DNA of 42,897 nucleotides from an uncultured Spirochaetota bacterium (lineage in GTDB: Bacteria; Spirochaetota; Spirochaetia; JAFGXN01). The notes beneath the pieces are model-generated. The model had not been told where the DNA came from and ran no database searches. It was given only the letters and a program-made list of their open reading frames with translations. Shown here piece after piece: positions 1 to 42,897 of the stretch. A program made the position numbers and the translations under genes. The DNA is taken from the NCBI GenBank assembly GCA_944388995.1, contig CALXKN010000015.1, positions 1 to 42,897 on the forward strand, given 5' to 3'. Positions within the stretch are counted from its first letter, which is position 1, and every line of letters starts with the position of its first letter.

Positions 1-396
1 GAACGTCAGGCGGAAGCCGAAAGACAGGCGGTAGCCCAACAGCAGGCGGAAGCCGAAAGACAGGCCGAAGCTCAACGTCAGGCGGAAGCCGAACGTCAGG
101 CGGAAGCCGAACGTCAGGCGGAAGCCCAACGTCAGGCGGAAGCTGAACGTCAGGCGGAAGCTGAACGTCAGGCGGAAGCTGAACGTCAGGCGGAAGCCGA
201 AAGACAGGCGGTAGCCCAACAGCAGGCGGAAGCCGAAAGACAGGCCGAAGCTCAACGGCAGGCGGAAGCTGAACGCCAGGCAGAAGCCGAACGTCAGGCG
301 GAAGCCGAAAGACAGGCGGAAGCCCAACGTCAGGCCGAAGCTGAAAGACAGGCCGAAGCTGAAAGACAGGCCGAAGCTCAACGGCAGGCCGAAGAG
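1..396 (+). repeat. 22 tandem 18-bp coding repeats (ERQAEA)
   Basis: There are twenty-two in-frame 18-bp units, consensus GAACGTCAGGCGGAAGCC, encoding [E/Q][R/Q]QA[E/V]A. A higher-order duplication is superimposed: bases 1-77 are identical to bases 181-257, an offset of exactly ten units. The array may begin before the window. Such an array can expand or contract by slippage or recombination without breaking the frame. Confidence 0.95.
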
Positions 397-1797
397 GCCA
401 AAGCCGAGCGGATTGCCATGCTGATGCACGAAGGACGGAATCAACTGGCGGCGCAGCAGTATGCCGAAGCGGCGGAGAGCTTTGACCGTGTGACTGAAGA
501 AGATCCGAATCAGCAGGAAGCTTATACCTTGGGAGCCCGCGCGTGGTGGGAAAAAGACCGCAGCGATTCTCAAAACAGGGCGGCCGCCTTGAAAAAAAGC
601 TCAAAAGCGGTGGATCTCAATCCTGAAGACGCGCACGCTTACGGCATTCAGGGTGAAATTTACGAATATGAGGGCAAAGTCGGCGAGGCCGTCAAGGCGT
701 ATGAAATGTCGCTGAGTCTGGCTCCGAACAACGCCCGGTATCTGATGAGTCTCGGCGTTTTGTACTACCGGCAGAAACAGTTTGCCAAAGCCGCGGCCGC
801 ATTTACGTCGGCATGGGACGCCGATCCGAAGATGACCAAGGCCGGATACAACGCCGGAGTGGCGTATCTGAATGCTGGAATGCCCCATCAGGCCGAAGAA
901 ATTTTAACGCGTACCGCCGCGGCCGACCCGCAGAACGGAACCGTTCACGTCGCATTGGGAACCGCGTCGGAGCGTAACGGAAAGATTGCGCAGGCCATCG
1001 AATCCTATAAAAACGGATACAGCCGCTCGGCTGACGCTGCGCAGAAGGCGGAGGCTGCGGCAAAAGCCGGCGTGCTTTACTTTAACGAAGGAAATTACAC
1101 CGACGCCGAAATTTGGCTGAACAACAGTCTGGACGTCGCCAAAGAACCGAAAACCGAGCATAATCTGGCGCGCGTTTATGTCGAGCAGGGCCGCGCGGCC
1201 GAAGCGCTTCCTTATGCCCGGGCCGCCGCTGCCGCCGAACCGCAAAACGCGGTCTACGCCTTTACCCTCGCCCAAGCCTACGAAGCGGCGGGAGAAACGG
1301 AGGAGGCGGTCGCCTCGTATCAAAAAGCGGTGGATCTGAATCCCGCTTACCTTGACGCGATGATCAATCTCGGGGCTCTTTACGACCGTTTGCAGCGTTA
1401 TGCGGAAGCCGAATCGCTTCTGAAGGCGGCCGTCGCGGAGGACGAATCGAATTTCGAGGCGTGGAACAATCTCGGAAACGTTTACTATCATCAAAAGAAG
1501 AATGATGCCGCCGTTGACGCTTACGGAAAGGCGAGGGTTTTGCGTCCCGATGATACAACCGTTATTTATCAGACGGCGCTGGCCTGTTTCGACGCGGGGC
1601 GGATTGCCGATGCGGAAAAGGCCTTCCTCGATTTGATTGAGGCGGATCCTCAAAACGCCGAAGCGTACAACGATTTGGGAAATCTCTATTTTCAGGCCGG
1701 GGAAACCGACAAGGCGAAGGACTGCTACCGGAAGGTTCTGGAAATCAGTCCGCGTCATCCGAACCGCAGCCGTATCGAACAGAGAATTTATCAGTGA
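1..1797 (+). CDS. TPR-repeat protein with long charged helical repeat, 5' end outside window
   Basis: The frame is open from the first base to the TGA at 1795-1797, giving 598 visible residues, so the ATG at 418 is internal and the true start lies upstream. Residues 1-132 are 22 hexapeptide repeats of the type ERQAEA, expected to form a long single helix or coiled coil. From about residue 140 the protein is a string of roughly a dozen tetratricopeptide repeats (for example A-x-N-L-G-x-x-Y and A-x-x-x-Y-x-K-A patterns, ending near SPRHPN). TPR arrays mediate protein-protein contacts; no catalytic motif is visible. ychF follows 10 bp downstream, so the two are probably co-transcribed. The partner and the location in the cell cannot be told from this fragment. 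Confidence 0.85.
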   Translation, partial: ERQAEAERQAVAQQQAEAERQAEAQRQAEAERQAEAERQAEAQRQAEAERQAEAERQAEAERQAEAERQAVAQQQAEAERQAEAQRQAEAERQAEAERQAEAERQAEAQRQAEAERQAEAERQAEAQRQAEEAKAERIAMLMHEGRNQLAAQQYAEAAESFDRVTEEDPNQQEAYTLGARAWWEKDRSDSQNRAAALKKSSKAVDLNPEDAHAYGIQGEIYEYEGKVGEAVKAYEMSLSLAPNNARYLMSLGVLYYRQKQFAKAAAAFTSAWDADPKMTKAGYNAGVAYLNAGMPHQAEEILTRTAAADPQNGTVHVALGTASERNGKIAQAIESYKNGYSRSADAAQKAEAAAKAGVLYFNEGNYTDAEIWLNNSLDVAKEPKTEHNLARVYVEQGRAAEALPYARAAAAAEPQNAVYAFTLAQAYEAAGETEEAVASYQKAVDLNPAYLDAMINLGALYDRLQRYAEAESLLKAAVAEDESNFEAWNNLGNVYYHQKKNDAAVDAYGKARVLRPDDTTVIYQTALACFDAGRIADAEKAFLDLIEADPQNAEAYNDLGNLYFQAGETDKAKDCYRKVLEISPRHPNRSRIEQRIYQ

Positions 1798-1807
1798 GAG
1801 GACGGAG

Positions 1808-2917
1808 ATGAGTTTGAATTGCGGAATTGTCGGCCTGCCGAATGTGGGGAAGTCAACGCTCTTTCAGGCGCTTTCCGGAGCGCCGGCCGAAGCGGCCAAT
1901 TACCCGTTTTGTACCATTGATCCGAATGTGGGAATTGTCAACGTTCCGGACAAACGGCTTGAGGAGATTGTAAAGCGGATTCCGACCGACAAGGTCGTTC
2001 CGGCGGTCTGCGAGTTTGTCGATATTGCCGGTTTGGTGCGGGGCGCTTCCCGCGGGGAAGGCTTGGGAAACAAATTCCTTGCCAACATCCGGGAGACCGG
2101 CGTTATTCTCCACGTGGTCCGTTGTTTCGACAACGACGACATCATTCACGTCGAAAACAAAATTGATCCGCTCAACGATATTGAAGTCATCAATTTGGAA
2201 TTGGCTTTGGCGGATTTGGAGACGGTGGAAAAGCGCTTTGAGAAGAATATCCGCATCGCCAAGGCAAAAGGAACCGAAGCCGGAAAGGCGGCGGAGGCTC
2301 AGCAGGCGGTTCTGGAAAAACTGAAAAAAGCCCTGGAAGACGGCCGTCCCGTCCGTTCCGTCGCCCTGACCGGCGACGAAGAGGATCTGATCCGCGATTT
2401 GCATTTGATTACCGCCAAAAAGGTGCTGTATGTCTGCAATGTCGACGAATCGGCCGTGAACGGCGGAAACGAATATGTCCGGAAAACGCAGGCCGCCGCT
2501 GCAGCCGAAAATGCCGATGTTGTTGTTATTTGCGGAAAGTTGGAGGCGGAGATCGCTGCATTGGATACGCCCGAAGAGCGGGCAGAGTTTTTAGAAGCAG
2601 CCGGTTTGACGGAATCCGGTTTGGATCAGCTGATCCGCAAAAGTTACGGACTGCTCGGGTTAAGGACTTTCTTTACGGCCGGACCGAAAGAGGTGCGGGC
2701 GTGGACTTTTAAAAACGGCGATAAAGCGCCTCAAGCTGCCGGCGTGATCCATTCCGATTTTGAAAAAGGATTCATCAAGGCGGACGTATACACTTGCGAC
2801 GATCTTTTTCATTACGGAAGCGAAGCGGCTGTTCGTCGTGAAGGGAAGTTGAGAACCGAAGGCAAAGACTATGTCGTTCAAGACGGCGACATCATGTTCT
2901 TTAAATTCAATGTTTAG
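1808..2917 (+). CDS. ychF: YchF/OLA1-type P-loop ATPase
   Basis: This 369-residue protein is close to the usual family size of about 363. It carries the Obg-family P-loop GLPNVGKST near the N-terminus, the NYPFCTIDPN switch region, the DIAGLVRGASRGEGLGN segment with G3, and a C-terminal TGS domain. The G4 position reads NVDE rather than NKxD, which is the known reason YchF prefers ATP to GTP. Family members bind ribosomes and are linked to stress responses. The ATG at 1808 is chosen because a GAGGACGGAG ribosome site precedes it and because the family starts MxLxCGIVGLPN; longer upstream extensions only read the TPR gene in another frame. It ends just before a hairpin terminator. Confidence 0.97.
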   Translation: MSLNCGIVGLPNVGKSTLFQALSGAPAEAANYPFCTIDPNVGIVNVPDKRLEEIVKRIPTDKVVPAVCEFVDIAGLVRGASRGEGLGNKFLANIRETGVILHVVRCFDNDDIIHVENKIDPLNDIEVINLELALADLETVEKRFEKNIRIAKAKGTEAGKAAEAQQAVLEKLKKALEDGRPVRSVALTGDEEDLIRDLHLITAKKVLYVCNVDESAVNGGNEYVRKTQAAAAAENADVVVICGKLEAEIAALDTPEERAEFLEAAGLTESGLDQLIRKSYGLLGLRTFFTAGPKEVRAWTFKNGDKAPQAAGVIHSDFEKGFIKADVYTCDDLFHYGSEAAVRREGKLRTEGKDYVVQDGDIMFFKFNV

Positions 2918-2921
2918 AAAT

Positions 2922-2972
2922 CGAACGAACGCTTATTTTTGGTTAAACAAACGTTCGTTCGCCTTCTTTTTC
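2922..2972 (+). terminator. Stem-loop between convergent ychF and epimerase genes
   Basis: The perfect 10-bp inverted repeat CGAACGAACG (2922-2931) and CGTTCGTTCG (2952-2961) has a 20-base loop and is followed on the plus strand by a T-rich stretch (CTTCTTTTTCTT). It lies five bases after the ychF stop and just after the convergent epimerase gene. It therefore fits an intrinsic terminator for ychF, and possibly for both strands. Confidence 0.7.
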
Positions 2973-4508
2973 TTAGATTTTCCACGAAATTTCATCATGA
3001 ACAGGGTATCCGCCTTCTTTTAACGCCTCCTCCCGCCTGAAAACCGGCTGTTCCTCTTCTTCCGAATGTTGCGCATAGTAAAGCTGCGCGATTGCTTTGT
3101 CTTTTCGGGCCAGCCGCTTGTAATCCCAGTCGCCGGGAACGGTACAGGGGCACCAGTGCCCGCCGTGGAGAATCAGCATCGGTGTAGCGGTGAAAATTTC
3201 CCCGCAGTGACCGCATTTCCATTGATGCGGTTCATGCATTCCGTCAAACGATTCGGACATCAGCTCTCCGCCGCGATATTCGGCGGCGCGTTTTAAATCA
3301 CCGACGGTGTAGTTTTTATCGAAACGGATTTCAAACCCCGTGTCAACCTCTTTGGCCTCCTCAAACGGCACTTTGACAATCGCTTCGCCGTTCCAGTCGG
3401 GGAGATCCTTAAAGCGTTTGACGCCGGCGCGGTAGTCGGCGGCAAAGTGATACGGATACTTTTCTTTCTTTTTTACCCATTTCATCGGTTCGGCGTAAAA
3501 ATGAAGAAACATCCGCATGAAAATCGGAGGCACAAAACGCGCCAATCGGTAAATAACGGGAATGTGTCTGTTGACTTCTTCAATATAATTATCAAATGAG
3601 GTGCGGGCGTGACCGGTCAAACGATTGAGAATTTCCCAGTCTTTAAAGTATCCGCAGTGAAAGTTTCGCTGTGCAAACCAGCGGCGATTCATCGCTTTTG
3701 TCAAATCGACGCCGATCAAACCGAACATCCGTTCCAGAAATTCGAGGTAGCTGACGCGGAATTTCGGTCCGTTTCCGAAATTGTATATTTGACGGTAAGC
3801 CGAATCGGGTGCCTCGAGCAGACGCGCCGCGCCGAGACCGGCGTCGTCCTTATAGGTTCCTTCCAGAAGCTGATTCAGCGGCTGATGGAACATCAGCGGC
3901 GCCAACAGAGAAAAGACGTTCGGCAGGGCAATGAAGGTCTGCCGGATAATCATCCAGTATTTGAGGCCCGATTCAATCAGCGCCCGTTCGGCCTTGACCT
4001 TTGTGAGACCGTAGAAGTCGAGCGGACTCGAGTAAACGGGATCGCCGACTTTGATGACGTGGTAGGGAGGCAGCCGGTCGCCGTAAACGGCAACGCTGGA
4101 GGTGTTGATAAACCGCTTTGTCTCCGTTCCGCCGGTTTCTTTGACGGCCCTGATGATGTTCAGCACGCCGCCGAGGTTAGTTTCATCGGTTGCTTGAATA
4201 CTTTTGAAGCATCGAGGCGGAATGAGGGCGGCCATATCGAAAATTAAATCCGCTTTTTCCACACAAATTCTGACGTCTTCATAATTTTCGATACTTCCCC
4301 AATGAATATCGAGACCGGGAACGGAGTCAAACGATTTGGAACTGCTGCGGCTGATGCCTTGTTTTTTTGCCCACCTGAAATTTTTCTTTGACGGACGAAG
4401 CAGAAGGATTAAGTGGAATTTTTCTTTATCCAGATAACGGAGGCACGCCGAGCCCATACTGCCTGCCGCTCCGAAAATAACGACATTTTTTTTTGCGCTG
4501 CTGTTCAT
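2973..4508 (-). CDS. NAD-dependent epimerase/dehydratase (extended SDR) with C-terminal zinc-ribbon-like tail
   Basis: This is a 511-residue protein. The N-terminus has the Rossmann motif GAAGSMG, and the SDR active-site YxxxK appears as YGLTK. Together these indicate an extended short-chain dehydrogenase acting on a nucleotide sugar, a sterol-like compound or a similar substrate; the substrate cannot be inferred. About 310-330 residues form the usual fold. The extra C-terminal portion contains CGHC and, about 24 residues on, CPC, spaced like a zinc ribbon. The start at 4508 is chosen because the Rossmann strand begins six residues later; the longer reading from 4673 runs through the recQ gene. 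No good ribosome site is visible. Codons 6-7 lie in an A9 tract. The gene is divergent from recQ. Confidence 0.8.
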   Translation of the reverse strand: MNSSAKKNVVIFGAAGSMGSACLRYLDKEKFHLILLLRPSKKNFRWAKKQGISRSSSKSFDSVPGLDIHWGSIENYEDVRICVEKADLIFDMAALIPPRCFKSIQATDETNLGGVLNIIRAVKETGGTETKRFINTSSVAVYGDRLPPYHVIKVGDPVYSSPLDFYGLTKVKAERALIESGLKYWMIIRQTFIALPNVFSLLAPLMFHQPLNQLLEGTYKDDAGLGAARLLEAPDSAYRQIYNFGNGPKFRVSYLEFLERMFGLIGVDLTKAMNRRWFAQRNFHCGYFKDWEILNRLTGHARTSFDNYIEEVNRHIPVIYRLARFVPPIFMRMFLHFYAEPMKWVKKKEKYPYHFAADYRAGVKRFKDLPDWNGEAIVKVPFEEAKEVDTGFEIRFDKNYTVGDLKRAAEYRGGELMSESFDGMHEPHQWKCGHCGEIFTATPMLILHGGHWCPCTVPGDWDYKRLARKDKAIAQLYYAQHSEEEEQPVFRREEALKEGGYPVHDEISWKI

Positions 4509-4574
4509 AGAGTTTATCTTATCAAAAAAAGAAAAAAAAATACAGAGTTTCCCGTTTTTCGCATTAATATTTAT

Positions 4575-6107
4575 ATGGACGATGAAATTTTTGAAGATGA
4601 CGAAATCAATGCGGCGGCGCGCCGTTTTTTCCGTATCGGTTACGTCTATCCGTATCAGAGGCTGGTCATTCACAATGTTTTGTGCGGCTGCGGCTGTTTC
4701 GGGGAAGAGGCGCGGCGGGAGGTTGTCCGCCGTCAGATTGTGATTTTGCCGACCGGTTCGGGAAAGAGTCTCTGCTTCATGCTCCCCGGAGTCCTTATCG
4801 AACGGCCGGTGCTGATGATTTTTCCGCTGCTGTCACTGATGAGCGATCAGGAGCGGCGGATTCGGGAGGCGGGGCAGAGCTGCGCCGTTTTACGCGGCGG
4901 TCAGAGCAAAGAAGAGCGGGAAGAAATTTACGCCTCGCTGAAGGGCGGCCGTCTGCGGTTTTTGATTGCCAATCCGGAAACGCTGCTGGTGCCTTCGGTG
5001 GCGGAGGCTGTCGCCGGAATCGTTTTCGCCCATGTGGTGATCGACGAAGCGCATACCGTTTCCGAGTGGGGCGATACGTTTCGGGGCGCTTATCTGAAAC
5101 TGCGCTCGGTTCTGGAAGGACTGCGTTTCGATATGCTGACCGCGTTTACGGCGACGGCCTCTTCGGATATTCTGAACCGCATGAAGCCGCTGATTTTCGC
5201 CGATGAAGAGGTGAATTTGATTTACGGAGATCCCGACCGCGTCAACATTCACTATTCGGTTGTCAAAACCGACTGCAAGCACGCCGCGTTGGCGGAGCTG
5301 GTTCAGCAGTCGCAGAAGCCGCTGCTGGTTTTTGCCCGCAGCCGCAAACGGACGCGTGATTTGGCCGTTTTTCTGCGCAAAACACTCGGATCAGATGAGA
5401 TTTATTTCTACCACGCCGGACTGACAAAGGAGGAGAAAAAGGCGCGGGAACAGTGGTTTTTTGCTTCCGACGGCGGAATTCTGACGGCGACATGCGCTTA
5501 CGGGCTCGGCGTCGACAAGCAGAACATTCGTACCGTTATCCATTTTGATGTGCCGCCGACAATTGAAGCGTATTTACAGGAATCGGGACGGGGCGGCCGT
5601 GACCGTCAGCAGGCGTTTGCGTATCTGCTGTTTTCGCGGGAAGATTCGCAATTTGCAAAGACGATCTCTGATCCGCTTTTGCGTCGCCGTTACGAAGCTG
5701 TTTTGAAATATGCGGAGAGTCAAAGTTGTCGAAGGGCGTTTTTGATTGATAAGCTTGACAAAAAAAGCGAAAACTGCTCGGGGTGCGATGTTTGCGACGG
5801 AACCGTCGTTGATCGTTTTTACTTAAAGAATTTTTTTTCGCCGTACCGTTTTCTTTCACGGGTTTTGACTCCGACAGCTTTTGCCCGCGTTCTCCGAGGC
5901 GAAGAGTTTTTACCCGATTTCGGAATTTCATTCGGAAAACTGACGTGCGATGAAAAAAACAGTGAAGTTGCAGCTGATTTCATCGATAAATTATATAAGA
6001 GGAAAAAGAAAATCGATGCGAAAAAAAATTTTTATTCTGCCGCTGTTTTTTTGCGCGCTGCGGTTAAGCGCCGCAGGGTACGAAGTCGCGGATCTTTACC
6101 AAAATGA
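4575..6107 (+). CDS. recQ: RecQ-family ATP-dependent DNA helicase
   Basis: This 510-residue superfamily 2 helicase acts in DNA recombination and repair with 3'-5' polarity. Visible motifs are the Walker A LPTGSGKS (residues 59-65), the DEAH box in VIDEAHTVSEWG, FTATAS, and motif VI QESGRGGRDRQ. After the helicase core comes the RecQ zinc-binding set (C, then CSGCDVC). No HRDC domain is recognisable. The ATG at 4575 is the only plausible in-frame Met, although no Shine-Dalgarno sequence precedes it; a TAATAT box sits so close (4565-4570) that a very short leader is possible. The last 30 codons (6016-6107) overlap the next gene in a different frame and encode a basic tail unlike RecQ, which suggests that an ancestral stop codon was lost. 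Confidence 0.92.
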   Translation: MDDEIFEDDEINAAARRFFRIGYVYPYQRLVIHNVLCGCGCFGEEARREVVRRQIVILPTGSGKSLCFMLPGVLIERPVLMIFPLLSLMSDQERRIREAGQSCAVLRGGQSKEEREEIYASLKGGRLRFLIANPETLLVPSVAEAVAGIVFAHVVIDEAHTVSEWGDTFRGAYLKLRSVLEGLRFDMLTAFTATASSDILNRMKPLIFADEEVNLIYGDPDRVNIHYSVVKTDCKHAALAELVQQSQKPLLVFARSRKRTRDLAVFLRKTLGSDEIYFYHAGLTKEEKKAREQWFFASDGGILTATCAYGLGVDKQNIRTVIHFDVPPTIEAYLQESGRGGRDRQQAFAYLLFSREDSQFAKTISDPLLRRRYEAVLKYAESQSCRRAFLIDKLDKKSENCSGCDVCDGTVVDRFYLKNFFSPYRFLSRVLTPTAFARVLRGEEFLPDFGISFGKLTCDEKNSEVAADFIDKLYKRKKKIDAKKNFYSAAVFLRAAVKRRRVRSRGSLPK

Positions 6108-6951
6108 CTGGATCAATTTCGGTTTCAGCGGCAAACCGAAATCAGTCGTTCATCTGACAGGAAAACCCGGAAAGGACTTGGAAAAATTTTCGGACGTCCG
6201 TTTCCATTCGGAAACCGATTTGACCTTCAATAAAGAGGGATATTGCGCGGTGATTCGGTTTAAGGATCTGCCTTCGGAAGAGGTGTCAATCGAAAACGTT
6301 TATTCCTATCACAGTCAGAACGGACGGCGGCTGATGTTTTCCATTTACGGCCGCGGGGAAACCGAAATTTTCCGGAAGGTATTCCGTTACGGCGGAAACG
6401 GGAAAATTACCAAAGAAGAGATTACTTATCCGCAAAAATCCCTGAAACCGGCCGATGAGGTTCTGTACCGGTACGACGAAACGGGGAAGCTGGCAGAGAA
6501 AACGGCAAAGGAGATCCGCAGCGGCCGGACGGTTTCCGTCGAAACTTTTGTTTACAACGAAGCGGGCGTTTTGATCCGGAAAGAGTCGCGTTCTTCGGTC
6601 AATAAGCAGAATACTGCGGTTTGGCTCTATGACGGCGAAGGGCGGCTGACCTCCTGCGAGAAGCGTGACGGCGGCGTCACGGAAAAAACGGTTTGCGAAT
6701 ATGACGGCGGCGCGCTTTCCCAGGAAACCGGCTTCCGTAACGGAGAGCAGACGTTCCGCCGCGTTTACCACTACGAAAACGGGGTTTGTACTGCCGAACT
6801 GCAAAGCGACGCCGCCGACCGGCTGGTTTCGATTGCCCGTCTGACTTACGACGCAAAAGGCAACTGGATCCGCAAAGTCACCTACCGATTTTCGGAAGAG
6901 TCCAAGCGGATCGAGGTCTTTCAGGTCGAACAACGGAAGATCACTTACTGA
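6016..6951 (+). CDS. Secreted protein with YD/RHS-like repeats, function unknown
   Basis: This 311-residue protein begins with a signal peptide (MRKKIFILPLFFCALRLSAAG), so it is likely exported. From about residue 130 it contains successive motifs of the form [FWLY]xYDxxGxLxxK, each about 20-25 residues apart: YDETGKLAEK, YNEAGVLIRK, YDGEGRLTSC, YDAKGNWIRK. These resemble the YD repeats of RHS-type surface proteins and the wall-repeat proteins common in host-associated spirochaetes. The start at 6016 is supported by AAGAGGAAA upstream and by the signal peptide; the earlier Met at 5950 lies inside recQ without one. It overlaps recQ by 92 bp. Its stop is one base from the stop of the convergent nrdJ. 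The family name is not recognised. Confidence 0.75.
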   Translation: MRKKIFILPLFFCALRLSAAGYEVADLYQNDWINFGFSGKPKSVVHLTGKPGKDLEKFSDVRFHSETDLTFNKEGYCAVIRFKDLPSEEVSIENVYSYHSQNGRRLMFSIYGRGETEIFRKVFRYGGNGKITKEEITYPQKSLKPADEVLYRYDETGKLAEKTAKEIRSGRTVSVETFVYNEAGVLIRKESRSSVNKQNTAVWLYDGEGRLTSCEKRDGGVTEKTVCEYDGGALSQETGFRNGEQTFRRVYHYENGVCTAELQSDAADRLVSIARLTYDAKGNWIRKVTYRFSEESKRIEVFQVEQRKITY

Positions 6952-6952
6952 T

Positions 6953-8923
6953 TCAGAGAGAGCAGCTCTCTCCGTCGCAGAATTTTTCGCCTTCGGGAGT
7001 TGTCGTCACAAACGAGAAGTCGACCGGCCGGATTTCCTTGATTCGCTCTTCGTAGACTTCTTTTGAAATTTCCTCATAGGGCATCTGTTTGTAACCGTTT
7101 TCGGTCAGCGGCAGCAGGCTGATTGCCTTCAGGCTCTCCTCAAACGCCGACAAAACGCGGGCAATATCCTTCTTTTCCTCTTCCTTGAACGTCACGGTAA
7201 TGGAGACGTTGTTGTCGGCCCAGTAATACTGGTAGTCGACGCAGTTTTTCACCTGTTCCCAAATGGTGACGTCGCTTTTTTTCCGGTCGAAAAATTTCTC
7301 GTGGACGAGAAACTCGACGACGGAGGTTTTTTTCTTTTCCTCTTCGCTTGATCCGTAAATCGAGTATTCGATGCGGTACCCGGCTTTGCGCAGCGCTTCG
7401 ACCAACGGCGAGTTGGAGGCGATACGGACGCGGCGGATGTAGTACTCCGAATGCGGGTAGTGAATTCCGGGTGAAACTCCGGGAAGGAGGCTGACGCTTC
7501 CCGACGGCTTGACGCTGGTGATTTTGATCGACTTCGGGATACAGAGCCAGTCGGAGTAGATGTCGTCCAGCTCCCTCAGGTACGAATATCCTTTGTCGCA
7601 CCACTGCAGCATTTCCCGCCGGCCGTGGCGGACAAACGCGTCGATGATGCCGGACTGACTGGTTCCGATGCGGCGGTTTTTCATTAAGATGGCATTGGTC
7701 TCTTCCCAGTGGGTCGGCAGCAGGGTGACCGATTTGGCGTAAAGATAGGCGGATTTCAGCGTTTCCCGGTACTCTTCGTAACTTTTATGGAGAGAGGGGA
7801 AGGTTTCCACGAGGCAGCAGAGCTCCATGGATTCGAGCGTCTGTTCGCCGCACGGGTTGACGCCCATCGCCAGTTTGTCGACGTTGTAAACCGGATCTTT
7901 CAGCCGTCCGTACTTGCGGATATTGGAGAGCCAGACGACGCCCGGTTCGCCGTTGAGCGCGATGGATTCGGCAATTTTTTCGTAATCGGTCTGACCGATT
8001 TCGGCAAAAACCGAATTGTTGCTGGCCCAGCGGTGGGTTTTCATCTCTTCCGGGTAAAGATTGTAGTCTTTCATGGTAACGTAATCGCGGTCGTCGTGCG
8101 CCCCGATGGCAATTTCGGCAGAACGGCGGACGTTTCCGGCGACCACACAGACGCCGATCATGTTCATAATATCGACGATGTCGGTTGACGAAAGTTCGCG
8201 GCCGATGCGTTTATCCAGAAGCGTTTTTACTGATTCGACCAACCGGATAAGGGGATCCGGTCCCGAGGCGACGCCGCCGAATCCGTGTATGGGCGCTCCG
8301 TAGGGACGGATTTGGGAGAAATCGAAGTCAGGCATTTTCTGGCCGAGGAAGTAGGCGTCCAAAGTCAGCCGCAGCGTTTCAACCCAGCCTTCGCGCGAGT
8401 CGGGAACCGTAAACGAGAGTCCGTCGGCCGGTCTCGGCTGGCGGATGGTGCACTTCCCGGCGCCTTTTGTGTCAAAACCGATTCCGACGCCGAGCATCAG
8501 CGCGTCCATCGTCCAGGTAAAGGCCAGCGAACCGCGGGTTTCGATGTCGATCGTGCTGACGAAACCGCAGTTGTTGAGCGCGGCCGATCCTTTTTCGATG
8601 ATGAAATCGGTGCCCATCATCCACAGTCCCCGTCCGGGAGGGAGAAATTTAAAGTTGAAAATTTTGTCGAACATGATTTGCGCCGATTTCTGCGCTTTGT
8701 GCGGCTTCCACGGCAGCTTCAGTTTCCGGCAGTGATCCTGCTGAATGCTGAAAACGCCTTCGACGACGCGCCTGACGGTTTCGAACCACTTTTCGTTGCG
8801 GTTCTCCGATTCAATGCGGCGGGAATAGGTGCGCAGGTAAACGAATTCGCCGAGCGGTCCCCAGGCAACCGGTCTGTCGGCGTAACCGGCTATGAATTTA
8901 TCGTCCAAAGTGAAAGTTCTCAT
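6953..8923 (-). CDS. nrdJ: Adenosylcobalamin-dependent ribonucleoside-triphosphate reductase (class II, monomeric)
   Basis: The enzyme reduces ribonucleoside triphosphates to deoxyribonucleotides using a thiyl radical generated from coenzyme B12. The 656 residues match the monomeric Lactobacillus leichmannii-type enzyme. Cys119 (LNNC) and Cys369 (ELCC) are the redox pair, and Cys358 in NPCGEQ is the thiyl-radical cysteine. Spacing between the last two is 11 residues, as in the reference enzyme. The C-terminal CDGESC is the mobile thiol pair reduced by thioredoxin. The start at 8923 is chosen over 8953 because GGGAGGGG lies six bases upstream of it. It is transcribed alone from a good promoter. 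No cobalamin riboswitch was found in the short leader. Confidence 0.93.
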   Translation of the reverse strand: MRTFTLDDKFIAGYADRPVAWGPLGEFVYLRTYSRRIESENRNEKWFETVRRVVEGVFSIQQDHCRKLKLPWKPHKAQKSAQIMFDKIFNFKFLPPGRGLWMMGTDFIIEKGSAALNNCGFVSTIDIETRGSLAFTWTMDALMLGVGIGFDTKGAGKCTIRQPRPADGLSFTVPDSREGWVETLRLTLDAYFLGQKMPDFDFSQIRPYGAPIHGFGGVASGPDPLIRLVESVKTLLDKRIGRELSSTDIVDIMNMIGVCVVAGNVRRSAEIAIGAHDDRDYVTMKDYNLYPEEMKTHRWASNNSVFAEIGQTDYEKIAESIALNGEPGVVWLSNIRKYGRLKDPVYNVDKLAMGVNPCGEQTLESMELCCLVETFPSLHKSYEEYRETLKSAYLYAKSVTLLPTHWEETNAILMKNRRIGTSQSGIIDAFVRHGRREMLQWCDKGYSYLRELDDIYSDWLCIPKSIKITSVKPSGSVSLLPGVSPGIHYPHSEYYIRRVRIASNSPLVEALRKAGYRIEYSIYGSSEEEKKKTSVVEFLVHEKFFDRKKSDVTIWEQVKNCVDYQYYWADNNVSITVTFKEEEKKDIARVLSAFEESLKAISLLPLTENGYKQMPYEEISKEVYEERIKEIRPVDFSFVTTTPEGEKFCDGESCSL

Positions 8924-8972
8924 AAAACCCCTCCCAAATACAGCGTGTTTCAAGGCTTTTGTCAGCCGAAAA

Positions 8973-9003
8973 ACACTATATATGCCGACGGCGAAAAAAT
9001 CAA
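8973..9003 (-). promoter_or_regulatory. Predicted nrdJ promoter with NrdR-box-like sequence
   Basis: On the minus strand TTGATT (8998-9003) and TATAGT (8975-8980) are separated by 17 bases. Transcription would begin near 8967, leaving a leader of about 45 bases. The -10 region overlaps ACACTATATAT (8973-8983, plus strand), which matches the first 11 positions of the NrdR box ACACWATATATWGTGT; the second half is poor (12/16 overall). Regulation by NrdR is therefore possible but weakly supported. Confidence 0.5.
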
Positions 9004-9228
9004 CTCTATTTTGAATTTTTTCATTTTAATTTTTTGAAAAAGTCGGACAGCGGTTTTGTTTCTGACTGCGACCGGCGCTTCTCCTGCCGGCGGAACCACG
9101 GAATTTTTCCGGATAAAAAAATATATTATTTTATTGCGGCGCCGGTGACCTTATGTTATTATAATTATGATATTATTGCAGATGTGTTGTGAATTATTTT
9201 TTTCTGTAAGTAAATGTGAGGAGAAATT
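9004..9228. other. Intergenic region upstream of lipoprotein gene
   Basis: No gene was found here on either strand. It holds AT-rich sequence with a TATAAT box on the plus strand (9160-9165) that has no good -35 element at 17 bases, a short GC-rich inverted repeat (CCGGC and GCCGG near 9070-9092), and GAGGAG (9218-9223), the ribosome site of the following lipoprotein gene. Confidence 0.4.
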
Positions 9229-9907
9229 ATGAAAACGAAAATTTTAAGTTTTTTTTCTTGTTCTTGCCCCCGCCGTTCCGGCGCTCTTTTTGCTCTCCGC
9301 GTGCCGTCCGGAGCCGTCGGTCGATCCGGTGGTTGGTTTTTCGATTAATGTCATAGACCGGGAGTTTAAAGAGGATGGCGGCAGAGTTGAAACGCCCTAT
9401 GGGTTATGGAGCGGTGGTTTTGATGAGTTTAAGGCGGCAATAAGCGGTACGAAACACTATGAAAGCGGCGGCAGCAACATTATCGACAATGATGAACTGA
9501 CAATCACCTGTTCCGGCAGCGGGTACAGAACAATGGAGGCAAATGAGAGCGAAGGCTATGCGGTTACAGTGGCTTGGGAAGATTTCAGCATCCGTTTCAC
9601 GCTCATTGTCAACAGGGCGTTTATTGATGTGACTTCGGCCCAGTTGGATTCGATTTCCTTTGCTTATGACGGAGAAGTGAAATCTCCAAAACTGGTCAAT
9701 GTTTGGTATGGGGCGAAGGAGTCTGAATGTAATACCGAAGTTCCGGAAGGGGTGATAATATACAGCGGAAACGAGGCAACGGATGCCGGAAAATATACGC
9801 TTCGGGCGGTTATCAACAACAAAAACTATAAAATTCGGGACGGCGGAAGCAATCTTGACAGATGGGAGCGGTCTTTTGAATGGGAAATTGTGCAACCGAC
9901 CGGCTGA
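9229..9907 (+). CDS. Putative lipoprotein with Ig/MBG-like domain, frame broken in a T8 tract
   Basis: The ATG at 9229 has a GAGGAG ribosome site and begins MKTKILS, but this frame stops after 40 codons. Removing one T from the T8 run at 9249-9256 joins it to the long downstream frame and gives a classic lipoprotein leader (MKTKILSFFLVLAPAVPALF then LLSAC, with Cys as the lipidated residue) followed by about 200 residues. As written, only a weak internal TTG (9290) could start the mature part, which would not be exported. Near the C-terminus FAYDG and DAGKYTLRAVINNKNY resemble MBG/bacterial Ig-like domains of surface proteins. The gene is either phase-variable, newly broken, or affected by a homopolymer sequencing error. 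A strong terminator follows. Confidence 0.7.
9249..9256 (+). repeat. T8 homopolymer at codon 7 of lipoprotein gene
   Basis: There are eight consecutive T residues within the signal-peptide codons. Seven would keep the lipoprotein in frame; eight put it out of frame. It is positioned as slipped-strand contingency tracts usually are. Confidence 0.85.
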
Positions 9908-9920
9908 AATAATAAAATTT

Positions 9921-9967
9921 AAAAAAGAGAGCGCGGAGGGACGGGCGTCCGTTTGCCTCTCTTTTTT
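9921..9967 (+). terminator. Intrinsic terminator after lipoprotein gene
   Basis: The 11-bp perfect stem AAAAAAGAGAG (9921-9931) and CTCTCTTTTTT (9957-9967) encloses a second small GGACG/CGTCC hairpin and ends in a T6 run. It is palindromic enough to act on both strands and insulates the marR-efflux operon. Confidence 0.85.
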
Positions 9968-10108
9968 GTAAAAGCCGGACCGTTTCAGGTTTATATAAAT
10001 AAGCATCTCTCTTCTTCTTTTCTGATTTTTTGACGGTTTGAAAGTTGCCCCGCCTTGACTTTTATTGTTTTTTCGGCAATAACTGATAATGAGGGAGTTT
10101 TCCTTCGG

Positions 10109-10567
10109 GTGCGGTTTATGGAGCGAAGTGTTTCCGAAGACATTTTGGTCGATTTTCTGAACGCCTTGGACCGGATTAAGCACTTTCCGAAGCGCGTGCA
10201 CGGAAAAATTGACGGTCTGCGCTATTCCGAATTGGCGCTGATTTTTGCAATCGGGGAATTGCGGGAAAAAAACGGAAAGGTCATTGCAAGCGATCTGGCT
10301 TCGGCGCTGCTGGTTTCCAAGGCGGCCGTTACGCCGACCATCCGCCTGCTGAGCAAAAAAGGGCTGATTTGCCGGCAGACCGAAGATTCCGACGCCCGGA
10401 AAACGGTTCTTGTCCTGACCGAAAAGGGAGAGGCGGCGCTGAAAAACGCCCACGACTATCATTACCGTCTGTTCTCCGAATTCGCCGGTTTCATCGGAGT
10501 GGAAAAGGTCGTCGAGCTGACCGCCCTGCTGAATTTGTTTTATGCCTTCTTTTTCGGTCGGGTTTAA
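10109..10567 (+). CDS. MarR-family transcriptional regulator
   Basis: This protein of about 150 residues has a winged helix: the recognition region is ASDLASALLVSKAAVTPTIR, followed by LLSKKGLICRQTEDSDARKTVLVLTEKG, the typical MarR wing with a D-x-R. MarR proteins are dimeric repressors released by small ligands and often control the adjacent pump. The GTG at 10109 is preferred because GAGGGAG lies about 11 bases upstream; the ATG at 10118 is the alternative, and the earlier TTG at 10055 adds residues without family resemblance. It lies 81 bp ahead of the tolC-type gene in the same direction, with a palindromic operator-like site between them. Likely repressor of the efflux operon; ligand unknown. 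Confidence 0.85.
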   Translation: MRFMERSVSEDILVDFLNALDRIKHFPKRVHGKIDGLRYSELALIFAIGELREKNGKVIASDLASALLVSKAAVTPTIRLLSKKGLICRQTEDSDARKTVLVLTEKGEAALKNAHDYHYRLFSEFAGFIGVEKVVELTALLNLFYAFFFGRV

Positions 10568-10611
10568 ATTATGCGTAACTTTTTTTATGCGGATTTGTTT
10601 TACGGAAAAAT

Positions 10612-10627
10612 AGTTAAATAACTTAAC
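10612..10627. promoter_or_regulatory. Palindromic operator-like site upstream of efflux operon
   Basis: AGTTA-AA-TAACT (10612-10623) is a perfect 12-bp palindrome overlapping a second dyad, GTTAA-N5-TTAAC (10613-10627). It resembles the AT-rich short dyads bound by MarR proteins and lies 22 bp upstream of the outer-membrane factor gene, directly after marR. Confidence 0.5.
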
Positions 10628-10648
10628 AAAATGGTTCGGGAGTGACCG

Positions 10649-12067
10649 ATGAAAAAAGCGTTTATTTTTTTGATTTCCGCCGTTCTTTCGGCGCCGGCGT
10701 TTCCGGCGGAGACGTACCGGCTGACTCCGGAGGAGGCCGTTGAAATCGCGTTGAAGAACAACTTGGATCTGAAAACTTCGGAAATTGCGCTGAGAACCAA
10801 GCAGCGCAACAAAAGGCAGGTTTACAACCAGCTGATGCCGTCGCTGTCGGCCGGCGTCGCGCTGAGCCGCTCGAATCTGAATCCGGGTGAAAATATGCGC
10901 AAGATGTTTTCCTCCGGCAGCTCTTCCGGCGGAGCCTCGTCGATGATTCCCTCGACCGTCTATCCCGACTGGACGGCTTCGTTTCAGGTAAACGGGACGT
11001 TCGCGCTCAACGGCGCTTTTTTCACGGCGGTTGAAACGGTTCAGAACGATTACCTTGCCGGTCTGATTACTTACGAAGACGCCAAGGCGACGCTGGCAAA
11101 GAACATCAAGCAGGCGTATTTCGATTTGATTTATCTCGGAGAGAATGTCAGCCTGATCCGGGAAAGTCTGGAAATGGCCGAAAAACGCTACCAGCAGGCG
11201 CAGCGCAACTACAACAGCGGATTGGTTCCCGACGTCGATCTTCTGCAGGCGCAGGTTTCCATGGAAAACGTCCGCCCGCAGCTGCTTCAGGCGCAGAACA
11301 CTTACGATACGTCGCTGCTGCAGTTTAAAATCAACCTGGGGCTGAATATCGAAGATACGGTTGTGCTGGACAATTCCGTTTTGGACGCGGCCGATGCGAT
11401 GCAAATCGAACTGGATGCGGCCAATCTCTCCAATCAGTATTTAAACGACCGTTATGATATTCAGTCGATCCGCGCCAACATCGATCTTCTGCAGTCGAAT
11501 AAGAAGTCGGCCATGGTTTCGGCAATGTCGCCGACTTTTTCCGTTTCGGCCGGCTATCTGCCGCGTATCGGAATTTTCGGTTCCGATGTGGCCGATGCGG
11601 ATAAAAACGCGCAGTACAAGGATTGGCTTGATTCGGGCTCCTTCTCGATTTCGCTTTCCGTTCCGATTGACACGCTGATTCCGGGAACAAAAACGTATAC
11701 GCAGGCGGCCGAAATTCAGGATTCCATCGACAGTATGAAAGTCACCTTGGAAAACGCGATCCGGCTGGCCGATTTGGAGATAAGATCGCTGGTAATGAAC
11801 ATTGACAACGCCCGCGAGCAGCTTGAGGTGCTGCAGTCGTCGGTTACGCTGGCGGAGACGGTTTATCAGCGGTACGCCGACGGTTACCGGTTGGGAACGG
11901 TCGAGATTCTGGATTTTGAAAACGTCGAAAACCAGCTCAATCAGGCGCGGCTGAATTTGGTCAGCGGAAAGGTGACGCTGGCGAAGGCGCTGATGGATTT
12001 GGAATACGCTTTGAATCGCAGTTTGAGCGAAATCAGAGAAGACGATATTGAGGAGATTGAACAATGA
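10649..12067 (+). CDS. TolC-family outer membrane efflux protein
   Basis: This 472-residue protein has a signal peptide (MKKAFIFLISAVLSAPAFPAE) and then the outer-membrane efflux (OEP) pattern LTPEEAVEIALKNN, repeated in weaker form in the second half. Long amphipathic helices rich in Q, A and N (for example YQQAQRNYNSGLVPDVDLLQ) build the periplasmic tunnel. It should form the outer-membrane exit duct of the pump encoded by the next two genes; the nearest named analogue in spirochaetes is BesC. The start has GGGAGTGA upstream. The stop overlaps the ATG of the adaptor gene (ATGA), indicating translational coupling. Confidence 0.93.
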   Translation: MKKAFIFLISAVLSAPAFPAETYRLTPEEAVEIALKNNLDLKTSEIALRTKQRNKRQVYNQLMPSLSAGVALSRSNLNPGENMRKMFSSGSSSGGASSMIPSTVYPDWTASFQVNGTFALNGAFFTAVETVQNDYLAGLITYEDAKATLAKNIKQAYFDLIYLGENVSLIRESLEMAEKRYQQAQRNYNSGLVPDVDLLQAQVSMENVRPQLLQAQNTYDTSLLQFKINLGLNIEDTVVLDNSVLDAADAMQIELDAANLSNQYLNDRYDIQSIRANIDLLQSNKKSAMVSAMSPTFSVSAGYLPRIGIFGSDVADADKNAQYKDWLDSGSFSISLSVPIDTLIPGTKTYTQAAEIQDSIDSMKVTLENAIRLADLEIRSLVMNIDNAREQLEVLQSSVTLAETVYQRYADGYRLGTVEILDFENVENQLNQARLNLVSGKVTLAKALMDLEYALNRSLSEIREDDIEEIEQ

Positions 12068-13071
12068 AAAAAAAATTCATCCCGGCGGCGATCGCTTTGG
12101 CCGGCCTTTTGATTTTGAGCGGATGCAAAAAGGAACAGACGCAGGAAGGTGAAGCCGTTCAAATTTACGCGGTACGGACCGCGCCCGTTACTGCCGGCGA
12201 GATTCAGGATTATATCAAACTTTCCGGGGAAATCATTACGAAGATCAACGTGGATGCTTATGCCGACGTCTCTTACGGACGGATCCGGCAGCTGCAGGTC
12301 GACGTCGGCGACTACGTCCGCCGTAATCAGGTCATTGCGTATGTCGACCCGTCAACGCCGGGAACGGTGTACAATCTGAGTCCCGTTGTAGCGCCGATTT
12401 CCGGATACATTACCTACCGCAACGGACAGATCGGTTCGACGGTCACTTCGGCGACGGCCATCTACCGCATCGGCGACCTGACCCAGCTGCGGATGCTGAC
12501 CAGCACGCCGGAGCGTTACGTTTCCAAAGTTTACGGCAATCAGAAGGCGGAAATCACGCTAGAGGCCTTTCCGGGAAGGATTGTGACGGCGCGGGTTGCC
12601 GAAATCAGTCCCGTTCTGGATACGGCCAGCCGGACAATGGACGTCTGGCTGGAGTTCACTTCCTCCATTGAAGGTTTCAAGCCGGGAATGTTCGGAACCG
12701 TCAAACTTTTCACCGACTACAAGAACAATATCATCAAACTGCCGGTCGACACGATTGTCACCCGTTTTAACGAGAATTTCGTGTTCGTTCTTTCCGACGA
12801 AGCGGTTGAAATTGACAATCCCGATTATATCAGCGAGTCCGAAACGCCGGGTGTCCCGCAGAAGGTCATGCAGCCGAAGGTGGAGCGGCGTCTGGTGGAA
12901 CAGGGAATCCGGATCGACGGAACCGTTGAGATTACGAGCGGTCTGACGCTTGATGACATCGTCGTTGTCGAAGGACAGGGACAGTTGGATGACGGCGTTT
13001 TGGTCCGTATCATCAATGAGGATGAGGCGGGCGGCTCCGGAGAAGAAGTCGTCGAAGAAGTTGCGGAGTAA
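12064..13071 (+). CDS. RND efflux periplasmic adaptor lipoprotein lacking the alpha-hairpin
   Basis: This 335-residue membrane-fusion protein has a lipoprotein signal (LLILSGC, lipidation at the Cys). The two lipoyl half-motifs, YGRIRQLQVDVGDYVRRNQ and VVAPISGYITYRNGQIGSTV, are separated by only about 25 residues, so the coiled-coil hairpin that normally contacts TolC is missing. Beta-barrel and membrane-proximal regions follow; the last 15 residues are acidic. Borrelia BesA is known to lack this hairpin, so the feature fits a spirochaete pump. It sits between the outer-membrane factor (4-bp overlap) and the RND transporter (5-bp gap). Confidence 0.92.
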   Translation: MKKKFIPAAIALAGLLILSGCKKEQTQEGEAVQIYAVRTAPVTAGEIQDYIKLSGEIITKINVDAYADVSYGRIRQLQVDVGDYVRRNQVIAYVDPSTPGTVYNLSPVVAPISGYITYRNGQIGSTVTSATAIYRIGDLTQLRMLTSTPERYVSKVYGNQKAEITLEAFPGRIVTARVAEISPVLDTASRTMDVWLEFTSSIEGFKPGMFGTVKLFTDYKNNIIKLPVDTIVTRFNENFVFVLSDEAVEIDNPDYISESETPGVPQKVMQPKVERRLVEQGIRIDGTVEITSGLTLDDIVVVEGQGQLDDGVLVRIINEDEAGGSGEEVVEEVAE

Positions 13072-13076
13072 AAATT

Positions 13077-16000
13077 ATGATAGCGAAAACGGTTGTCAAT
13101 AAGCCGGTCACGATTCTGGTGCTCTTTGTCCTGATCCTGGGCATCGGCGCCTACGTCTCTTCCGGTTTGGATATCGACCTTTATCCCGAAATGGATCCGC
13201 CCGTTCTGCTGGTCTTCACCGAGTACGACGGCGCCGGTCCCGAGCAGGTTGAGGAACACGTAACCCGGATTTTGGAAGGAAACCTCACCAACGTTACCAA
13301 CATTAAAGAGATCCGGTCAACCTCCCAGCGCGATCAGAGTATGGTCATTCTGGAATTCGAGTGGGGCGAGGATTTGGCGGAAGCGGCCGCCGACGCCCGC
13401 GACAAAATCGAGTTTGTAACGGGAATGCTGCCGGATGAGGCGGAGAGTCCGCAGCTGCTGAAATTCGACCCGTCAATGCAGCCGATTGTCTACCTGACGC
13501 TGATGGGAAACAAAAACGAAATCGAAATGTACGAGCTGGCGGACGACATTGTCGTTCCCCGTCTGGAGCAGATTGCGGGCGTCGCGTCAGCCAGTATCTC
13601 CGGTCTGACTGAACCGATTGTCCGTATCGAGGCGGATCAGAACCGGCTTGACGCGTTCGGTCTGACGCTGACGGGAGCGGCCAACGGTCTTTTTAATAAA
13701 ATTTCCACACAGAATACCAATACCTCCGGCGGTGAAATCGACGACGGCAAAAAGGCGTATCTGGTCAAAACCACCGGAGAGTATTCGTCTTTGGAGGAAA
13801 TTGCCGACACCGTCGTTTCCGTCACGCCGACGGGCAACATGGTCCGGCTCTCCGATTTGGCCGAGGTCAAAATGGGGCAGGAAGATCTTTCGCAGATTGT
13901 TACGATTGACGGACAGCGGTCGATGTCGATTCCCGTCCGTAAACAGAGCGGCGGAAACAGCGTGGCGGTCGCTGATTCGGTTTTGGCCCGCGTCGGTGAA
14001 ATCAACCGCGACCTGCCGGCCGGCGTCAGGCTTGAAGTTCTCTACGACAGTACGAAGATGATCCGTTCCGCCATCGATTCGGTTGTGGAAAACCTCTTTT
14101 CCGGTATGGCTCTGGCAATGGCGGTTCTTTTCCTTTTTCTGCGCGTCATCAAAAGTACGCTGATCATCGGTCTGTCGATTCCGATTTCGCTTCTGATAAC
14201 GATGACGTGTATGTATTTTGCCGGACTGACGCTGAACATGCTGACGATGACCGGTCTGGTTCTCGGTTTGGGTATGATCGTCGACTCGTCCATCGTCGTT
14301 CTGGAAAACGTCTTCTCCTACCGCGAAAAAGGAGCCAAGCACAAAACGGCTGCCATTTTGGGCGCGACCGAGATGATCGGCGCCATCACGGGGTCGACGC
14401 TGACGACGGTCTGCGTCTTTATTCCGGTGATTATGTTCCGAAGCGAACTGGAGTTTCTCGGCGTTCTGACCGGCGATCTGGCGTTTACCATCGTCATTGC
14501 GCTGATGTCATCCCTTTTCGTCGCCGTCACTCTGGTTCCGGTGCTGTGCAGCACTTATCTGAAACTGACGCCGCGTTCCCAGAATCCAATCCGCATCCGC
14601 TGGCTGGCGAAGGTCGACGACTGGTTCGCCGTCGGTCTGGATAAGCTTGATTCCGGATACCGCGCTTTGCTGAAACGGTGTCTGGACAACCGCTGGATTG
14701 TCGTCGGCGTTGTCTTTCTCTTCTTTGTCGCCTCGATTATGATCATTCCTTATTTAGGGTTCGACTTTATGCCGCCGAGTTCCGACGACTCGGTCACTTT
14801 GGAGATGACGCTTCCCGAAGGAACCCGCGTCGAAACGACGATGGAGAATTTGGAAGCGCTGAAGCTGATTGTCGACAGGGAGGTAACCGGAACCGAACGG
14901 ATTATTTATACGGCCGGTTCGAGCAACGGCGTTTCGGCGGCTGAAACCAACGTCGGAACGATTCAGTTCATTCTGCCGGAATTCGACGAACGGACAACGA
15001 CGGTCGATGACATCAAGGCGATTATGCGGCCGCATTTCTACAAATTCCCCGACGCGGTCTTTTCCTTTACCGAGCGGTCGATGGGCGGCAGCAGCCACGA
15101 TATCGACATCGTCATCAAAACCGATGATTTGGACAAAGGCAAACGTATCGGTTTGGAAATCATCGACCTGCTGAAGGAACACGTTCCCGATGTTCTGGAG
15201 CCGGATATCGATATGAAAGACGGTCTTCCGCAGGCGGAAATCATCATCAACCGGCAGAAGGCGTATGCGCTGGGAATCGATATGTACAGCGCCGGCCGTG
15301 AAATCCTGGCCTCCGTTGACGGCATTCAGTGCGGCTACTACCGCACCGGCGGCGACGAGTATGAAATCCACCTGATGTTCCGGGAAGAGGACCGCGCCAA
15401 TTTGGTTGATTTGGAAACCATCACCGTTTCCAACAGCAGTTCGCAGAAGATTCCCGTTGCCAGTTTCGCGACCGTCGAGGTGACCGAAGGACCGGTTACC
15501 ATCAACCGGGAAGATCAGATCCGCGTCATTCACATCGAAGCCGATATGTCCGACAATACCTCGCTTTCGGAGGTGACGTCGCAGATTAAGGCGGTCATCG
15601 ACCGTTACCTGATTCTTGACGACGACGTCATCATTACCTACGGCGGCGATTATGAGGATATGCAGAACATCGGTATGAAGCTTATCGCGATTGTTCTGAT
15701 TGCGCTGGCGCTGGTTTTCGGCGTCATGGCGAGTCAGTTTGAGGATCTTCTGAATCCGTTCATCATCTTCCTTTCGATGTTTACGATGAGCATCGGCGTC
15801 GTCGGCGTTTATCTGATTACGGGGCAGGCGATGAGCACCTTTTCGATTATGGGCGTCGTCATGCTGTTGGGAATGGTTGTCAATAACGGTATCGTTTTGG
15901 TTGACTACACCAATCTGCTGGTCAGCCGCGGAATGCCGATTTATGAGGCGTGCATTGCTGCGGGAGGAAGCCGTCTGCGGCCGGTTCTGATGACGACACT

Positions 16001-16271
16001 GACGACGATTCTCGGTATGTATCCGTTGGCGGTCTCCGAAGGAGAAGGTTCGACGCTGATTCAGCCGATCGGACTGACGATTTTGGGCGGAATGACGACC
16101 AACACCATCATGACGCTGGTTTTGGTTCCCTGTTTGTATTACATCTTCAATAAAACCCGTTATGAAAGACGCCAGCAGCGCGAAAAAGCCAGGCGCCGGA
16201 GAGAGTTGGAGAACCGCCGTCTGATTGAAGAACGCAGAAAGGAAAAGGAGGCCGCCCGTGAAACGAATTGA
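13077..16271 (+). CDS. RND-family efflux transporter, HAE1 type (BesB/SwrC-like)
   Basis: At 1064 residues this is full length for an inner-membrane resistance-nodulation-division pump, with 12 expected membrane segments and two large periplasmic loops. TM1 is followed by LYPEMDPPVLLVFTEYDGAGPEQVEE, typical of the family. The TM4 proton-relay site reads GMIVDSSIVVLENV, so the first Asp of the AcrB pair is present and the second is Ser. TM10 reads GMVVNNGIVLVDY, with Asn where AcrB has Lys940. This D-S/N-N arrangement is of the kind found in SwrC/YerP-like members. A basic tail of about 35 residues ends the protein. It probably exports drugs or lipophilic compounds using the adaptor and duct upstream. 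Confidence 0.95.
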   Translation: MIAKTVVNKPVTILVLFVLILGIGAYVSSGLDIDLYPEMDPPVLLVFTEYDGAGPEQVEEHVTRILEGNLTNVTNIKEIRSTSQRDQSMVILEFEWGEDLAEAAADARDKIEFVTGMLPDEAESPQLLKFDPSMQPIVYLTLMGNKNEIEMYELADDIVVPRLEQIAGVASASISGLTEPIVRIEADQNRLDAFGLTLTGAANGLFNKISTQNTNTSGGEIDDGKKAYLVKTTGEYSSLEEIADTVVSVTPTGNMVRLSDLAEVKMGQEDLSQIVTIDGQRSMSIPVRKQSGGNSVAVADSVLARVGEINRDLPAGVRLEVLYDSTKMIRSAIDSVVENLFSGMALAMAVLFLFLRVIKSTLIIGLSIPISLLITMTCMYFAGLTLNMLTMTGLVLGLGMIVDSSIVVLENVFSYREKGAKHKTAAILGATEMIGAITGSTLTTVCVFIPVIMFRSELEFLGVLTGDLAFTIVIALMSSLFVAVTLVPVLCSTYLKLTPRSQNPIRIRWLAKVDDWFAVGLDKLDSGYRALLKRCLDNRWIVVGVVFLFFVASIMIIPYLGFDFMPPSSDDSVTLEMTLPEGTRVETTMENLEALKLIVDREVTGTERIIYTAGSSNGVSAAETNVGTIQFILPEFDERTTTVDDIKAIMRPHFYKFPDAVFSFTERSMGGSSHDIDIVIKTDDLDKGKRIGLEIIDLLKEHVPDVLEPDIDMKDGLPQAEIIINRQKAYALGIDMYSAGREILASVDGIQCGYYRTGGDEYEIHLMFREEDRANLVDLETITVSNSSSQKIPVASFATVEVTEGPVTINREDQIRVIHIEADMSDNTSLSEVTSQIKAVIDRYLILDDDVIITYGGDYEDMQNIGMKLIAIVLIALALVFGVMASQFEDLLNPFIIFLSMFTMSIGVVGVYLITGQAMSTFSIMGVVMLLGMVVNNGIVLVDYTNLLVSRGMPIYEACIAAGGSRLRPVLMTTLTTILGMYPLAVSEGEGSTLIQPIGLTILGGMTTNTIMTLVLVPCLYYIFNKTRYERRQQREKARRRRELENRRLIEERRKEKEAARETN

Positions 16272-16545
16272 AATTATCTGCAACAACTCCGTTTTCGAAG
16301 ACGTGCAGGAACTCCTTTTGGAGCTGCGCGTGAAGGCGTATACAAAAATCGAAAACGTTCACGGTGTCGGAACGGAGGGGCAGAAGTGGGGGGATGCGGT
16401 TTGGCCGCAGGAAAATTTCATCATGACCATTTACTGCGGCAGCGATTCGGTCTCTGAAATTGTTGACGGCTTCCGGGCCTTGAAAACCCGTTTCCCGACC
16501 GAAGGACTCAAACTGTTTCTTTCTGACTCCGAAATGCTTTTGTAG
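16258..16545 (+). CDS. Small PII-like protein associated with RND transporter (PG0541-type)
   Basis: This 95-residue protein starts at GTG 16258, seven bases after AAAGGAGG and overlapping the transporter gene by 14 bp; the earlier Met at 16225 is inside the transporter frame without a ribosome site. The pattern KRIEIICNNSVFEDVQELL, then VHGVGTEGQKWGDAVWPQEN, then IMTIYCG resembles the small ferredoxin-fold, PII/CutA-like proteins found next to RND pumps, including the PG0541 group. It is cytoplasmic and probably regulatory toward the pump. Its ligand is not known. Family assignment is from memory of the motif and the context. Confidence 0.7.
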   Translation: MKRIEIICNNSVFEDVQELLLELRVKAYTKIENVHGVGTEGQKWGDAVWPQENFIMTIYCGSDSVSEIVDGFRALKTRFPTEGLKLFLSDSEMLL

Positions 16546-16553
16546 GAGGGAGA

Positions 16554-17270
16554 ATGCACAATTCGATTCTGTTTGTTGCTCCCGATTCGGAAAAAAGACA
16601 GCAGCTGTTCAAAACGCTGTGGGGAGCCGGTTTTCCGGTCCGATGTTTTTTAAATCCGAATGATGTTTTCGATTCAGTGTGGAACGATCCTCCGTCATTA
16701 ATTCTGATTCAGAATCGTCTGACGAGAGGGAACGCCGCTCAGTTTATCTCTGAAATCAGAAAAGTATCGACAGTGCAGATTGTCGTTTTGATTTCGGATT
16801 TGGAGGAGAGCGGCGCCTCCGAAGCTCTTCAAGCCGGTGCTGACACTCTTTTGCCGTGGGACATTCCTCCTTATCTGTTTCTTGAATGGATTAAGGCGTT
16901 TTTCCGCCGCATTTCCCAATATTCTGCCGATAACGAACAGGGTAAGATTTTTTTTCGCGGTTTTGTTTTTCATGAGAAAGGGCGCTATCTGGAGTATCAT
17001 CAGCAGAAAATCAAAATGGCGGATAAAGAATTTGATGTCCTGCAGATTCTTCTGAAAAATCCCGGAAAGCAACTGACTTCAAAGTATATTTATTCGCAGG
17101 TGTGGGGAGAGGTTTTCGGCGATATTTCGACCGTCGGCGTTCATATTAAACGGATTAAACTGAAGTTGGCTCAATACGACAGCCATCCGTTTATCACGAA
17201 TGTCTATAAAGCCGGTTACGTGTTTGACAAAAACTGTCTGGAATCCGTTCCCGGCGAATCAAAAAAGTAG
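16554..17270 (+). CDS. OmpR-type regulator with degenerate receiver domain
   Basis: The 238-residue protein has a receiver-like N-terminal domain and a C-terminal OmpR winged helix (EFDVLQILLKNPGKQLTSKYIY through VGVHIKRIKLKL to YKAGYVF). The receiver has lost its key residues: the phospho-acceptor site is Gln53 (LILIQNRL), the acidic pair near the N-terminus reads APD, and the conserved Lys near residue 105 is absent. It cannot be switched by ordinary phosphotransfer, and no histidine kinase is nearby. It begins eight bases after the PII-like gene, with its ribosome site overlapping that stop codon, so it is in the efflux operon and may tune it or sense something else. Confidence 0.85.
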   Translation: MHNSILFVAPDSEKRQQLFKTLWGAGFPVRCFLNPNDVFDSVWNDPPSLILIQNRLTRGNAAQFISEIRKVSTVQIVVLISDLEESGASEALQAGADTLLPWDIPPYLFLEWIKAFFRRISQYSADNEQGKIFFRGFVFHEKGRYLEYHQQKIKMADKEFDVLQILLKNPGKQLTSKYIYSQVWGEVFGDISTVGVHIKRIKLKLAQYDSHPFITNVYKAGYVFDKNCLESVPGESKK

Positions 17271-17280
17271 CGCCTCTGCC

Positions 17281-17310
17281 GGCAAAACCCTTGCCAACAG
17301 TTTGTTTTTA
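17281..17310 (+). terminator. Weak hairpin after the response regulator gene
   Basis: GGCAA (17281-17285) and TTGCC (17291-17295) form a short stem with a five-base loop, followed by TTTGTTTTT at 17301-17309. A possible terminator of the efflux operon. The same TTGCC also begins a poor -35 candidate (TTGCCA, 17 bases, TAAATC) for glyA. Confidence 0.4.
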
Positions 17311-17337
17311 TGGTAAATCATAGACAGGAGGTGTCTT

Positions 17338-17388
17338 ATGAAATCTTTTTCTTTTATCCTCCTTTGTTATGCCCGGAAGGGCTTTTAA
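17338..17388 (+). CDS. 16-codon leader ORF upstream of glyA
   Basis: ATG 17338 to TAA 17388 encodes MKSFSFILLCYARKGF. It has a near-perfect ribosome site, AGGAGGTG (17326-17333), at ideal spacing, better than those of most genes here. CCTCCT inside the ORF (17358-17363) is complementary to this AGGAGG and also to the GGAGG ahead of glyA (17425-17431). The last codons form a GCCC-GGAA-GGGC hairpin. It is probably a regulatory leader peptide rather than a functional small protein. There is no run of Gly or Ser codons as in classical amino-acid attenuators. Confidence 0.45.
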   Translation: MKSFSFILLCYARKGF

Positions 17389-17417
17389 TAAACAAGAGGC
17401 TTCGGCCTCTTCTTTTC
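17371..17417 (+). promoter_or_regulatory. Two leader hairpins ahead of glyA
   Basis: Hairpin 1 is GCCC-GGAA-GGGC followed by TTTT (17371-17386), overlapping the end of the leader ORF. Hairpin 2 is AAGAGGC-TTCG-GCCTCTT (17394-17411) with a stable UUCG tetraloop, followed by CTTTTC. Both are terminator-like but have short T tracts. They may attenuate glyA or end transcripts arriving from upstream. Confidence 0.45.
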
Positions 17418-17434
17418 GTATTTTCGGAGGGAGT

Positions 17435-18943
17435 ATGTCGGTTCTGGATTACATCAAGGAGAAAGGCGCCGAAAACGTTTCGGAGGGAATGATCGCTTAT
17501 TGGGCTTCGCTGGAGAAGGTGGCGGAAGCGGCTCCGAATGTTGCGGCGTCGATTGTCAGGGAGCTGGAGTCGCAGCGTTCGTATCTGAAGCTGATTGCCA
17601 GCGAAAACTTTTCATCGCTGCCGACGCAGTTGGCAATGGGAAATCTTTTGACCGACAAATATTCGGAGGGAATTCCTTACCACCGCTTTTATGCCGGATG
17701 CGATAACGTTGACGATATTGAGGCCTATGCCGCCGAACAGGCGTGCCGGCTTTTCGGGGCCGAACATGCTTACGTTCAGCCTCACAGCGGAGCCGACGCC
17801 AACTTATGCGCTTATTGGGCGATTTTGAACGAAAAAATCCAGGTTCCGATGATGGAAGAGTTCGGCGAAACCAACCCTTCCAAACTCCCGCAGGCCGACT
17901 TTAACCGGATCCGGGAAAAGTGCGGCAATCAGCGTCTGCTCGGATTGGATTATTACTCGGGCGGTCATCTGACGCACGGTTACCGTTCAAACGTTTCGGC
18001 GCAGATGTTCGAATCGTATTCGTATACGGTCAGCAAAGAGACCGGTCTGCTCGATTACGATGAAATCGAACGGCAGGCGCAAGAGATCAAACCGCTGATT
18101 TTATTGGCCGGTTATTCGGCTTATCCGCGTCTTATCAATTTTAAACGGATGAAGGAGATTGCGGACAAGGTCGGCGCGGTGTTTATGGTGGATATGGCTC
18201 ATTTCGCCGGATTGGTGGCCGGAGGCGTTTTGACCGGCGAATACAATCCGGTTGCTTACGCCGATGTCGTGACAACGACGACCCACAAAACGCTGCGGGG
18301 ACCGCGCGGCGGGTTGGTTTTGTGTAAAAAAGAGTTTGCCGACTCTGTCGATAAGGGCTGTCCGCTTGTCATCGGCGGACCGCTTCCTCATGTTATGGCG
18401 GCAAAGGCGGTCGCTTTCACTGAGGCGAACCGTCCCGAATACAAAAAATACGCGGCCGACATTGTGAAAAACTGCCGGACGATGGCGCAGGCGTGCATGG
18501 ATTCGGGAATGAAGGTTGCCACCGGCGGAACGGATAACCATCTGTTTTTGATTGACGTCACCGGATTCGGTCTGAACGGCCGGCAGGCGGAGAGTGTTTT
18601 GCGCGAATGCGGCATTACCCTCAACCGCAACGCGCTGCCGTTTGACCCGAACGGTCCGTGGTACACCAGCGGACTGCGAATCGGTACGGCGGCCGTTACG
18701 ACATTGGGAATGGGAGAAGCCGAAATGAAGGAAATCGCTTCCGTTATCCGGTCCGTGCTGTCGCAGACAAAGCCGGCGGAGATTAAAACCGGAGAAAAAG
18801 CGGGAACGCTCAGTAAGTCCAAGTATGAAATTCCGGCCGAAGCGGTCAGCGCGGCCAAGGAACGGGTGCAGAGTCTTTTGCGCCGTTTTCCCGTTTATCC
18901 CGAATTGGATCTGGAAGCGTTAAAAAAACGGTTTATCGGTTGA
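17435..18943 (+). CDS. glyA: Serine hydroxymethyltransferase
   Basis: This PLP enzyme interconverts serine and glycine, charging tetrahydrofolate with a one-carbon unit. The PLP-lysine motif is VVTTTTHKTLRGPRGG, and the N-terminal LIASENF and YPYHRFYAGCDNVDDIE-like segments (here IPYHRFYAGCDNVDDIE) are conserved. At 502 residues it is longer than the usual 415-430, with an insertion of about 60 residues around MMEEFGETNPSKLPQADF and RIREKCGNQRLLGLD. As I recall, treponemal GlyA proteins share this insertion. The ATG at 17435 follows CGGAGGGAG. It probably has its own leader control and is separated from rimP by a strong terminator. Confidence 0.95.
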   Translation: MSVLDYIKEKGAENVSEGMIAYWASLEKVAEAAPNVAASIVRELESQRSYLKLIASENFSSLPTQLAMGNLLTDKYSEGIPYHRFYAGCDNVDDIEAYAAEQACRLFGAEHAYVQPHSGADANLCAYWAILNEKIQVPMMEEFGETNPSKLPQADFNRIREKCGNQRLLGLDYYSGGHLTHGYRSNVSAQMFESYSYTVSKETGLLDYDEIERQAQEIKPLILLAGYSAYPRLINFKRMKEIADKVGAVFMVDMAHFAGLVAGGVLTGEYNPVAYADVVTTTTHKTLRGPRGGLVLCKKEFADSVDKGCPLVIGGPLPHVMAAKAVAFTEANRPEYKKYAADIVKNCRTMAQACMDSGMKVATGGTDNHLFLIDVTGFGLNGRQAESVLRECGITLNRNALPFDPNGPWYTSGLRIGTAAVTTLGMGEAEMKEIASVIRSVLSQTKPAEIKTGEKAGTLSKSKYEIPAEAVSAAKERVQSLLRRFPVYPELDLEALKKRFIG

Positions 18944-18968
18944 CTGTTTTTCCGTTTTATGCTATAAA
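18940..18968 (+). promoter_or_regulatory. Predicted promoter of rimP-nusA-infB operon
   Basis: TTGACT (18940-18945) and TATAAA (18963-18968) are separated by exactly 17 bases. The -35 box overlaps the glyA stop codon. Transcription should start near 18975, about ten bases before a terminator hairpin, so the hairpin would lie inside the operon leader. Confidence 0.65.
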
Positions 18969-18984
18969 ATTATCGGAATCTTTG

Positions 18985-19016
18985 AAAAAAGAAGTCGTTT
19001 TTCGACTTCTTTTTTT
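18985..19016 (+). terminator. Strong intrinsic terminator between glyA and rimP
   Basis: The 13-bp stem AAAAAAGAAGTCG (18985-18997) and CGACTTCTTTTTT, with loop TTTTT, is followed directly by a T7 tract (19010-19016). It ends glyA transcripts. It also sits in the leader of the rimP operon, whose best promoter is just upstream. Confidence 0.9.
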
Positions 19017-19032
19017 GTATCGGGGGATTGGT

Positions 19033-19476
19033 TTGGAGAAAAACGCGGTTGACGGCGGATTGGAACCGGTTGTGAGACCCGTTTGCGAAGCGCTCGGACT
19101 GATGTTGGTGGAAGCGTCGTCGCGGAAAAACGGCAGGGTGACGGATTTTTCGCTCGTTATTCACAAAAAAGGCGGTGTGTCGACCGAAGACTGCGCCCGG
19201 CTGCATCATGCGCTTTTTCTGAAACTCCGGACCCTTTTTCAAAAAGAAATCGGCTTGGAAATTTCTTCCCCCGGTTTGGATCGGACGCTGAAAAGCGAAG
19301 AAGAGTTCCGGATTTTTGCCGGTTCTCCGCTGCTCTGGCTTGAAAAAGGGGCGGCGGATTACCGCAACGGAGTTATTGAAAGCGCCGGTGAAAGAATTGT
19401 TACGCTAAGAACGGATTCCGGAGAAGTGGAAACGGTTTCCGTTGACAATATTTTAAAAGCGAAATTGAACGGATAG
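19033..19476 (+). CDS. rimP: Ribosome maturation factor RimP
   Basis: This 147-residue protein is close to family length (about 150). The pattern PVCEALGLMLVEASSRKNGRV, then LVIHKKGGVSTEDCARLHHAL and LEISSPGLDRTL, is diagnostic of RimP, which assists maturation of the 30S subunit. The start is taken as TTG 19033, six bases after GGGGG; the longer reading from 18940 would cross the promoter and terminator. It is the first gene of the translation operon, nine bases before nusA. Confidence 0.93.
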   Translation: MEKNAVDGGLEPVVRPVCEALGLMLVEASSRKNGRVTDFSLVIHKKGGVSTEDCARLHHALFLKLRTLFQKEIGLEISSPGLDRTLKSEEEFRIFAGSPLLWLEKGAADYRNGVIESAGERIVTLRTDSGEVETVSVDNILKAKLNG

Positions 19477-19485
19477 GAGAGAAGG

Positions 19486-20949
19486 ATGGCTCAGAAATTT
19501 GGAGAGATGATCCGCGATTTGGCAAAGGAGATGGGCATTTCGGAGGATTTGATTAAAAAGGTAACCGAAGAGATTTTATTGACGGCATATAAGAAAAATT
19601 ACGGCACTGTCGATAATGCTGAAGTCCGATTCAATGAAGAGGAGGACGGGTTGGTTCCGACATTGTACTCTCTGAAAAGCGTGGTTGACGACGTTTACGA
19701 AGAGGTTCGTGAAATCGAATTATCTGAAGCGAAGGAATTGGATCCCGGAAGCGAAGTCGGTGATACGTTGTATATCGAGGTGGATCCTCTCCGCGATTTT
19801 GATTATTCCGCCGTTCAGGCAGCTTCTCAAAAAGCAAGGCAGTTGCTCCGCGATATTCAGAAGGATTCCCTTTATTCAGAGTTTAAGCAAAAGGAAGGGC
19901 AGCTGATATTCGGGTACATTCAGAGAGAGAAGGACGGGAATATTTTTGTCGATTTGGGACGGACGGAAGGTTTCCTTCCGAAGAAGTATCAGTCTCCGAG
20001 GGAGACCTATAAGCTGAATGAGCGGCTGAAGTGTTATGTTCATGAAGTTTCCAAGAACGGTCCCCACGTTTCGATTACGCTTTCCCGCACCCATTCGGAA
20101 TTTGTCCGGCGGCTGTTTGAGAATGAAGTTCCCGAGTTGGCGGACGGCAGCATTGAAATCAAAAATATTGTCCGCGACGCCGGTTTCAGAACCAAAATGG
20201 CTGTTTATTCGCGTAGAAGCGACATCGAACCGGTCGGAGCCTGCGTCGGTGTGAAAGGAACAAGAATTCAGAGCGTTATTGCCGAATTGGAGGGAGAACG
20301 CATTGATGTTGTCCGTTATGATCACGATCCGAAAAAGTATATTGCCAATGCGCTGACTCCGGCAACGACCGAAGCGGTCTATATTTTGGATGAAGCGGCC
20401 AAAACGGCGTTGGCCGTGGTGAAAGAATCACAACTTTCCCTGGCTATCGGCAAACAGGGGCAGAACGTCCGTTTGGCCAACCGGTTGGTTGATTGGAATA
20501 TCGATGTGAAAACGGAAGAGCAGTTCGCTGAGATGGAACACTCTCCGGAACTGCGCAAAGTGGTGGAGAGTCTGTTTAATCAGGCTGACGAAGTTCTGAC
20601 CGTCAGAGAGCTTTCCGATATTCCGTCCAGGATTACCGATATTTTGGTTGACTGCGGGATTGAAAAAATCGAAGATCTGATCAATTTGACGAAAGAAGAA
20701 AGGACTCGGATCTCAGGACTGACGGCAGCCGATTGGGCATTGATTGACAAGATTCTGATGGAATCCGTCGATATTGTGGAAGACGAAGCTGCGCCCGTTG
20801 AGGAAAGTGGAACCTTTGAAGAAGGAGAAGCGGAGGAAGAAGTTTACGAATGTCCTAATTGCGGGTACGAAATTACGGCCGATATGACAGAGTGTCCGAA
20901 TTGCGGCGTCGGTCTGAGTTTTGAATATGAAGAAGAGGAAGACGAATAA
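19486..20949 (+). CDS. nusA: Transcription termination/antitermination factor NusA with C-terminal zinc ribbon
   Basis: This 487-residue RNA-polymerase-associated factor controls pausing, termination and antitermination. The domains in order are the NusA N-terminal domain (residues 1-125), S1 (about 130-200, YIQREKDGNIFVDLGRTEGFLP), two KH domains (GACVGVKGTRIQ and LAIGKQGQNVRLA), and one helix-hairpin-helix-like region (about 365-420). The last 35 residues add CPNCGYEITADMTECPNCG, a four-cysteine zinc ribbon, and an acidic tail. That ribbon is not part of the standard E. coli or Bacillus protein. ATG 19486 follows GGAGAGAAGG. Confidence 0.95.
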   Translation: MAQKFGEMIRDLAKEMGISEDLIKKVTEEILLTAYKKNYGTVDNAEVRFNEEEDGLVPTLYSLKSVVDDVYEEVREIELSEAKELDPGSEVGDTLYIEVDPLRDFDYSAVQAASQKARQLLRDIQKDSLYSEFKQKEGQLIFGYIQREKDGNIFVDLGRTEGFLPKKYQSPRETYKLNERLKCYVHEVSKNGPHVSITLSRTHSEFVRRLFENEVPELADGSIEIKNIVRDAGFRTKMAVYSRRSDIEPVGACVGVKGTRIQSVIAELEGERIDVVRYDHDPKKYIANALTPATTEAVYILDEAAKTALAVVKESQLSLAIGKQGQNVRLANRLVDWNIDVKTEEQFAEMEHSPELRKVVESLFNQADEVLTVRELSDIPSRITDILVDCGIEKIEDLINLTKEERTRISGLTAADWALIDKILMESVDIVEDEAAPVEESGTFEEGEAEEEVYECPNCGYEITADMTECPNCGVGLSFEYEEEEDE

Positions 20950-20966
20950 GATAAATCGAGAAGAAT

Positions 20967-23513
20967 ATGGAAGAAGAGAAGAAGAAAAAAATTTTACTTG
21001 TCAAAAACAATCCCGTTGAAGAGAAAAAGCCGGATAGCGGAGGGGAAAAGGCGGTAATCGAAAAAACGGTTTCTGTTCCCAAGAAGAAGATGGTTGTTAA
21101 AATCGCTTCCCATAAAAAACCTCTTGTCCGTTCCGGAGTCTCGGAAGAGTCCGCAAAGACAACGGAAACGCCTCCTTCCGGCTCGGAAAAGACGGCGATT
21201 TCCGTTTCAGATAAATCCGATGCGCCGGTTCCGGCTGTTGAAAAAGAGCAGCGGGAAACACCGGCGCCTGTTAAGCCGGTAAAATCGGCAATGGAAGAGG
21301 GACGGACTTTCCGCCCGAAAACCAACCCCGATTACTTCGGTTTCGGGCCGAACCGCAACTTTGACCGTAATCCGCAGGATGCGCGAAGCGGTTTCAGCCG
21401 CGGCGGCCGCACCGATTTCCGTTCCGGCGAGGGACGGCAGGGCGGTTTTCCCCGACAGGGAGGAAGCGGCCGCCCCGCTTCGCCGAACGGCGGCCGTTTT
21501 CCCGATCGGCCGGGCGCGCCCCGTCCCGGAGCCGGCAGCCGCCCCGCCGGAGCCGGCAGACCGTTCGGAGGCGGTTACGGAGCGCCGCGGCCGGGTGCGC
21601 CCGCATCTTCCTTGCCTCAGAAAAAGGTCAAGAAATTTTACGCCAAAGGCAGGAAGGAAGAAGAGCGCCGCGAACAGGAAGAAATTCTTTTCAGCCTGAA
21701 GAAAAAGGAGAATGTCAAAACCAATTCCGTTCCGAAAGAGATCAACATTTTGGATGTGATTACGGTTTCCGATTTGGCGAAAAAAATGAATTTGAAGGCC
21801 TCGGATTTGATAGCCAAACTGATGGCAATGGGAATGATGTGCACCATCAACGATCAGCTTGACGCGGATACGGCTTCCATTTTGGCGGACGAATTCGGCT
21901 GCAAGGTCAATGTTGTCTCGCTTTACGACGAGACCGTTATCGAATCGCAGGTCATTGACGAGGAAGACCTTGAACTGCGTCCGCCGATTGTCACCGTGAT
22001 GGGACACGTCGACCACGGAAAAACCAGACTGCTGGATGTCATCCGCGAGTCGAATAAAATCGATACGGAAGCGGGCGGCATTACGCAGCACATCGGCGCC
22101 TATAAAGTGACAGTTCCGACCGGTCAGGAAATTGTTTTCCTCGACACTCCGGGTCACGAGGCGTTTACCCTGATGCGGGCGCGCGGCGCGCAGATTACCG
22201 ATATCGTTGTCTTGGTTGTCGCCGCCAACGACGGTGTGATGCCTCAGACCGTCGAAGCCGTCAATCATGCGAAGGCGGCCGACGTTCCGATCATTGTCGC
22301 GGTGAACAAAACCGATTTGGCCGACGCCAATCCCGACCGCGTGAAGCAGCAGCTCTCAGAACTCGGATTGGTTCCCGAAGAGTGGGGCGGCGATACGATT
22401 TTCTGCGAAATTTCGGCTTTAAAAAAGACAGGAATCGACAATCTGCTCGAAAACATTCTTCTGCTGGCGGAAGTGCTGGATCTGAAGGCGAGCCGCCGCT
22501 GCCGCGCTGAGGGCACCGTCCTGGAAACGCGCGTTGACAACGGCCGCGGAATCATTTCAACCGTCATCATCCGGCAGGGAATCCTGAAAAACGGGGATCC
22601 GTTTGTGGCCGGCGTTTATTCCGGCAAGGTCCGGGCCATGTTTAATGATCTCGGACAGAAAATCAAGGAGGCGCCGCCGTCGACGCCTGTCGAGATCATC
22701 GGCTTTGACGGAATTCCGGACGCCGGAGTCCCGTTTACGGTTACCGAATCGGAAAAAGAGGCGAAGAATATCGCCCAGAAACGGCAGGAGCTGGAAAAGG
22801 CGGTTGAGTCGAAGAATCTGAAAAAAATCACTCTTGACAATCTTTACAATACTTACAAGGAAGGCTCCCTCCCCGAACTGAAGGTGATTATCAAGGGGGA
22901 CGTTCAGGGTTCTGTCGAAGCGATTAGGGCCGCACTGGAGAAGCTGAGCAATGACGAAATCCGACTTCATGTAATTCATACCGGCGTCGGCGCGATTGTC
23001 GAAAACGACGTCAACCTGGCGACCGCCTCCAATGCCGTTATCATCGGGTTTCATGTGCGACCGATTCCGAAGGCGGCCGCTTTGGCGGAAGAAAAGAAGG
23101 TTGAAATCCGCAAATACAGCATCATTTATGACGTTGTGGAAGATATTGAAATGGCGTTGGAAGGGATGCTGAGTCCCGAATACGAAGAGCGGGCGTTGGG
23201 AACGCTGGAGGTTCGGGAAACCTTCCGCGTGCCGAAGGTGGGAATTATTGCCGGCTGTCACGTAACGTCCGGCGTTGTCAGGCGCAGCGGCCGCGTCAGG
23301 CTTTTCCGTGATAACGTCGAAATTTACTCCGGAAAAATCGCCTCTCTGAAGCATTTTAAAGACGACGTTAAAGAAATGAAGGAAGGTTTTGATTGCGGTC
23401 TCGGTATTGAGAACTGTCAGGATATTCAGGTCGGCGACATCATCGAGGCGTTTGAAACCGTCGAAGTCAAACGCCGGCTGAAACCCTCTTCCGAAAAAGG
23501 AAAGAACGCATGA
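20967..23513 (+). CDS. infB: Translation initiation factor IF-2
   Basis: This 848-residue GTPase places initiator tRNA on the 30S subunit. A Lys/Glu-rich N-terminus (residues 1-110) leads into a low-complexity Gly/Arg/Pro region (about 115-215) and an IF2_N-like segment ([20 protein letters not shown]). The G domain has [16 protein letters not shown] and NKTD, followed by the domain II and C-terminal initiator-tRNA-binding regions. It is in the standard position after nusA, and its stop overlaps rbfA (ATGA). Confidence 0.97.
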
Positions 23514-23878
23514 GTTCGCGGCGGCCCGAACGGGTGGAATCGCTGATCGGTGAAATTGTCGGATCTCTTTTGGTCTCCGGAAAGCTGAAAGATCACCGGA
23601 TTTCTCCGTTTGCGACCGTCACCTGCGTGCGGGTTTCCTCCGACTTTGCGTATGCGAAGATCGGTATCAGCTGTTTTGACGGCGCGGCCAAGGCAAAAAA
23701 AAGCGTTGCCGGTCTGAATTCCGCAAAAGGCATTATTCAGAGAGAGTTGGCTCAGAAGATGCGGCTGAGGAATACTCCGGTTCTGACTTTTTTCGCCGAT
23801 CCGTCGCTGGAAGAGGGTTACCTCATTAATAAAAAAATCGAGGAACTGTTGATTGAACCGCCTGTTTCTGATAAATAA
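23510..23878 (+). CDS. rbfA: Ribosome-binding factor A
   Basis: The protein has 122 residues and a KH-like fold. It begins SRRPERVESLIGEIVGSLL and contains TCVRVSSDFAYAKIGISCF and LRNTPVLTFFADPSLEEG, matching RbfA, a 30S maturation and cold-adaptation factor. It overlaps the infB stop by four bases and truB by 26 bases. It ends without the longer C-terminal tail seen in some species. Confidence 0.93.
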   Translation: MSSRRPERVESLIGEIVGSLLVSGKLKDHRISPFATVTCVRVSSDFAYAKIGISCFDGAAKAKKSVAGLNSAKGIIQRELAQKMRLRNTPVLTFFADPSLEEGYLINKKIEELLIEPPVSDK

Positions 23879-24734
23879 AAAGAGTGGGGTGACTTCCTTC
23901 AAAGAAGTTTCCCGTGTTCGTAGAAAACTGAATATCAAAAAAGCCGGGCACGCCGGAACGCTGGATCAGTTTGCTTCCGGACTGCTTTTGATTTTGACAG
24001 GTCGTTATACGAGGCTTGTTGAATATTTTACGGGTTTTGATAAAGTCTACCGGGCGACATTTGAGTTCGGTAAGGAGACCGATACATTTGATCCGGAGGG
24101 AGCCGTGACGGCAGAGTCGGCGGTTCCGCTGCTTTCAGACATCGAATCGGTTCTTCCCGCTTTTTCAGGTAAAATTTTTCAGCAGCCGCCTCTCTATTCC
24201 GCCGTTCACGTCAACGGAGAACGGGCGTATCGGCTGGCCATGAAAGGAGAGAGGGTCGAAATTCCCGCGCGCGAAATCGAGATTTTTGACTGGAAGGTTC
24301 TCGGTTATTCCCCTCCGTATCTGGAGTCGGAAATCCGCTGTTCTAAGGGAACCTATATCCGTTCTTTGGCCAGGGATTTGGGGCGCGCGTGCGGTTCCCG
24401 GGCCTATGTGAAGGCGTTGGAACGGACGGCGGTCGGCGGCTTTTCGCTCGCCCAAGCCGTCCCGGTTGACGATCTGAAAGAGGACGGCAGCGACGGACTC
24501 CGCGGCGAAGCGCTTTTTTCGCTGCTGCCGGATTTGCCGGTATGCCGCCTGAAAAGCGGTGCGGCCGCCGGTTTTTTCAGCGGAAAGCCGTTTGCGGCGG
24601 ACGGATTTGAAACGCCGCCGCCGTCCGGGATTTTTGCCGTGTTTTGCGGCAGCCGTTTTGCCGGCATGATGGAGAAGGAAAAAACGGGGCGGCTGCGTTA
24701 CCGTTTTGTGCTGACGGAAGATGAAGATCGTTGA
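23853..24734 (+). CDS. truB: tRNA pseudouridine-55 synthase
   Basis: The 293-residue enzyme makes pseudouridine 55 in the T-loop of tRNAs. It has the catalytic-Asp motif GTLDQFASGLL, preceded by KKSGVTSF and KKAGHAGT, plus the PPLYSAVHVNGERAY and CSKGTYIRSLARDLG motifs. The start is TTG 23853, eight bases after AGGA, since no ATG is available upstream of the conserved N-terminus. It overlaps rbfA (26 bp) and ribF (14 bp). Confidence 0.95.
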   Translation: MNRLFLINKKSGVTSFKEVSRVRRKLNIKKAGHAGTLDQFASGLLLILTGRYTRLVEYFTGFDKVYRATFEFGKETDTFDPEGAVTAESAVPLLSDIESVLPAFSGKIFQQPPLYSAVHVNGERAYRLAMKGERVEIPAREIEIFDWKVLGYSPPYLESEIRCSKGTYIRSLARDLGRACGSRAYVKALERTAVGGFSLAQAVPVDDLKEDGSDGLRGEALFSLLPDLPVCRLKSGAAAGFFSGKPFAADGFETPPPSGIFAVFCGSRFAGMMEKEKTGRLRYRFVLTEDEDR

Positions 24735-25452
24735 ATGGAAAAAAATCAGACCCGCCGATCCGATTCCCGCAACGGTGAGCGTCGGCGTCTTTGACGCGTT
24801 TCACTGCGGACATCAAACGCTGGCTGCCGCCGCCTTTGCCGAATCTTCGGCGGCCGTCCGCGCGGCGGTAACGTTCCGCAGACTGCCGGAGAGCAAAGGC
24901 AGGCCGGTGTATCCGTTTTCCATGCGGTTGGAAGATTTGCGGGCGTGCGGTTTTGACGAAGCGGTGGTGATCGATTTTGACAGAGCGTTTGCGGCTCTGC
25001 CGGCCGACGCGTTTTTTGCCCGTCTGGAACAACGCTACCGTTTGCTGCGGCTGACGGTCGGCAGCGATTTCCGTTGCGGACGGAACCGCCGCTCATCGGC
25101 GGCCGATCTGGAACGGCTGCTGCCTCAGACGGAAATCCGGTCGGTGATGCTGAACGACGGCGGACGGAAAGTCTCGGCCTCCGATATCAAACGGTATCTG
25201 AGGGAAGGCCGCCCCGAGGCGGCTAACGCCGTTTTGGTCCGGCCTTACCGGCTGCCGCTCAGGTGGTGCGGGCGCCGGTTTGCCGTCAGACGGCGGTCGG
25301 GACTGACTGTTCTGGCTGACGGACGATATGAAGCCGAAATCGGCGGAGAAAAACAAACGGTGCGGGTCAAAGGCGCCTTCGTCCGTTTTGAAAGGGAAAT
25401 ATTGGTAAAAAAACCAATGGAAATAGTCATTTTGTCGAAGGAAAAGGAGTAA
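24721..25452 (+). CDS. ribF: RibF-like FAD synthetase, short form without a recognisable riboflavin-kinase domain
   Basis: The nucleotidyltransferase motif appears as GVFDAFHCGHQTL, which matches the FMN adenylyltransferase half of bifunctional RibF, with VGSDFRCGRNRR and ASDIKRYLREGRPEAANAVL further on. The protein has 243 residues against about 310 for the bifunctional enzyme. After RPYRL the usual riboflavin-kinase signature (GxPTAN) is absent; a short beta-rich segment with GRYEAEIGG remains. It probably adenylates FMN but does not phosphorylate riboflavin, so a separate kinase or FMN uptake would be needed. The position between truB and rpsO is the classical ribF position. Confidence 0.82.
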   Translation: MKIVEWKKIRPADPIPATVSVGVFDAFHCGHQTLAAAAFAESSAAVRAAVTFRRLPESKGRPVYPFSMRLEDLRACGFDEAVVIDFDRAFAALPADAFFARLEQRYRLLRLTVGSDFRCGRNRRSSAADLERLLPQTEIRSVMLNDGGRKVSASDIKRYLREGRPEAANAVLVRPYRLPLRWCGRRFAVRRRSGLTVLADGRYEAEIGGEKQTVRVKGAFVRFEREILVKKPMEIVILSKEKE

Positions 25453-25455
25453 AAC

Positions 25456-25725
25456 ATGGCATTGACAAAAGAACAGAAACAGGACATTATCGCAAAATTC
25501 GGCGGTGATTCGAAGAACACCGGCTCTACGGAAGTTCAGATTGCGCTGATGACGGAACGGATCAGGGATTTGACCGAGCATTTCAAAGTCAATCCCAAAG
25601 ACCACAATTCGCGCCGCGGATTGCTGCAGTTGGTCGGTAAGCGCCGCCGCCTGCTGCGCTATTACAAACGGGTCAACTTGAACGGTTACCGCGATTTGAT
25701 TGCGAAACTCGAATTAAGAAAATAA
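25456..25725 (+). CDS. rpsO: 30S ribosomal protein S15
   Basis: This 89-residue protein is exactly family length. [20 protein letters not shown], then [21 protein letters not shown], identifies S15, which binds 16S rRNA helices 20-22 and nucleates the platform. AAGGAG precedes the ATG. It is followed by pnp 16 bases later, the common rpsO-pnp pair. Confidence 0.98.
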
Positions 25726-25741
25726 TTGAAGAAGGTATTTT

Positions 25742-27835
25742 ATGGAAAGATTAACCATCAGAATCGGAAAAGAAGATCTGATTCTTGAAACAGGCCGGAT
25801 GGCCAAACAGGCAAACGGGTCGGCTTTTGTCACTTACGGCGGAAGCTCCGTTTTGGCGACCGTTTGCTGCAGTTCCCAACCGACGCCGGGACTCGACTTC
25901 GTCCCTCTTCAGGTTGAATACAACGAACGTTATTATGCGGCGGGGAAAATTCCCGGCGGCTTTCTGAAACGGGAAGGGCGCCCGAAAGATAAAGAGATTT
26001 TGGTTTCCCGTTTGATTGACCGTCCGATGCGTCCGCTTTTTTCGAAAAAATTTGGGCGGGAAATTCAGATTGTTCCGACGGTCGTATCCACCGATCAAAT
26101 CAATCCGCCCGATATGGTCGCGATGATTGCGGCCTCGGCGGCTGTGACAATTTCCGACATTCCGTTTGACGGACCGATTGCCGGCGTGCGCGTCGCATAT
26201 CTGAACGGCGGGTACATCATCAATCCGACCTTCGAAGAGATCAAAAACGGACAGATGGACATTGTTGTAGCCGGAACGGAGGAAGGTATCACCATGGTGG
26301 AAGGCGGAGCGAAGGAGGTCAGTGAAGATGTGATGCTGACCGCTATCGAAAAGGCTCATGCCGTCATCGCCGACGTTTGCCGTCAGATCCGCGGTTTTGC
26401 CGCCCGCGTCGGAAAAGAAAAACTGCCGTTGGCCGGATCGGATCTCCGCTATGCGGACGAGTCGGCTGTCCGCGCGTTTGCCGAACCGCTTTATGAAAAG
26501 GCCTCCTTCGTCAAAAACAAACTGGAGCGTCACGAAGCGAAAGAGAAGGTGCGCGAATCGATTTTCGAACGGTTTACAAATGAGGAGACTCCCGAGGAAG
26601 AGAAAACGCTTTTGGGCGCTCTTTGCGACGAGATCGAAAAAGAGGTGGTGCGCCAATCGGTTTTAAACAACGGAATCCGCATCGACGGACGCAAACCCGA
26701 TGAAATCCGGCCGATTACCTGCGAAGTCGGTGTTTTGAGCCGTACTCACGGCAGCGCGTTGTTTACCCGCGGGGAAACGCAGAGTCTGGGCGTGGTCACG
26801 CTGGGCACGACCGACGACGGAAAACTGATCGACGACATCGACGGCGACAAGTCCTACGAACATTTCATGCTGCATTACAATTTTCCGCCGTACAGTGTCG
26901 GTGAAACGGGCCGACTGACGACGGGACGCCGCGAAATCGGGCACGGCCATTTGGCGCTGCGCGCGTTGGAGTCCATGGTGCCCGATTCCAAAGAGTTTCC
27001 GTACACGATCCGCGTTGTTTCCGAAATTCTGGAGTCCAACGGATCCTCTTCGATGGCGACGGTCTGCTCGGGGACGCTGAGTTTGCTGGACGCCGGCGTT
27101 CCGATCAAAAAACCGGTTGCCGGAATCGCGATGGGACTGATTTCCGACGGGGATAAGGCGGTTGTTTTGAGCGATATTCTGGGCGATGAGGATCACCTCG
27201 GCGATATGGACTTTAAAGTCACCGGCACGGCGGAAGGAATCACCGCCTTCCAAATGGACATCAAAATCAAGCGGATTGCGCCTGATTTGATGAGAACCGC
27301 TTTGGAACAAGCGAAGCAGGGACGACTGCATATTTTGAGCATCATGAATCAGACTCTGAGCCGGCCGAGAAGCGAAGTCAGCCGTTACGCCCCGAAAATC
27401 GTTTCAATCCGCATCAATCCCGATAAAGTCGGCGCCGTCATCGGCAGCGGAGGAAAGACCATCAAGGCTTTGACTGAAAAGACCTCTTCCCAAATCGTTG
27501 TGGAAGAAGACGGAACCGTTCAAATTTACGGCAAGGACAAAGAGTCGGCCGAAAAGGCGATGAAAATGATTGAAGCGATTGCCACCGATCCGAAACCGGG
27601 GACGCTGTTCACCGGCGTTGTCAAAAAGATTATGGATTTCGGCGCTTTCGTCGAATTTGTCCCGGGAAAGGAGGGCTTGGTTCACATTTCGAAATTGGCC
27701 GATCACCGCGTCGACAAAGTGACCGACGTCCTGCAGGAGGGTCAAACCATTCCCGTCAAGGTGCTCGAAGTTGATAAGCTGGGACGGATCAATCTGTCTT
27801 ATATCGACGCCGTGCGCGAACGGAAGCCCGAATGA
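25742..27835 (+). CDS. pnp: Polyribonucleotide nucleotidyltransferase (PNPase)
   Basis: The 697-residue 3'-5' phosphorolytic exoribonuclease degrades mRNA. It has two RNase PH domains (first with [21 protein letters not shown], second with [14 protein letters not shown] and the GRREIGHG and [10 protein letters not shown] motifs), a KH domain ([15 protein letters not shown]) and a C-terminal S1 domain ([24 protein letters not shown]). All catalytic regions look intact. The stop overlaps the dut start (ATGA). Confidence 0.98.
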
Positions 27836-28269
27836 AAACGGTTGCGGTCCGCGCCGTTTTCAGGGACGGCCGCAAACCGGTTTATTCTTCCCCCCTCGCC
27901 GCGGGGGCGGATCTGTTTGCGGATATTGATGAACCGGTTGTCCTGGAAAGTTTGGAGCGGCGGCTGATTCCGACCGGAGTTTTTTTGGAAATTCCGGAGG
28001 GCTACGAGGCGCAGGTGCGTCCGCGTTCGGGATTGGCCGTTAAGTACGGACTTTCGCTGGTCAACACTCCCGGAACGATTGACGCCGATTACCGCGGCGA
28101 AATTAAAGTGATCGCCGTCAATCTGGGGAAAGACCCGGTGACAGTCGCTCCGGGCGACCGTATCGCACAGCTGGTGGTCGCGCCGACGGTGCAGGCTCGG
28201 TTTCTGCCGTGCGAAAGTTTGACCCCGACCGAACGCGGTGAAGGCGGTTTCGGTTCGACCGGAGTTTGA
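27832..28269 (+). CDS. dut: dUTP diphosphatase
   Basis: This 145-residue trimeric dUTPase hydrolyses dUTP to dUMP, keeping uracil out of DNA and supplying dTMP synthesis. Its motifs are AGADLFA (1), [11 protein letters not shown] (2), [13 protein letters not shown] (3), GDRIAQLV (4) and [10 protein letters not shown] (5), all present. It overlaps pnp by four bases. Confidence 0.97.
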
Positions 28270-28272
28270 TTT

Positions 28273-29568
28273 GTGAAAGGGCAAAGACGTTATTGGACGA
28301 TTTACGGCTATCTGTTCCGGGAGTTTATCCTCTCGTTCATGGTAGCCTTCTTTATCTTCTTCGCGCTTTTTTTGGTCAACGAGCTTTTGGTCATCGCATT
28401 GAGAATGCAGAAGAAGGATGTTCCGGTTTCGACCGTTTTCATGTTTTTGCTCTATTCGCTCCCTTACGTTCTGTCTTATACGTTTCCGCTTTCAACAATG
28501 GTCAGTTGTCTGATGGCGGTCGGCCGTTTTCACTCCGACAACGAGATGCTGGCCATGCGCGCCAGCGGTATCCGCTACACCAATATCTTTGTGCCGTTCT
28601 GCTTTGCGGCCGTTATCCTGACATCCGTCTCTTTCGTCATGAATGATTATTTTCTTCCGCTCGGAATGGAGAAACGCTATTCGTTACTCAACAAGGTGGC
28701 GCTCTCAAACGCTTCGGTCATTTTTGAACCGTACGACGTCTCCGATCCCATTCAGGGGAAAATTATCATTACGGGCGACATTCAGGAAAATCTGATCAAA
28801 AATCTGATTATCATCGACCGGGATCCCGACTCCAACCGGCGGGTCATTGTTTCCCGCGACGCCAATTTCCGCCAAAACGAACAGCTGGAAGGCGTCATGC
28901 ACCTGAATCTGCAGGAGCCGTTTATGGTTTCGGTTGACAACGACCGGCGCAATGCGTTCAATTACATCCGGGCCCGGGAAGCCGATTACAACATTCTGCT
29001 GAAAGATTACGCCGGAACGGCTTTTTCTTCTTCGGATCCGTCGACCATGACAAGCAGTCAGGTTCGGGAAATGATAAAAGAGGAAAAAGAACGGCTGAAC
29101 AACAACCGCGCGCGCCAGAAAGAGAGAGTTTCCTTTCAGCTCTATCAGCTGCGCTGTCAGTACGGCGAGATTTTCGAATCGGCGCTCCGGCAGCGGGAGT
29201 ATCGTCAGGCGGATCTCAACTCGCTGGTCAACGATTACGAAAATTACCTGACTCAGAAGAACCGTAGAATCGGAAACCGAAGCCTTTCCCGTCTGGAGAC
29301 CGAATACCATTACAAATTCGTATTGCCGACAGGGTGTCTTGCGCTGATTTTATTGGCGTTTCCGCTCGGACTGTTTTCCAAACGCAGCGACAAGGCCGTC
29401 GGTTTGGGGCTCGGTAGCATCTTCGCCTTTGTCTACTGGGTTCTGATTATGATGGCGAAAATCATCGGTTACACATCCGATTTTTCCCCGGCTTTGATTA
29501 TGTGGCTTCCCAATATCATTGTCTGTACGGCGGGTCTGATCATTTATTCCATACGGTTGAGGCAGTGA
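28273..29568 (+). CDS. lptF: LptF/LptG-family permease (first of pair)
   Basis: The 431-residue inner-membrane protein has three N-terminal and three C-terminal hydrophobic segments around a periplasmic domain, the YjgP/YjgQ pattern. Typical features are FLLYSLPYVLSYTFPLSTMVS and SDNEMLAMRASGIRY, the latter being the LptB-contacting coupling region. It should be one half of an ABC-type lipid exporter (with LptG and an LptB ATPase encoded elsewhere). Many spirochaetes keep these genes although their outer-membrane glycolipids differ from classical LPS, so the substrate is uncertain. The start is GTG 28273, after GGAG. The inserted charged helix (EEKERLNNNRARQKERV) makes it longer than lptG. 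Confidence 0.85.
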   Translation: MKGQRRYWTIYGYLFREFILSFMVAFFIFFALFLVNELLVIALRMQKKDVPVSTVFMFLLYSLPYVLSYTFPLSTMVSCLMAVGRFHSDNEMLAMRASGIRYTNIFVPFCFAAVILTSVSFVMNDYFLPLGMEKRYSLLNKVALSNASVIFEPYDVSDPIQGKIIITGDIQENLIKNLIIIDRDPDSNRRVIVSRDANFRQNEQLEGVMHLNLQEPFMVSVDNDRRNAFNYIRAREADYNILLKDYAGTAFSSSDPSTMTSSQVREMIKEEKERLNNNRARQKERVSFQLYQLRCQYGEIFESALRQREYRQADLNSLVNDYENYLTQKNRRIGNRSLSRLETEYHYKFVLPTGCLALILLAFPLGLFSKRSDKAVGLGLGSIFAFVYWVLIMMAKIIGYTSDFSPALIMWLPNIIVCTAGLIIYSIRLRQ

Positions 29569-29569
29569 G

Positions 29570-30664
29570 ATGATGCGGACGCTTCACCGGATGCTGCTGG
29601 TTCAGTTTCTGAAAGTTTTTTCGGTTGCTTTGCTTCTTTTTGTTTTTATTATTGTCTTTGTCGACATTTTTTCGCACCTTTATTCCTACATTGTCAGCGA
29701 CATTCCGATCGGGGAGATTTTTTACATTACGGTACTCTATATTCCGAAATGCATCCATTATTCGGTGCCGATTGCGGTTCTGTTTGCCGTCTCGTACACT
29801 CTCGGGACATTTTACGCCAACAACGAATTGGTGGCGGTCTTCTCCTCCGGAATTCCGCTCTCCCGGTTTGTTCTGCCGCTTCTGATTTTCGGATTCTGCG
29901 GCAGTATCTTTAATTTTCTGTTTGAGGAGTGGGTTGTCATCGATACATTAAGAATGAAAAACAACGCCTACAACGAGGCGATGTACTACACCTCCTCATC
30001 CGACGGCGACAAACAGAGAGCCGCCGTCTTCGACATCGATCAGAACATCATCTACTACGCAGGATCCTACCGCGACGCCAGTCAGGTTCTCAACGATGTG
30101 ACTTTGATTCAGCTGACGCCGGAAGGAAACCTTCTTTCCCGCTCCGACGCCCGCGAAGGCGAATGGAACGGTTACTTTTGGGATTTTCGGGAAGTGAGGA
30201 TTTTGGATGTAAACCAGGAGACCAAGGAGGTAACGGAGAGTTACCGGGATACGCTCAGCTCTGAGAAATTCAACAAACCGCCGAAATTTTTCCGGGAGGT
30301 GACAAAGGACATTGCCGAACTGCGGCTTTTTGAGGCGATCGATTGGCTGAAAGAGTTGAAGGAGGCCAACGTCGCTAAAAAATACCGCGATGCGCTGATT
30401 GAATTTTACAAACGCTTTTCGTTCACTTTTACGACTTTTATTGTCGCGTTGATTTCCTGCGCTCTCGGCAGTCGGTTCAATAAAAACATTTTGCTTTACA
30501 GTTTGCTCATCAGTATTGTGACAGCTGTTGTTTACTACGTTTTTCAGATGATTACCGAATTGTTTGCGGCCGGCCGTCTGCTGCCGCCGTTTGTCGGTTC
30601 TTGGCTGCCGTTTTTTACATTTTTAATTCTCGGCCGCGTTCTTTTCAGGAGGGCACGAACGTGA
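29570..30664 (+). CDS. lptG: LptF/LptG-family permease (second of pair)
   Basis: This 364-residue protein is built like its upstream partner, with hydrophobic segments at both ends. It has the conserved VLYIPKCIHYSVPIAVLFAV and NNELVAVFSSGIPLSR coupling motif. It begins one base after the lptF stop. Its GTGA end overlaps the tgt start. Together with lptF it should form the transmembrane dimer of the lipid extractor. Confidence 0.85.
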   Translation: MMRTLHRMLLVQFLKVFSVALLLFVFIIVFVDIFSHLYSYIVSDIPIGEIFYITVLYIPKCIHYSVPIAVLFAVSYTLGTFYANNELVAVFSSGIPLSRFVLPLLIFGFCGSIFNFLFEEWVVIDTLRMKNNAYNEAMYYTSSSDGDKQRAAVFDIDQNIIYYAGSYRDASQVLNDVTLIQLTPEGNLLSRSDAREGEWNGYFWDFREVRILDVNQETKEVTESYRDTLSSEKFNKPPKFFREVTKDIAELRLFEAIDWLKELKEANVAKKYRDALIEFYKRFSFTFTTFIVALISCALGSRFNKNILLYSLLISIVTAVVYYVFQMITELFAAGRLLPPFVGSWLPFFTFLILGRVLFRRART

Positions 30665-31794
30665 AACCGCTGTTTGAAATCCTTCACCGCGATCGGTCGT
30701 CGAAAGCCCGTACCGGCAGACTTTTTTTGCCGCACGGAAGCGTCGAAACTCCGGTTTTCATGCCTGTCGGAACCGCCGGAACTGTTAAGGCTATGAATCA
30801 TGACGAATTGGAACGGATCGGCTGGCGGCTGATGCTTTCCAATACTTACCACCTCTATCTGAGGCCGGGAGCCGAAGTCATCTCCGCTTACGGTTCCCTT
30901 CACGATTTCAACAGTTGGCGGCACAACATTTTAACCGACAGCGGCGGCTTTCAGGTCTTTTCATTGGCGCCGTTTCGGAAAGTTCGCCGGGAAGGGGTGC
31001 GTTTCAGAAGTCACATCGACGGCAGTTATCACACTTTGACTCCCGAATCGGTTGTTGATTTTCAGACAGTGCTGAACTCCGACATTCAAATGGTTCTGGA
31101 CGTTTGCAGCGAAAAAGGAATTTCCGAGAAAAAAGCGAAAGAAGCCGCTTACATCACAGCGGAGTGGGCGCAGCGGGCTAAATTGCGGTGGCTTCAAAAA
31201 AAGGAAGAAGGGTACAAAGGAGAATTGTTCGGTATCGTTCAGGGCAATTTTTATAAAGATTTGCGGAAAATGAGTGCAGAAATCGTCAATGAGATCGATT
31301 TTCCGGGAGTGGCAATCGGCGGTCTCTCTGTCGGAGAGGAAAAAAACGAATTCAGTGATTTTTTGGCGTATACGGCAGCCTTGCTTCCCGACGAAAAACC
31401 GCGGTACGTGATGGGAATCGGAACTCCCGATTATCTGTTTGAGGCGGTGGAGAACGGAATTGATATGTTTGACTGCGTTTTGCCAACCCGAGTTGCCCGC
31501 AACGGAACGGCAGCTTCCGATGACGGTTGGATTTCTTTAAAAAAGGAGCGCTATGCGTTCGATCGGCGGCCGATTTCGGAGGAGTGCACCTGCTCGGCGT
31601 GTCGGAATTACAGCCGCGGTTATCTGCGCCATTTGGTGAAAGCCGGCGAAATTTCGGCATCCGTATTGATTACCGAACACAATTTAACGTGGTTTTACCG
31701 ACTGACGGAGGAGATTCGTCGTTCAATTCGGGAAGACCGTTTCAGTGAATTCAAAAAAAGTTTTTTAACCCGTTTTTCCGGAGACCGCGTATGA
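30661..31794 (+). CDS. tgt: Queuine tRNA-ribosyltransferase
   Basis: The 377-residue enzyme exchanges guanine 34 in tRNAs with GUN anticodons for preQ1. Conserved parts are PVFMPVGTAGTVKAM, LSNTYHLYLRPG, the general-acid Asp in LTDSGGFQVFSL, the nucleophile Asp in FDCVLPTR, and the zinc site CxCxxC...H near the C-terminus (CTCSAC then ITEHNL). The substrate loop reads VQGNFYKDLR where VQGG is usual. The start is GTG 30661, seven bases after AGGAGGG, overlapping lptG by four bases. An earlier Met at 30601 belongs to another reading frame of lptG. Confidence 0.95.
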   Translation: MKPLFEILHRDRSSKARTGRLFLPHGSVETPVFMPVGTAGTVKAMNHDELERIGWRLMLSNTYHLYLRPGAEVISAYGSLHDFNSWRHNILTDSGGFQVFSLAPFRKVRREGVRFRSHIDGSYHTLTPESVVDFQTVLNSDIQMVLDVCSEKGISEKKAKEAAYITAEWAQRAKLRWLQKKEEGYKGELFGIVQGNFYKDLRKMSAEIVNEIDFPGVAIGGLSVGEEKNEFSDFLAYTAALLPDEKPRYVMGIGTPDYLFEAVENGIDMFDCVLPTRVARNGTAASDDGWISLKKERYAFDRRPISEECTCSACRNYSRGYLRHLVKAGEISASVLITEHNLTWFYRLTEEIRRSIREDRFSEFKKSFLTRFSGDRV

Positions 31795-33344
31795 GTTCGG
31801 AAAGCCGACGAAGCACCTCTGTTTCCGCCCTCGTTGTCATGACGGCGACTATGTTTTCCCGTGTGCTCGGATTCGTTAAAATCGCTCTTATCAGCCATCT
31901 TTTCGGAGCGACAGGGAAGGCCGACGTCTTCAATTTCGTTTTTGATATTCCTAACAATTTACGCAAGCTGATGGCTGAAGGAGCGCTTTCTTCGGCTTTC
32001 ATTCCGACACTTTCCCAATCTATTGCGGCAAAAGACGGTTCTGATAAGCGGTTGGTGCGGACGCTGCTGACTTTTCAGGTTTTGATTCTGGTTCCGCTGT
32101 GCATCTTGGCGGTTATTTTCAAACGGGAAGTCATTCTTTTTTTATCCGAATACGAAGATCCCGAGCAAATCGAGTTGGCAGCGTCGCTTTTTCAGTTTTT
32201 TATTCATTACATTGTTTTTGTCAGCATCTCCGCCGTTCTCATGGCGACACTGAACTCCCGCCGTCACTTTTTGACGCCGGCGTTGGCGCCGATTGTTTTT
32301 TCGATCTGTGTCATCATTTCGGTAACGGCGTTTCATAGAAAATGGGACATTTTTTCGATGGCTCTCGGTGTTCTCTCCGGAGGTGTGGCGCAGATTTTGA
32401 TTCAACTGCCGGCCTTTTATAAAAACGGTTACCGTCTGGCGCCCGATTTTCACTTTCGCGATCCGTATTTCCGGACAATTTTGCGCCGTTGGGTACCGGT
32501 TCTTTTTGCCTCCTGCATTTTTTTCGTCAACCAGCTGATCGCCAATAAATTTGCTTCCGGATTGGAAGATGGTTCCGTTTCAGCGCTGAAAAATTCCATC
32601 ATTTTTTGGCAGCTGCCCCAGGGAATTTTCGGGGCTTCACTTTCAACGGTTCTTTTTCCCAAAATGAGCCGGGAAGCGGCCGAAAATGATCTCGACGGAT
32701 TGCGTCGAAGCGTCAATTACGGGTTAACGTTTCTTTTCCTTTTGTTGATTCCTTCATCGCTGATTTTGATTCTTTTCGGGCCTCAAATGACGGCGGTTAC
32801 CTTGCAGCACGGGAAATTTACGTTAAACGACACGGTTTTAACGGCGCAGGTTTTGGCGTTTTACAGTATCGGACTTTTTTTCAGCGCCGGCTTTACCTTT
32901 TTGCAGCGTTTTTTTTATTCGAGACAGAAGTTTGCGCTTCCCGTGGCGGTTTCCGTCGTTTTGGTTGCCATCGACATCGTCTGTTCGTTGCAGTTGAAAG
33001 AGACATCTTTGCGGGTTTCAGGTTTGGCTCTGGCCAATTCCATTGCTTTTACGGCAGCGTTTTTCATTCAGCTTGTTCTTGTCAAACGAGATTTGAAGAA
33101 TATCGGGTTTATGAGTTTCCTGAAAGAGGCCGGCAAAGGAACGCTTGCCATGATCCCTTTCACCGCCTATCTCATCGGTGTCGGATTTCTCGATTATTGG
33201 AAAAGCGGTTTCTCTGCTGTCAATTTTCTTATTGCCGCATTGTTGGGCATCGGCGCCGTTTTGATTCTCTTTGCTTCGTTTTATCTCTTTAAAATCGAAA
33301 TTTTGTCCGATATTTTAAAGAGAAGGAGAAAATCCCGTGACTAA
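31791..33344 (+). CDS. murJ: Lipid II flippase MurJ
   Basis: The 517-residue polytopic membrane protein of the MOP superfamily carries the characteristic MurJ N-terminus: FSRVLGFVKIALISHLFGATGKADVF, then PNNLRKLMAEGALSSAFIPTLS. Around 14 hydrophobic segments are expected. It flips the peptidoglycan precursor lipid II to the periplasm. It starts within the tgt stop (ATGA). Confidence 0.95.
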   Translation: MSSESRRSTSVSALVVMTATMFSRVLGFVKIALISHLFGATGKADVFNFVFDIPNNLRKLMAEGALSSAFIPTLSQSIAAKDGSDKRLVRTLLTFQVLILVPLCILAVIFKREVILFLSEYEDPEQIELAASLFQFFIHYIVFVSISAVLMATLNSRRHFLTPALAPIVFSICVIISVTAFHRKWDIFSMALGVLSGGVAQILIQLPAFYKNGYRLAPDFHFRDPYFRTILRRWVPVLFASCIFFVNQLIANKFASGLEDGSVSALKNSIIFWQLPQGIFGASLSTVLFPKMSREAAENDLDGLRRSVNYGLTFLFLLLIPSSLILILFGPQMTAVTLQHGKFTLNDTVLTAQVLAFYSIGLFFSAGFTFLQRFFYSRQKFALPVAVSVVLVAIDIVCSLQLKETSLRVSGLALANSIAFTAAFFIQLVLVKRDLKNIGFMSFLKEAGKGTLAMIPFTAYLIGVGFLDYWKSGFSAVNFLIAALLGIGAVLILFASFYLFKIEILSDILKRRRKSRD

Positions 33345-34980
33345 GAAACCTTTTTTTTTAAAGGCAATTGTTTTGCTTCTGTTTTTCAGCTTTCCGGCAG
33401 CCGCGCAGGAAACTCTTCCGAGTGATAAAACGACAGTCGAAACGCAGTCGGACGACGTACCGGCGGAAACGGCTGAAACAACAGACGGACAGTCGGCTGC
33501 CTCGGGAGATTCGGAAAAGACCGCTCCTGCAGCCGCGGCGTCTTCTTCGGCCGCTGCCGCCTCTCAAAGCACGGCGCAAAGTCGGGAACCCGATTATGAA
33601 GAAATTTTTCGCTGGGGAATGGATGATCAGATTCTTTCGACATTAAAAACGCTGACTGAAGAAAAAAAGACCGTCCCCGCGGAGTTAATTGACCGACTGT
33701 ATGCCGAAACGCTCTCGGAGAGCGTAAAAGCTGCCTGTCTCGATTATTGGCGGGAGACAAGAAACGCGCTTCACTATGATGTGGTTTTAGATAAATGGAG
33801 CGAGTTGCCGCAGCGAACGACCGCGTTGCAAAGCGCTTCTTTAAAGTATCTGTTTGCGTTTTTGCCGGAAAAAGAGGATGAAAAAACCGTCGGCGTTTTA
33901 AGCGATGTGCTTCGTTATGCCGATTTTAAGGTTCAAACGGAGTTGATGGAGCTGATTGCCGAAAAGGGGATGACAGTATTTGAACCGGTTTTAACAGTAC
34001 TCGGGCAAACAAGCGAAGATCGGCCCGCTTTGCAGGCGGCGGTTTTGAAAACTCTCGGAAAATTAAAGACGCCGGACGCATTCGAAACGTTGAAGGCTCG
34101 GTTGGCCGATCCCGATGCATCTACCGATATTCGTATGGCGGCTGCCGAAGGGTTGGGCGGTTACGGTACGCCTGAGGCTTTTTTGGCGTTGGAGCCGTTT
34201 ATGAGCGAATCCAACATTTATTTGAGGTTGAGAGTTTTTCAGGCGCTGCTGTCGACCGACAATCCGAACCTCTCTCATATCATTGAACAGGGCGGAAAAG
34301 ATGCCTATTGGCAAATCCGGCGCGATGTTTTTCGTTTTATCGGAGATCACAATTTGACCGAATACGCGCCGATGCTGTTGTTTAAGGCGAAAAACGAACC
34401 GGAACGCACTGTCCGCGATACCGTTTTGCGGGAATTGGGGAAGATGAAGACGGCGGAAGCGCGTTCGTATTTACAGGAAACGGTTCGTAACGACAAAAAT
34501 TCCATGCCGACGCGGAAAATCGCTTTCGATGCGCTTGCCGGATTTCAGTACGCTTCTCAAATTCCGTTTTTGATGGATTTGTGGAGCCGCTATAAGGAAA
34601 AACCTTCCGGTACCATTGCCGAGCACATGGCGATGAGACTTTCCGTCACCAAAGAGGCCGGATTAGATGTCATGTATGAACTGTTTTTTCTTTCTCCGGT
34701 CGGATTGTTTAAGGTTTATGCAATTCGAGGAATTGCTTTGAACGGGTCCTCTTCGTGCCGCGCCGAGATCGAAAAACTGCAGCAGAGTGACCGCAACGAT
34801 TTGTTGGCGCGGGAAGCGCGGAAGATCGATTACGGAGCTCCGACGACAGAAACTCCGACAGCAGAAACTCCGTCAGCAGAAGTTCCGTCAGCAGAAACTC
34901 CGACGACAGAAACTCCGACAGCAGAAGTTCCGACAGCGGAAACTTCGACAGCAGAAACTCCGACAGCAGAAGTTCTTTAG
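33337..34980 (+). CDS. Secreted HEAT-repeat protein with Pro/Thr/Glu tail
   Basis: This 547-residue protein starts at GTG 33337, inside the murJ end. A signal peptide (FFLKAIVLLLFFSFPAAAQE) is followed by a low-complexity Ala/Thr/Glu linker (residues 25-85). About 350 residues of HEAT/PBS-lyase-like helical repeats come next (for example LKTLGKLKTPDAFETLKARL and AAAEGLGGYGTPEAFLAL). The last 45 residues are nine tandem pentapeptides of the P-T-A-E-T type. It is probably a periplasmic scaffold; no enzymatic motif is visible. It is the last gene of the long operon. Confidence 0.8.
   Translation: MTKKPFFLKAIVLLLFFSFPAAAQETLPSDKTTVETQSDDVPAETAETTDGQSAASGDSEKTAPAAAASSSAAAASQSTAQSREPDYEEIFRWGMDDQILSTLKTLTEEKKTVPAELIDRLYAETLSESVKAACLDYWRETRNALHYDVVLDKWSELPQRTTALQSASLKYLFAFLPEKEDEKTVGVLSDVLRYADFKVQTELMELIAEKGMTVFEPVLTVLGQTSEDRPALQAAVLKTLGKLKTPDAFETLKARLADPDASTDIRMAAAEGLGGYGTPEAFLALEPFMSESNIYLRLRVFQALLSTDNPNLSHIIEQGGKDAYWQIRRDVFRFIGDHNLTEYAPMLLFKAKNEPERTVRDTVLRELGKMKTAEARSYLQETVRNDKNSMPTRKIAFDALAGFQYASQIPFLMDLWSRYKEKPSGTIAEHMAMRLSVTKEAGLDVMYELFFLSPVGLFKVYAIRGIALNGSSSCRAEIEKLQQSDRNDLLAREARKIDYGAPTTETPTAETPSAEVPSAETPTTETPTAEVPTAETSTAETPTAEVL
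34840..34974 (+). repeat. Nine tandem 15-bp repeats encoding PTAET-type pentapeptides
   Basis: There are nine in-frame 15-bp units, consensus CCGACAGCAGAAACT, encoding P/S-T/S-A/T-E-T/V at the C-terminus of the HEAT protein. Copies differ by one to three bases. Length changes keep the frame. Confidence 0.95.
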
Positions 34981-34982
34981 CT

Positions 34983-35047
34983 GTCCGCGAGGCGCTGACG
35001 CTTAAAAATACAGCGCCGTGGAGGAGGGAAAAATAGCGCTCACGGAC
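34983..35047. repeat. Imperfect inverted repeat at the core/island junction
   Basis: GTCCGCGAGGCGCT (34983-34996) and AGCGCTCACGGAC (35035-35047) are imperfect inverted copies, with a nested GGCGCTG (34991-34997) and CAGCGCC (35011-35017). It lies between the convergent HEAT-protein and hsdR genes. It could be a terminator-like structure, a dispersed repeat, or the scar of island insertion; there is no good T tract. The rest of the 34981-35115 gap holds no gene that I can support. Confidence 0.5.
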
Positions 35048-35115
35048 GGTGGGCAACGGCAACCGAGGCGCGCCTGAAAGGAGATCATGGGGCGACAAGG
35101 CGCAGGGTGTGATTG

Positions 35116-38100
35116 TTACGATGCGGCGATTTGCACCGCGTTTTCGCGGATCTGGTTGATCGCCGCCAGTAGGGCGCTTCGGGTGTTCGCGTCAAACAGC
35201 TTGATAAAGCTGACCGGTTTGTCAAACGGCGGCTTGGTCAGCTCCGCGGCGTTTTCCATATATCCATTCAGTTCTATATGATGGATGATCTTATGGACAA
35301 AGGCGATCTGCTTTTGATTTAAAGATTGATCATTTATAAAGGCAGAAAACGCCTGCATCGCCGCGTCGTGATCTAATTTGGCAATTTTTCGCACCAATAA
35401 CCCGAACGGCGTCTCTCCGAATTCCCGTTTGTAATCTTCTTCGCTTCCAAGCTCGCTGGTCAGCACGCGCTCCAACTCCCGATAATCGTTCCTTGTCAGC
35501 GGAATATTGTGGGTCAGTTTGTAAATCGCAAGCGTATTTCCGTGCTCGTTGACGTAGCGGTTGACTTTCGCGCGGTAATCCTCAAAACCGGCGTACGGCG
35601 GAACGGGTTCCCCGGCGACATCGGCGGTCACCGGATCGGTCAGGTTCGTGACAATGGTTTTTTGTCCGCTGCCGCTTTCATCCAAAAAGCGGATCAAATC
35701 CCGAAGCTGTCGCCGGGTTCGTTCAAACTGCAGAATGTCGTTGGCGTCCCAAAACGCGTCCGTCTGGATTTCCTTTAAGAGCGGCAGCTTCGCCTTAATT
35801 TGCGGAATGTTCGCCTTCCGTTCCAACAGGGCAGCGGTTTCGCAAAGCTGTTTCCTTGCGGTTTGAAAAGCGGGCGTTTGCCCGATGTACGCGAGAATCA
35901 GCCCGTATAGAAAATTGTCAAACCGCTTGGCAAATTCGTCCGTTTCTTCAAATTGAACGAGCGGCGCGATTTGCGAAAGGAGCTCTGTTTTTCCGCTTTC
36001 GCTGATCGATTGAAACGCTTCTTTGTGTTTGTATTTTTCTACGGCGTGCAGCTTGAGCTTGACGGAAATCAACTCCGGATTCAGCGCCGCGACCAGCTGG
36101 CGGCAGGTTTCGGTGATTTCGCCTCTCCACGCCTGATATTCGTCCGCGGCGAAGGCGCTTTCCTGCAAGGCTGCCGCGATTTGAACCAGCTCGCCAAATA
36201 GATTCTCCGACAGCGTTTTGGTCTCTTTTGCTTCATAGCCTTCTTGGTGCGCGCGGAAATATTCAAAATTGCCGCAGTAATCGAAAATCAAAAAGCGCCG
36301 CTTGTCCGTGTACAAGCCGTCAATCTGATCGACGCACGCCAATCCCTTACACAACCGCGTGCCGCGGCCAATCATCTGCCAGAACTTCGCTTTGGAACGC
36401 ACTTTTTTGAAGAACACCAGATTGACGCACTCGGGCACGTCGATGCCGGTGTCCATCATATCCACCGACACGGCGATTTGCGGTTCCTTTTCCGGCTGCT
36501 TGAAATCGTCGATAACAGTCTGCGCGTAGGCGTCGTCGCAGATGACGCGCTGGGCGAAGGTTCCGCGGTACTGCGGGTAGAGCTTGTTGAATCGCTCCAG
36601 AATGAACTCGGCGTGGCGCTTGTTCTGCGCGAAGACAATGGTTTTGCCCAGACGGTCGCCGCCTTCGATTTTGATGCCGCGTTCCATTAAATCCTGCAAA
36701 ACCAGATCCGCCGTTTTTTCGTTGAACACAAACTTGTTAAGCTTCTCCGACGGAATCCAATCCGGCAGAACGCCGTCTTCGATAAAATCGTCCTCATAGC
36801 GTTCTTTGTCTTCATCGGACAATTCGTCGTAGGCGATGCCTTCGTCCAGGAATTTGGTTTTCACCTCGTAATTGTAATACGGCACCAGCACATGATCCTG
36901 CCGCACAGCCGTTTCGTAATCGTAAGCGTAGGTGGGCACGCCGTGCTCCATTTCGAAGAAATCATAGGTGTTGCGGTCCACGTCGGTTTTCGGCGTGGCG
37001 GTGAGCCCCACCATCAGCGCGTCAAAGTACTCAAAAATCGCCCGGTATTTTTTGAAAATGCTCCGGTGGCTTTCATCAATGATGATCAGATCGAAATGCG
37101 CCGGGGTGAACAGCCGGCGGCCGTCTTTGGACTTGGTGTCGTCGATGGCGTTGAGAATGGTCGGGTAGGTGGAGAACACGATGCGGGCGTTCCGATCGTC
37201 TTTGTTGGAGCAGAGATTGCACAGGGACAGATCCGGCAGATAATTCTTAAAACCGTCTTTTGCCTGTTTAACCAGCGCGGTGCGGTCGGCTAAAAAGAGG
37301 ATGTTCGTGATCCACTTGCCGCGGCTGAGCACGTCTGCCAGGCTGGAAGCGGTTCTGGTTTTGCCGGTGCCGGTCGCCATGACCAGCAGGTGTTTGCGGA
37401 AGCCGTTCGCGATTTGATCGCAGACCGCCCGGATCGCCTCTTTTTGGTAATACCGGTCAGTGATGCGGTCGTCGATGGGAACGCGCGTTAAATCCATCCG
37501 TTCAGCGCGGCGGTTCATCAGTTTTTGTAAATCGTCCTTGCTGAACACGCCGCTGACTTTCCGCTGCGGGCCGGTCCGGTCATCCCAAAAATACGTTTCA
37601 AAGCCGTTGGTGGTGAACATCATCGGCCTGCGGCCGAATTGACGCTCCAAACAATCCGCGTACAGGACAGCCTGCTTGCGGCCAATGTTGGGATCTTTGC
37701 CGGTTCGCTTGGCTTCAATGACCGCGAGCGGAAGACCGTCCTTGCCGAACAGCACATAATCGCAAAAGCCCGGCTTTCCGTCCGCGCCGCTCATGCCTTG
37801 CACGGGGAACTCTTCCCGGACGTCCGCGTCCGGTCCGGTGAATTTCCAGCCCATGAGCTTTAAGTCCACATCGATGTAGATTTTGCGCGTCTGGAATTCG
37901 GAGAGGTCTTCCGGCTGGAAGACGCGTTCCTTTTGATGCTGTTCTTTTCCGGCAGTGTATTGCGCCGCCAGTTCTTCAATCTGTTTGCGAAGCGCCTCGA
38001 TTTCCGCTTCTTTTTCGTCCAGCAGCCTTTCCTGCTCTTTGATTTTCCGAGTATCAACCGCCGCCTTTTCGGCGGGGATTAGGCTTTCATCAAACGCGCG

Positions 38101-38493
38101 CTCCGCGTACTCCGCGCCGTAGCAGTAGTCAATCCACTGAATGAACTCAAACAAGCCTTTCAGCGAAGCGAGCGCGTCTCCGGGCTGTACGCTTCGTTCC
38201 GTGTGCACCGCCAGATTGCCGAGTTTGACGATGAAGGGCAGTTTGCTCCACGTTCGGGAGTCCAGCGCGAAGCGGAAGGTCGGGTCGTGAATGAGGGATT
38301 GCAGGTTGTCTTTGTAGGGCATTTCCATGGAAGTGTCGGCGGAATAGACCCATTTGACTGCCAACTCCAAAGCCTTCCGGCAGCCCACGGCGCACAGGGC
38401 GGGAGAGGAGGCATAGATTTTTTCCGCCTCGGTGCAGGCATGAGAGAAGAGGGCGTATTCGGGTTTGGTCTGAAGAAAGGTAAAGTTGGCCAA
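35116..38493 (-). CDS. hsdR: Type I restriction enzyme, R subunit
   Basis: This 1125-residue protein has an N-terminal DUF4145-like helical domain (residues 1-130, CRKALELAVKWVY) and a coiled coil (about 147-180). The PD-(D/E)xK nuclease has Asp245 and Glu260-x-Lys262 (CDYVLFG, VIEAKR). The superfamily 2 DNA translocase has Walker A ATGTGKT (373-379) and DESH (473-476), and VGLTATP and GRGTRLCKG motifs are also visible. HsdR cuts unmodified DNA after translocation in complex with HsdM and HsdS. The start is TTG 38493, nine bases after GGAGG. It has its own predicted promoter and is separated from hsdS by two other transcription units. It looks intact. Confidence 0.95.
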   Translation of the reverse strand: MANFTFLQTKPEYALFSHACTEAEKIYASSPALCAVGCRKALELAVKWVYSADTSMEMPYKDNLQSLIHDPTFRFALDSRTWSKLPFIVKLGNLAVHTERSVQPGDALASLKGLFEFIQWIDYCYGAEYAERAFDESLIPAEKAAVDTRKIKEQERLLDEKEAEIEALRKQIEELAAQYTAGKEQHQKERVFQPEDLSEFQTRKIYIDVDLKLMGWKFTGPDADVREEFPVQGMSGADGKPGFCDYVLFGKDGLPLAVIEAKRTGKDPNIGRKQAVLYADCLERQFGRRPMMFTTNGFETYFWDDRTGPQRKVSGVFSKDDLQKLMNRRAERMDLTRVPIDDRITDRYYQKEAIRAVCDQIANGFRKHLLVMATGTGKTRTASSLADVLSRGKWITNILFLADRTALVKQAKDGFKNYLPDLSLCNLCSNKDDRNARIVFSTYPTILNAIDDTKSKDGRRLFTPAHFDLIIIDESHRSIFKKYRAIFEYFDALMVGLTATPKTDVDRNTYDFFEMEHGVPTYAYDYETAVRQDHVLVPYYNYEVKTKFLDEGIAYDELSDEDKERYEDDFIEDGVLPDWIPSEKLNKFVFNEKTADLVLQDLMERGIKIEGGDRLGKTIVFAQNKRHAEFILERFNKLYPQYRGTFAQRVICDDAYAQTVIDDFKQPEKEPQIAVSVDMMDTGIDVPECVNLVFFKKVRSKAKFWQMIGRGTRLCKGLACVDQIDGLYTDKRRFLIFDYCGNFEYFRAHQEGYEAKETKTLSENLFGELVQIAAALQESAFAADEYQAWRGEITETCRQLVAALNPELISVKLKLHAVEKYKHKEAFQSISESGKTELLSQIAPLVQFEETDEFAKRFDNFLYGLILAYIGQTPAFQTARKQLCETAALLERKANIPQIKAKLPLLKEIQTDAFWDANDILQFERTRRQLRDLIRFLDESGSGQKTIVTNLTDPVTADVAGEPVPPYAGFEDYRAKVNRYVNEHGNTLAIYKLTHNIPLTRNDYRELERVLTSELGSEEDYKREFGETPFGLLVRKIAKLDHDAAMQAFSAFINDQSLNQKQIAFVHKIIHHIELNGYMENAAELTKPPFDKPVSFIKLFDANTRSALLAAINQIRENAVQIAAS

Positions 38494-38525
38494 AGAGAAA
38501 TGCCTCCGAACAATTATCCGAAAAT

Positions 38526-38554
38526 ATTATACTCTATGCCGCGGATTTTTTCTA
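38526..38554 (-). promoter_or_regulatory. Predicted hsdR promoter
   Basis: On the minus strand TAGAAA (38549-38554) and a perfect TATAAT (38526-38531) are 17 bases apart, with the hsdR start about 33 bases further on. A second TATAAT (38577-38582) lies upstream without a good -35 box. hsdR therefore appears to be transcribed independently of hsdMS. Confidence 0.55.
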
Positions 38555-38592
38555 CTTACTTCTTACGGTTTAAATAATTATAGAAAACATTT

Positions 38593-38611
38593 TGCCGGCA
38601 AAAGACCGGCA
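38593..38611 (-). terminator. Weak hairpin between small ORF and hsdR
   Basis: TGCCGG (38593-38598) and CCGGCA (38606-38611) form a 6-bp stem with a seven-base loop, downstream of the small partner ORF on the minus strand. Only an interrupted T-rich stretch follows, so it would be a weak terminator. Confidence 0.4.
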
Positions 38612-38666
38612 GAGAGGAAAATCGGGGCTTTTGCATTAAAAATATGGTGAAAAAGCGAATTTCAAA

Positions 38667-39152
38667 CTATTCTTTTTCCGTTAAATAAAACCGGTGGTTC
38701 TTGTCCAAGAACACAACATAAAAAATATCCGTAGAAAGTTGTTTTTCCTGGGCTTCGGTTTCGTCAATAAAAAAGCCGATTAGCCGGACTTTTGATTCCA
38801 GCCGGAACCGTGCCCATTTAACGGTATCAGGAATATGGCGGGGATGGGTAAAATCAGAGTTCCTGGGAAAAGTGCCGTAAATTTCCAGTACCTTTAAACC
38901 GCCGCTTCCGGTTCTCTGGTTAAGCCAATACTGTTTATTTTCTTTTGAATACTCTTTGAGTTTATCTAGAAGCTTTGTTTTTTCGTTGTCATTCCAGTCT
39001 TTAAAATCCTGCCCCGCTTTTTGGCTTCCGTCAAAATACTTAAGACTGAAGGAAAGTTTGCCTCTCGCCTCGGCAATGTCACAAACAAATTCATCTTTGG
39101 GAAGGGATTGGAGAAATCTATCTTTGCGTGGATTCTGTCTTTTCTCTGCCAA
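38667..39152 (-). CDS. Small protein of unknown family overlapping ATPase gene (possible effector)
   Basis: About 161 residues if started at TTG 39152, which has GGGAGG 11 bases upstream; the longest reading starts at 39275 and would give 202 residues. It overlaps the ATPase gene end by 35 bp (158 bp for the long form), so the two are almost certainly coupled. The protein is rich in Lys, Asp and Phe, with no signal peptide or membrane segment. Toward the C-terminus the pattern KWARFRLESKVRLIGFFI, then FYVVFLDKNHRFY, suggests a small compact alpha/beta domain. I do not recognise the family and see no HNH, TOPRIM or RloB motif. By position it could be the toxin or nuclease of a two-gene defence unit; this is inference only. 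Confidence 0.65.
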   Translation of the reverse strand: MAEKRQNPRKDRFLQSLPKDEFVCDIAEARGKLSFSLKYFDGSQKAGQDFKDWNDNEKTKLLDKLKEYSKENKQYWLNQRTGSGGLKVLEIYGTFPRNSDFTHPRHIPDTVKWARFRLESKVRLIGFFIDETEAQEKQLSTDIFYVVFLDKNHRFYLTEKE

Positions 39153-40302
39153 TTTTTGGGAATCCTCCCACCAGATGTTTTTTATAAGGTATGGAAACAG
39201 GCCTGTCGTTCCGCAAGTTGGGCGACTTGGGTTCATCCAAACGATAGCAGAAACTTTCGTTCTGTTCTTTTTCAAAAATATAGGTTCTGTAACGACCGAG
39301 AATATCCATAATATCCGTATTATGGCTGGTAAAAATCAGCTGGGCGTTTTTTGGATTCTTTTCTTTGACAAGAAACAAATCCAAAAGATGAGGCAGAATA
39401 TCCGGATGCAGGTTAATGTCAAATTCATCAAGAACTAAGACACCTCCCGTTGAAAGTACCGAGTAGTAATTCATCAGTGTGCCAAAGAGTGTTTTTGTAC
39501 CGCTGGATTCATCGTTGTATAATAAACGTTTGGTTTCCTTATTTTCAAGAGTGTGGTAAAAAACAGGAAAAGAAATAATCTGATTATATTCATTTTTCCG
39601 AGTTTCTATTTTGATATCGTCAATACCGGTATCGAACTGTCTGATTTTAGAAGCAACGAAAGCAAGGTGTTCCGGGTGTGATCGATAAAACTGTGCTGCA
39701 CCCAAAATATCCCTGGCTTTTGAATCGGATAATCCTGTATAACTGACATTGATAACAAAATAGAAAAAAAAATCAAAAATTTCTTTGATTTCTGGTAAAC
39801 CATATTGATTTAATGTACAGATAAAAGAGGCATTATCTCTGAACAAAATATCGGCATGACCTTTGTAAAGACTGTTTTTTACAACAGTGTTTCTGTTGCG
39901 TGTAAAAATTTCCGTTTCCCTAGAACCGGGGGCGGCTTTTTTTCTAAATAATCGCTCGGAGAGAACAACCTTAGGTGAAACTTCCAATTCATACCGGTAA
40001 TAAATACCGTTTTGTATGAACTCAATATATAATTCGGAAGGTTCTTTATTAAAGAAAAACGAATCAACCAAAATCTCGTCATTTGGCTTTGTTTGAAAAC
40101 TGAGTTCGGCAAAATATGTTATAAAAGCCAAAATTTTAAGAGCGTTTGTTTTACCCGAAGCATTGGCTCCCTTAAAACACATTGCCGTTGCAGCGGGAAG
40201 ATTCAACGAAATATCAGAAGGCACGGAACCGTCCAGCTCCAGATCAACCTGCATCCAGTCCTTAAAGCACCAGCAGTTTTTGGCACCGTATCCCAACAAC
40301 AT
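39118..40302 (-). CDS. AAA/ABC-type ATPase, COG1106 (RloA/AbiL-like)
   Basis: The 394-residue ATPase starts with the typical COG1106 N-terminus (MLLGYGAKNCWCFKDW). It has Walker A GANASGKT (45-52), an ABC-like signature NDESSGTK (263-270), Walker B VLVLDEFD (288-295) and the switch His in SHNTD (326-330), followed by the RPVSIPYKKHLVGGFPKIG ending common in this group. Such SMC/Rad50-like ATPases act as sensors in defence systems (RloA, AbiL, PARIS AriA, Septu PtuA), each with a different small effector. This gene has its own consensus promoter and is followed by an overlapping small ORF. Base composition is AT-rich compared with hsdR, suggesting separate acquisition. The start ATG 40302 follows GGGGGCAGG. 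Confidence 0.88.
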   Translation of the reverse strand: MLLGYGAKNCWCFKDWMQVDLELDGSVPSDISLNLPAATAMCFKGANASGKTNALKILAFITYFAELSFQTKPNDEILVDSFFFNKEPSELYIEFIQNGIYYRYELEVSPKVVLSERLFRKKAAPGSRETEIFTRNRNTVVKNSLYKGHADILFRDNASFICTLNQYGLPEIKEIFDFFFYFVINVSYTGLSDSKARDILGAAQFYRSHPEHLAFVASKIRQFDTGIDDIKIETRKNEYNQIISFPVFYHTLENKETKRLLYNDESSGTKTLFGTLMNYYSVLSTGGVLVLDEFDINLHPDILPHLLDLFLVKEKNPKNAQLIFTSHNTDIMDILGRYRTYIFEKEQNESFCYRLDEPKSPNLRNDRPVSIPYKKHLVGGFPKIGREKTESTQR

Positions 40303-40327
40303 AGACCTGCCCCCTTATTTTGATTAA

Positions 40328-40356
40328 ATTATAGTTTATCAACATATTTTTGTCAA
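40328..40356 (-). promoter_or_regulatory. Consensus promoter of ATPase/small-protein unit
   Basis: On the minus strand TTGACA (40351-40356) and TATAAT (40328-40333) are separated by exactly 17 bases; both boxes are perfect sigma-70-type consensus. The ATPase start codon is about 25 bases downstream. It is the strongest-looking promoter in the window. Confidence 0.8.
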
Positions 40357-40372
40357 GTTTTGACAAAAATAT
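40344..40372. promoter_or_regulatory. 13-bp inverted repeat covering the -35 box (probable operator)
   Basis: ATATTTTTGTCAA (40344-40356) and TTGACAAAAATAT (40360-40372) are a perfect inverted repeat around a 3-bp centre. One arm contains the -35 box and part of the spacer, so a bound protein would block polymerase. There is no T tract on the minus strand after the stem, which argues against its being a simple terminator of the HAD gene. Confidence 0.65.
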
Positions 40373-40447
40373 TTACTTAAAAAAAGATCAAAGGGTCCGA
40401 TGAGGGGAAAAGACTAGGAAAAATACAAATAAAGCAAGATAATACGA

Positions 40448-41626
40448 TTATAAATCATCTTCATTTATCATTGCCATAATATCCTGTGCTTCTTTTGTCA
40501 TTGTTTTTAGACTATAAATTAACTTTTTGTAAAAAATTGATACATCTAAATCACGTAATATGTAACACACTTGACTATTCTCAAGTGCAATTTTAAATAA
40601 AACCACTTTTTCTTCAAACGTCCAATTATCAACTTCTTGTAATTTACTGATAATGGAATGTGTTGTGGCAAAACTGCCGCTATTTTCTAAGGCAATGATT
40701 AAATCACTTTTTTTACGTTCACTTTCATTGACATTTTTATCGGCGTTGATTTGTTCATTTTTGTATTGATAATGCAGAGTTTCCAAAACTTCATTGGTAG
40801 CAGTGCGGTCGATGATGTTTTTAATCAAAATATCCAGTTCTGAATTTTCCGTATAATCGGCCGGGACAAAATATTTGATTCTGCCATCTCGCATCATTTT
40901 ATATACTTTTGTCTTGTCTTTGCTTTCTGCGTTGTAGACTCCAATAGAATGTCCGCCATAAGAATTCACCAGTTTCATGCAGGGAATATCAGTATCGCTG
41001 TCTCCGATATAAATCATATTGCGGAAAGGAACCCGCATTTCTTCGGGAGAAAATGATTCGTTTACGCCGGGATCGTTAATGTCCAAAACACCTTTTTCAA
41101 TACGGAACAAAAACTGCGTTTTATTGGTATAGTTGACAACTTGTGCCGGCCATACCGCCACCCCTTTTTTGTTATAATAAAAAGAACTGGCATAGATTTT
41201 TTCAAAGGCTCCGTTTTTTGCCACTGATGTTCCTTCAATTATCTCTTTCAGACCGGAAGAAATAATATAATGTTCTACGATAACCTTTTTCTCTTTTCCG
41301 TATTCCCGAATCCGTTCAAACCATTGTTCCACACCGGGAAAAAGCTGAACCTTAGAACCGTATTCCGCCAGTTTTTCTTTCGTAAACAAAACTTTGCCTT
41401 CCGATTCCTCTCTCATGGTATACATATAGGCAAGGTTTTGATCCATGTCGTTTTCTTCGGCAATACCGTTTGACTTTTGCCAAAAATCAGCAACATCATA
41501 TCCTACCGATTGAATATATCCCTGTGCCTGCATATCGTCAGGAGTTAAGGTTTTATCAAAATCGTAACAAATTGCAACAACAGGGTTAACCTCTTTGTGC
41601 TTACGCTCGTATTCTTTATCCGGCAT
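40448..41626 (-). CDS. HAD-superfamily phosphatase with extra C-terminal helical domain, in hsdMS operon
   Basis: Of 392 residues, the first 270 or so form a phosphoserine-phosphatase-like HAD domain: motif I DFDKT (Asp22, Asp24), motif II ISSG, motif III YIGDSDTDIPCMK, all catalytic positions present. After a Lys/Asn/Glu-rich linker (about 285-310) comes a helical domain of about 80 residues (THSIISKLQEVDNWTFEEKV onward) that I do not recognise. ATG 41626 follows AAGGAGG, and the gap to hsdS is 12 bp, so it is co-transcribed with hsdM and hsdS. Being cytoplasmic and adjacent to restriction genes, it might process nucleic-acid ends, a nucleotide signal or a phosphoprotein; the substrate is unknown. 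Confidence 0.82.
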   Translation of the reverse strand: MPDKEYERKHKEVNPVVAICYDFDKTLTPDDMQAQGYIQSVGYDVADFWQKSNGIAEENDMDQNLAYMYTMREESEGKVLFTKEKLAEYGSKVQLFPGVEQWFERIREYGKEKKVIVEHYIISSGLKEIIEGTSVAKNGAFEKIYASSFYYNKKGVAVWPAQVVNYTNKTQFLFRIEKGVLDINDPGVNESFSPEEMRVPFRNMIYIGDSDTDIPCMKLVNSYGGHSIGVYNAESKDKTKVYKMMRDGRIKYFVPADYTENSELDILIKNIIDRTATNEVLETLHYQYKNEQINADKNVNESERKKSDLIIALENSGSFATTHSIISKLQEVDNWTFEEKVVLFKIALENSQVCYILRDLDVSIFYKKLIYSLKTMTKEAQDIMAMINEDDL

Positions 41627-41638
41627 GAAAATCCTCCT

Positions 41639-42793
41639 TTACCCAAAGTATTCCTGCATCAGCGCCTTTTTCAGTATTTCCAGTTTTTCAAGGCTTTTTT
41701 GGATTGCAGTTTTCGTCTTGTCGGTCTGGGCAACGAACGCGGCAAAGCGGTTTTGCAAATCGAGCGATGGAACGGGAATACAAATATTTTCCACGATGGT
41801 TTTGGATATTTCTTTGAACGTCGCGCCTCTGCCGAGAGAATTAAGATAATCTACGTTGAGTAATAGCAGAGTATATAAATATCTAGGTATGATAGTTTCG
41901 TTGCAAATTATATTTTTAAAACCTTGGTTGCAATAGAAAGGATTTCCCGCAATAGCGAGTTTCCCAATAGGAGCTCTGGAAGATAGAAGCACTGTGCCGG
42001 TTGGCATTTCTTGCAGCGAGCAACTTTCTACACCGGCTTTTGTTAATTTCCTCACAGAATCGAAAATGTATCCGCTGTCTGCTTCCAACTCTGCTGGCGT
42101 GATCCATCGGTAGGGGCCTCCCCAAAACTCTTCTTGTTCTGTTTTTGGAGTCGCGCCGCTTGCAACAGTTCCAATGTCTTTTATCGTCATCCACGAGGTT
42201 TGCGCTTTCGATAAGTCACAATCCCCGAACATCTCGATAAATCGGGATTTCACCAATTCATCCAGCTTTTTGAGCTGCTGGCGGCGTTTGGCAATCAGGT
42301 CGCTGACCTTGTCCAGTACCGCCGCAATTTTACGCTGTTCGTCGAGAGGTGGGAGGGGAAGTTCTATTTCAGCTATACGGCTTTTTCTAACTGATGGAAT
42401 TGTAGTGGATTCACAGTAAGATTGCAAATCGATGCTACACATAAAATAGTAAAGGTAACGTGTATTTAAATTGTTGTTGTTTGTATGGATTCCCATTGCA
42501 TTATTATCGATAAGGCAATAATTTTCTGTTATTGCTCTGCGATTTAACCGTAGAGCTTCTCCAATTTTAGCAAAAACAATAGTTTGGGGAGGAAGAATTG
42601 TTCCGTGGATTTCTTTGACTACATTGTCGTCGATATAGTTTTCGCAGTACTTTAATTCTTGAGTGCCAAGAAGTACATTCTTTGAAATATCCCCAACCTT
42701 ATAAAAGGGATATTTTCCATTTCTATTTCCTTGAAATTTATTTGGAAATCCTGTTCCAGAAAAGAAAGTACAAACTTCCCCTAACTTCGCCAT
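41639..42793 (-). CDS. hsdS: Type I restriction-modification specificity subunit
   Basis: This 384-residue protein has two target-recognition domains (about residues 1-140 and 195-335). Each is followed by a conserved region with a coiled coil: LPPLDEQRKIAAVLDKVSDL, and at the end VPSLDLQNRFAAFVAQTD. HsdS reads the bipartite DNA target and assembles with HsdM and HsdR. ATG 42793 overlaps the hsdM stop (TGATG); a GTG one codon earlier (42796) is an equal alternative. It is a complete gene with no sign of an internal stop. Confidence 0.93.
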   Translation of the reverse strand: MAKLGEVCTFFSGTGFPNKFQGNRNGKYPFYKVGDISKNVLLGTQELKYCENYIDDNVVKEIHGTILPPQTIVFAKIGEALRLNRRAITENYCLIDNNAMGIHTNNNNLNTRYLYYFMCSIDLQSYCESTTIPSVRKSRIAEIELPLPPLDEQRKIAAVLDKVSDLIAKRRQQLKKLDELVKSRFIEMFGDCDLSKAQTSWMTIKDIGTVASGATPKTEQEEFWGGPYRWITPAELEADSGYIFDSVRKLTKAGVESCSLQEMPTGTVLLSSRAPIGKLAIAGNPFYCNQGFKNIICNETIIPRYLYTLLLLNVDYLNSLGRGATFKEISKTIVENICIPVPSLDLQNRFAAFVAQTDKTKTAIQKSLEKLEILKKALMQEYFG

Positions 42794-42897
42794 CACAGCA
42801 TCCCCTTCAGTTCTTTCAGTCCTGCGGTGATTTCTTCTTCCAGTGTATGCAGTTCCGCCATGATGTGGGAGGTGGGAGGATATTCCACCGGTACATA
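42793..42897 (-). CDS. hsdM: Type I DNA methyltransferase (M subunit), C-terminal end only
   Basis: This frame enters the window on the minus strand and ends at TGA 42793-42795, giving the last 34 residues. The ending IMAELHTLEEEITAGLKELK is the short helical C-terminus typical of HsdM, and the position directly before hsdS with a TGATG overlap supports it. The methylase motifs lie outside the window. Confidence 0.75.
   Translation of the reverse strand, partial: YVPVEYPPTSHIMAELHTLEEEITAGLKELKGML

Follow-up and report, generated by a model that had tools for sequence, protein, structure and literature searches.

Among described systems, the one closest to the locus studied here is AarT(D3):AAA(D29) of Acinetobacter guerrae, a pair that passed toxicity neutralization assays and in which an AAA ATPase acts as the antitoxin (Ernits et al. 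2023, PMC10440598). In the accessible part of that paper, AarT is described as having no HHpred matches and an mRNA-interferase fold, and as blocking protein synthesis, with labeling showing a translation block; a screen of the pair in Escherichia coli with the BASEL coliphages yielded no hits. The domain of node D29 is found there in PARIS, Gabija and Septu, and the authors relate the D29 ATPase to AbiLi. Their network takes Panacea as its starting point and reaches the other nodes via shared partners, and D3 would be the node joining Panacea to D29. In the literature that we searched on AarT and NetFlax, no title on AarT was found beyond this study (PMC10440598).

Kurata et al. (2022, PMC8832971) had validated nine Panacea-neutralized pairs with diverse toxins, and the available text also reports complex formation. 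In PARIS, as described in the accessible portion of PMC11455837, the AriA ATPase restrains AriB and lets it go once it senses Ocr, an anti-restriction protein. Finally, according to the available part of PMC12255303, DarTG2 of enteropathogenic E. coli (EPEC) lies between hsdS and hsdR, together with the repressor RptR and palindromic repressor sites.

Results

The window, i.e., the whole stretch of 42,897 nucleotides (42.9 kb) analyzed here, comes from an uncultured Spirochaetota bacterium and carries on its minus strand a 394-aa ATPase gene with an ATG start (39118..40302), followed by a small ORF of 161 aa with a TTG start (38667..39152). The two genes, whose overlap had been noticed in an earlier sequence-only reading of this DNA, share 35 nt, and a Shine-Dalgarno-like GGGAGGA, which would serve the TTG-started gene, lies inside the ATPase gene at 39163..39169 (minus strand), 10 nt upstream of the TTG. 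The ATPase has all of the motifs GANASGKT, ESSGT and LVLDEF, which we take to be Walker A, signature and Walker B, respectively, and which the same reading had pointed out. It matches AAA_21 in Pfam (E = 3.9e-35), as well as AbiLi (E = 2.4e-59) and AriA (E = 8.9e-33) in PADLOC, and is annotated here as a predicted antitoxin or sensor partner. A weak terminator-like hairpin (38593..38611, minus strand) is located 3' of the small gene, with a fold z of -2.33 for 38580-38670.

The small ORF had been described as belonging to no recognized family, and the libraries agree: searches of Pfam, NCBIfam and PADLOC with the window protein gave nothing at E ≤ 1. Among the four libraries used, PHROGs alone models it, with phrog_8366 (E = 1.5e-4), a phage family of unknown function, as the sole match. 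As a single query, the protein matched 1 of 148 kin genomes, namely its own, and 0 of the 147 others, and no relative was confirmed among viral contigs; profile searches were needed. By tblastn, relatives were found on plasmids (one from Shewanella, at 46% identity, and small ones from Acinetobacter and Salmonella; 16 records altogether) and in one Bacteroides phage. The profile search of the phylum matched 15 of 392 genomes, own genome included, 13 of them at E < 1e-20; one of these 13 copies (in G168) has internal stops, and the matches in G449 and G362 are weak. Moreover, profile searches yielded at least 80 loci with a family member (of 93 confirmed) among 84,980 species genomes, and 11 and 13 viral contigs in two separate searches.

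In seven Treponema/Spirochaetaceae metagenome-assembled genomes (MAGs; L042-L048), homologues of the small protein, 63 to 68% identical, each stand directly after the same ATPase, and since all seven keep this arrangement, the pairing is more than chance. The gene pair singled out by the sequence-only reading has counterparts well beyond these genomes: directly upstream of the family member lies an AbiLi-type ATPase in 74 of 103 loci and Panacea (SocA/PanA) in 27, with no other partner (0) and two loci without any. As partner we took the longest ORF (90 aa or more) that ends near the family member on the same strand; as for the two partnerless loci, the start of L053 coincides with a contig end, and the family ORF of L103 has a mere 89 aa. 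Older copies of the same contigs, as well as L037-L040 and L086, from which no intact family ORF was recovered, were omitted from the set. All 27 Panacea partners match Pfam PF13274, and PADLOC calls AbiLi in 45 of the 45 ATPase partners scanned, out of 74. With longest ORFs, the toxin gene overlaps its partner in 67 of 74 ATPase rows and in 25 of 28 Panacea rows (28 since L120, with a split frame, was counted twice).

The distances between small proteins follow those between ATPases (Spearman 0.78 over 69 pairs, 0 of 2000 permutations being as high), a correlation of which a part may reflect species relationships. In the tree of the small proteins (97 of 104 rows, 7 being left out as broken, short or without a partner), the Panacea-linked rows lie among ATPase-linked ones; a single origin of the Panacea partner was set aside, the tree asking for at least two partner changes though being also compatible with one. 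Because the partner elsewhere is a dedicated antitoxin domain (Panacea), we infer that the small protein is a toxin whose neutralizing partner is swappable. The family is a bridge of the type seen in the network of Ernits et al., shared between Panacea and the ATPase.

Conserved residues common to the ATPase-linked and the Panacea-linked members are Q44, W53, Y92, F95, P96, P104, W113, G126, D150, H153 and F155. The loci were gathered with a peptide pattern around FYVVFLD, so that the invariance of FYVVFLD is partly built in; D150, H153 and F155 are also kept in a five-member alignment of the window protein with plasmid and phage members found without this pattern. A Pfam scan of 67 family members gave scattered weak matches alone, each in at most 3 members. 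A link to Nsn genes, raised by a weak NsnC match of P0005, was dropped, the literature on Nsn genes appearing unrelated.

The window pair shares with AarT:AAA(D29) a small toxin gene immediately next to one for an ATPase of the AbiLi/AAA_21 type, a toxin without recognizable sequence family (Pfam, NCBIfam, PADLOC), an mRNA-interferase-like fold, here by fold resemblance alone (HigB, Z 6.9; RelE, Z 6.8), and a toxin family shared with Panacea. It differs from the A. guerrae pair in lying in a genome of the spirochete phylum, inside a type I restriction-modification (R-M) operon and next to a candidate palindromic operator. Thus, the window protein is very probably of the AarT kind described in 2023, an assignment based on shared features rather than on direct sequence comparison. 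In PanA:PanT, to judge from the accessible part of PMC8832971, the partner is Panacea, after which the same toxin family is found in 27 of the 103 loci, whereas the window partner is an ATPase. A new effector class, as had been proposed from the sequence, was rejected in view of the Panacea-linked homologues together with the AarT paper (PMC10440598), to which absent family, interferase-like fold, AAA partner and Panacea sharing all fit. The wider proposal of a candidate new defense system stands in part: a conserved ATPase-effector pair does lie inside a restriction locus, but its effector is very probably known (AarT).

With AbiL/RloAB (AbiLi ATPase and RloB/AbiLii), the window has the ATPase family in common but lacks the RloB/AbiLii partner, PF13707 being absent from the small protein. 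An RloB control from the window's own genome was recognized by PF13707 and is unlike the window protein. The effectors of PARIS (AriB, Toprim) and Septu (PtuB, HNH) were likewise not matched by the window protein in PADLOC and Pfam, a comparison of sequences only. Identity with RloB, AriB or PtuB was therefore rejected for lack of a sequence match, in line with the sequence-only reading, which had seen neither RloB nor HNH nor Toprim in it. The window pair can still be likened to PARIS, where, in the available text of PMC11455837, an ABC-type ATPase holds a translation-blocking nuclease under an Ocr-type trigger; the effector is Toprim in PARIS and RelE-like, by model, in the window. As a side observation, a second AAA_21 ATPase, 26% identical to that of the window, is encoded with an RloB partner (PF13707) on contig C19 of the same genome (L002, 722-2559), near a YgjP-like metallopeptidase gene. 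By their predicted families, two AbiL-like modules with different effectors coexist in this genome.

Structure prediction, which the sequence-only reading had put forward, gave a confident AlphaFold2 model from 67 aligned sequences (pLDDT 90, pTM 0.79), the single-sequence fold being useless (pLDDT 39.8). The model comes nearest to the RelE/HigB/YafQ mRNA interferases. The top VIA-align entries are E. coli HigBA (Z 6.9 over 94 residues), Thermus thermophilus RelE (Z 6.8) and Proteus vulgaris HigB (Z 6.6), where Z values below 8 are modest and may reflect a common arrangement, and rows within 1 Z are tied. By title, 46 of the 50 entries listed are toxin-antitoxin toxins or complexes, the other four being Txp40, Cami1, HP0894 and HP0892; the dominance of a single kind of toxin among the entries obtained with this predicted model tells more than any one score. 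Foldseek against PDB and BFVD returned nothing significant (best E = 0.64), with HigB and BrnT among the top five rows. In hhalign, the family reached a probability of 0.1% against HigB_toxin (19 sequences) and 0.4% against ParE_toxin (20 sequences), compared with 0.5% for an unrelated Panacea control, and a likeness of the C-terminal strands to HigB_toxin noted by eye was discarded, as it had no statistical support in this profile-profile comparison. A PDB profile search gave three matches read as chance (best E = 0.005 over 33 positions). The link to RelE/HigB/YafQ mRNA interferases thus seems to be one of modeled fold resemblance alone, likeness to HigB and RelE being present (Z < 8) and sequence-profile similarity to the RelE superfamily absent.

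Residues D150, H153 and F155, invariant near the C-terminus, presumably resemble the histidine and aromatic active sites of HigB and YafQ. A toxin with a RelE/ParE-type fold may nevertheless hit another target, e.g., DNA gyrase as ParE does, or be no enzyme, and ParE structures are indeed also listed by VIA-align, while no profile link was found to HigB_toxin or ParE_toxin, the two subfamilies tested. We regard this as improbable, given these three residues and the top VIA-align ranks of HigB, RelE and YafQ, even though rows within 1 Z are tied. The labeling of A. guerrae AarT, as reported in the accessible part of PMC10440598, also points to a translation block, and we retain a predicted mRNA interferase as the preferred reading of the toxin.

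The sequence-only reading had placed the pair between hsdS-HAD and hsdR, which family matches in Pfam and PADLOC corroborate, all neighbors being on the minus strand. The surrounding type I R-M operon comprises hsdR (35116..38493), hsdS (41639..42796) and the 3' end of hsdM (42793..42897), which is cut by the contig end; the latter was identified by its 98% DNA identity with the end of a sister-species gene (L212, 5798-5904) that Pfam assigns to hsdM. The operon is probably complete, with the contig cut inside hsdM. Between hsdS and the pair lies a second cargo gene (40448..41626, minus strand) encoding a HAD-family protein of the PADLOC candidate single-gene defense family PDC-S34 (E = 4.6e-199), found in 8 of the 98 genomes searched, own included (E ≤ 1e-20). 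In the sister species (G001, same genus), whose hsdR is 99% identical, the order is hsdM-hsdS-[280-aa SLFN_AlbA_2 protein]-hsdR, and this Schlafen/AlbA_2 gene (L212, 3778-4620) replaces the HAD gene and the pair. Neither the toxin nor the HAD protein was found in the G001 genome, and the ATPase of the pair is absent from its R-M locus. DNA identity with G001 is 98.5% over 34884-38557 and resumes at 98% over 42791-42897 (hsdM end), with weaker matches within hsdS. Since identity stops at 38557 and resumes at 42791 with a different gene in between, the hsdS-hsdR gap is, on this comparison of gene content, a swappable cargo slot.

Beyond hsdR, the window encodes a protein (33337-34980) with a C-terminal tandem repeat (TAETPTAEVPSAETP..., DNA 34838-34971), and these repeats give multiple blastn matches to the end of the sister contig.

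The nesting of ATPase-toxin pairs in type I R-M operons recurs, as judged from predicted gene families. In three of the Treponema/Spirochaetaceae MAGs (L043, L046, L048), the genes lie on one strand in the order hsdR-hsdS-(0 or 1 small gene)-ATPase-toxin-hsdM, with hsd genes called by Pfam, and in a Bacteroides locus (L111), hsdS is followed by the pair and then by hsdR, 15 nt past the toxin gene. Of the 74 ATPase loci, 10 have an hsd gene no more than 5 kb away, and of the 27 Panacea loci 0 do (4 of 31 and 0 of 11 when restricted to loci with 5 kb on both sides), counts that are lower bounds owing to narrow hsd models and many short loci. A toxin-antitoxin pair in this very slot, again within a type I R-M operon and with palindromic sites, is also seen in DarTG2/RptR, which differs from the window, in the available text of PMC12255303, by its other toxin, its separate repressor gene and its 6-bp TAGCTA site. 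In another Treponema MAG (L045, 1088-7830), an hsdS-like gene, called by similarity to that of the window, an 831-aa TIR-domain protein and a RhuM-family protein precede the ATPase-toxin pair, all in a row.

These locations bear on whether the main role of the pair might be to prevent loss of the element carrying it (R-M cassette, prophage or small plasmid) instead of acting against phages. Relatives are indeed present on small plasmids that carry few genes besides (P0004 matches 71 PLSDB records, with sizes of 4.6 to 18.8 kb among the 40 matches listed), and the published E. coli screen of A. guerrae AarT:AAA, in the part of PMC10440598 available, brought no protection against coliphages. The repeated siting inside type I R-M operons and beside defense genes (the TIR protein in L045 and retron Ec67 near the pair in L010) argues for phage defense, as does the anti-phage function of AbiL and PARIS, the closest relatives of the partner, so that we consider mere maintenance of the element rather unlikely.

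The promoter of the pair, a perfect sigma-70 TTGACA-17-TATAAT (40328..40356, minus strand; 12 of 12 positions), had been recognized in the sequence-only reading and is the sole exact match in the 42.9 kb for spacers of 15 to 19 nt, with 0.02 expected by chance. We found in addition that a palindrome with 13-nt perfect arms, ATATTTTTGTCAA-AAC-TTGACAAAAATAT (40372-40344), covers the -35 box (40344..40372, minus strand), which forms one of its halves; its core is TTTGTCAA-N3-TTGACAAA at 40349-40367. Among the 71 ATPase loci that extend 100 nt or more upstream, 16 have the core TGTCAA...TTGACA, in either order, before the ATPase; two of these, L034 and L126, agree in the core and encode identical toxins. 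The corresponding count for Panacea loci is 0 of 26. The palindrome TTTGTCAAnnnTTGACAAA before the ATPase recurs mainly in spirochetes, and its outer arms vary between species with complementarity kept. It has a single exact copy in the window's own 1.93-Mb genome; at two mismatches, there is one further site, equal to the reversed control pattern. Twelve other genomes, 11 of them carriers, were searched at up to one mismatch: the only site is at the pair in 7 carriers, and G412 has three sites, the exact one at the pair. The single site of G400 lies elsewhere, and none was found in G367, G443 or G001, the last of which has no pair.

Because the site is so tied to one system, the palindrome is best explained as a candidate operator bound by a protein of the system itself. 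It might instead be bound by a host regulator or be incidental to a strong -35 box, one half-site being the -35 hexamer itself; moreover, Pfam gave no DNA-binding domain in either the ATPase or the small protein, and with one mismatch allowed, 3 of 11 other carriers (G367, G443, G400) show no site at the pair. We find this doubtful: a promoter does not require the mirror half, 16 of the 17 core sites in 1.32 Mb of loci fall within the 24 kb preceding partner genes, the sole site lies at the pair in most of the other carriers (7/11), and the outer arms differ by species yet remain complementary. We thus keep the candidate operator of the system as the preferred reading of the palindrome.

Discussion

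We propose to read the pair as a toxin-antitoxin module of the AarT:AAA type, putatively acting in abortive infection, for which a type I R-M operon provides the cargo slot, a reading to which, as a whole, we assign a probability of roughly 0.78. It builds on what was observed directly, namely, the gene pair and its family, partner swapping, fold similarity, the promoter-like sequence, the palindrome and its specificity, and the cargo-slot position, from which we infer the toxicity, the neutralization, the trigger and the operator binder of the window pair. In this model, the RelE-superfamily-like toxin would probably cut mRNA on the ribosome and stop translation, and the AbiLi-type ATPase would bind the toxin and keep it inactive. 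On infection, perhaps by a phage disabling restriction as in PARIS, the ATPase would free the toxin, and cell growth would stop. The pair has a separate promoter, and the palindromic operator covering the -35 box would probably allow the system to repress itself.

Several observations speak against this model: hsd genes near a minority of the ATPase loci (10 of 74), the lack of profile similarity to HigB_toxin and ParE_toxin, the coliphage screen of A. guerrae AarT:AAA without hits, relatives on small plasmids that resemble maintenance modules, and one single record. On this Salmonella plasmid (L012, 413-2261), the toxin ORF is intact and the ATPase frame is in four pieces, which would not be expected of an essential antitoxin; the frame break may be due to a sequencing error or may hint at how the toxin is controlled. 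Taken at face value, it would favor an ATPase that activates the small protein rather than restraining it, the small protein alone being inert. L012 is, however, one record that may contain sequencing errors, and the ATPase is intact in the other three of the four small plasmids checked, related E. coli and Klebsiella plasmids among them. Besides, the same toxin family pairs with Panacea antitoxins, which neutralize toxins, and the A. guerrae pair was validated as a toxin with a neutralizing AAA partner, according to the available text of PMC10440598. Activation by the ATPase therefore appears very improbable, and a restraining ATPase is retained.

The sequence-only reading had cast the ATPase as a sensor, a view drawn by analogy with PARIS, whereas the AAA ATPase is treated as an antitoxin in the accessible part of PMC10440598. 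Both roles would meet if the AbiLi ATPase held the AarT-type RNase and sensed the loss of the surrounding type I R-M system, e.g., through anti-restriction proteins. This more specific proposal remains tentative and is, in our estimate, unlikely to hold in full. If true, the window would provide, to our knowledge, the first DNA-level autoregulation of an AAA-type antitoxin. Altogether, a role of the pair in phage defense is a plausible prediction, and the pair is a candidate second line of phage defense rather than a new class of system.

The kind of effector is probably already known, as the published AarT:AAA (Ernits et al. 2023, PMC10440598, available part). New here are the Schlafen/AlbA_2 gene in the sister slot, the recurrent nesting in R-M operons and the palindrome TTTGTCAAnnnTTGACAAA over the -35 box. 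A little-studied kind of toxin-ATPase pair, with one published example found in the literature searched, is now linked with restriction operons of type I, and two sister species use the hsdS-hsdR gap as a cargo slot for different genes. The palindrome provides a specific candidate regulatory site for the pair. As a handle, this operator would allow a reporter to show the ATPase-toxin complex forming or breaking and, hence, to reveal the trigger of the system.

Follow-up and report, generated by a model that had tools for sequence, protein, structure and literature searches.

The protein encoded at positions 40448-41626 of a 42,897-nucleotide stretch of DNA from an uncultured Spirochaetota bacterium (hereafter the window) joins a predicted HAD phosphatase to a helical C-terminal tail. 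By sequence comparison, this tail is a module that recurs on no fewer than two other classes of enzyme, PIN and TIR. The identity of the HAD tail as such a recurring module is what is new here. We predict that the protein is a two-part antiviral effector that is controlled by its tail and probably dephosphorylates a nucleotide, and that its gene is cargo within a type I restriction operon; we give this reading an even chance of being right.

The gene and its operon neighbours are these:

35116-38493, reverse strand: hsdR, 1125 aa (PADLOC REase_I, E=4.1e-164)
40448-41626, reverse strand: HAD phosphatase gene, long-form PDC-S34, 392 aa, ATG start (open reading frame; PADLOC PDLC05001; Pfam PF12710)
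41627-41638, reverse strand: 12-bp gap between hsdS and the HAD gene, with an AGGAGG ribosome site (from the sequence)
41639-42796, reverse strand: hsdS, 385 aa (Pfam PF01420 (Methylase_S), E=4.6e-51)
42793-42897, reverse strand: final 34 codons and stop of hsdM, truncated by the contig end at 42897 (translation YVPVEYPP...LKGML, then stop)

The hsdS stop at 41639 falls 12 bp before the HAD start, and the gap, AGGAGGATTTTC on the coding strand, contains a strong ribosome site. An earlier reading of the letters alone (the sequence-only reading) had noted this arrangement, and the AGGAGG confirms it. It had also described the gene as co-transcribed with hsdMS. From the gene spacing we infer that the HAD gene is indeed co-transcribed with hsdM and hsdS. 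Just the last 34 codons of hsdM lie in the window. This remnant overlaps the start of hsdS, and the remainder is missing beyond the contig edge; locus L002, whose HAD protein is 88% identical, has the gene order hsdM-hsdS-HAD. Between the HAD gene and hsdR the window holds an AbiLi-like ATPase and a 202-aa open reading frame, so hsdR is not directly next. Lying between hsdS and hsdR, this PDC-S34 gene is embedded in a defence system.

The gene belongs to a known candidate family. The PADLOC profile PDLC05001 (PDC-S34) matches the protein at full length (residues 4-387, E=4.6e-199), and PADLOC thus already models the full architecture. The PADLOC PDCs are phage-defence candidates from a guilt-by-embedding survey, and most are untested. 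The literature searched contained no paper naming PDC-S34, no published function or mechanism, and nothing on the activity, toxicity or phage protection of its members; nor did the sources searched link its tail to other effectors. HAD phosphatases recur in defence loci without a known role, as is stated for the defence system DS-9, which includes a HAD gene whose role is unknown.

The enzyme part of the protein comprises:

40757-41626, reverse strand: HAD core, residues 1-290, C1-capped phosphatase fold (AlphaFold pLDDT 93; Foldseek)
41549-41563, reverse strand: HAD motif I, D22-x-D24-x-T26 (invariant in 50 homologues)
41255-41260, reverse strand: HAD motif II, S123-S124 (at least 90% conserved in 50 homologues)
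41120-41122, reverse strand: probable HAD motif III lysine, K169 (invariant in 50 homologues; assigned to motif III from its position)
40988-41002, reverse strand: HAD motif IV, D209-x-x-x-D213, GDSDTD (invariant in 50 homologues)

Alignment and modelling show that these N-terminal 290 residues constitute a complete predicted C1-capped HAD phosphatase. All HAD catalytic motifs had been reported as present, and the alignment of 50 homologues agrees: D22, D24, T26, K169, D209 and D213 are all invariant and S123/S124 nearly so, which supplies motifs I (DxDxT), II (S/T), III (K) and IV (GDxxxD) of the superfamily. The model, Foldseek and Pfam (PF12710, E=1.5e-8, above the cut-off) all indicate a Rossmannoid HAD core with a helical cap.

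Among PDB structures, Foldseek places the core closest to human cytosolic 5'-nucleotidase III, at 1.4e-7, and to phosphoserine phosphatase, at 2.3e-7. Because these are the closest folds, we infer a nucleotide substrate, as a reasonable reading and not a result; the scores of phosphoserine phosphatases equal those of nucleotidases, so the fold does not settle the substrate. We also considered a nucleic-acid end-phosphatase. A BFVD fold search returned just generic viral HAD and polynucleotide-kinase matches, and because these are generic the role is unsupported past the superfamily level. Of the tasks first suggested for the protein, direct evidence was found for neither end repair, nor removal of a phage modification, nor neutralisation of a neighbour.

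The remainder of the protein is the tail:

40463-40726, reverse strand: C-terminal helical module, residues 301-388 (AlphaFold helices; tail comparisons)
40511-40705, reverse strand: conserved module core, residues 308-372, with N-x-Q (alignments A2 and A3)

The sequence-only reading had set apart an extra C-terminal helical domain, and the fold prediction bears this out: residues 301-388 are predicted helical with a mean pLDDT of 93, the helices spanning residues 301-314, 319-330, 337-349, 351-355, 360-371 and 378-388. Its description as unrecognised is half right, since Pfam has no match to the domain but PDC-S34 covers the whole architecture. Searched alone, the tail found nothing significant in Pfam or among PDB sequences, and scans of viral contigs with the HAD protein and with a Bacteroidota TIR protein found no relatives.

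Plasmids gave a different answer. A tblastn search of all plasmids (7.3 billion bases) with the tail alone (∼100 aa) matched the C-termini of PIN proteins on P1-like IncY plasmids (E 2e-6), as well as a Bacteroidota PIN-like gene split across two frames. The N-terminal domain of the PIN proteins is PF16289/PF18476 (Pfam), and their tails are 37-43% identical to the HAD tail. A profile made from HAD tails only scores the PIN tails at E down to ∼1e-18, and profile-profile comparison of HAD and PIN tails (hhalign) gives 6.8e-18. The helix arrangement also matches: in separate models of the HAD and PIN proteins the helices run in one register with a near-constant offset of ∼75 residues, the PIN model being reliable in its C-terminal part only. 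On the P1-like IncY phage-plasmids (L170:5290-6240; IMG/VR L175-L182) the PIN gene is flanked by ref on one side and by a gene for an N-6 DNA methylase on the other.

Tail-profile genome searches and one search with the PD-T7-3 family profile yielded the TIR proteins L173, L190 and L197. The TIR domain is confirmed by Pfam in L173 and L190, and L197 reads as TIR from its sequence. TIR proteins with the module at or near the end (L173:607-1797, L190:1372-2454, L197:325-978, L191:2914-3882) occur in unrelated phyla, both on plasmids and on chromosomes. Aligned without a related Klebsiella TIR protein (L194) that lacks the tail signal, the TIR tails match HAD tails at 2.2e-8 and PIN tails at 4.8e-10 (hhalign); those TIR proteins that had not been chosen by their tails give, on their own, 6.2e-7 and 3.2e-9, respectively. 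The best E values among 62 control alignments from 31 neighbouring families were 0.02-0.08, so that both the PIN (6.8e-18) and the TIR (2.2e-8) homology to HAD tails stands well apart from the controls. Single TIR sequences score weakly, at 16-22 bits, near chance matches such as L168 and L174. These two, a sigma-factor-like protein and a DUF3871 protein, respectively (17-20 bits with the tail profile), were discounted as probable chance hits, having no other support.

The module is thus 65-90 aa long, helical and at or near the C-terminus of its carriers. Its N-x-Q signature is invariant when HAD, PIN and TIR tails are aligned jointly; in the HAD-only alignment the N is invariant and the Q at least 90% conserved. 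The tail is common to PIN and TIR proteins, and the enzyme part therefore appears interchangeable. The module is probably also present on PD-T7-3, an anti-phage protein that protects E. coli experimentally and is listed as HEPN. For two TIR tails, PD-T7-3 and PDC-S34 were the sole PADLOC matches, at corresponding positions, the PD-T7-3 C-terminus matching best. This link is made through library-profile matches and is weaker than those to PIN and TIR; the PD-T7-3 profile did not match HAD tails directly.

We then turn to where the homologues lie. The loci comprise forty from species genomes and further ones from Spirochaetota, the clostridia-like phylum of L004, Bacteroidota and plasmids. Type I genes lie within 5 kb of 13 of 39 long-form homologues and 5 of 53 short-form ones, in a census of loci pulled by similarity searches rather than sampled at random, with HsdM, HsdS and HsdR models built from the collected loci. 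This is not the regular linkage to hsdMSR of a type I subunit, and with these counts we dropped the notion of a fixed or dedicated subunit. The assignment of the gene to the restriction operon consequently stands for its placement after hsdS, but not for membership of the restriction enzyme, given that 26 of the 39 long forms (67%) and 48 of the 53 short forms lie away from type I loci. The sequence-only reading had held that such a majority would make the association incidental. Most homologues are indeed elsewhere, but incidental is the wrong word, since the association greatly exceeds a chance level of 2% (our own rough estimate, which makes the binomial p-value indicative only) and recurs on several separate branches. 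The tree groups the long forms in a single clade that includes some short forms, with about five changes of state; the restriction label switches 14 times, and the association has therefore been gained or lost repeatedly. The tail is missing from many relatives, among them the plasmid forms found in type I operons. We regard the HAD gene as mobile cargo that frequently sits between hsdS and hsdR, rather than as a restriction subunit.

Two observations concern the loci themselves. Frameshifts or stops disrupt the HAD homologues L029, L138, L141, L165 and L098, which is what one expects of dispensable accessory genes. In the Bacteroidota loci L022, L024 and L029 the HAD gene is immediately preceded by a gene of ∼638 aa; the three are mutually homologous, and the L022 copy is an Hsp70 (Pfam).

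Could the cargo be metabolic? A mobile HAD phosphatase of metabolism or nucleotide salvage might hitch-hike in restriction operons as insertion hotspots, its tail being an oligomerisation domain with no immune role. The majority of homologues do lie outside defence loci: most are not beside recognised defence genes in a scan that covered immediate neighbours, and few of the 70 neighbours of non-restriction long forms match PADLOC. In Butyrivibrio the gene lies among sugar and signalling genes. A distant PDC-S34 form of 290 aa occupies a conserved place in many or most sampled species of one spirochaete family (L145, L146, L147 and similar), and because of this conserved place part of the family, the distant form, is possibly housekeeping. 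(In many of those genomes this form lies about 2-20 kb from the chromosome end.) Against a metabolic role stand the tail shared with PIN and TIR proteins, the proven anti-phage activity of PD-T7-3, the near-seamless hsdS-HAD and HAD-hsdR junctions, and a patchy distribution (15 of 398 and 9 of 296 genomes). On balance we consider the metabolic explanation unlikely, though a serious competitor.

The HAD-hsdR junctions bear also on a second alternative, in which the protein is a functional accessory of the type I enzyme, dependent on HsdMSR and acting on ends or nucleotides from HsdR cleavage or on phage countermeasures. In seven relatives hsdR starts within 13 bp of the HAD gene or overlaps it, mostly with hsdM-hsdS upstream. 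Alphaproteobacterial plasmids use the same slot: a tail-less HAD gene overlaps hsdR by 4 bp and follows hsdS in one plasmid and a Shedu gene in two. (The type I operons of these plasmids, L089, L090 and L091, carry extra genes for RhuM, HAD and an SprT-like protease, mostly overlapping, with Shedu in two of the three.) This tight packing speaks for an accessory. However, 67% of the long forms have no type I genes nearby, and some homologues have type IV or type IIG restriction genes, a Hachiman-like HamB, ZacBC or an LmuB-like gene as neighbours instead. The hsdS-hsdR slot also takes unrelated cargo such as DarTG2, and the best structural matches are small-molecule phosphatases. We therefore hold the accessory role to be distinctly improbable.

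In the window itself the slot contains a second set of features:

40328-40356, reverse strand: perfect sigma70 consensus promoter of the AbiLi-like cassette, TTGACA-17-TATAAT (12/12 consensus match)
39118-40302, reverse strand: AbiLi-like AAA ATPase in a nested cassette, outside the HAD unit (PADLOC AbiLi E=2.4e-59, AriA 8.9e-33)
38667-39275, reverse strand: 202-aa open reading frame after AbiLi, probable partner, its true start probably further downstream (open reading frame)

The -35 box of the promoter overlaps an operator-like inverted repeat at 40335-40381, and the 202-aa frame has no family match. The whole of 38667-40381 resembles a self-regulated cassette inserted between the HAD gene and hsdR. 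The cassette is absent from this place in seven relatives, and because these join HAD directly to hsdR it was probably inserted later and is probably transcribed separately. The suggestion that the HAD protein neutralises the neighbouring effector fails on these points, and we dropped it. Only physical proximity favours the HAD protein as a regulator or antidote, whether by clearing a nucleotide signal or by restraining the AbiLi-like protein. The cassette is driven from a consensus promoter of its own, comes with an operator-like repeat and is missing in relatives, which makes this role very improbable.

A defence role for the HAD gene is plausible, and we return to the tail-controlled antiviral effector as our preferred reading. 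The common tail would keep the enzyme inactive, oligomerise it or sense a shared infection cue. Once triggered, the HAD domain would remove phosphate from a small substrate, a nucleotide being the likeliest, and would halt phage replication much as other effectors that deplete nucleotides do. The restriction system of the host operon and the HAD effector would then form two layers, the effector being no subunit of the restriction enzyme. More tentatively, and with rather less than even confidence, we propose that the N-x-Q module is the common trigger or partner-binding domain of an unnamed class of single-gene immune effectors, with HAD phosphatase, PIN/HEPN nucleases and TIR NADase swapped onto one sensor. 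If so, a single infection cue could be coupled to various means of arresting either cell or phage.

The tail link between PDC-S34 and PIN, TIR and PD-T7-3 proteins offers a concrete starting point for asking how a HAD effector of this kind could be controlled. A shared module predicts that tails can be exchanged between enzymes. Should this be true, a modular effector design would be defined, and its trigger could be studied in E. coli PD-T7-3 and the results transferred to the candidate families.

How does the protein compare with known systems? It has the same full-length architecture as PDC-S34 (a single gene in PADLOC), with no family difference. DarTG2, embedded in a type I system between hsdS and hsdR (PMC12255303), is likewise defence cargo in the slot of the HAD gene; unlike it, DarTG2 is a toxin-antitoxin pair, with no homology to HAD. 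Cytosolic 5'-nucleotidase III and phosphoserine phosphatase are the closest solved folds to the HAD core, but at ∼10-18% identity and without the C-terminal module. Chp, a CARF-HAD phosphatase effector of type III-A CRISPR (PMC12715507), depletes ATP and IMP, although point mutations in its HAD motifs did not abolish toxicity. It is a precedent for the proposed role, a HAD phosphatase domain acting as an anti-phage effector. Chp, however, has transmembrane helices and a CARF sensor, whereas in the window protein the helical module would be the sensor or control. Pfam and NCBIfam scans gave no CARF match, which places the protein outside the CARF-HAD type, and no cyclic-nucleotide gene was seen here. 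PD-T7-3 has an enzyme domain reported as HEPN where the window protein has HAD; the C-terminal ∼95 positions of its profile match PIN and TIR tails that also match the HAD tail. Finally, the PIN/DUF4935 proteins of P1-like IncY phage-plasmids differ in being phage-plasmid-borne and in their N-terminal PIN nuclease domain, but share with the window protein a homologous C-terminal module.
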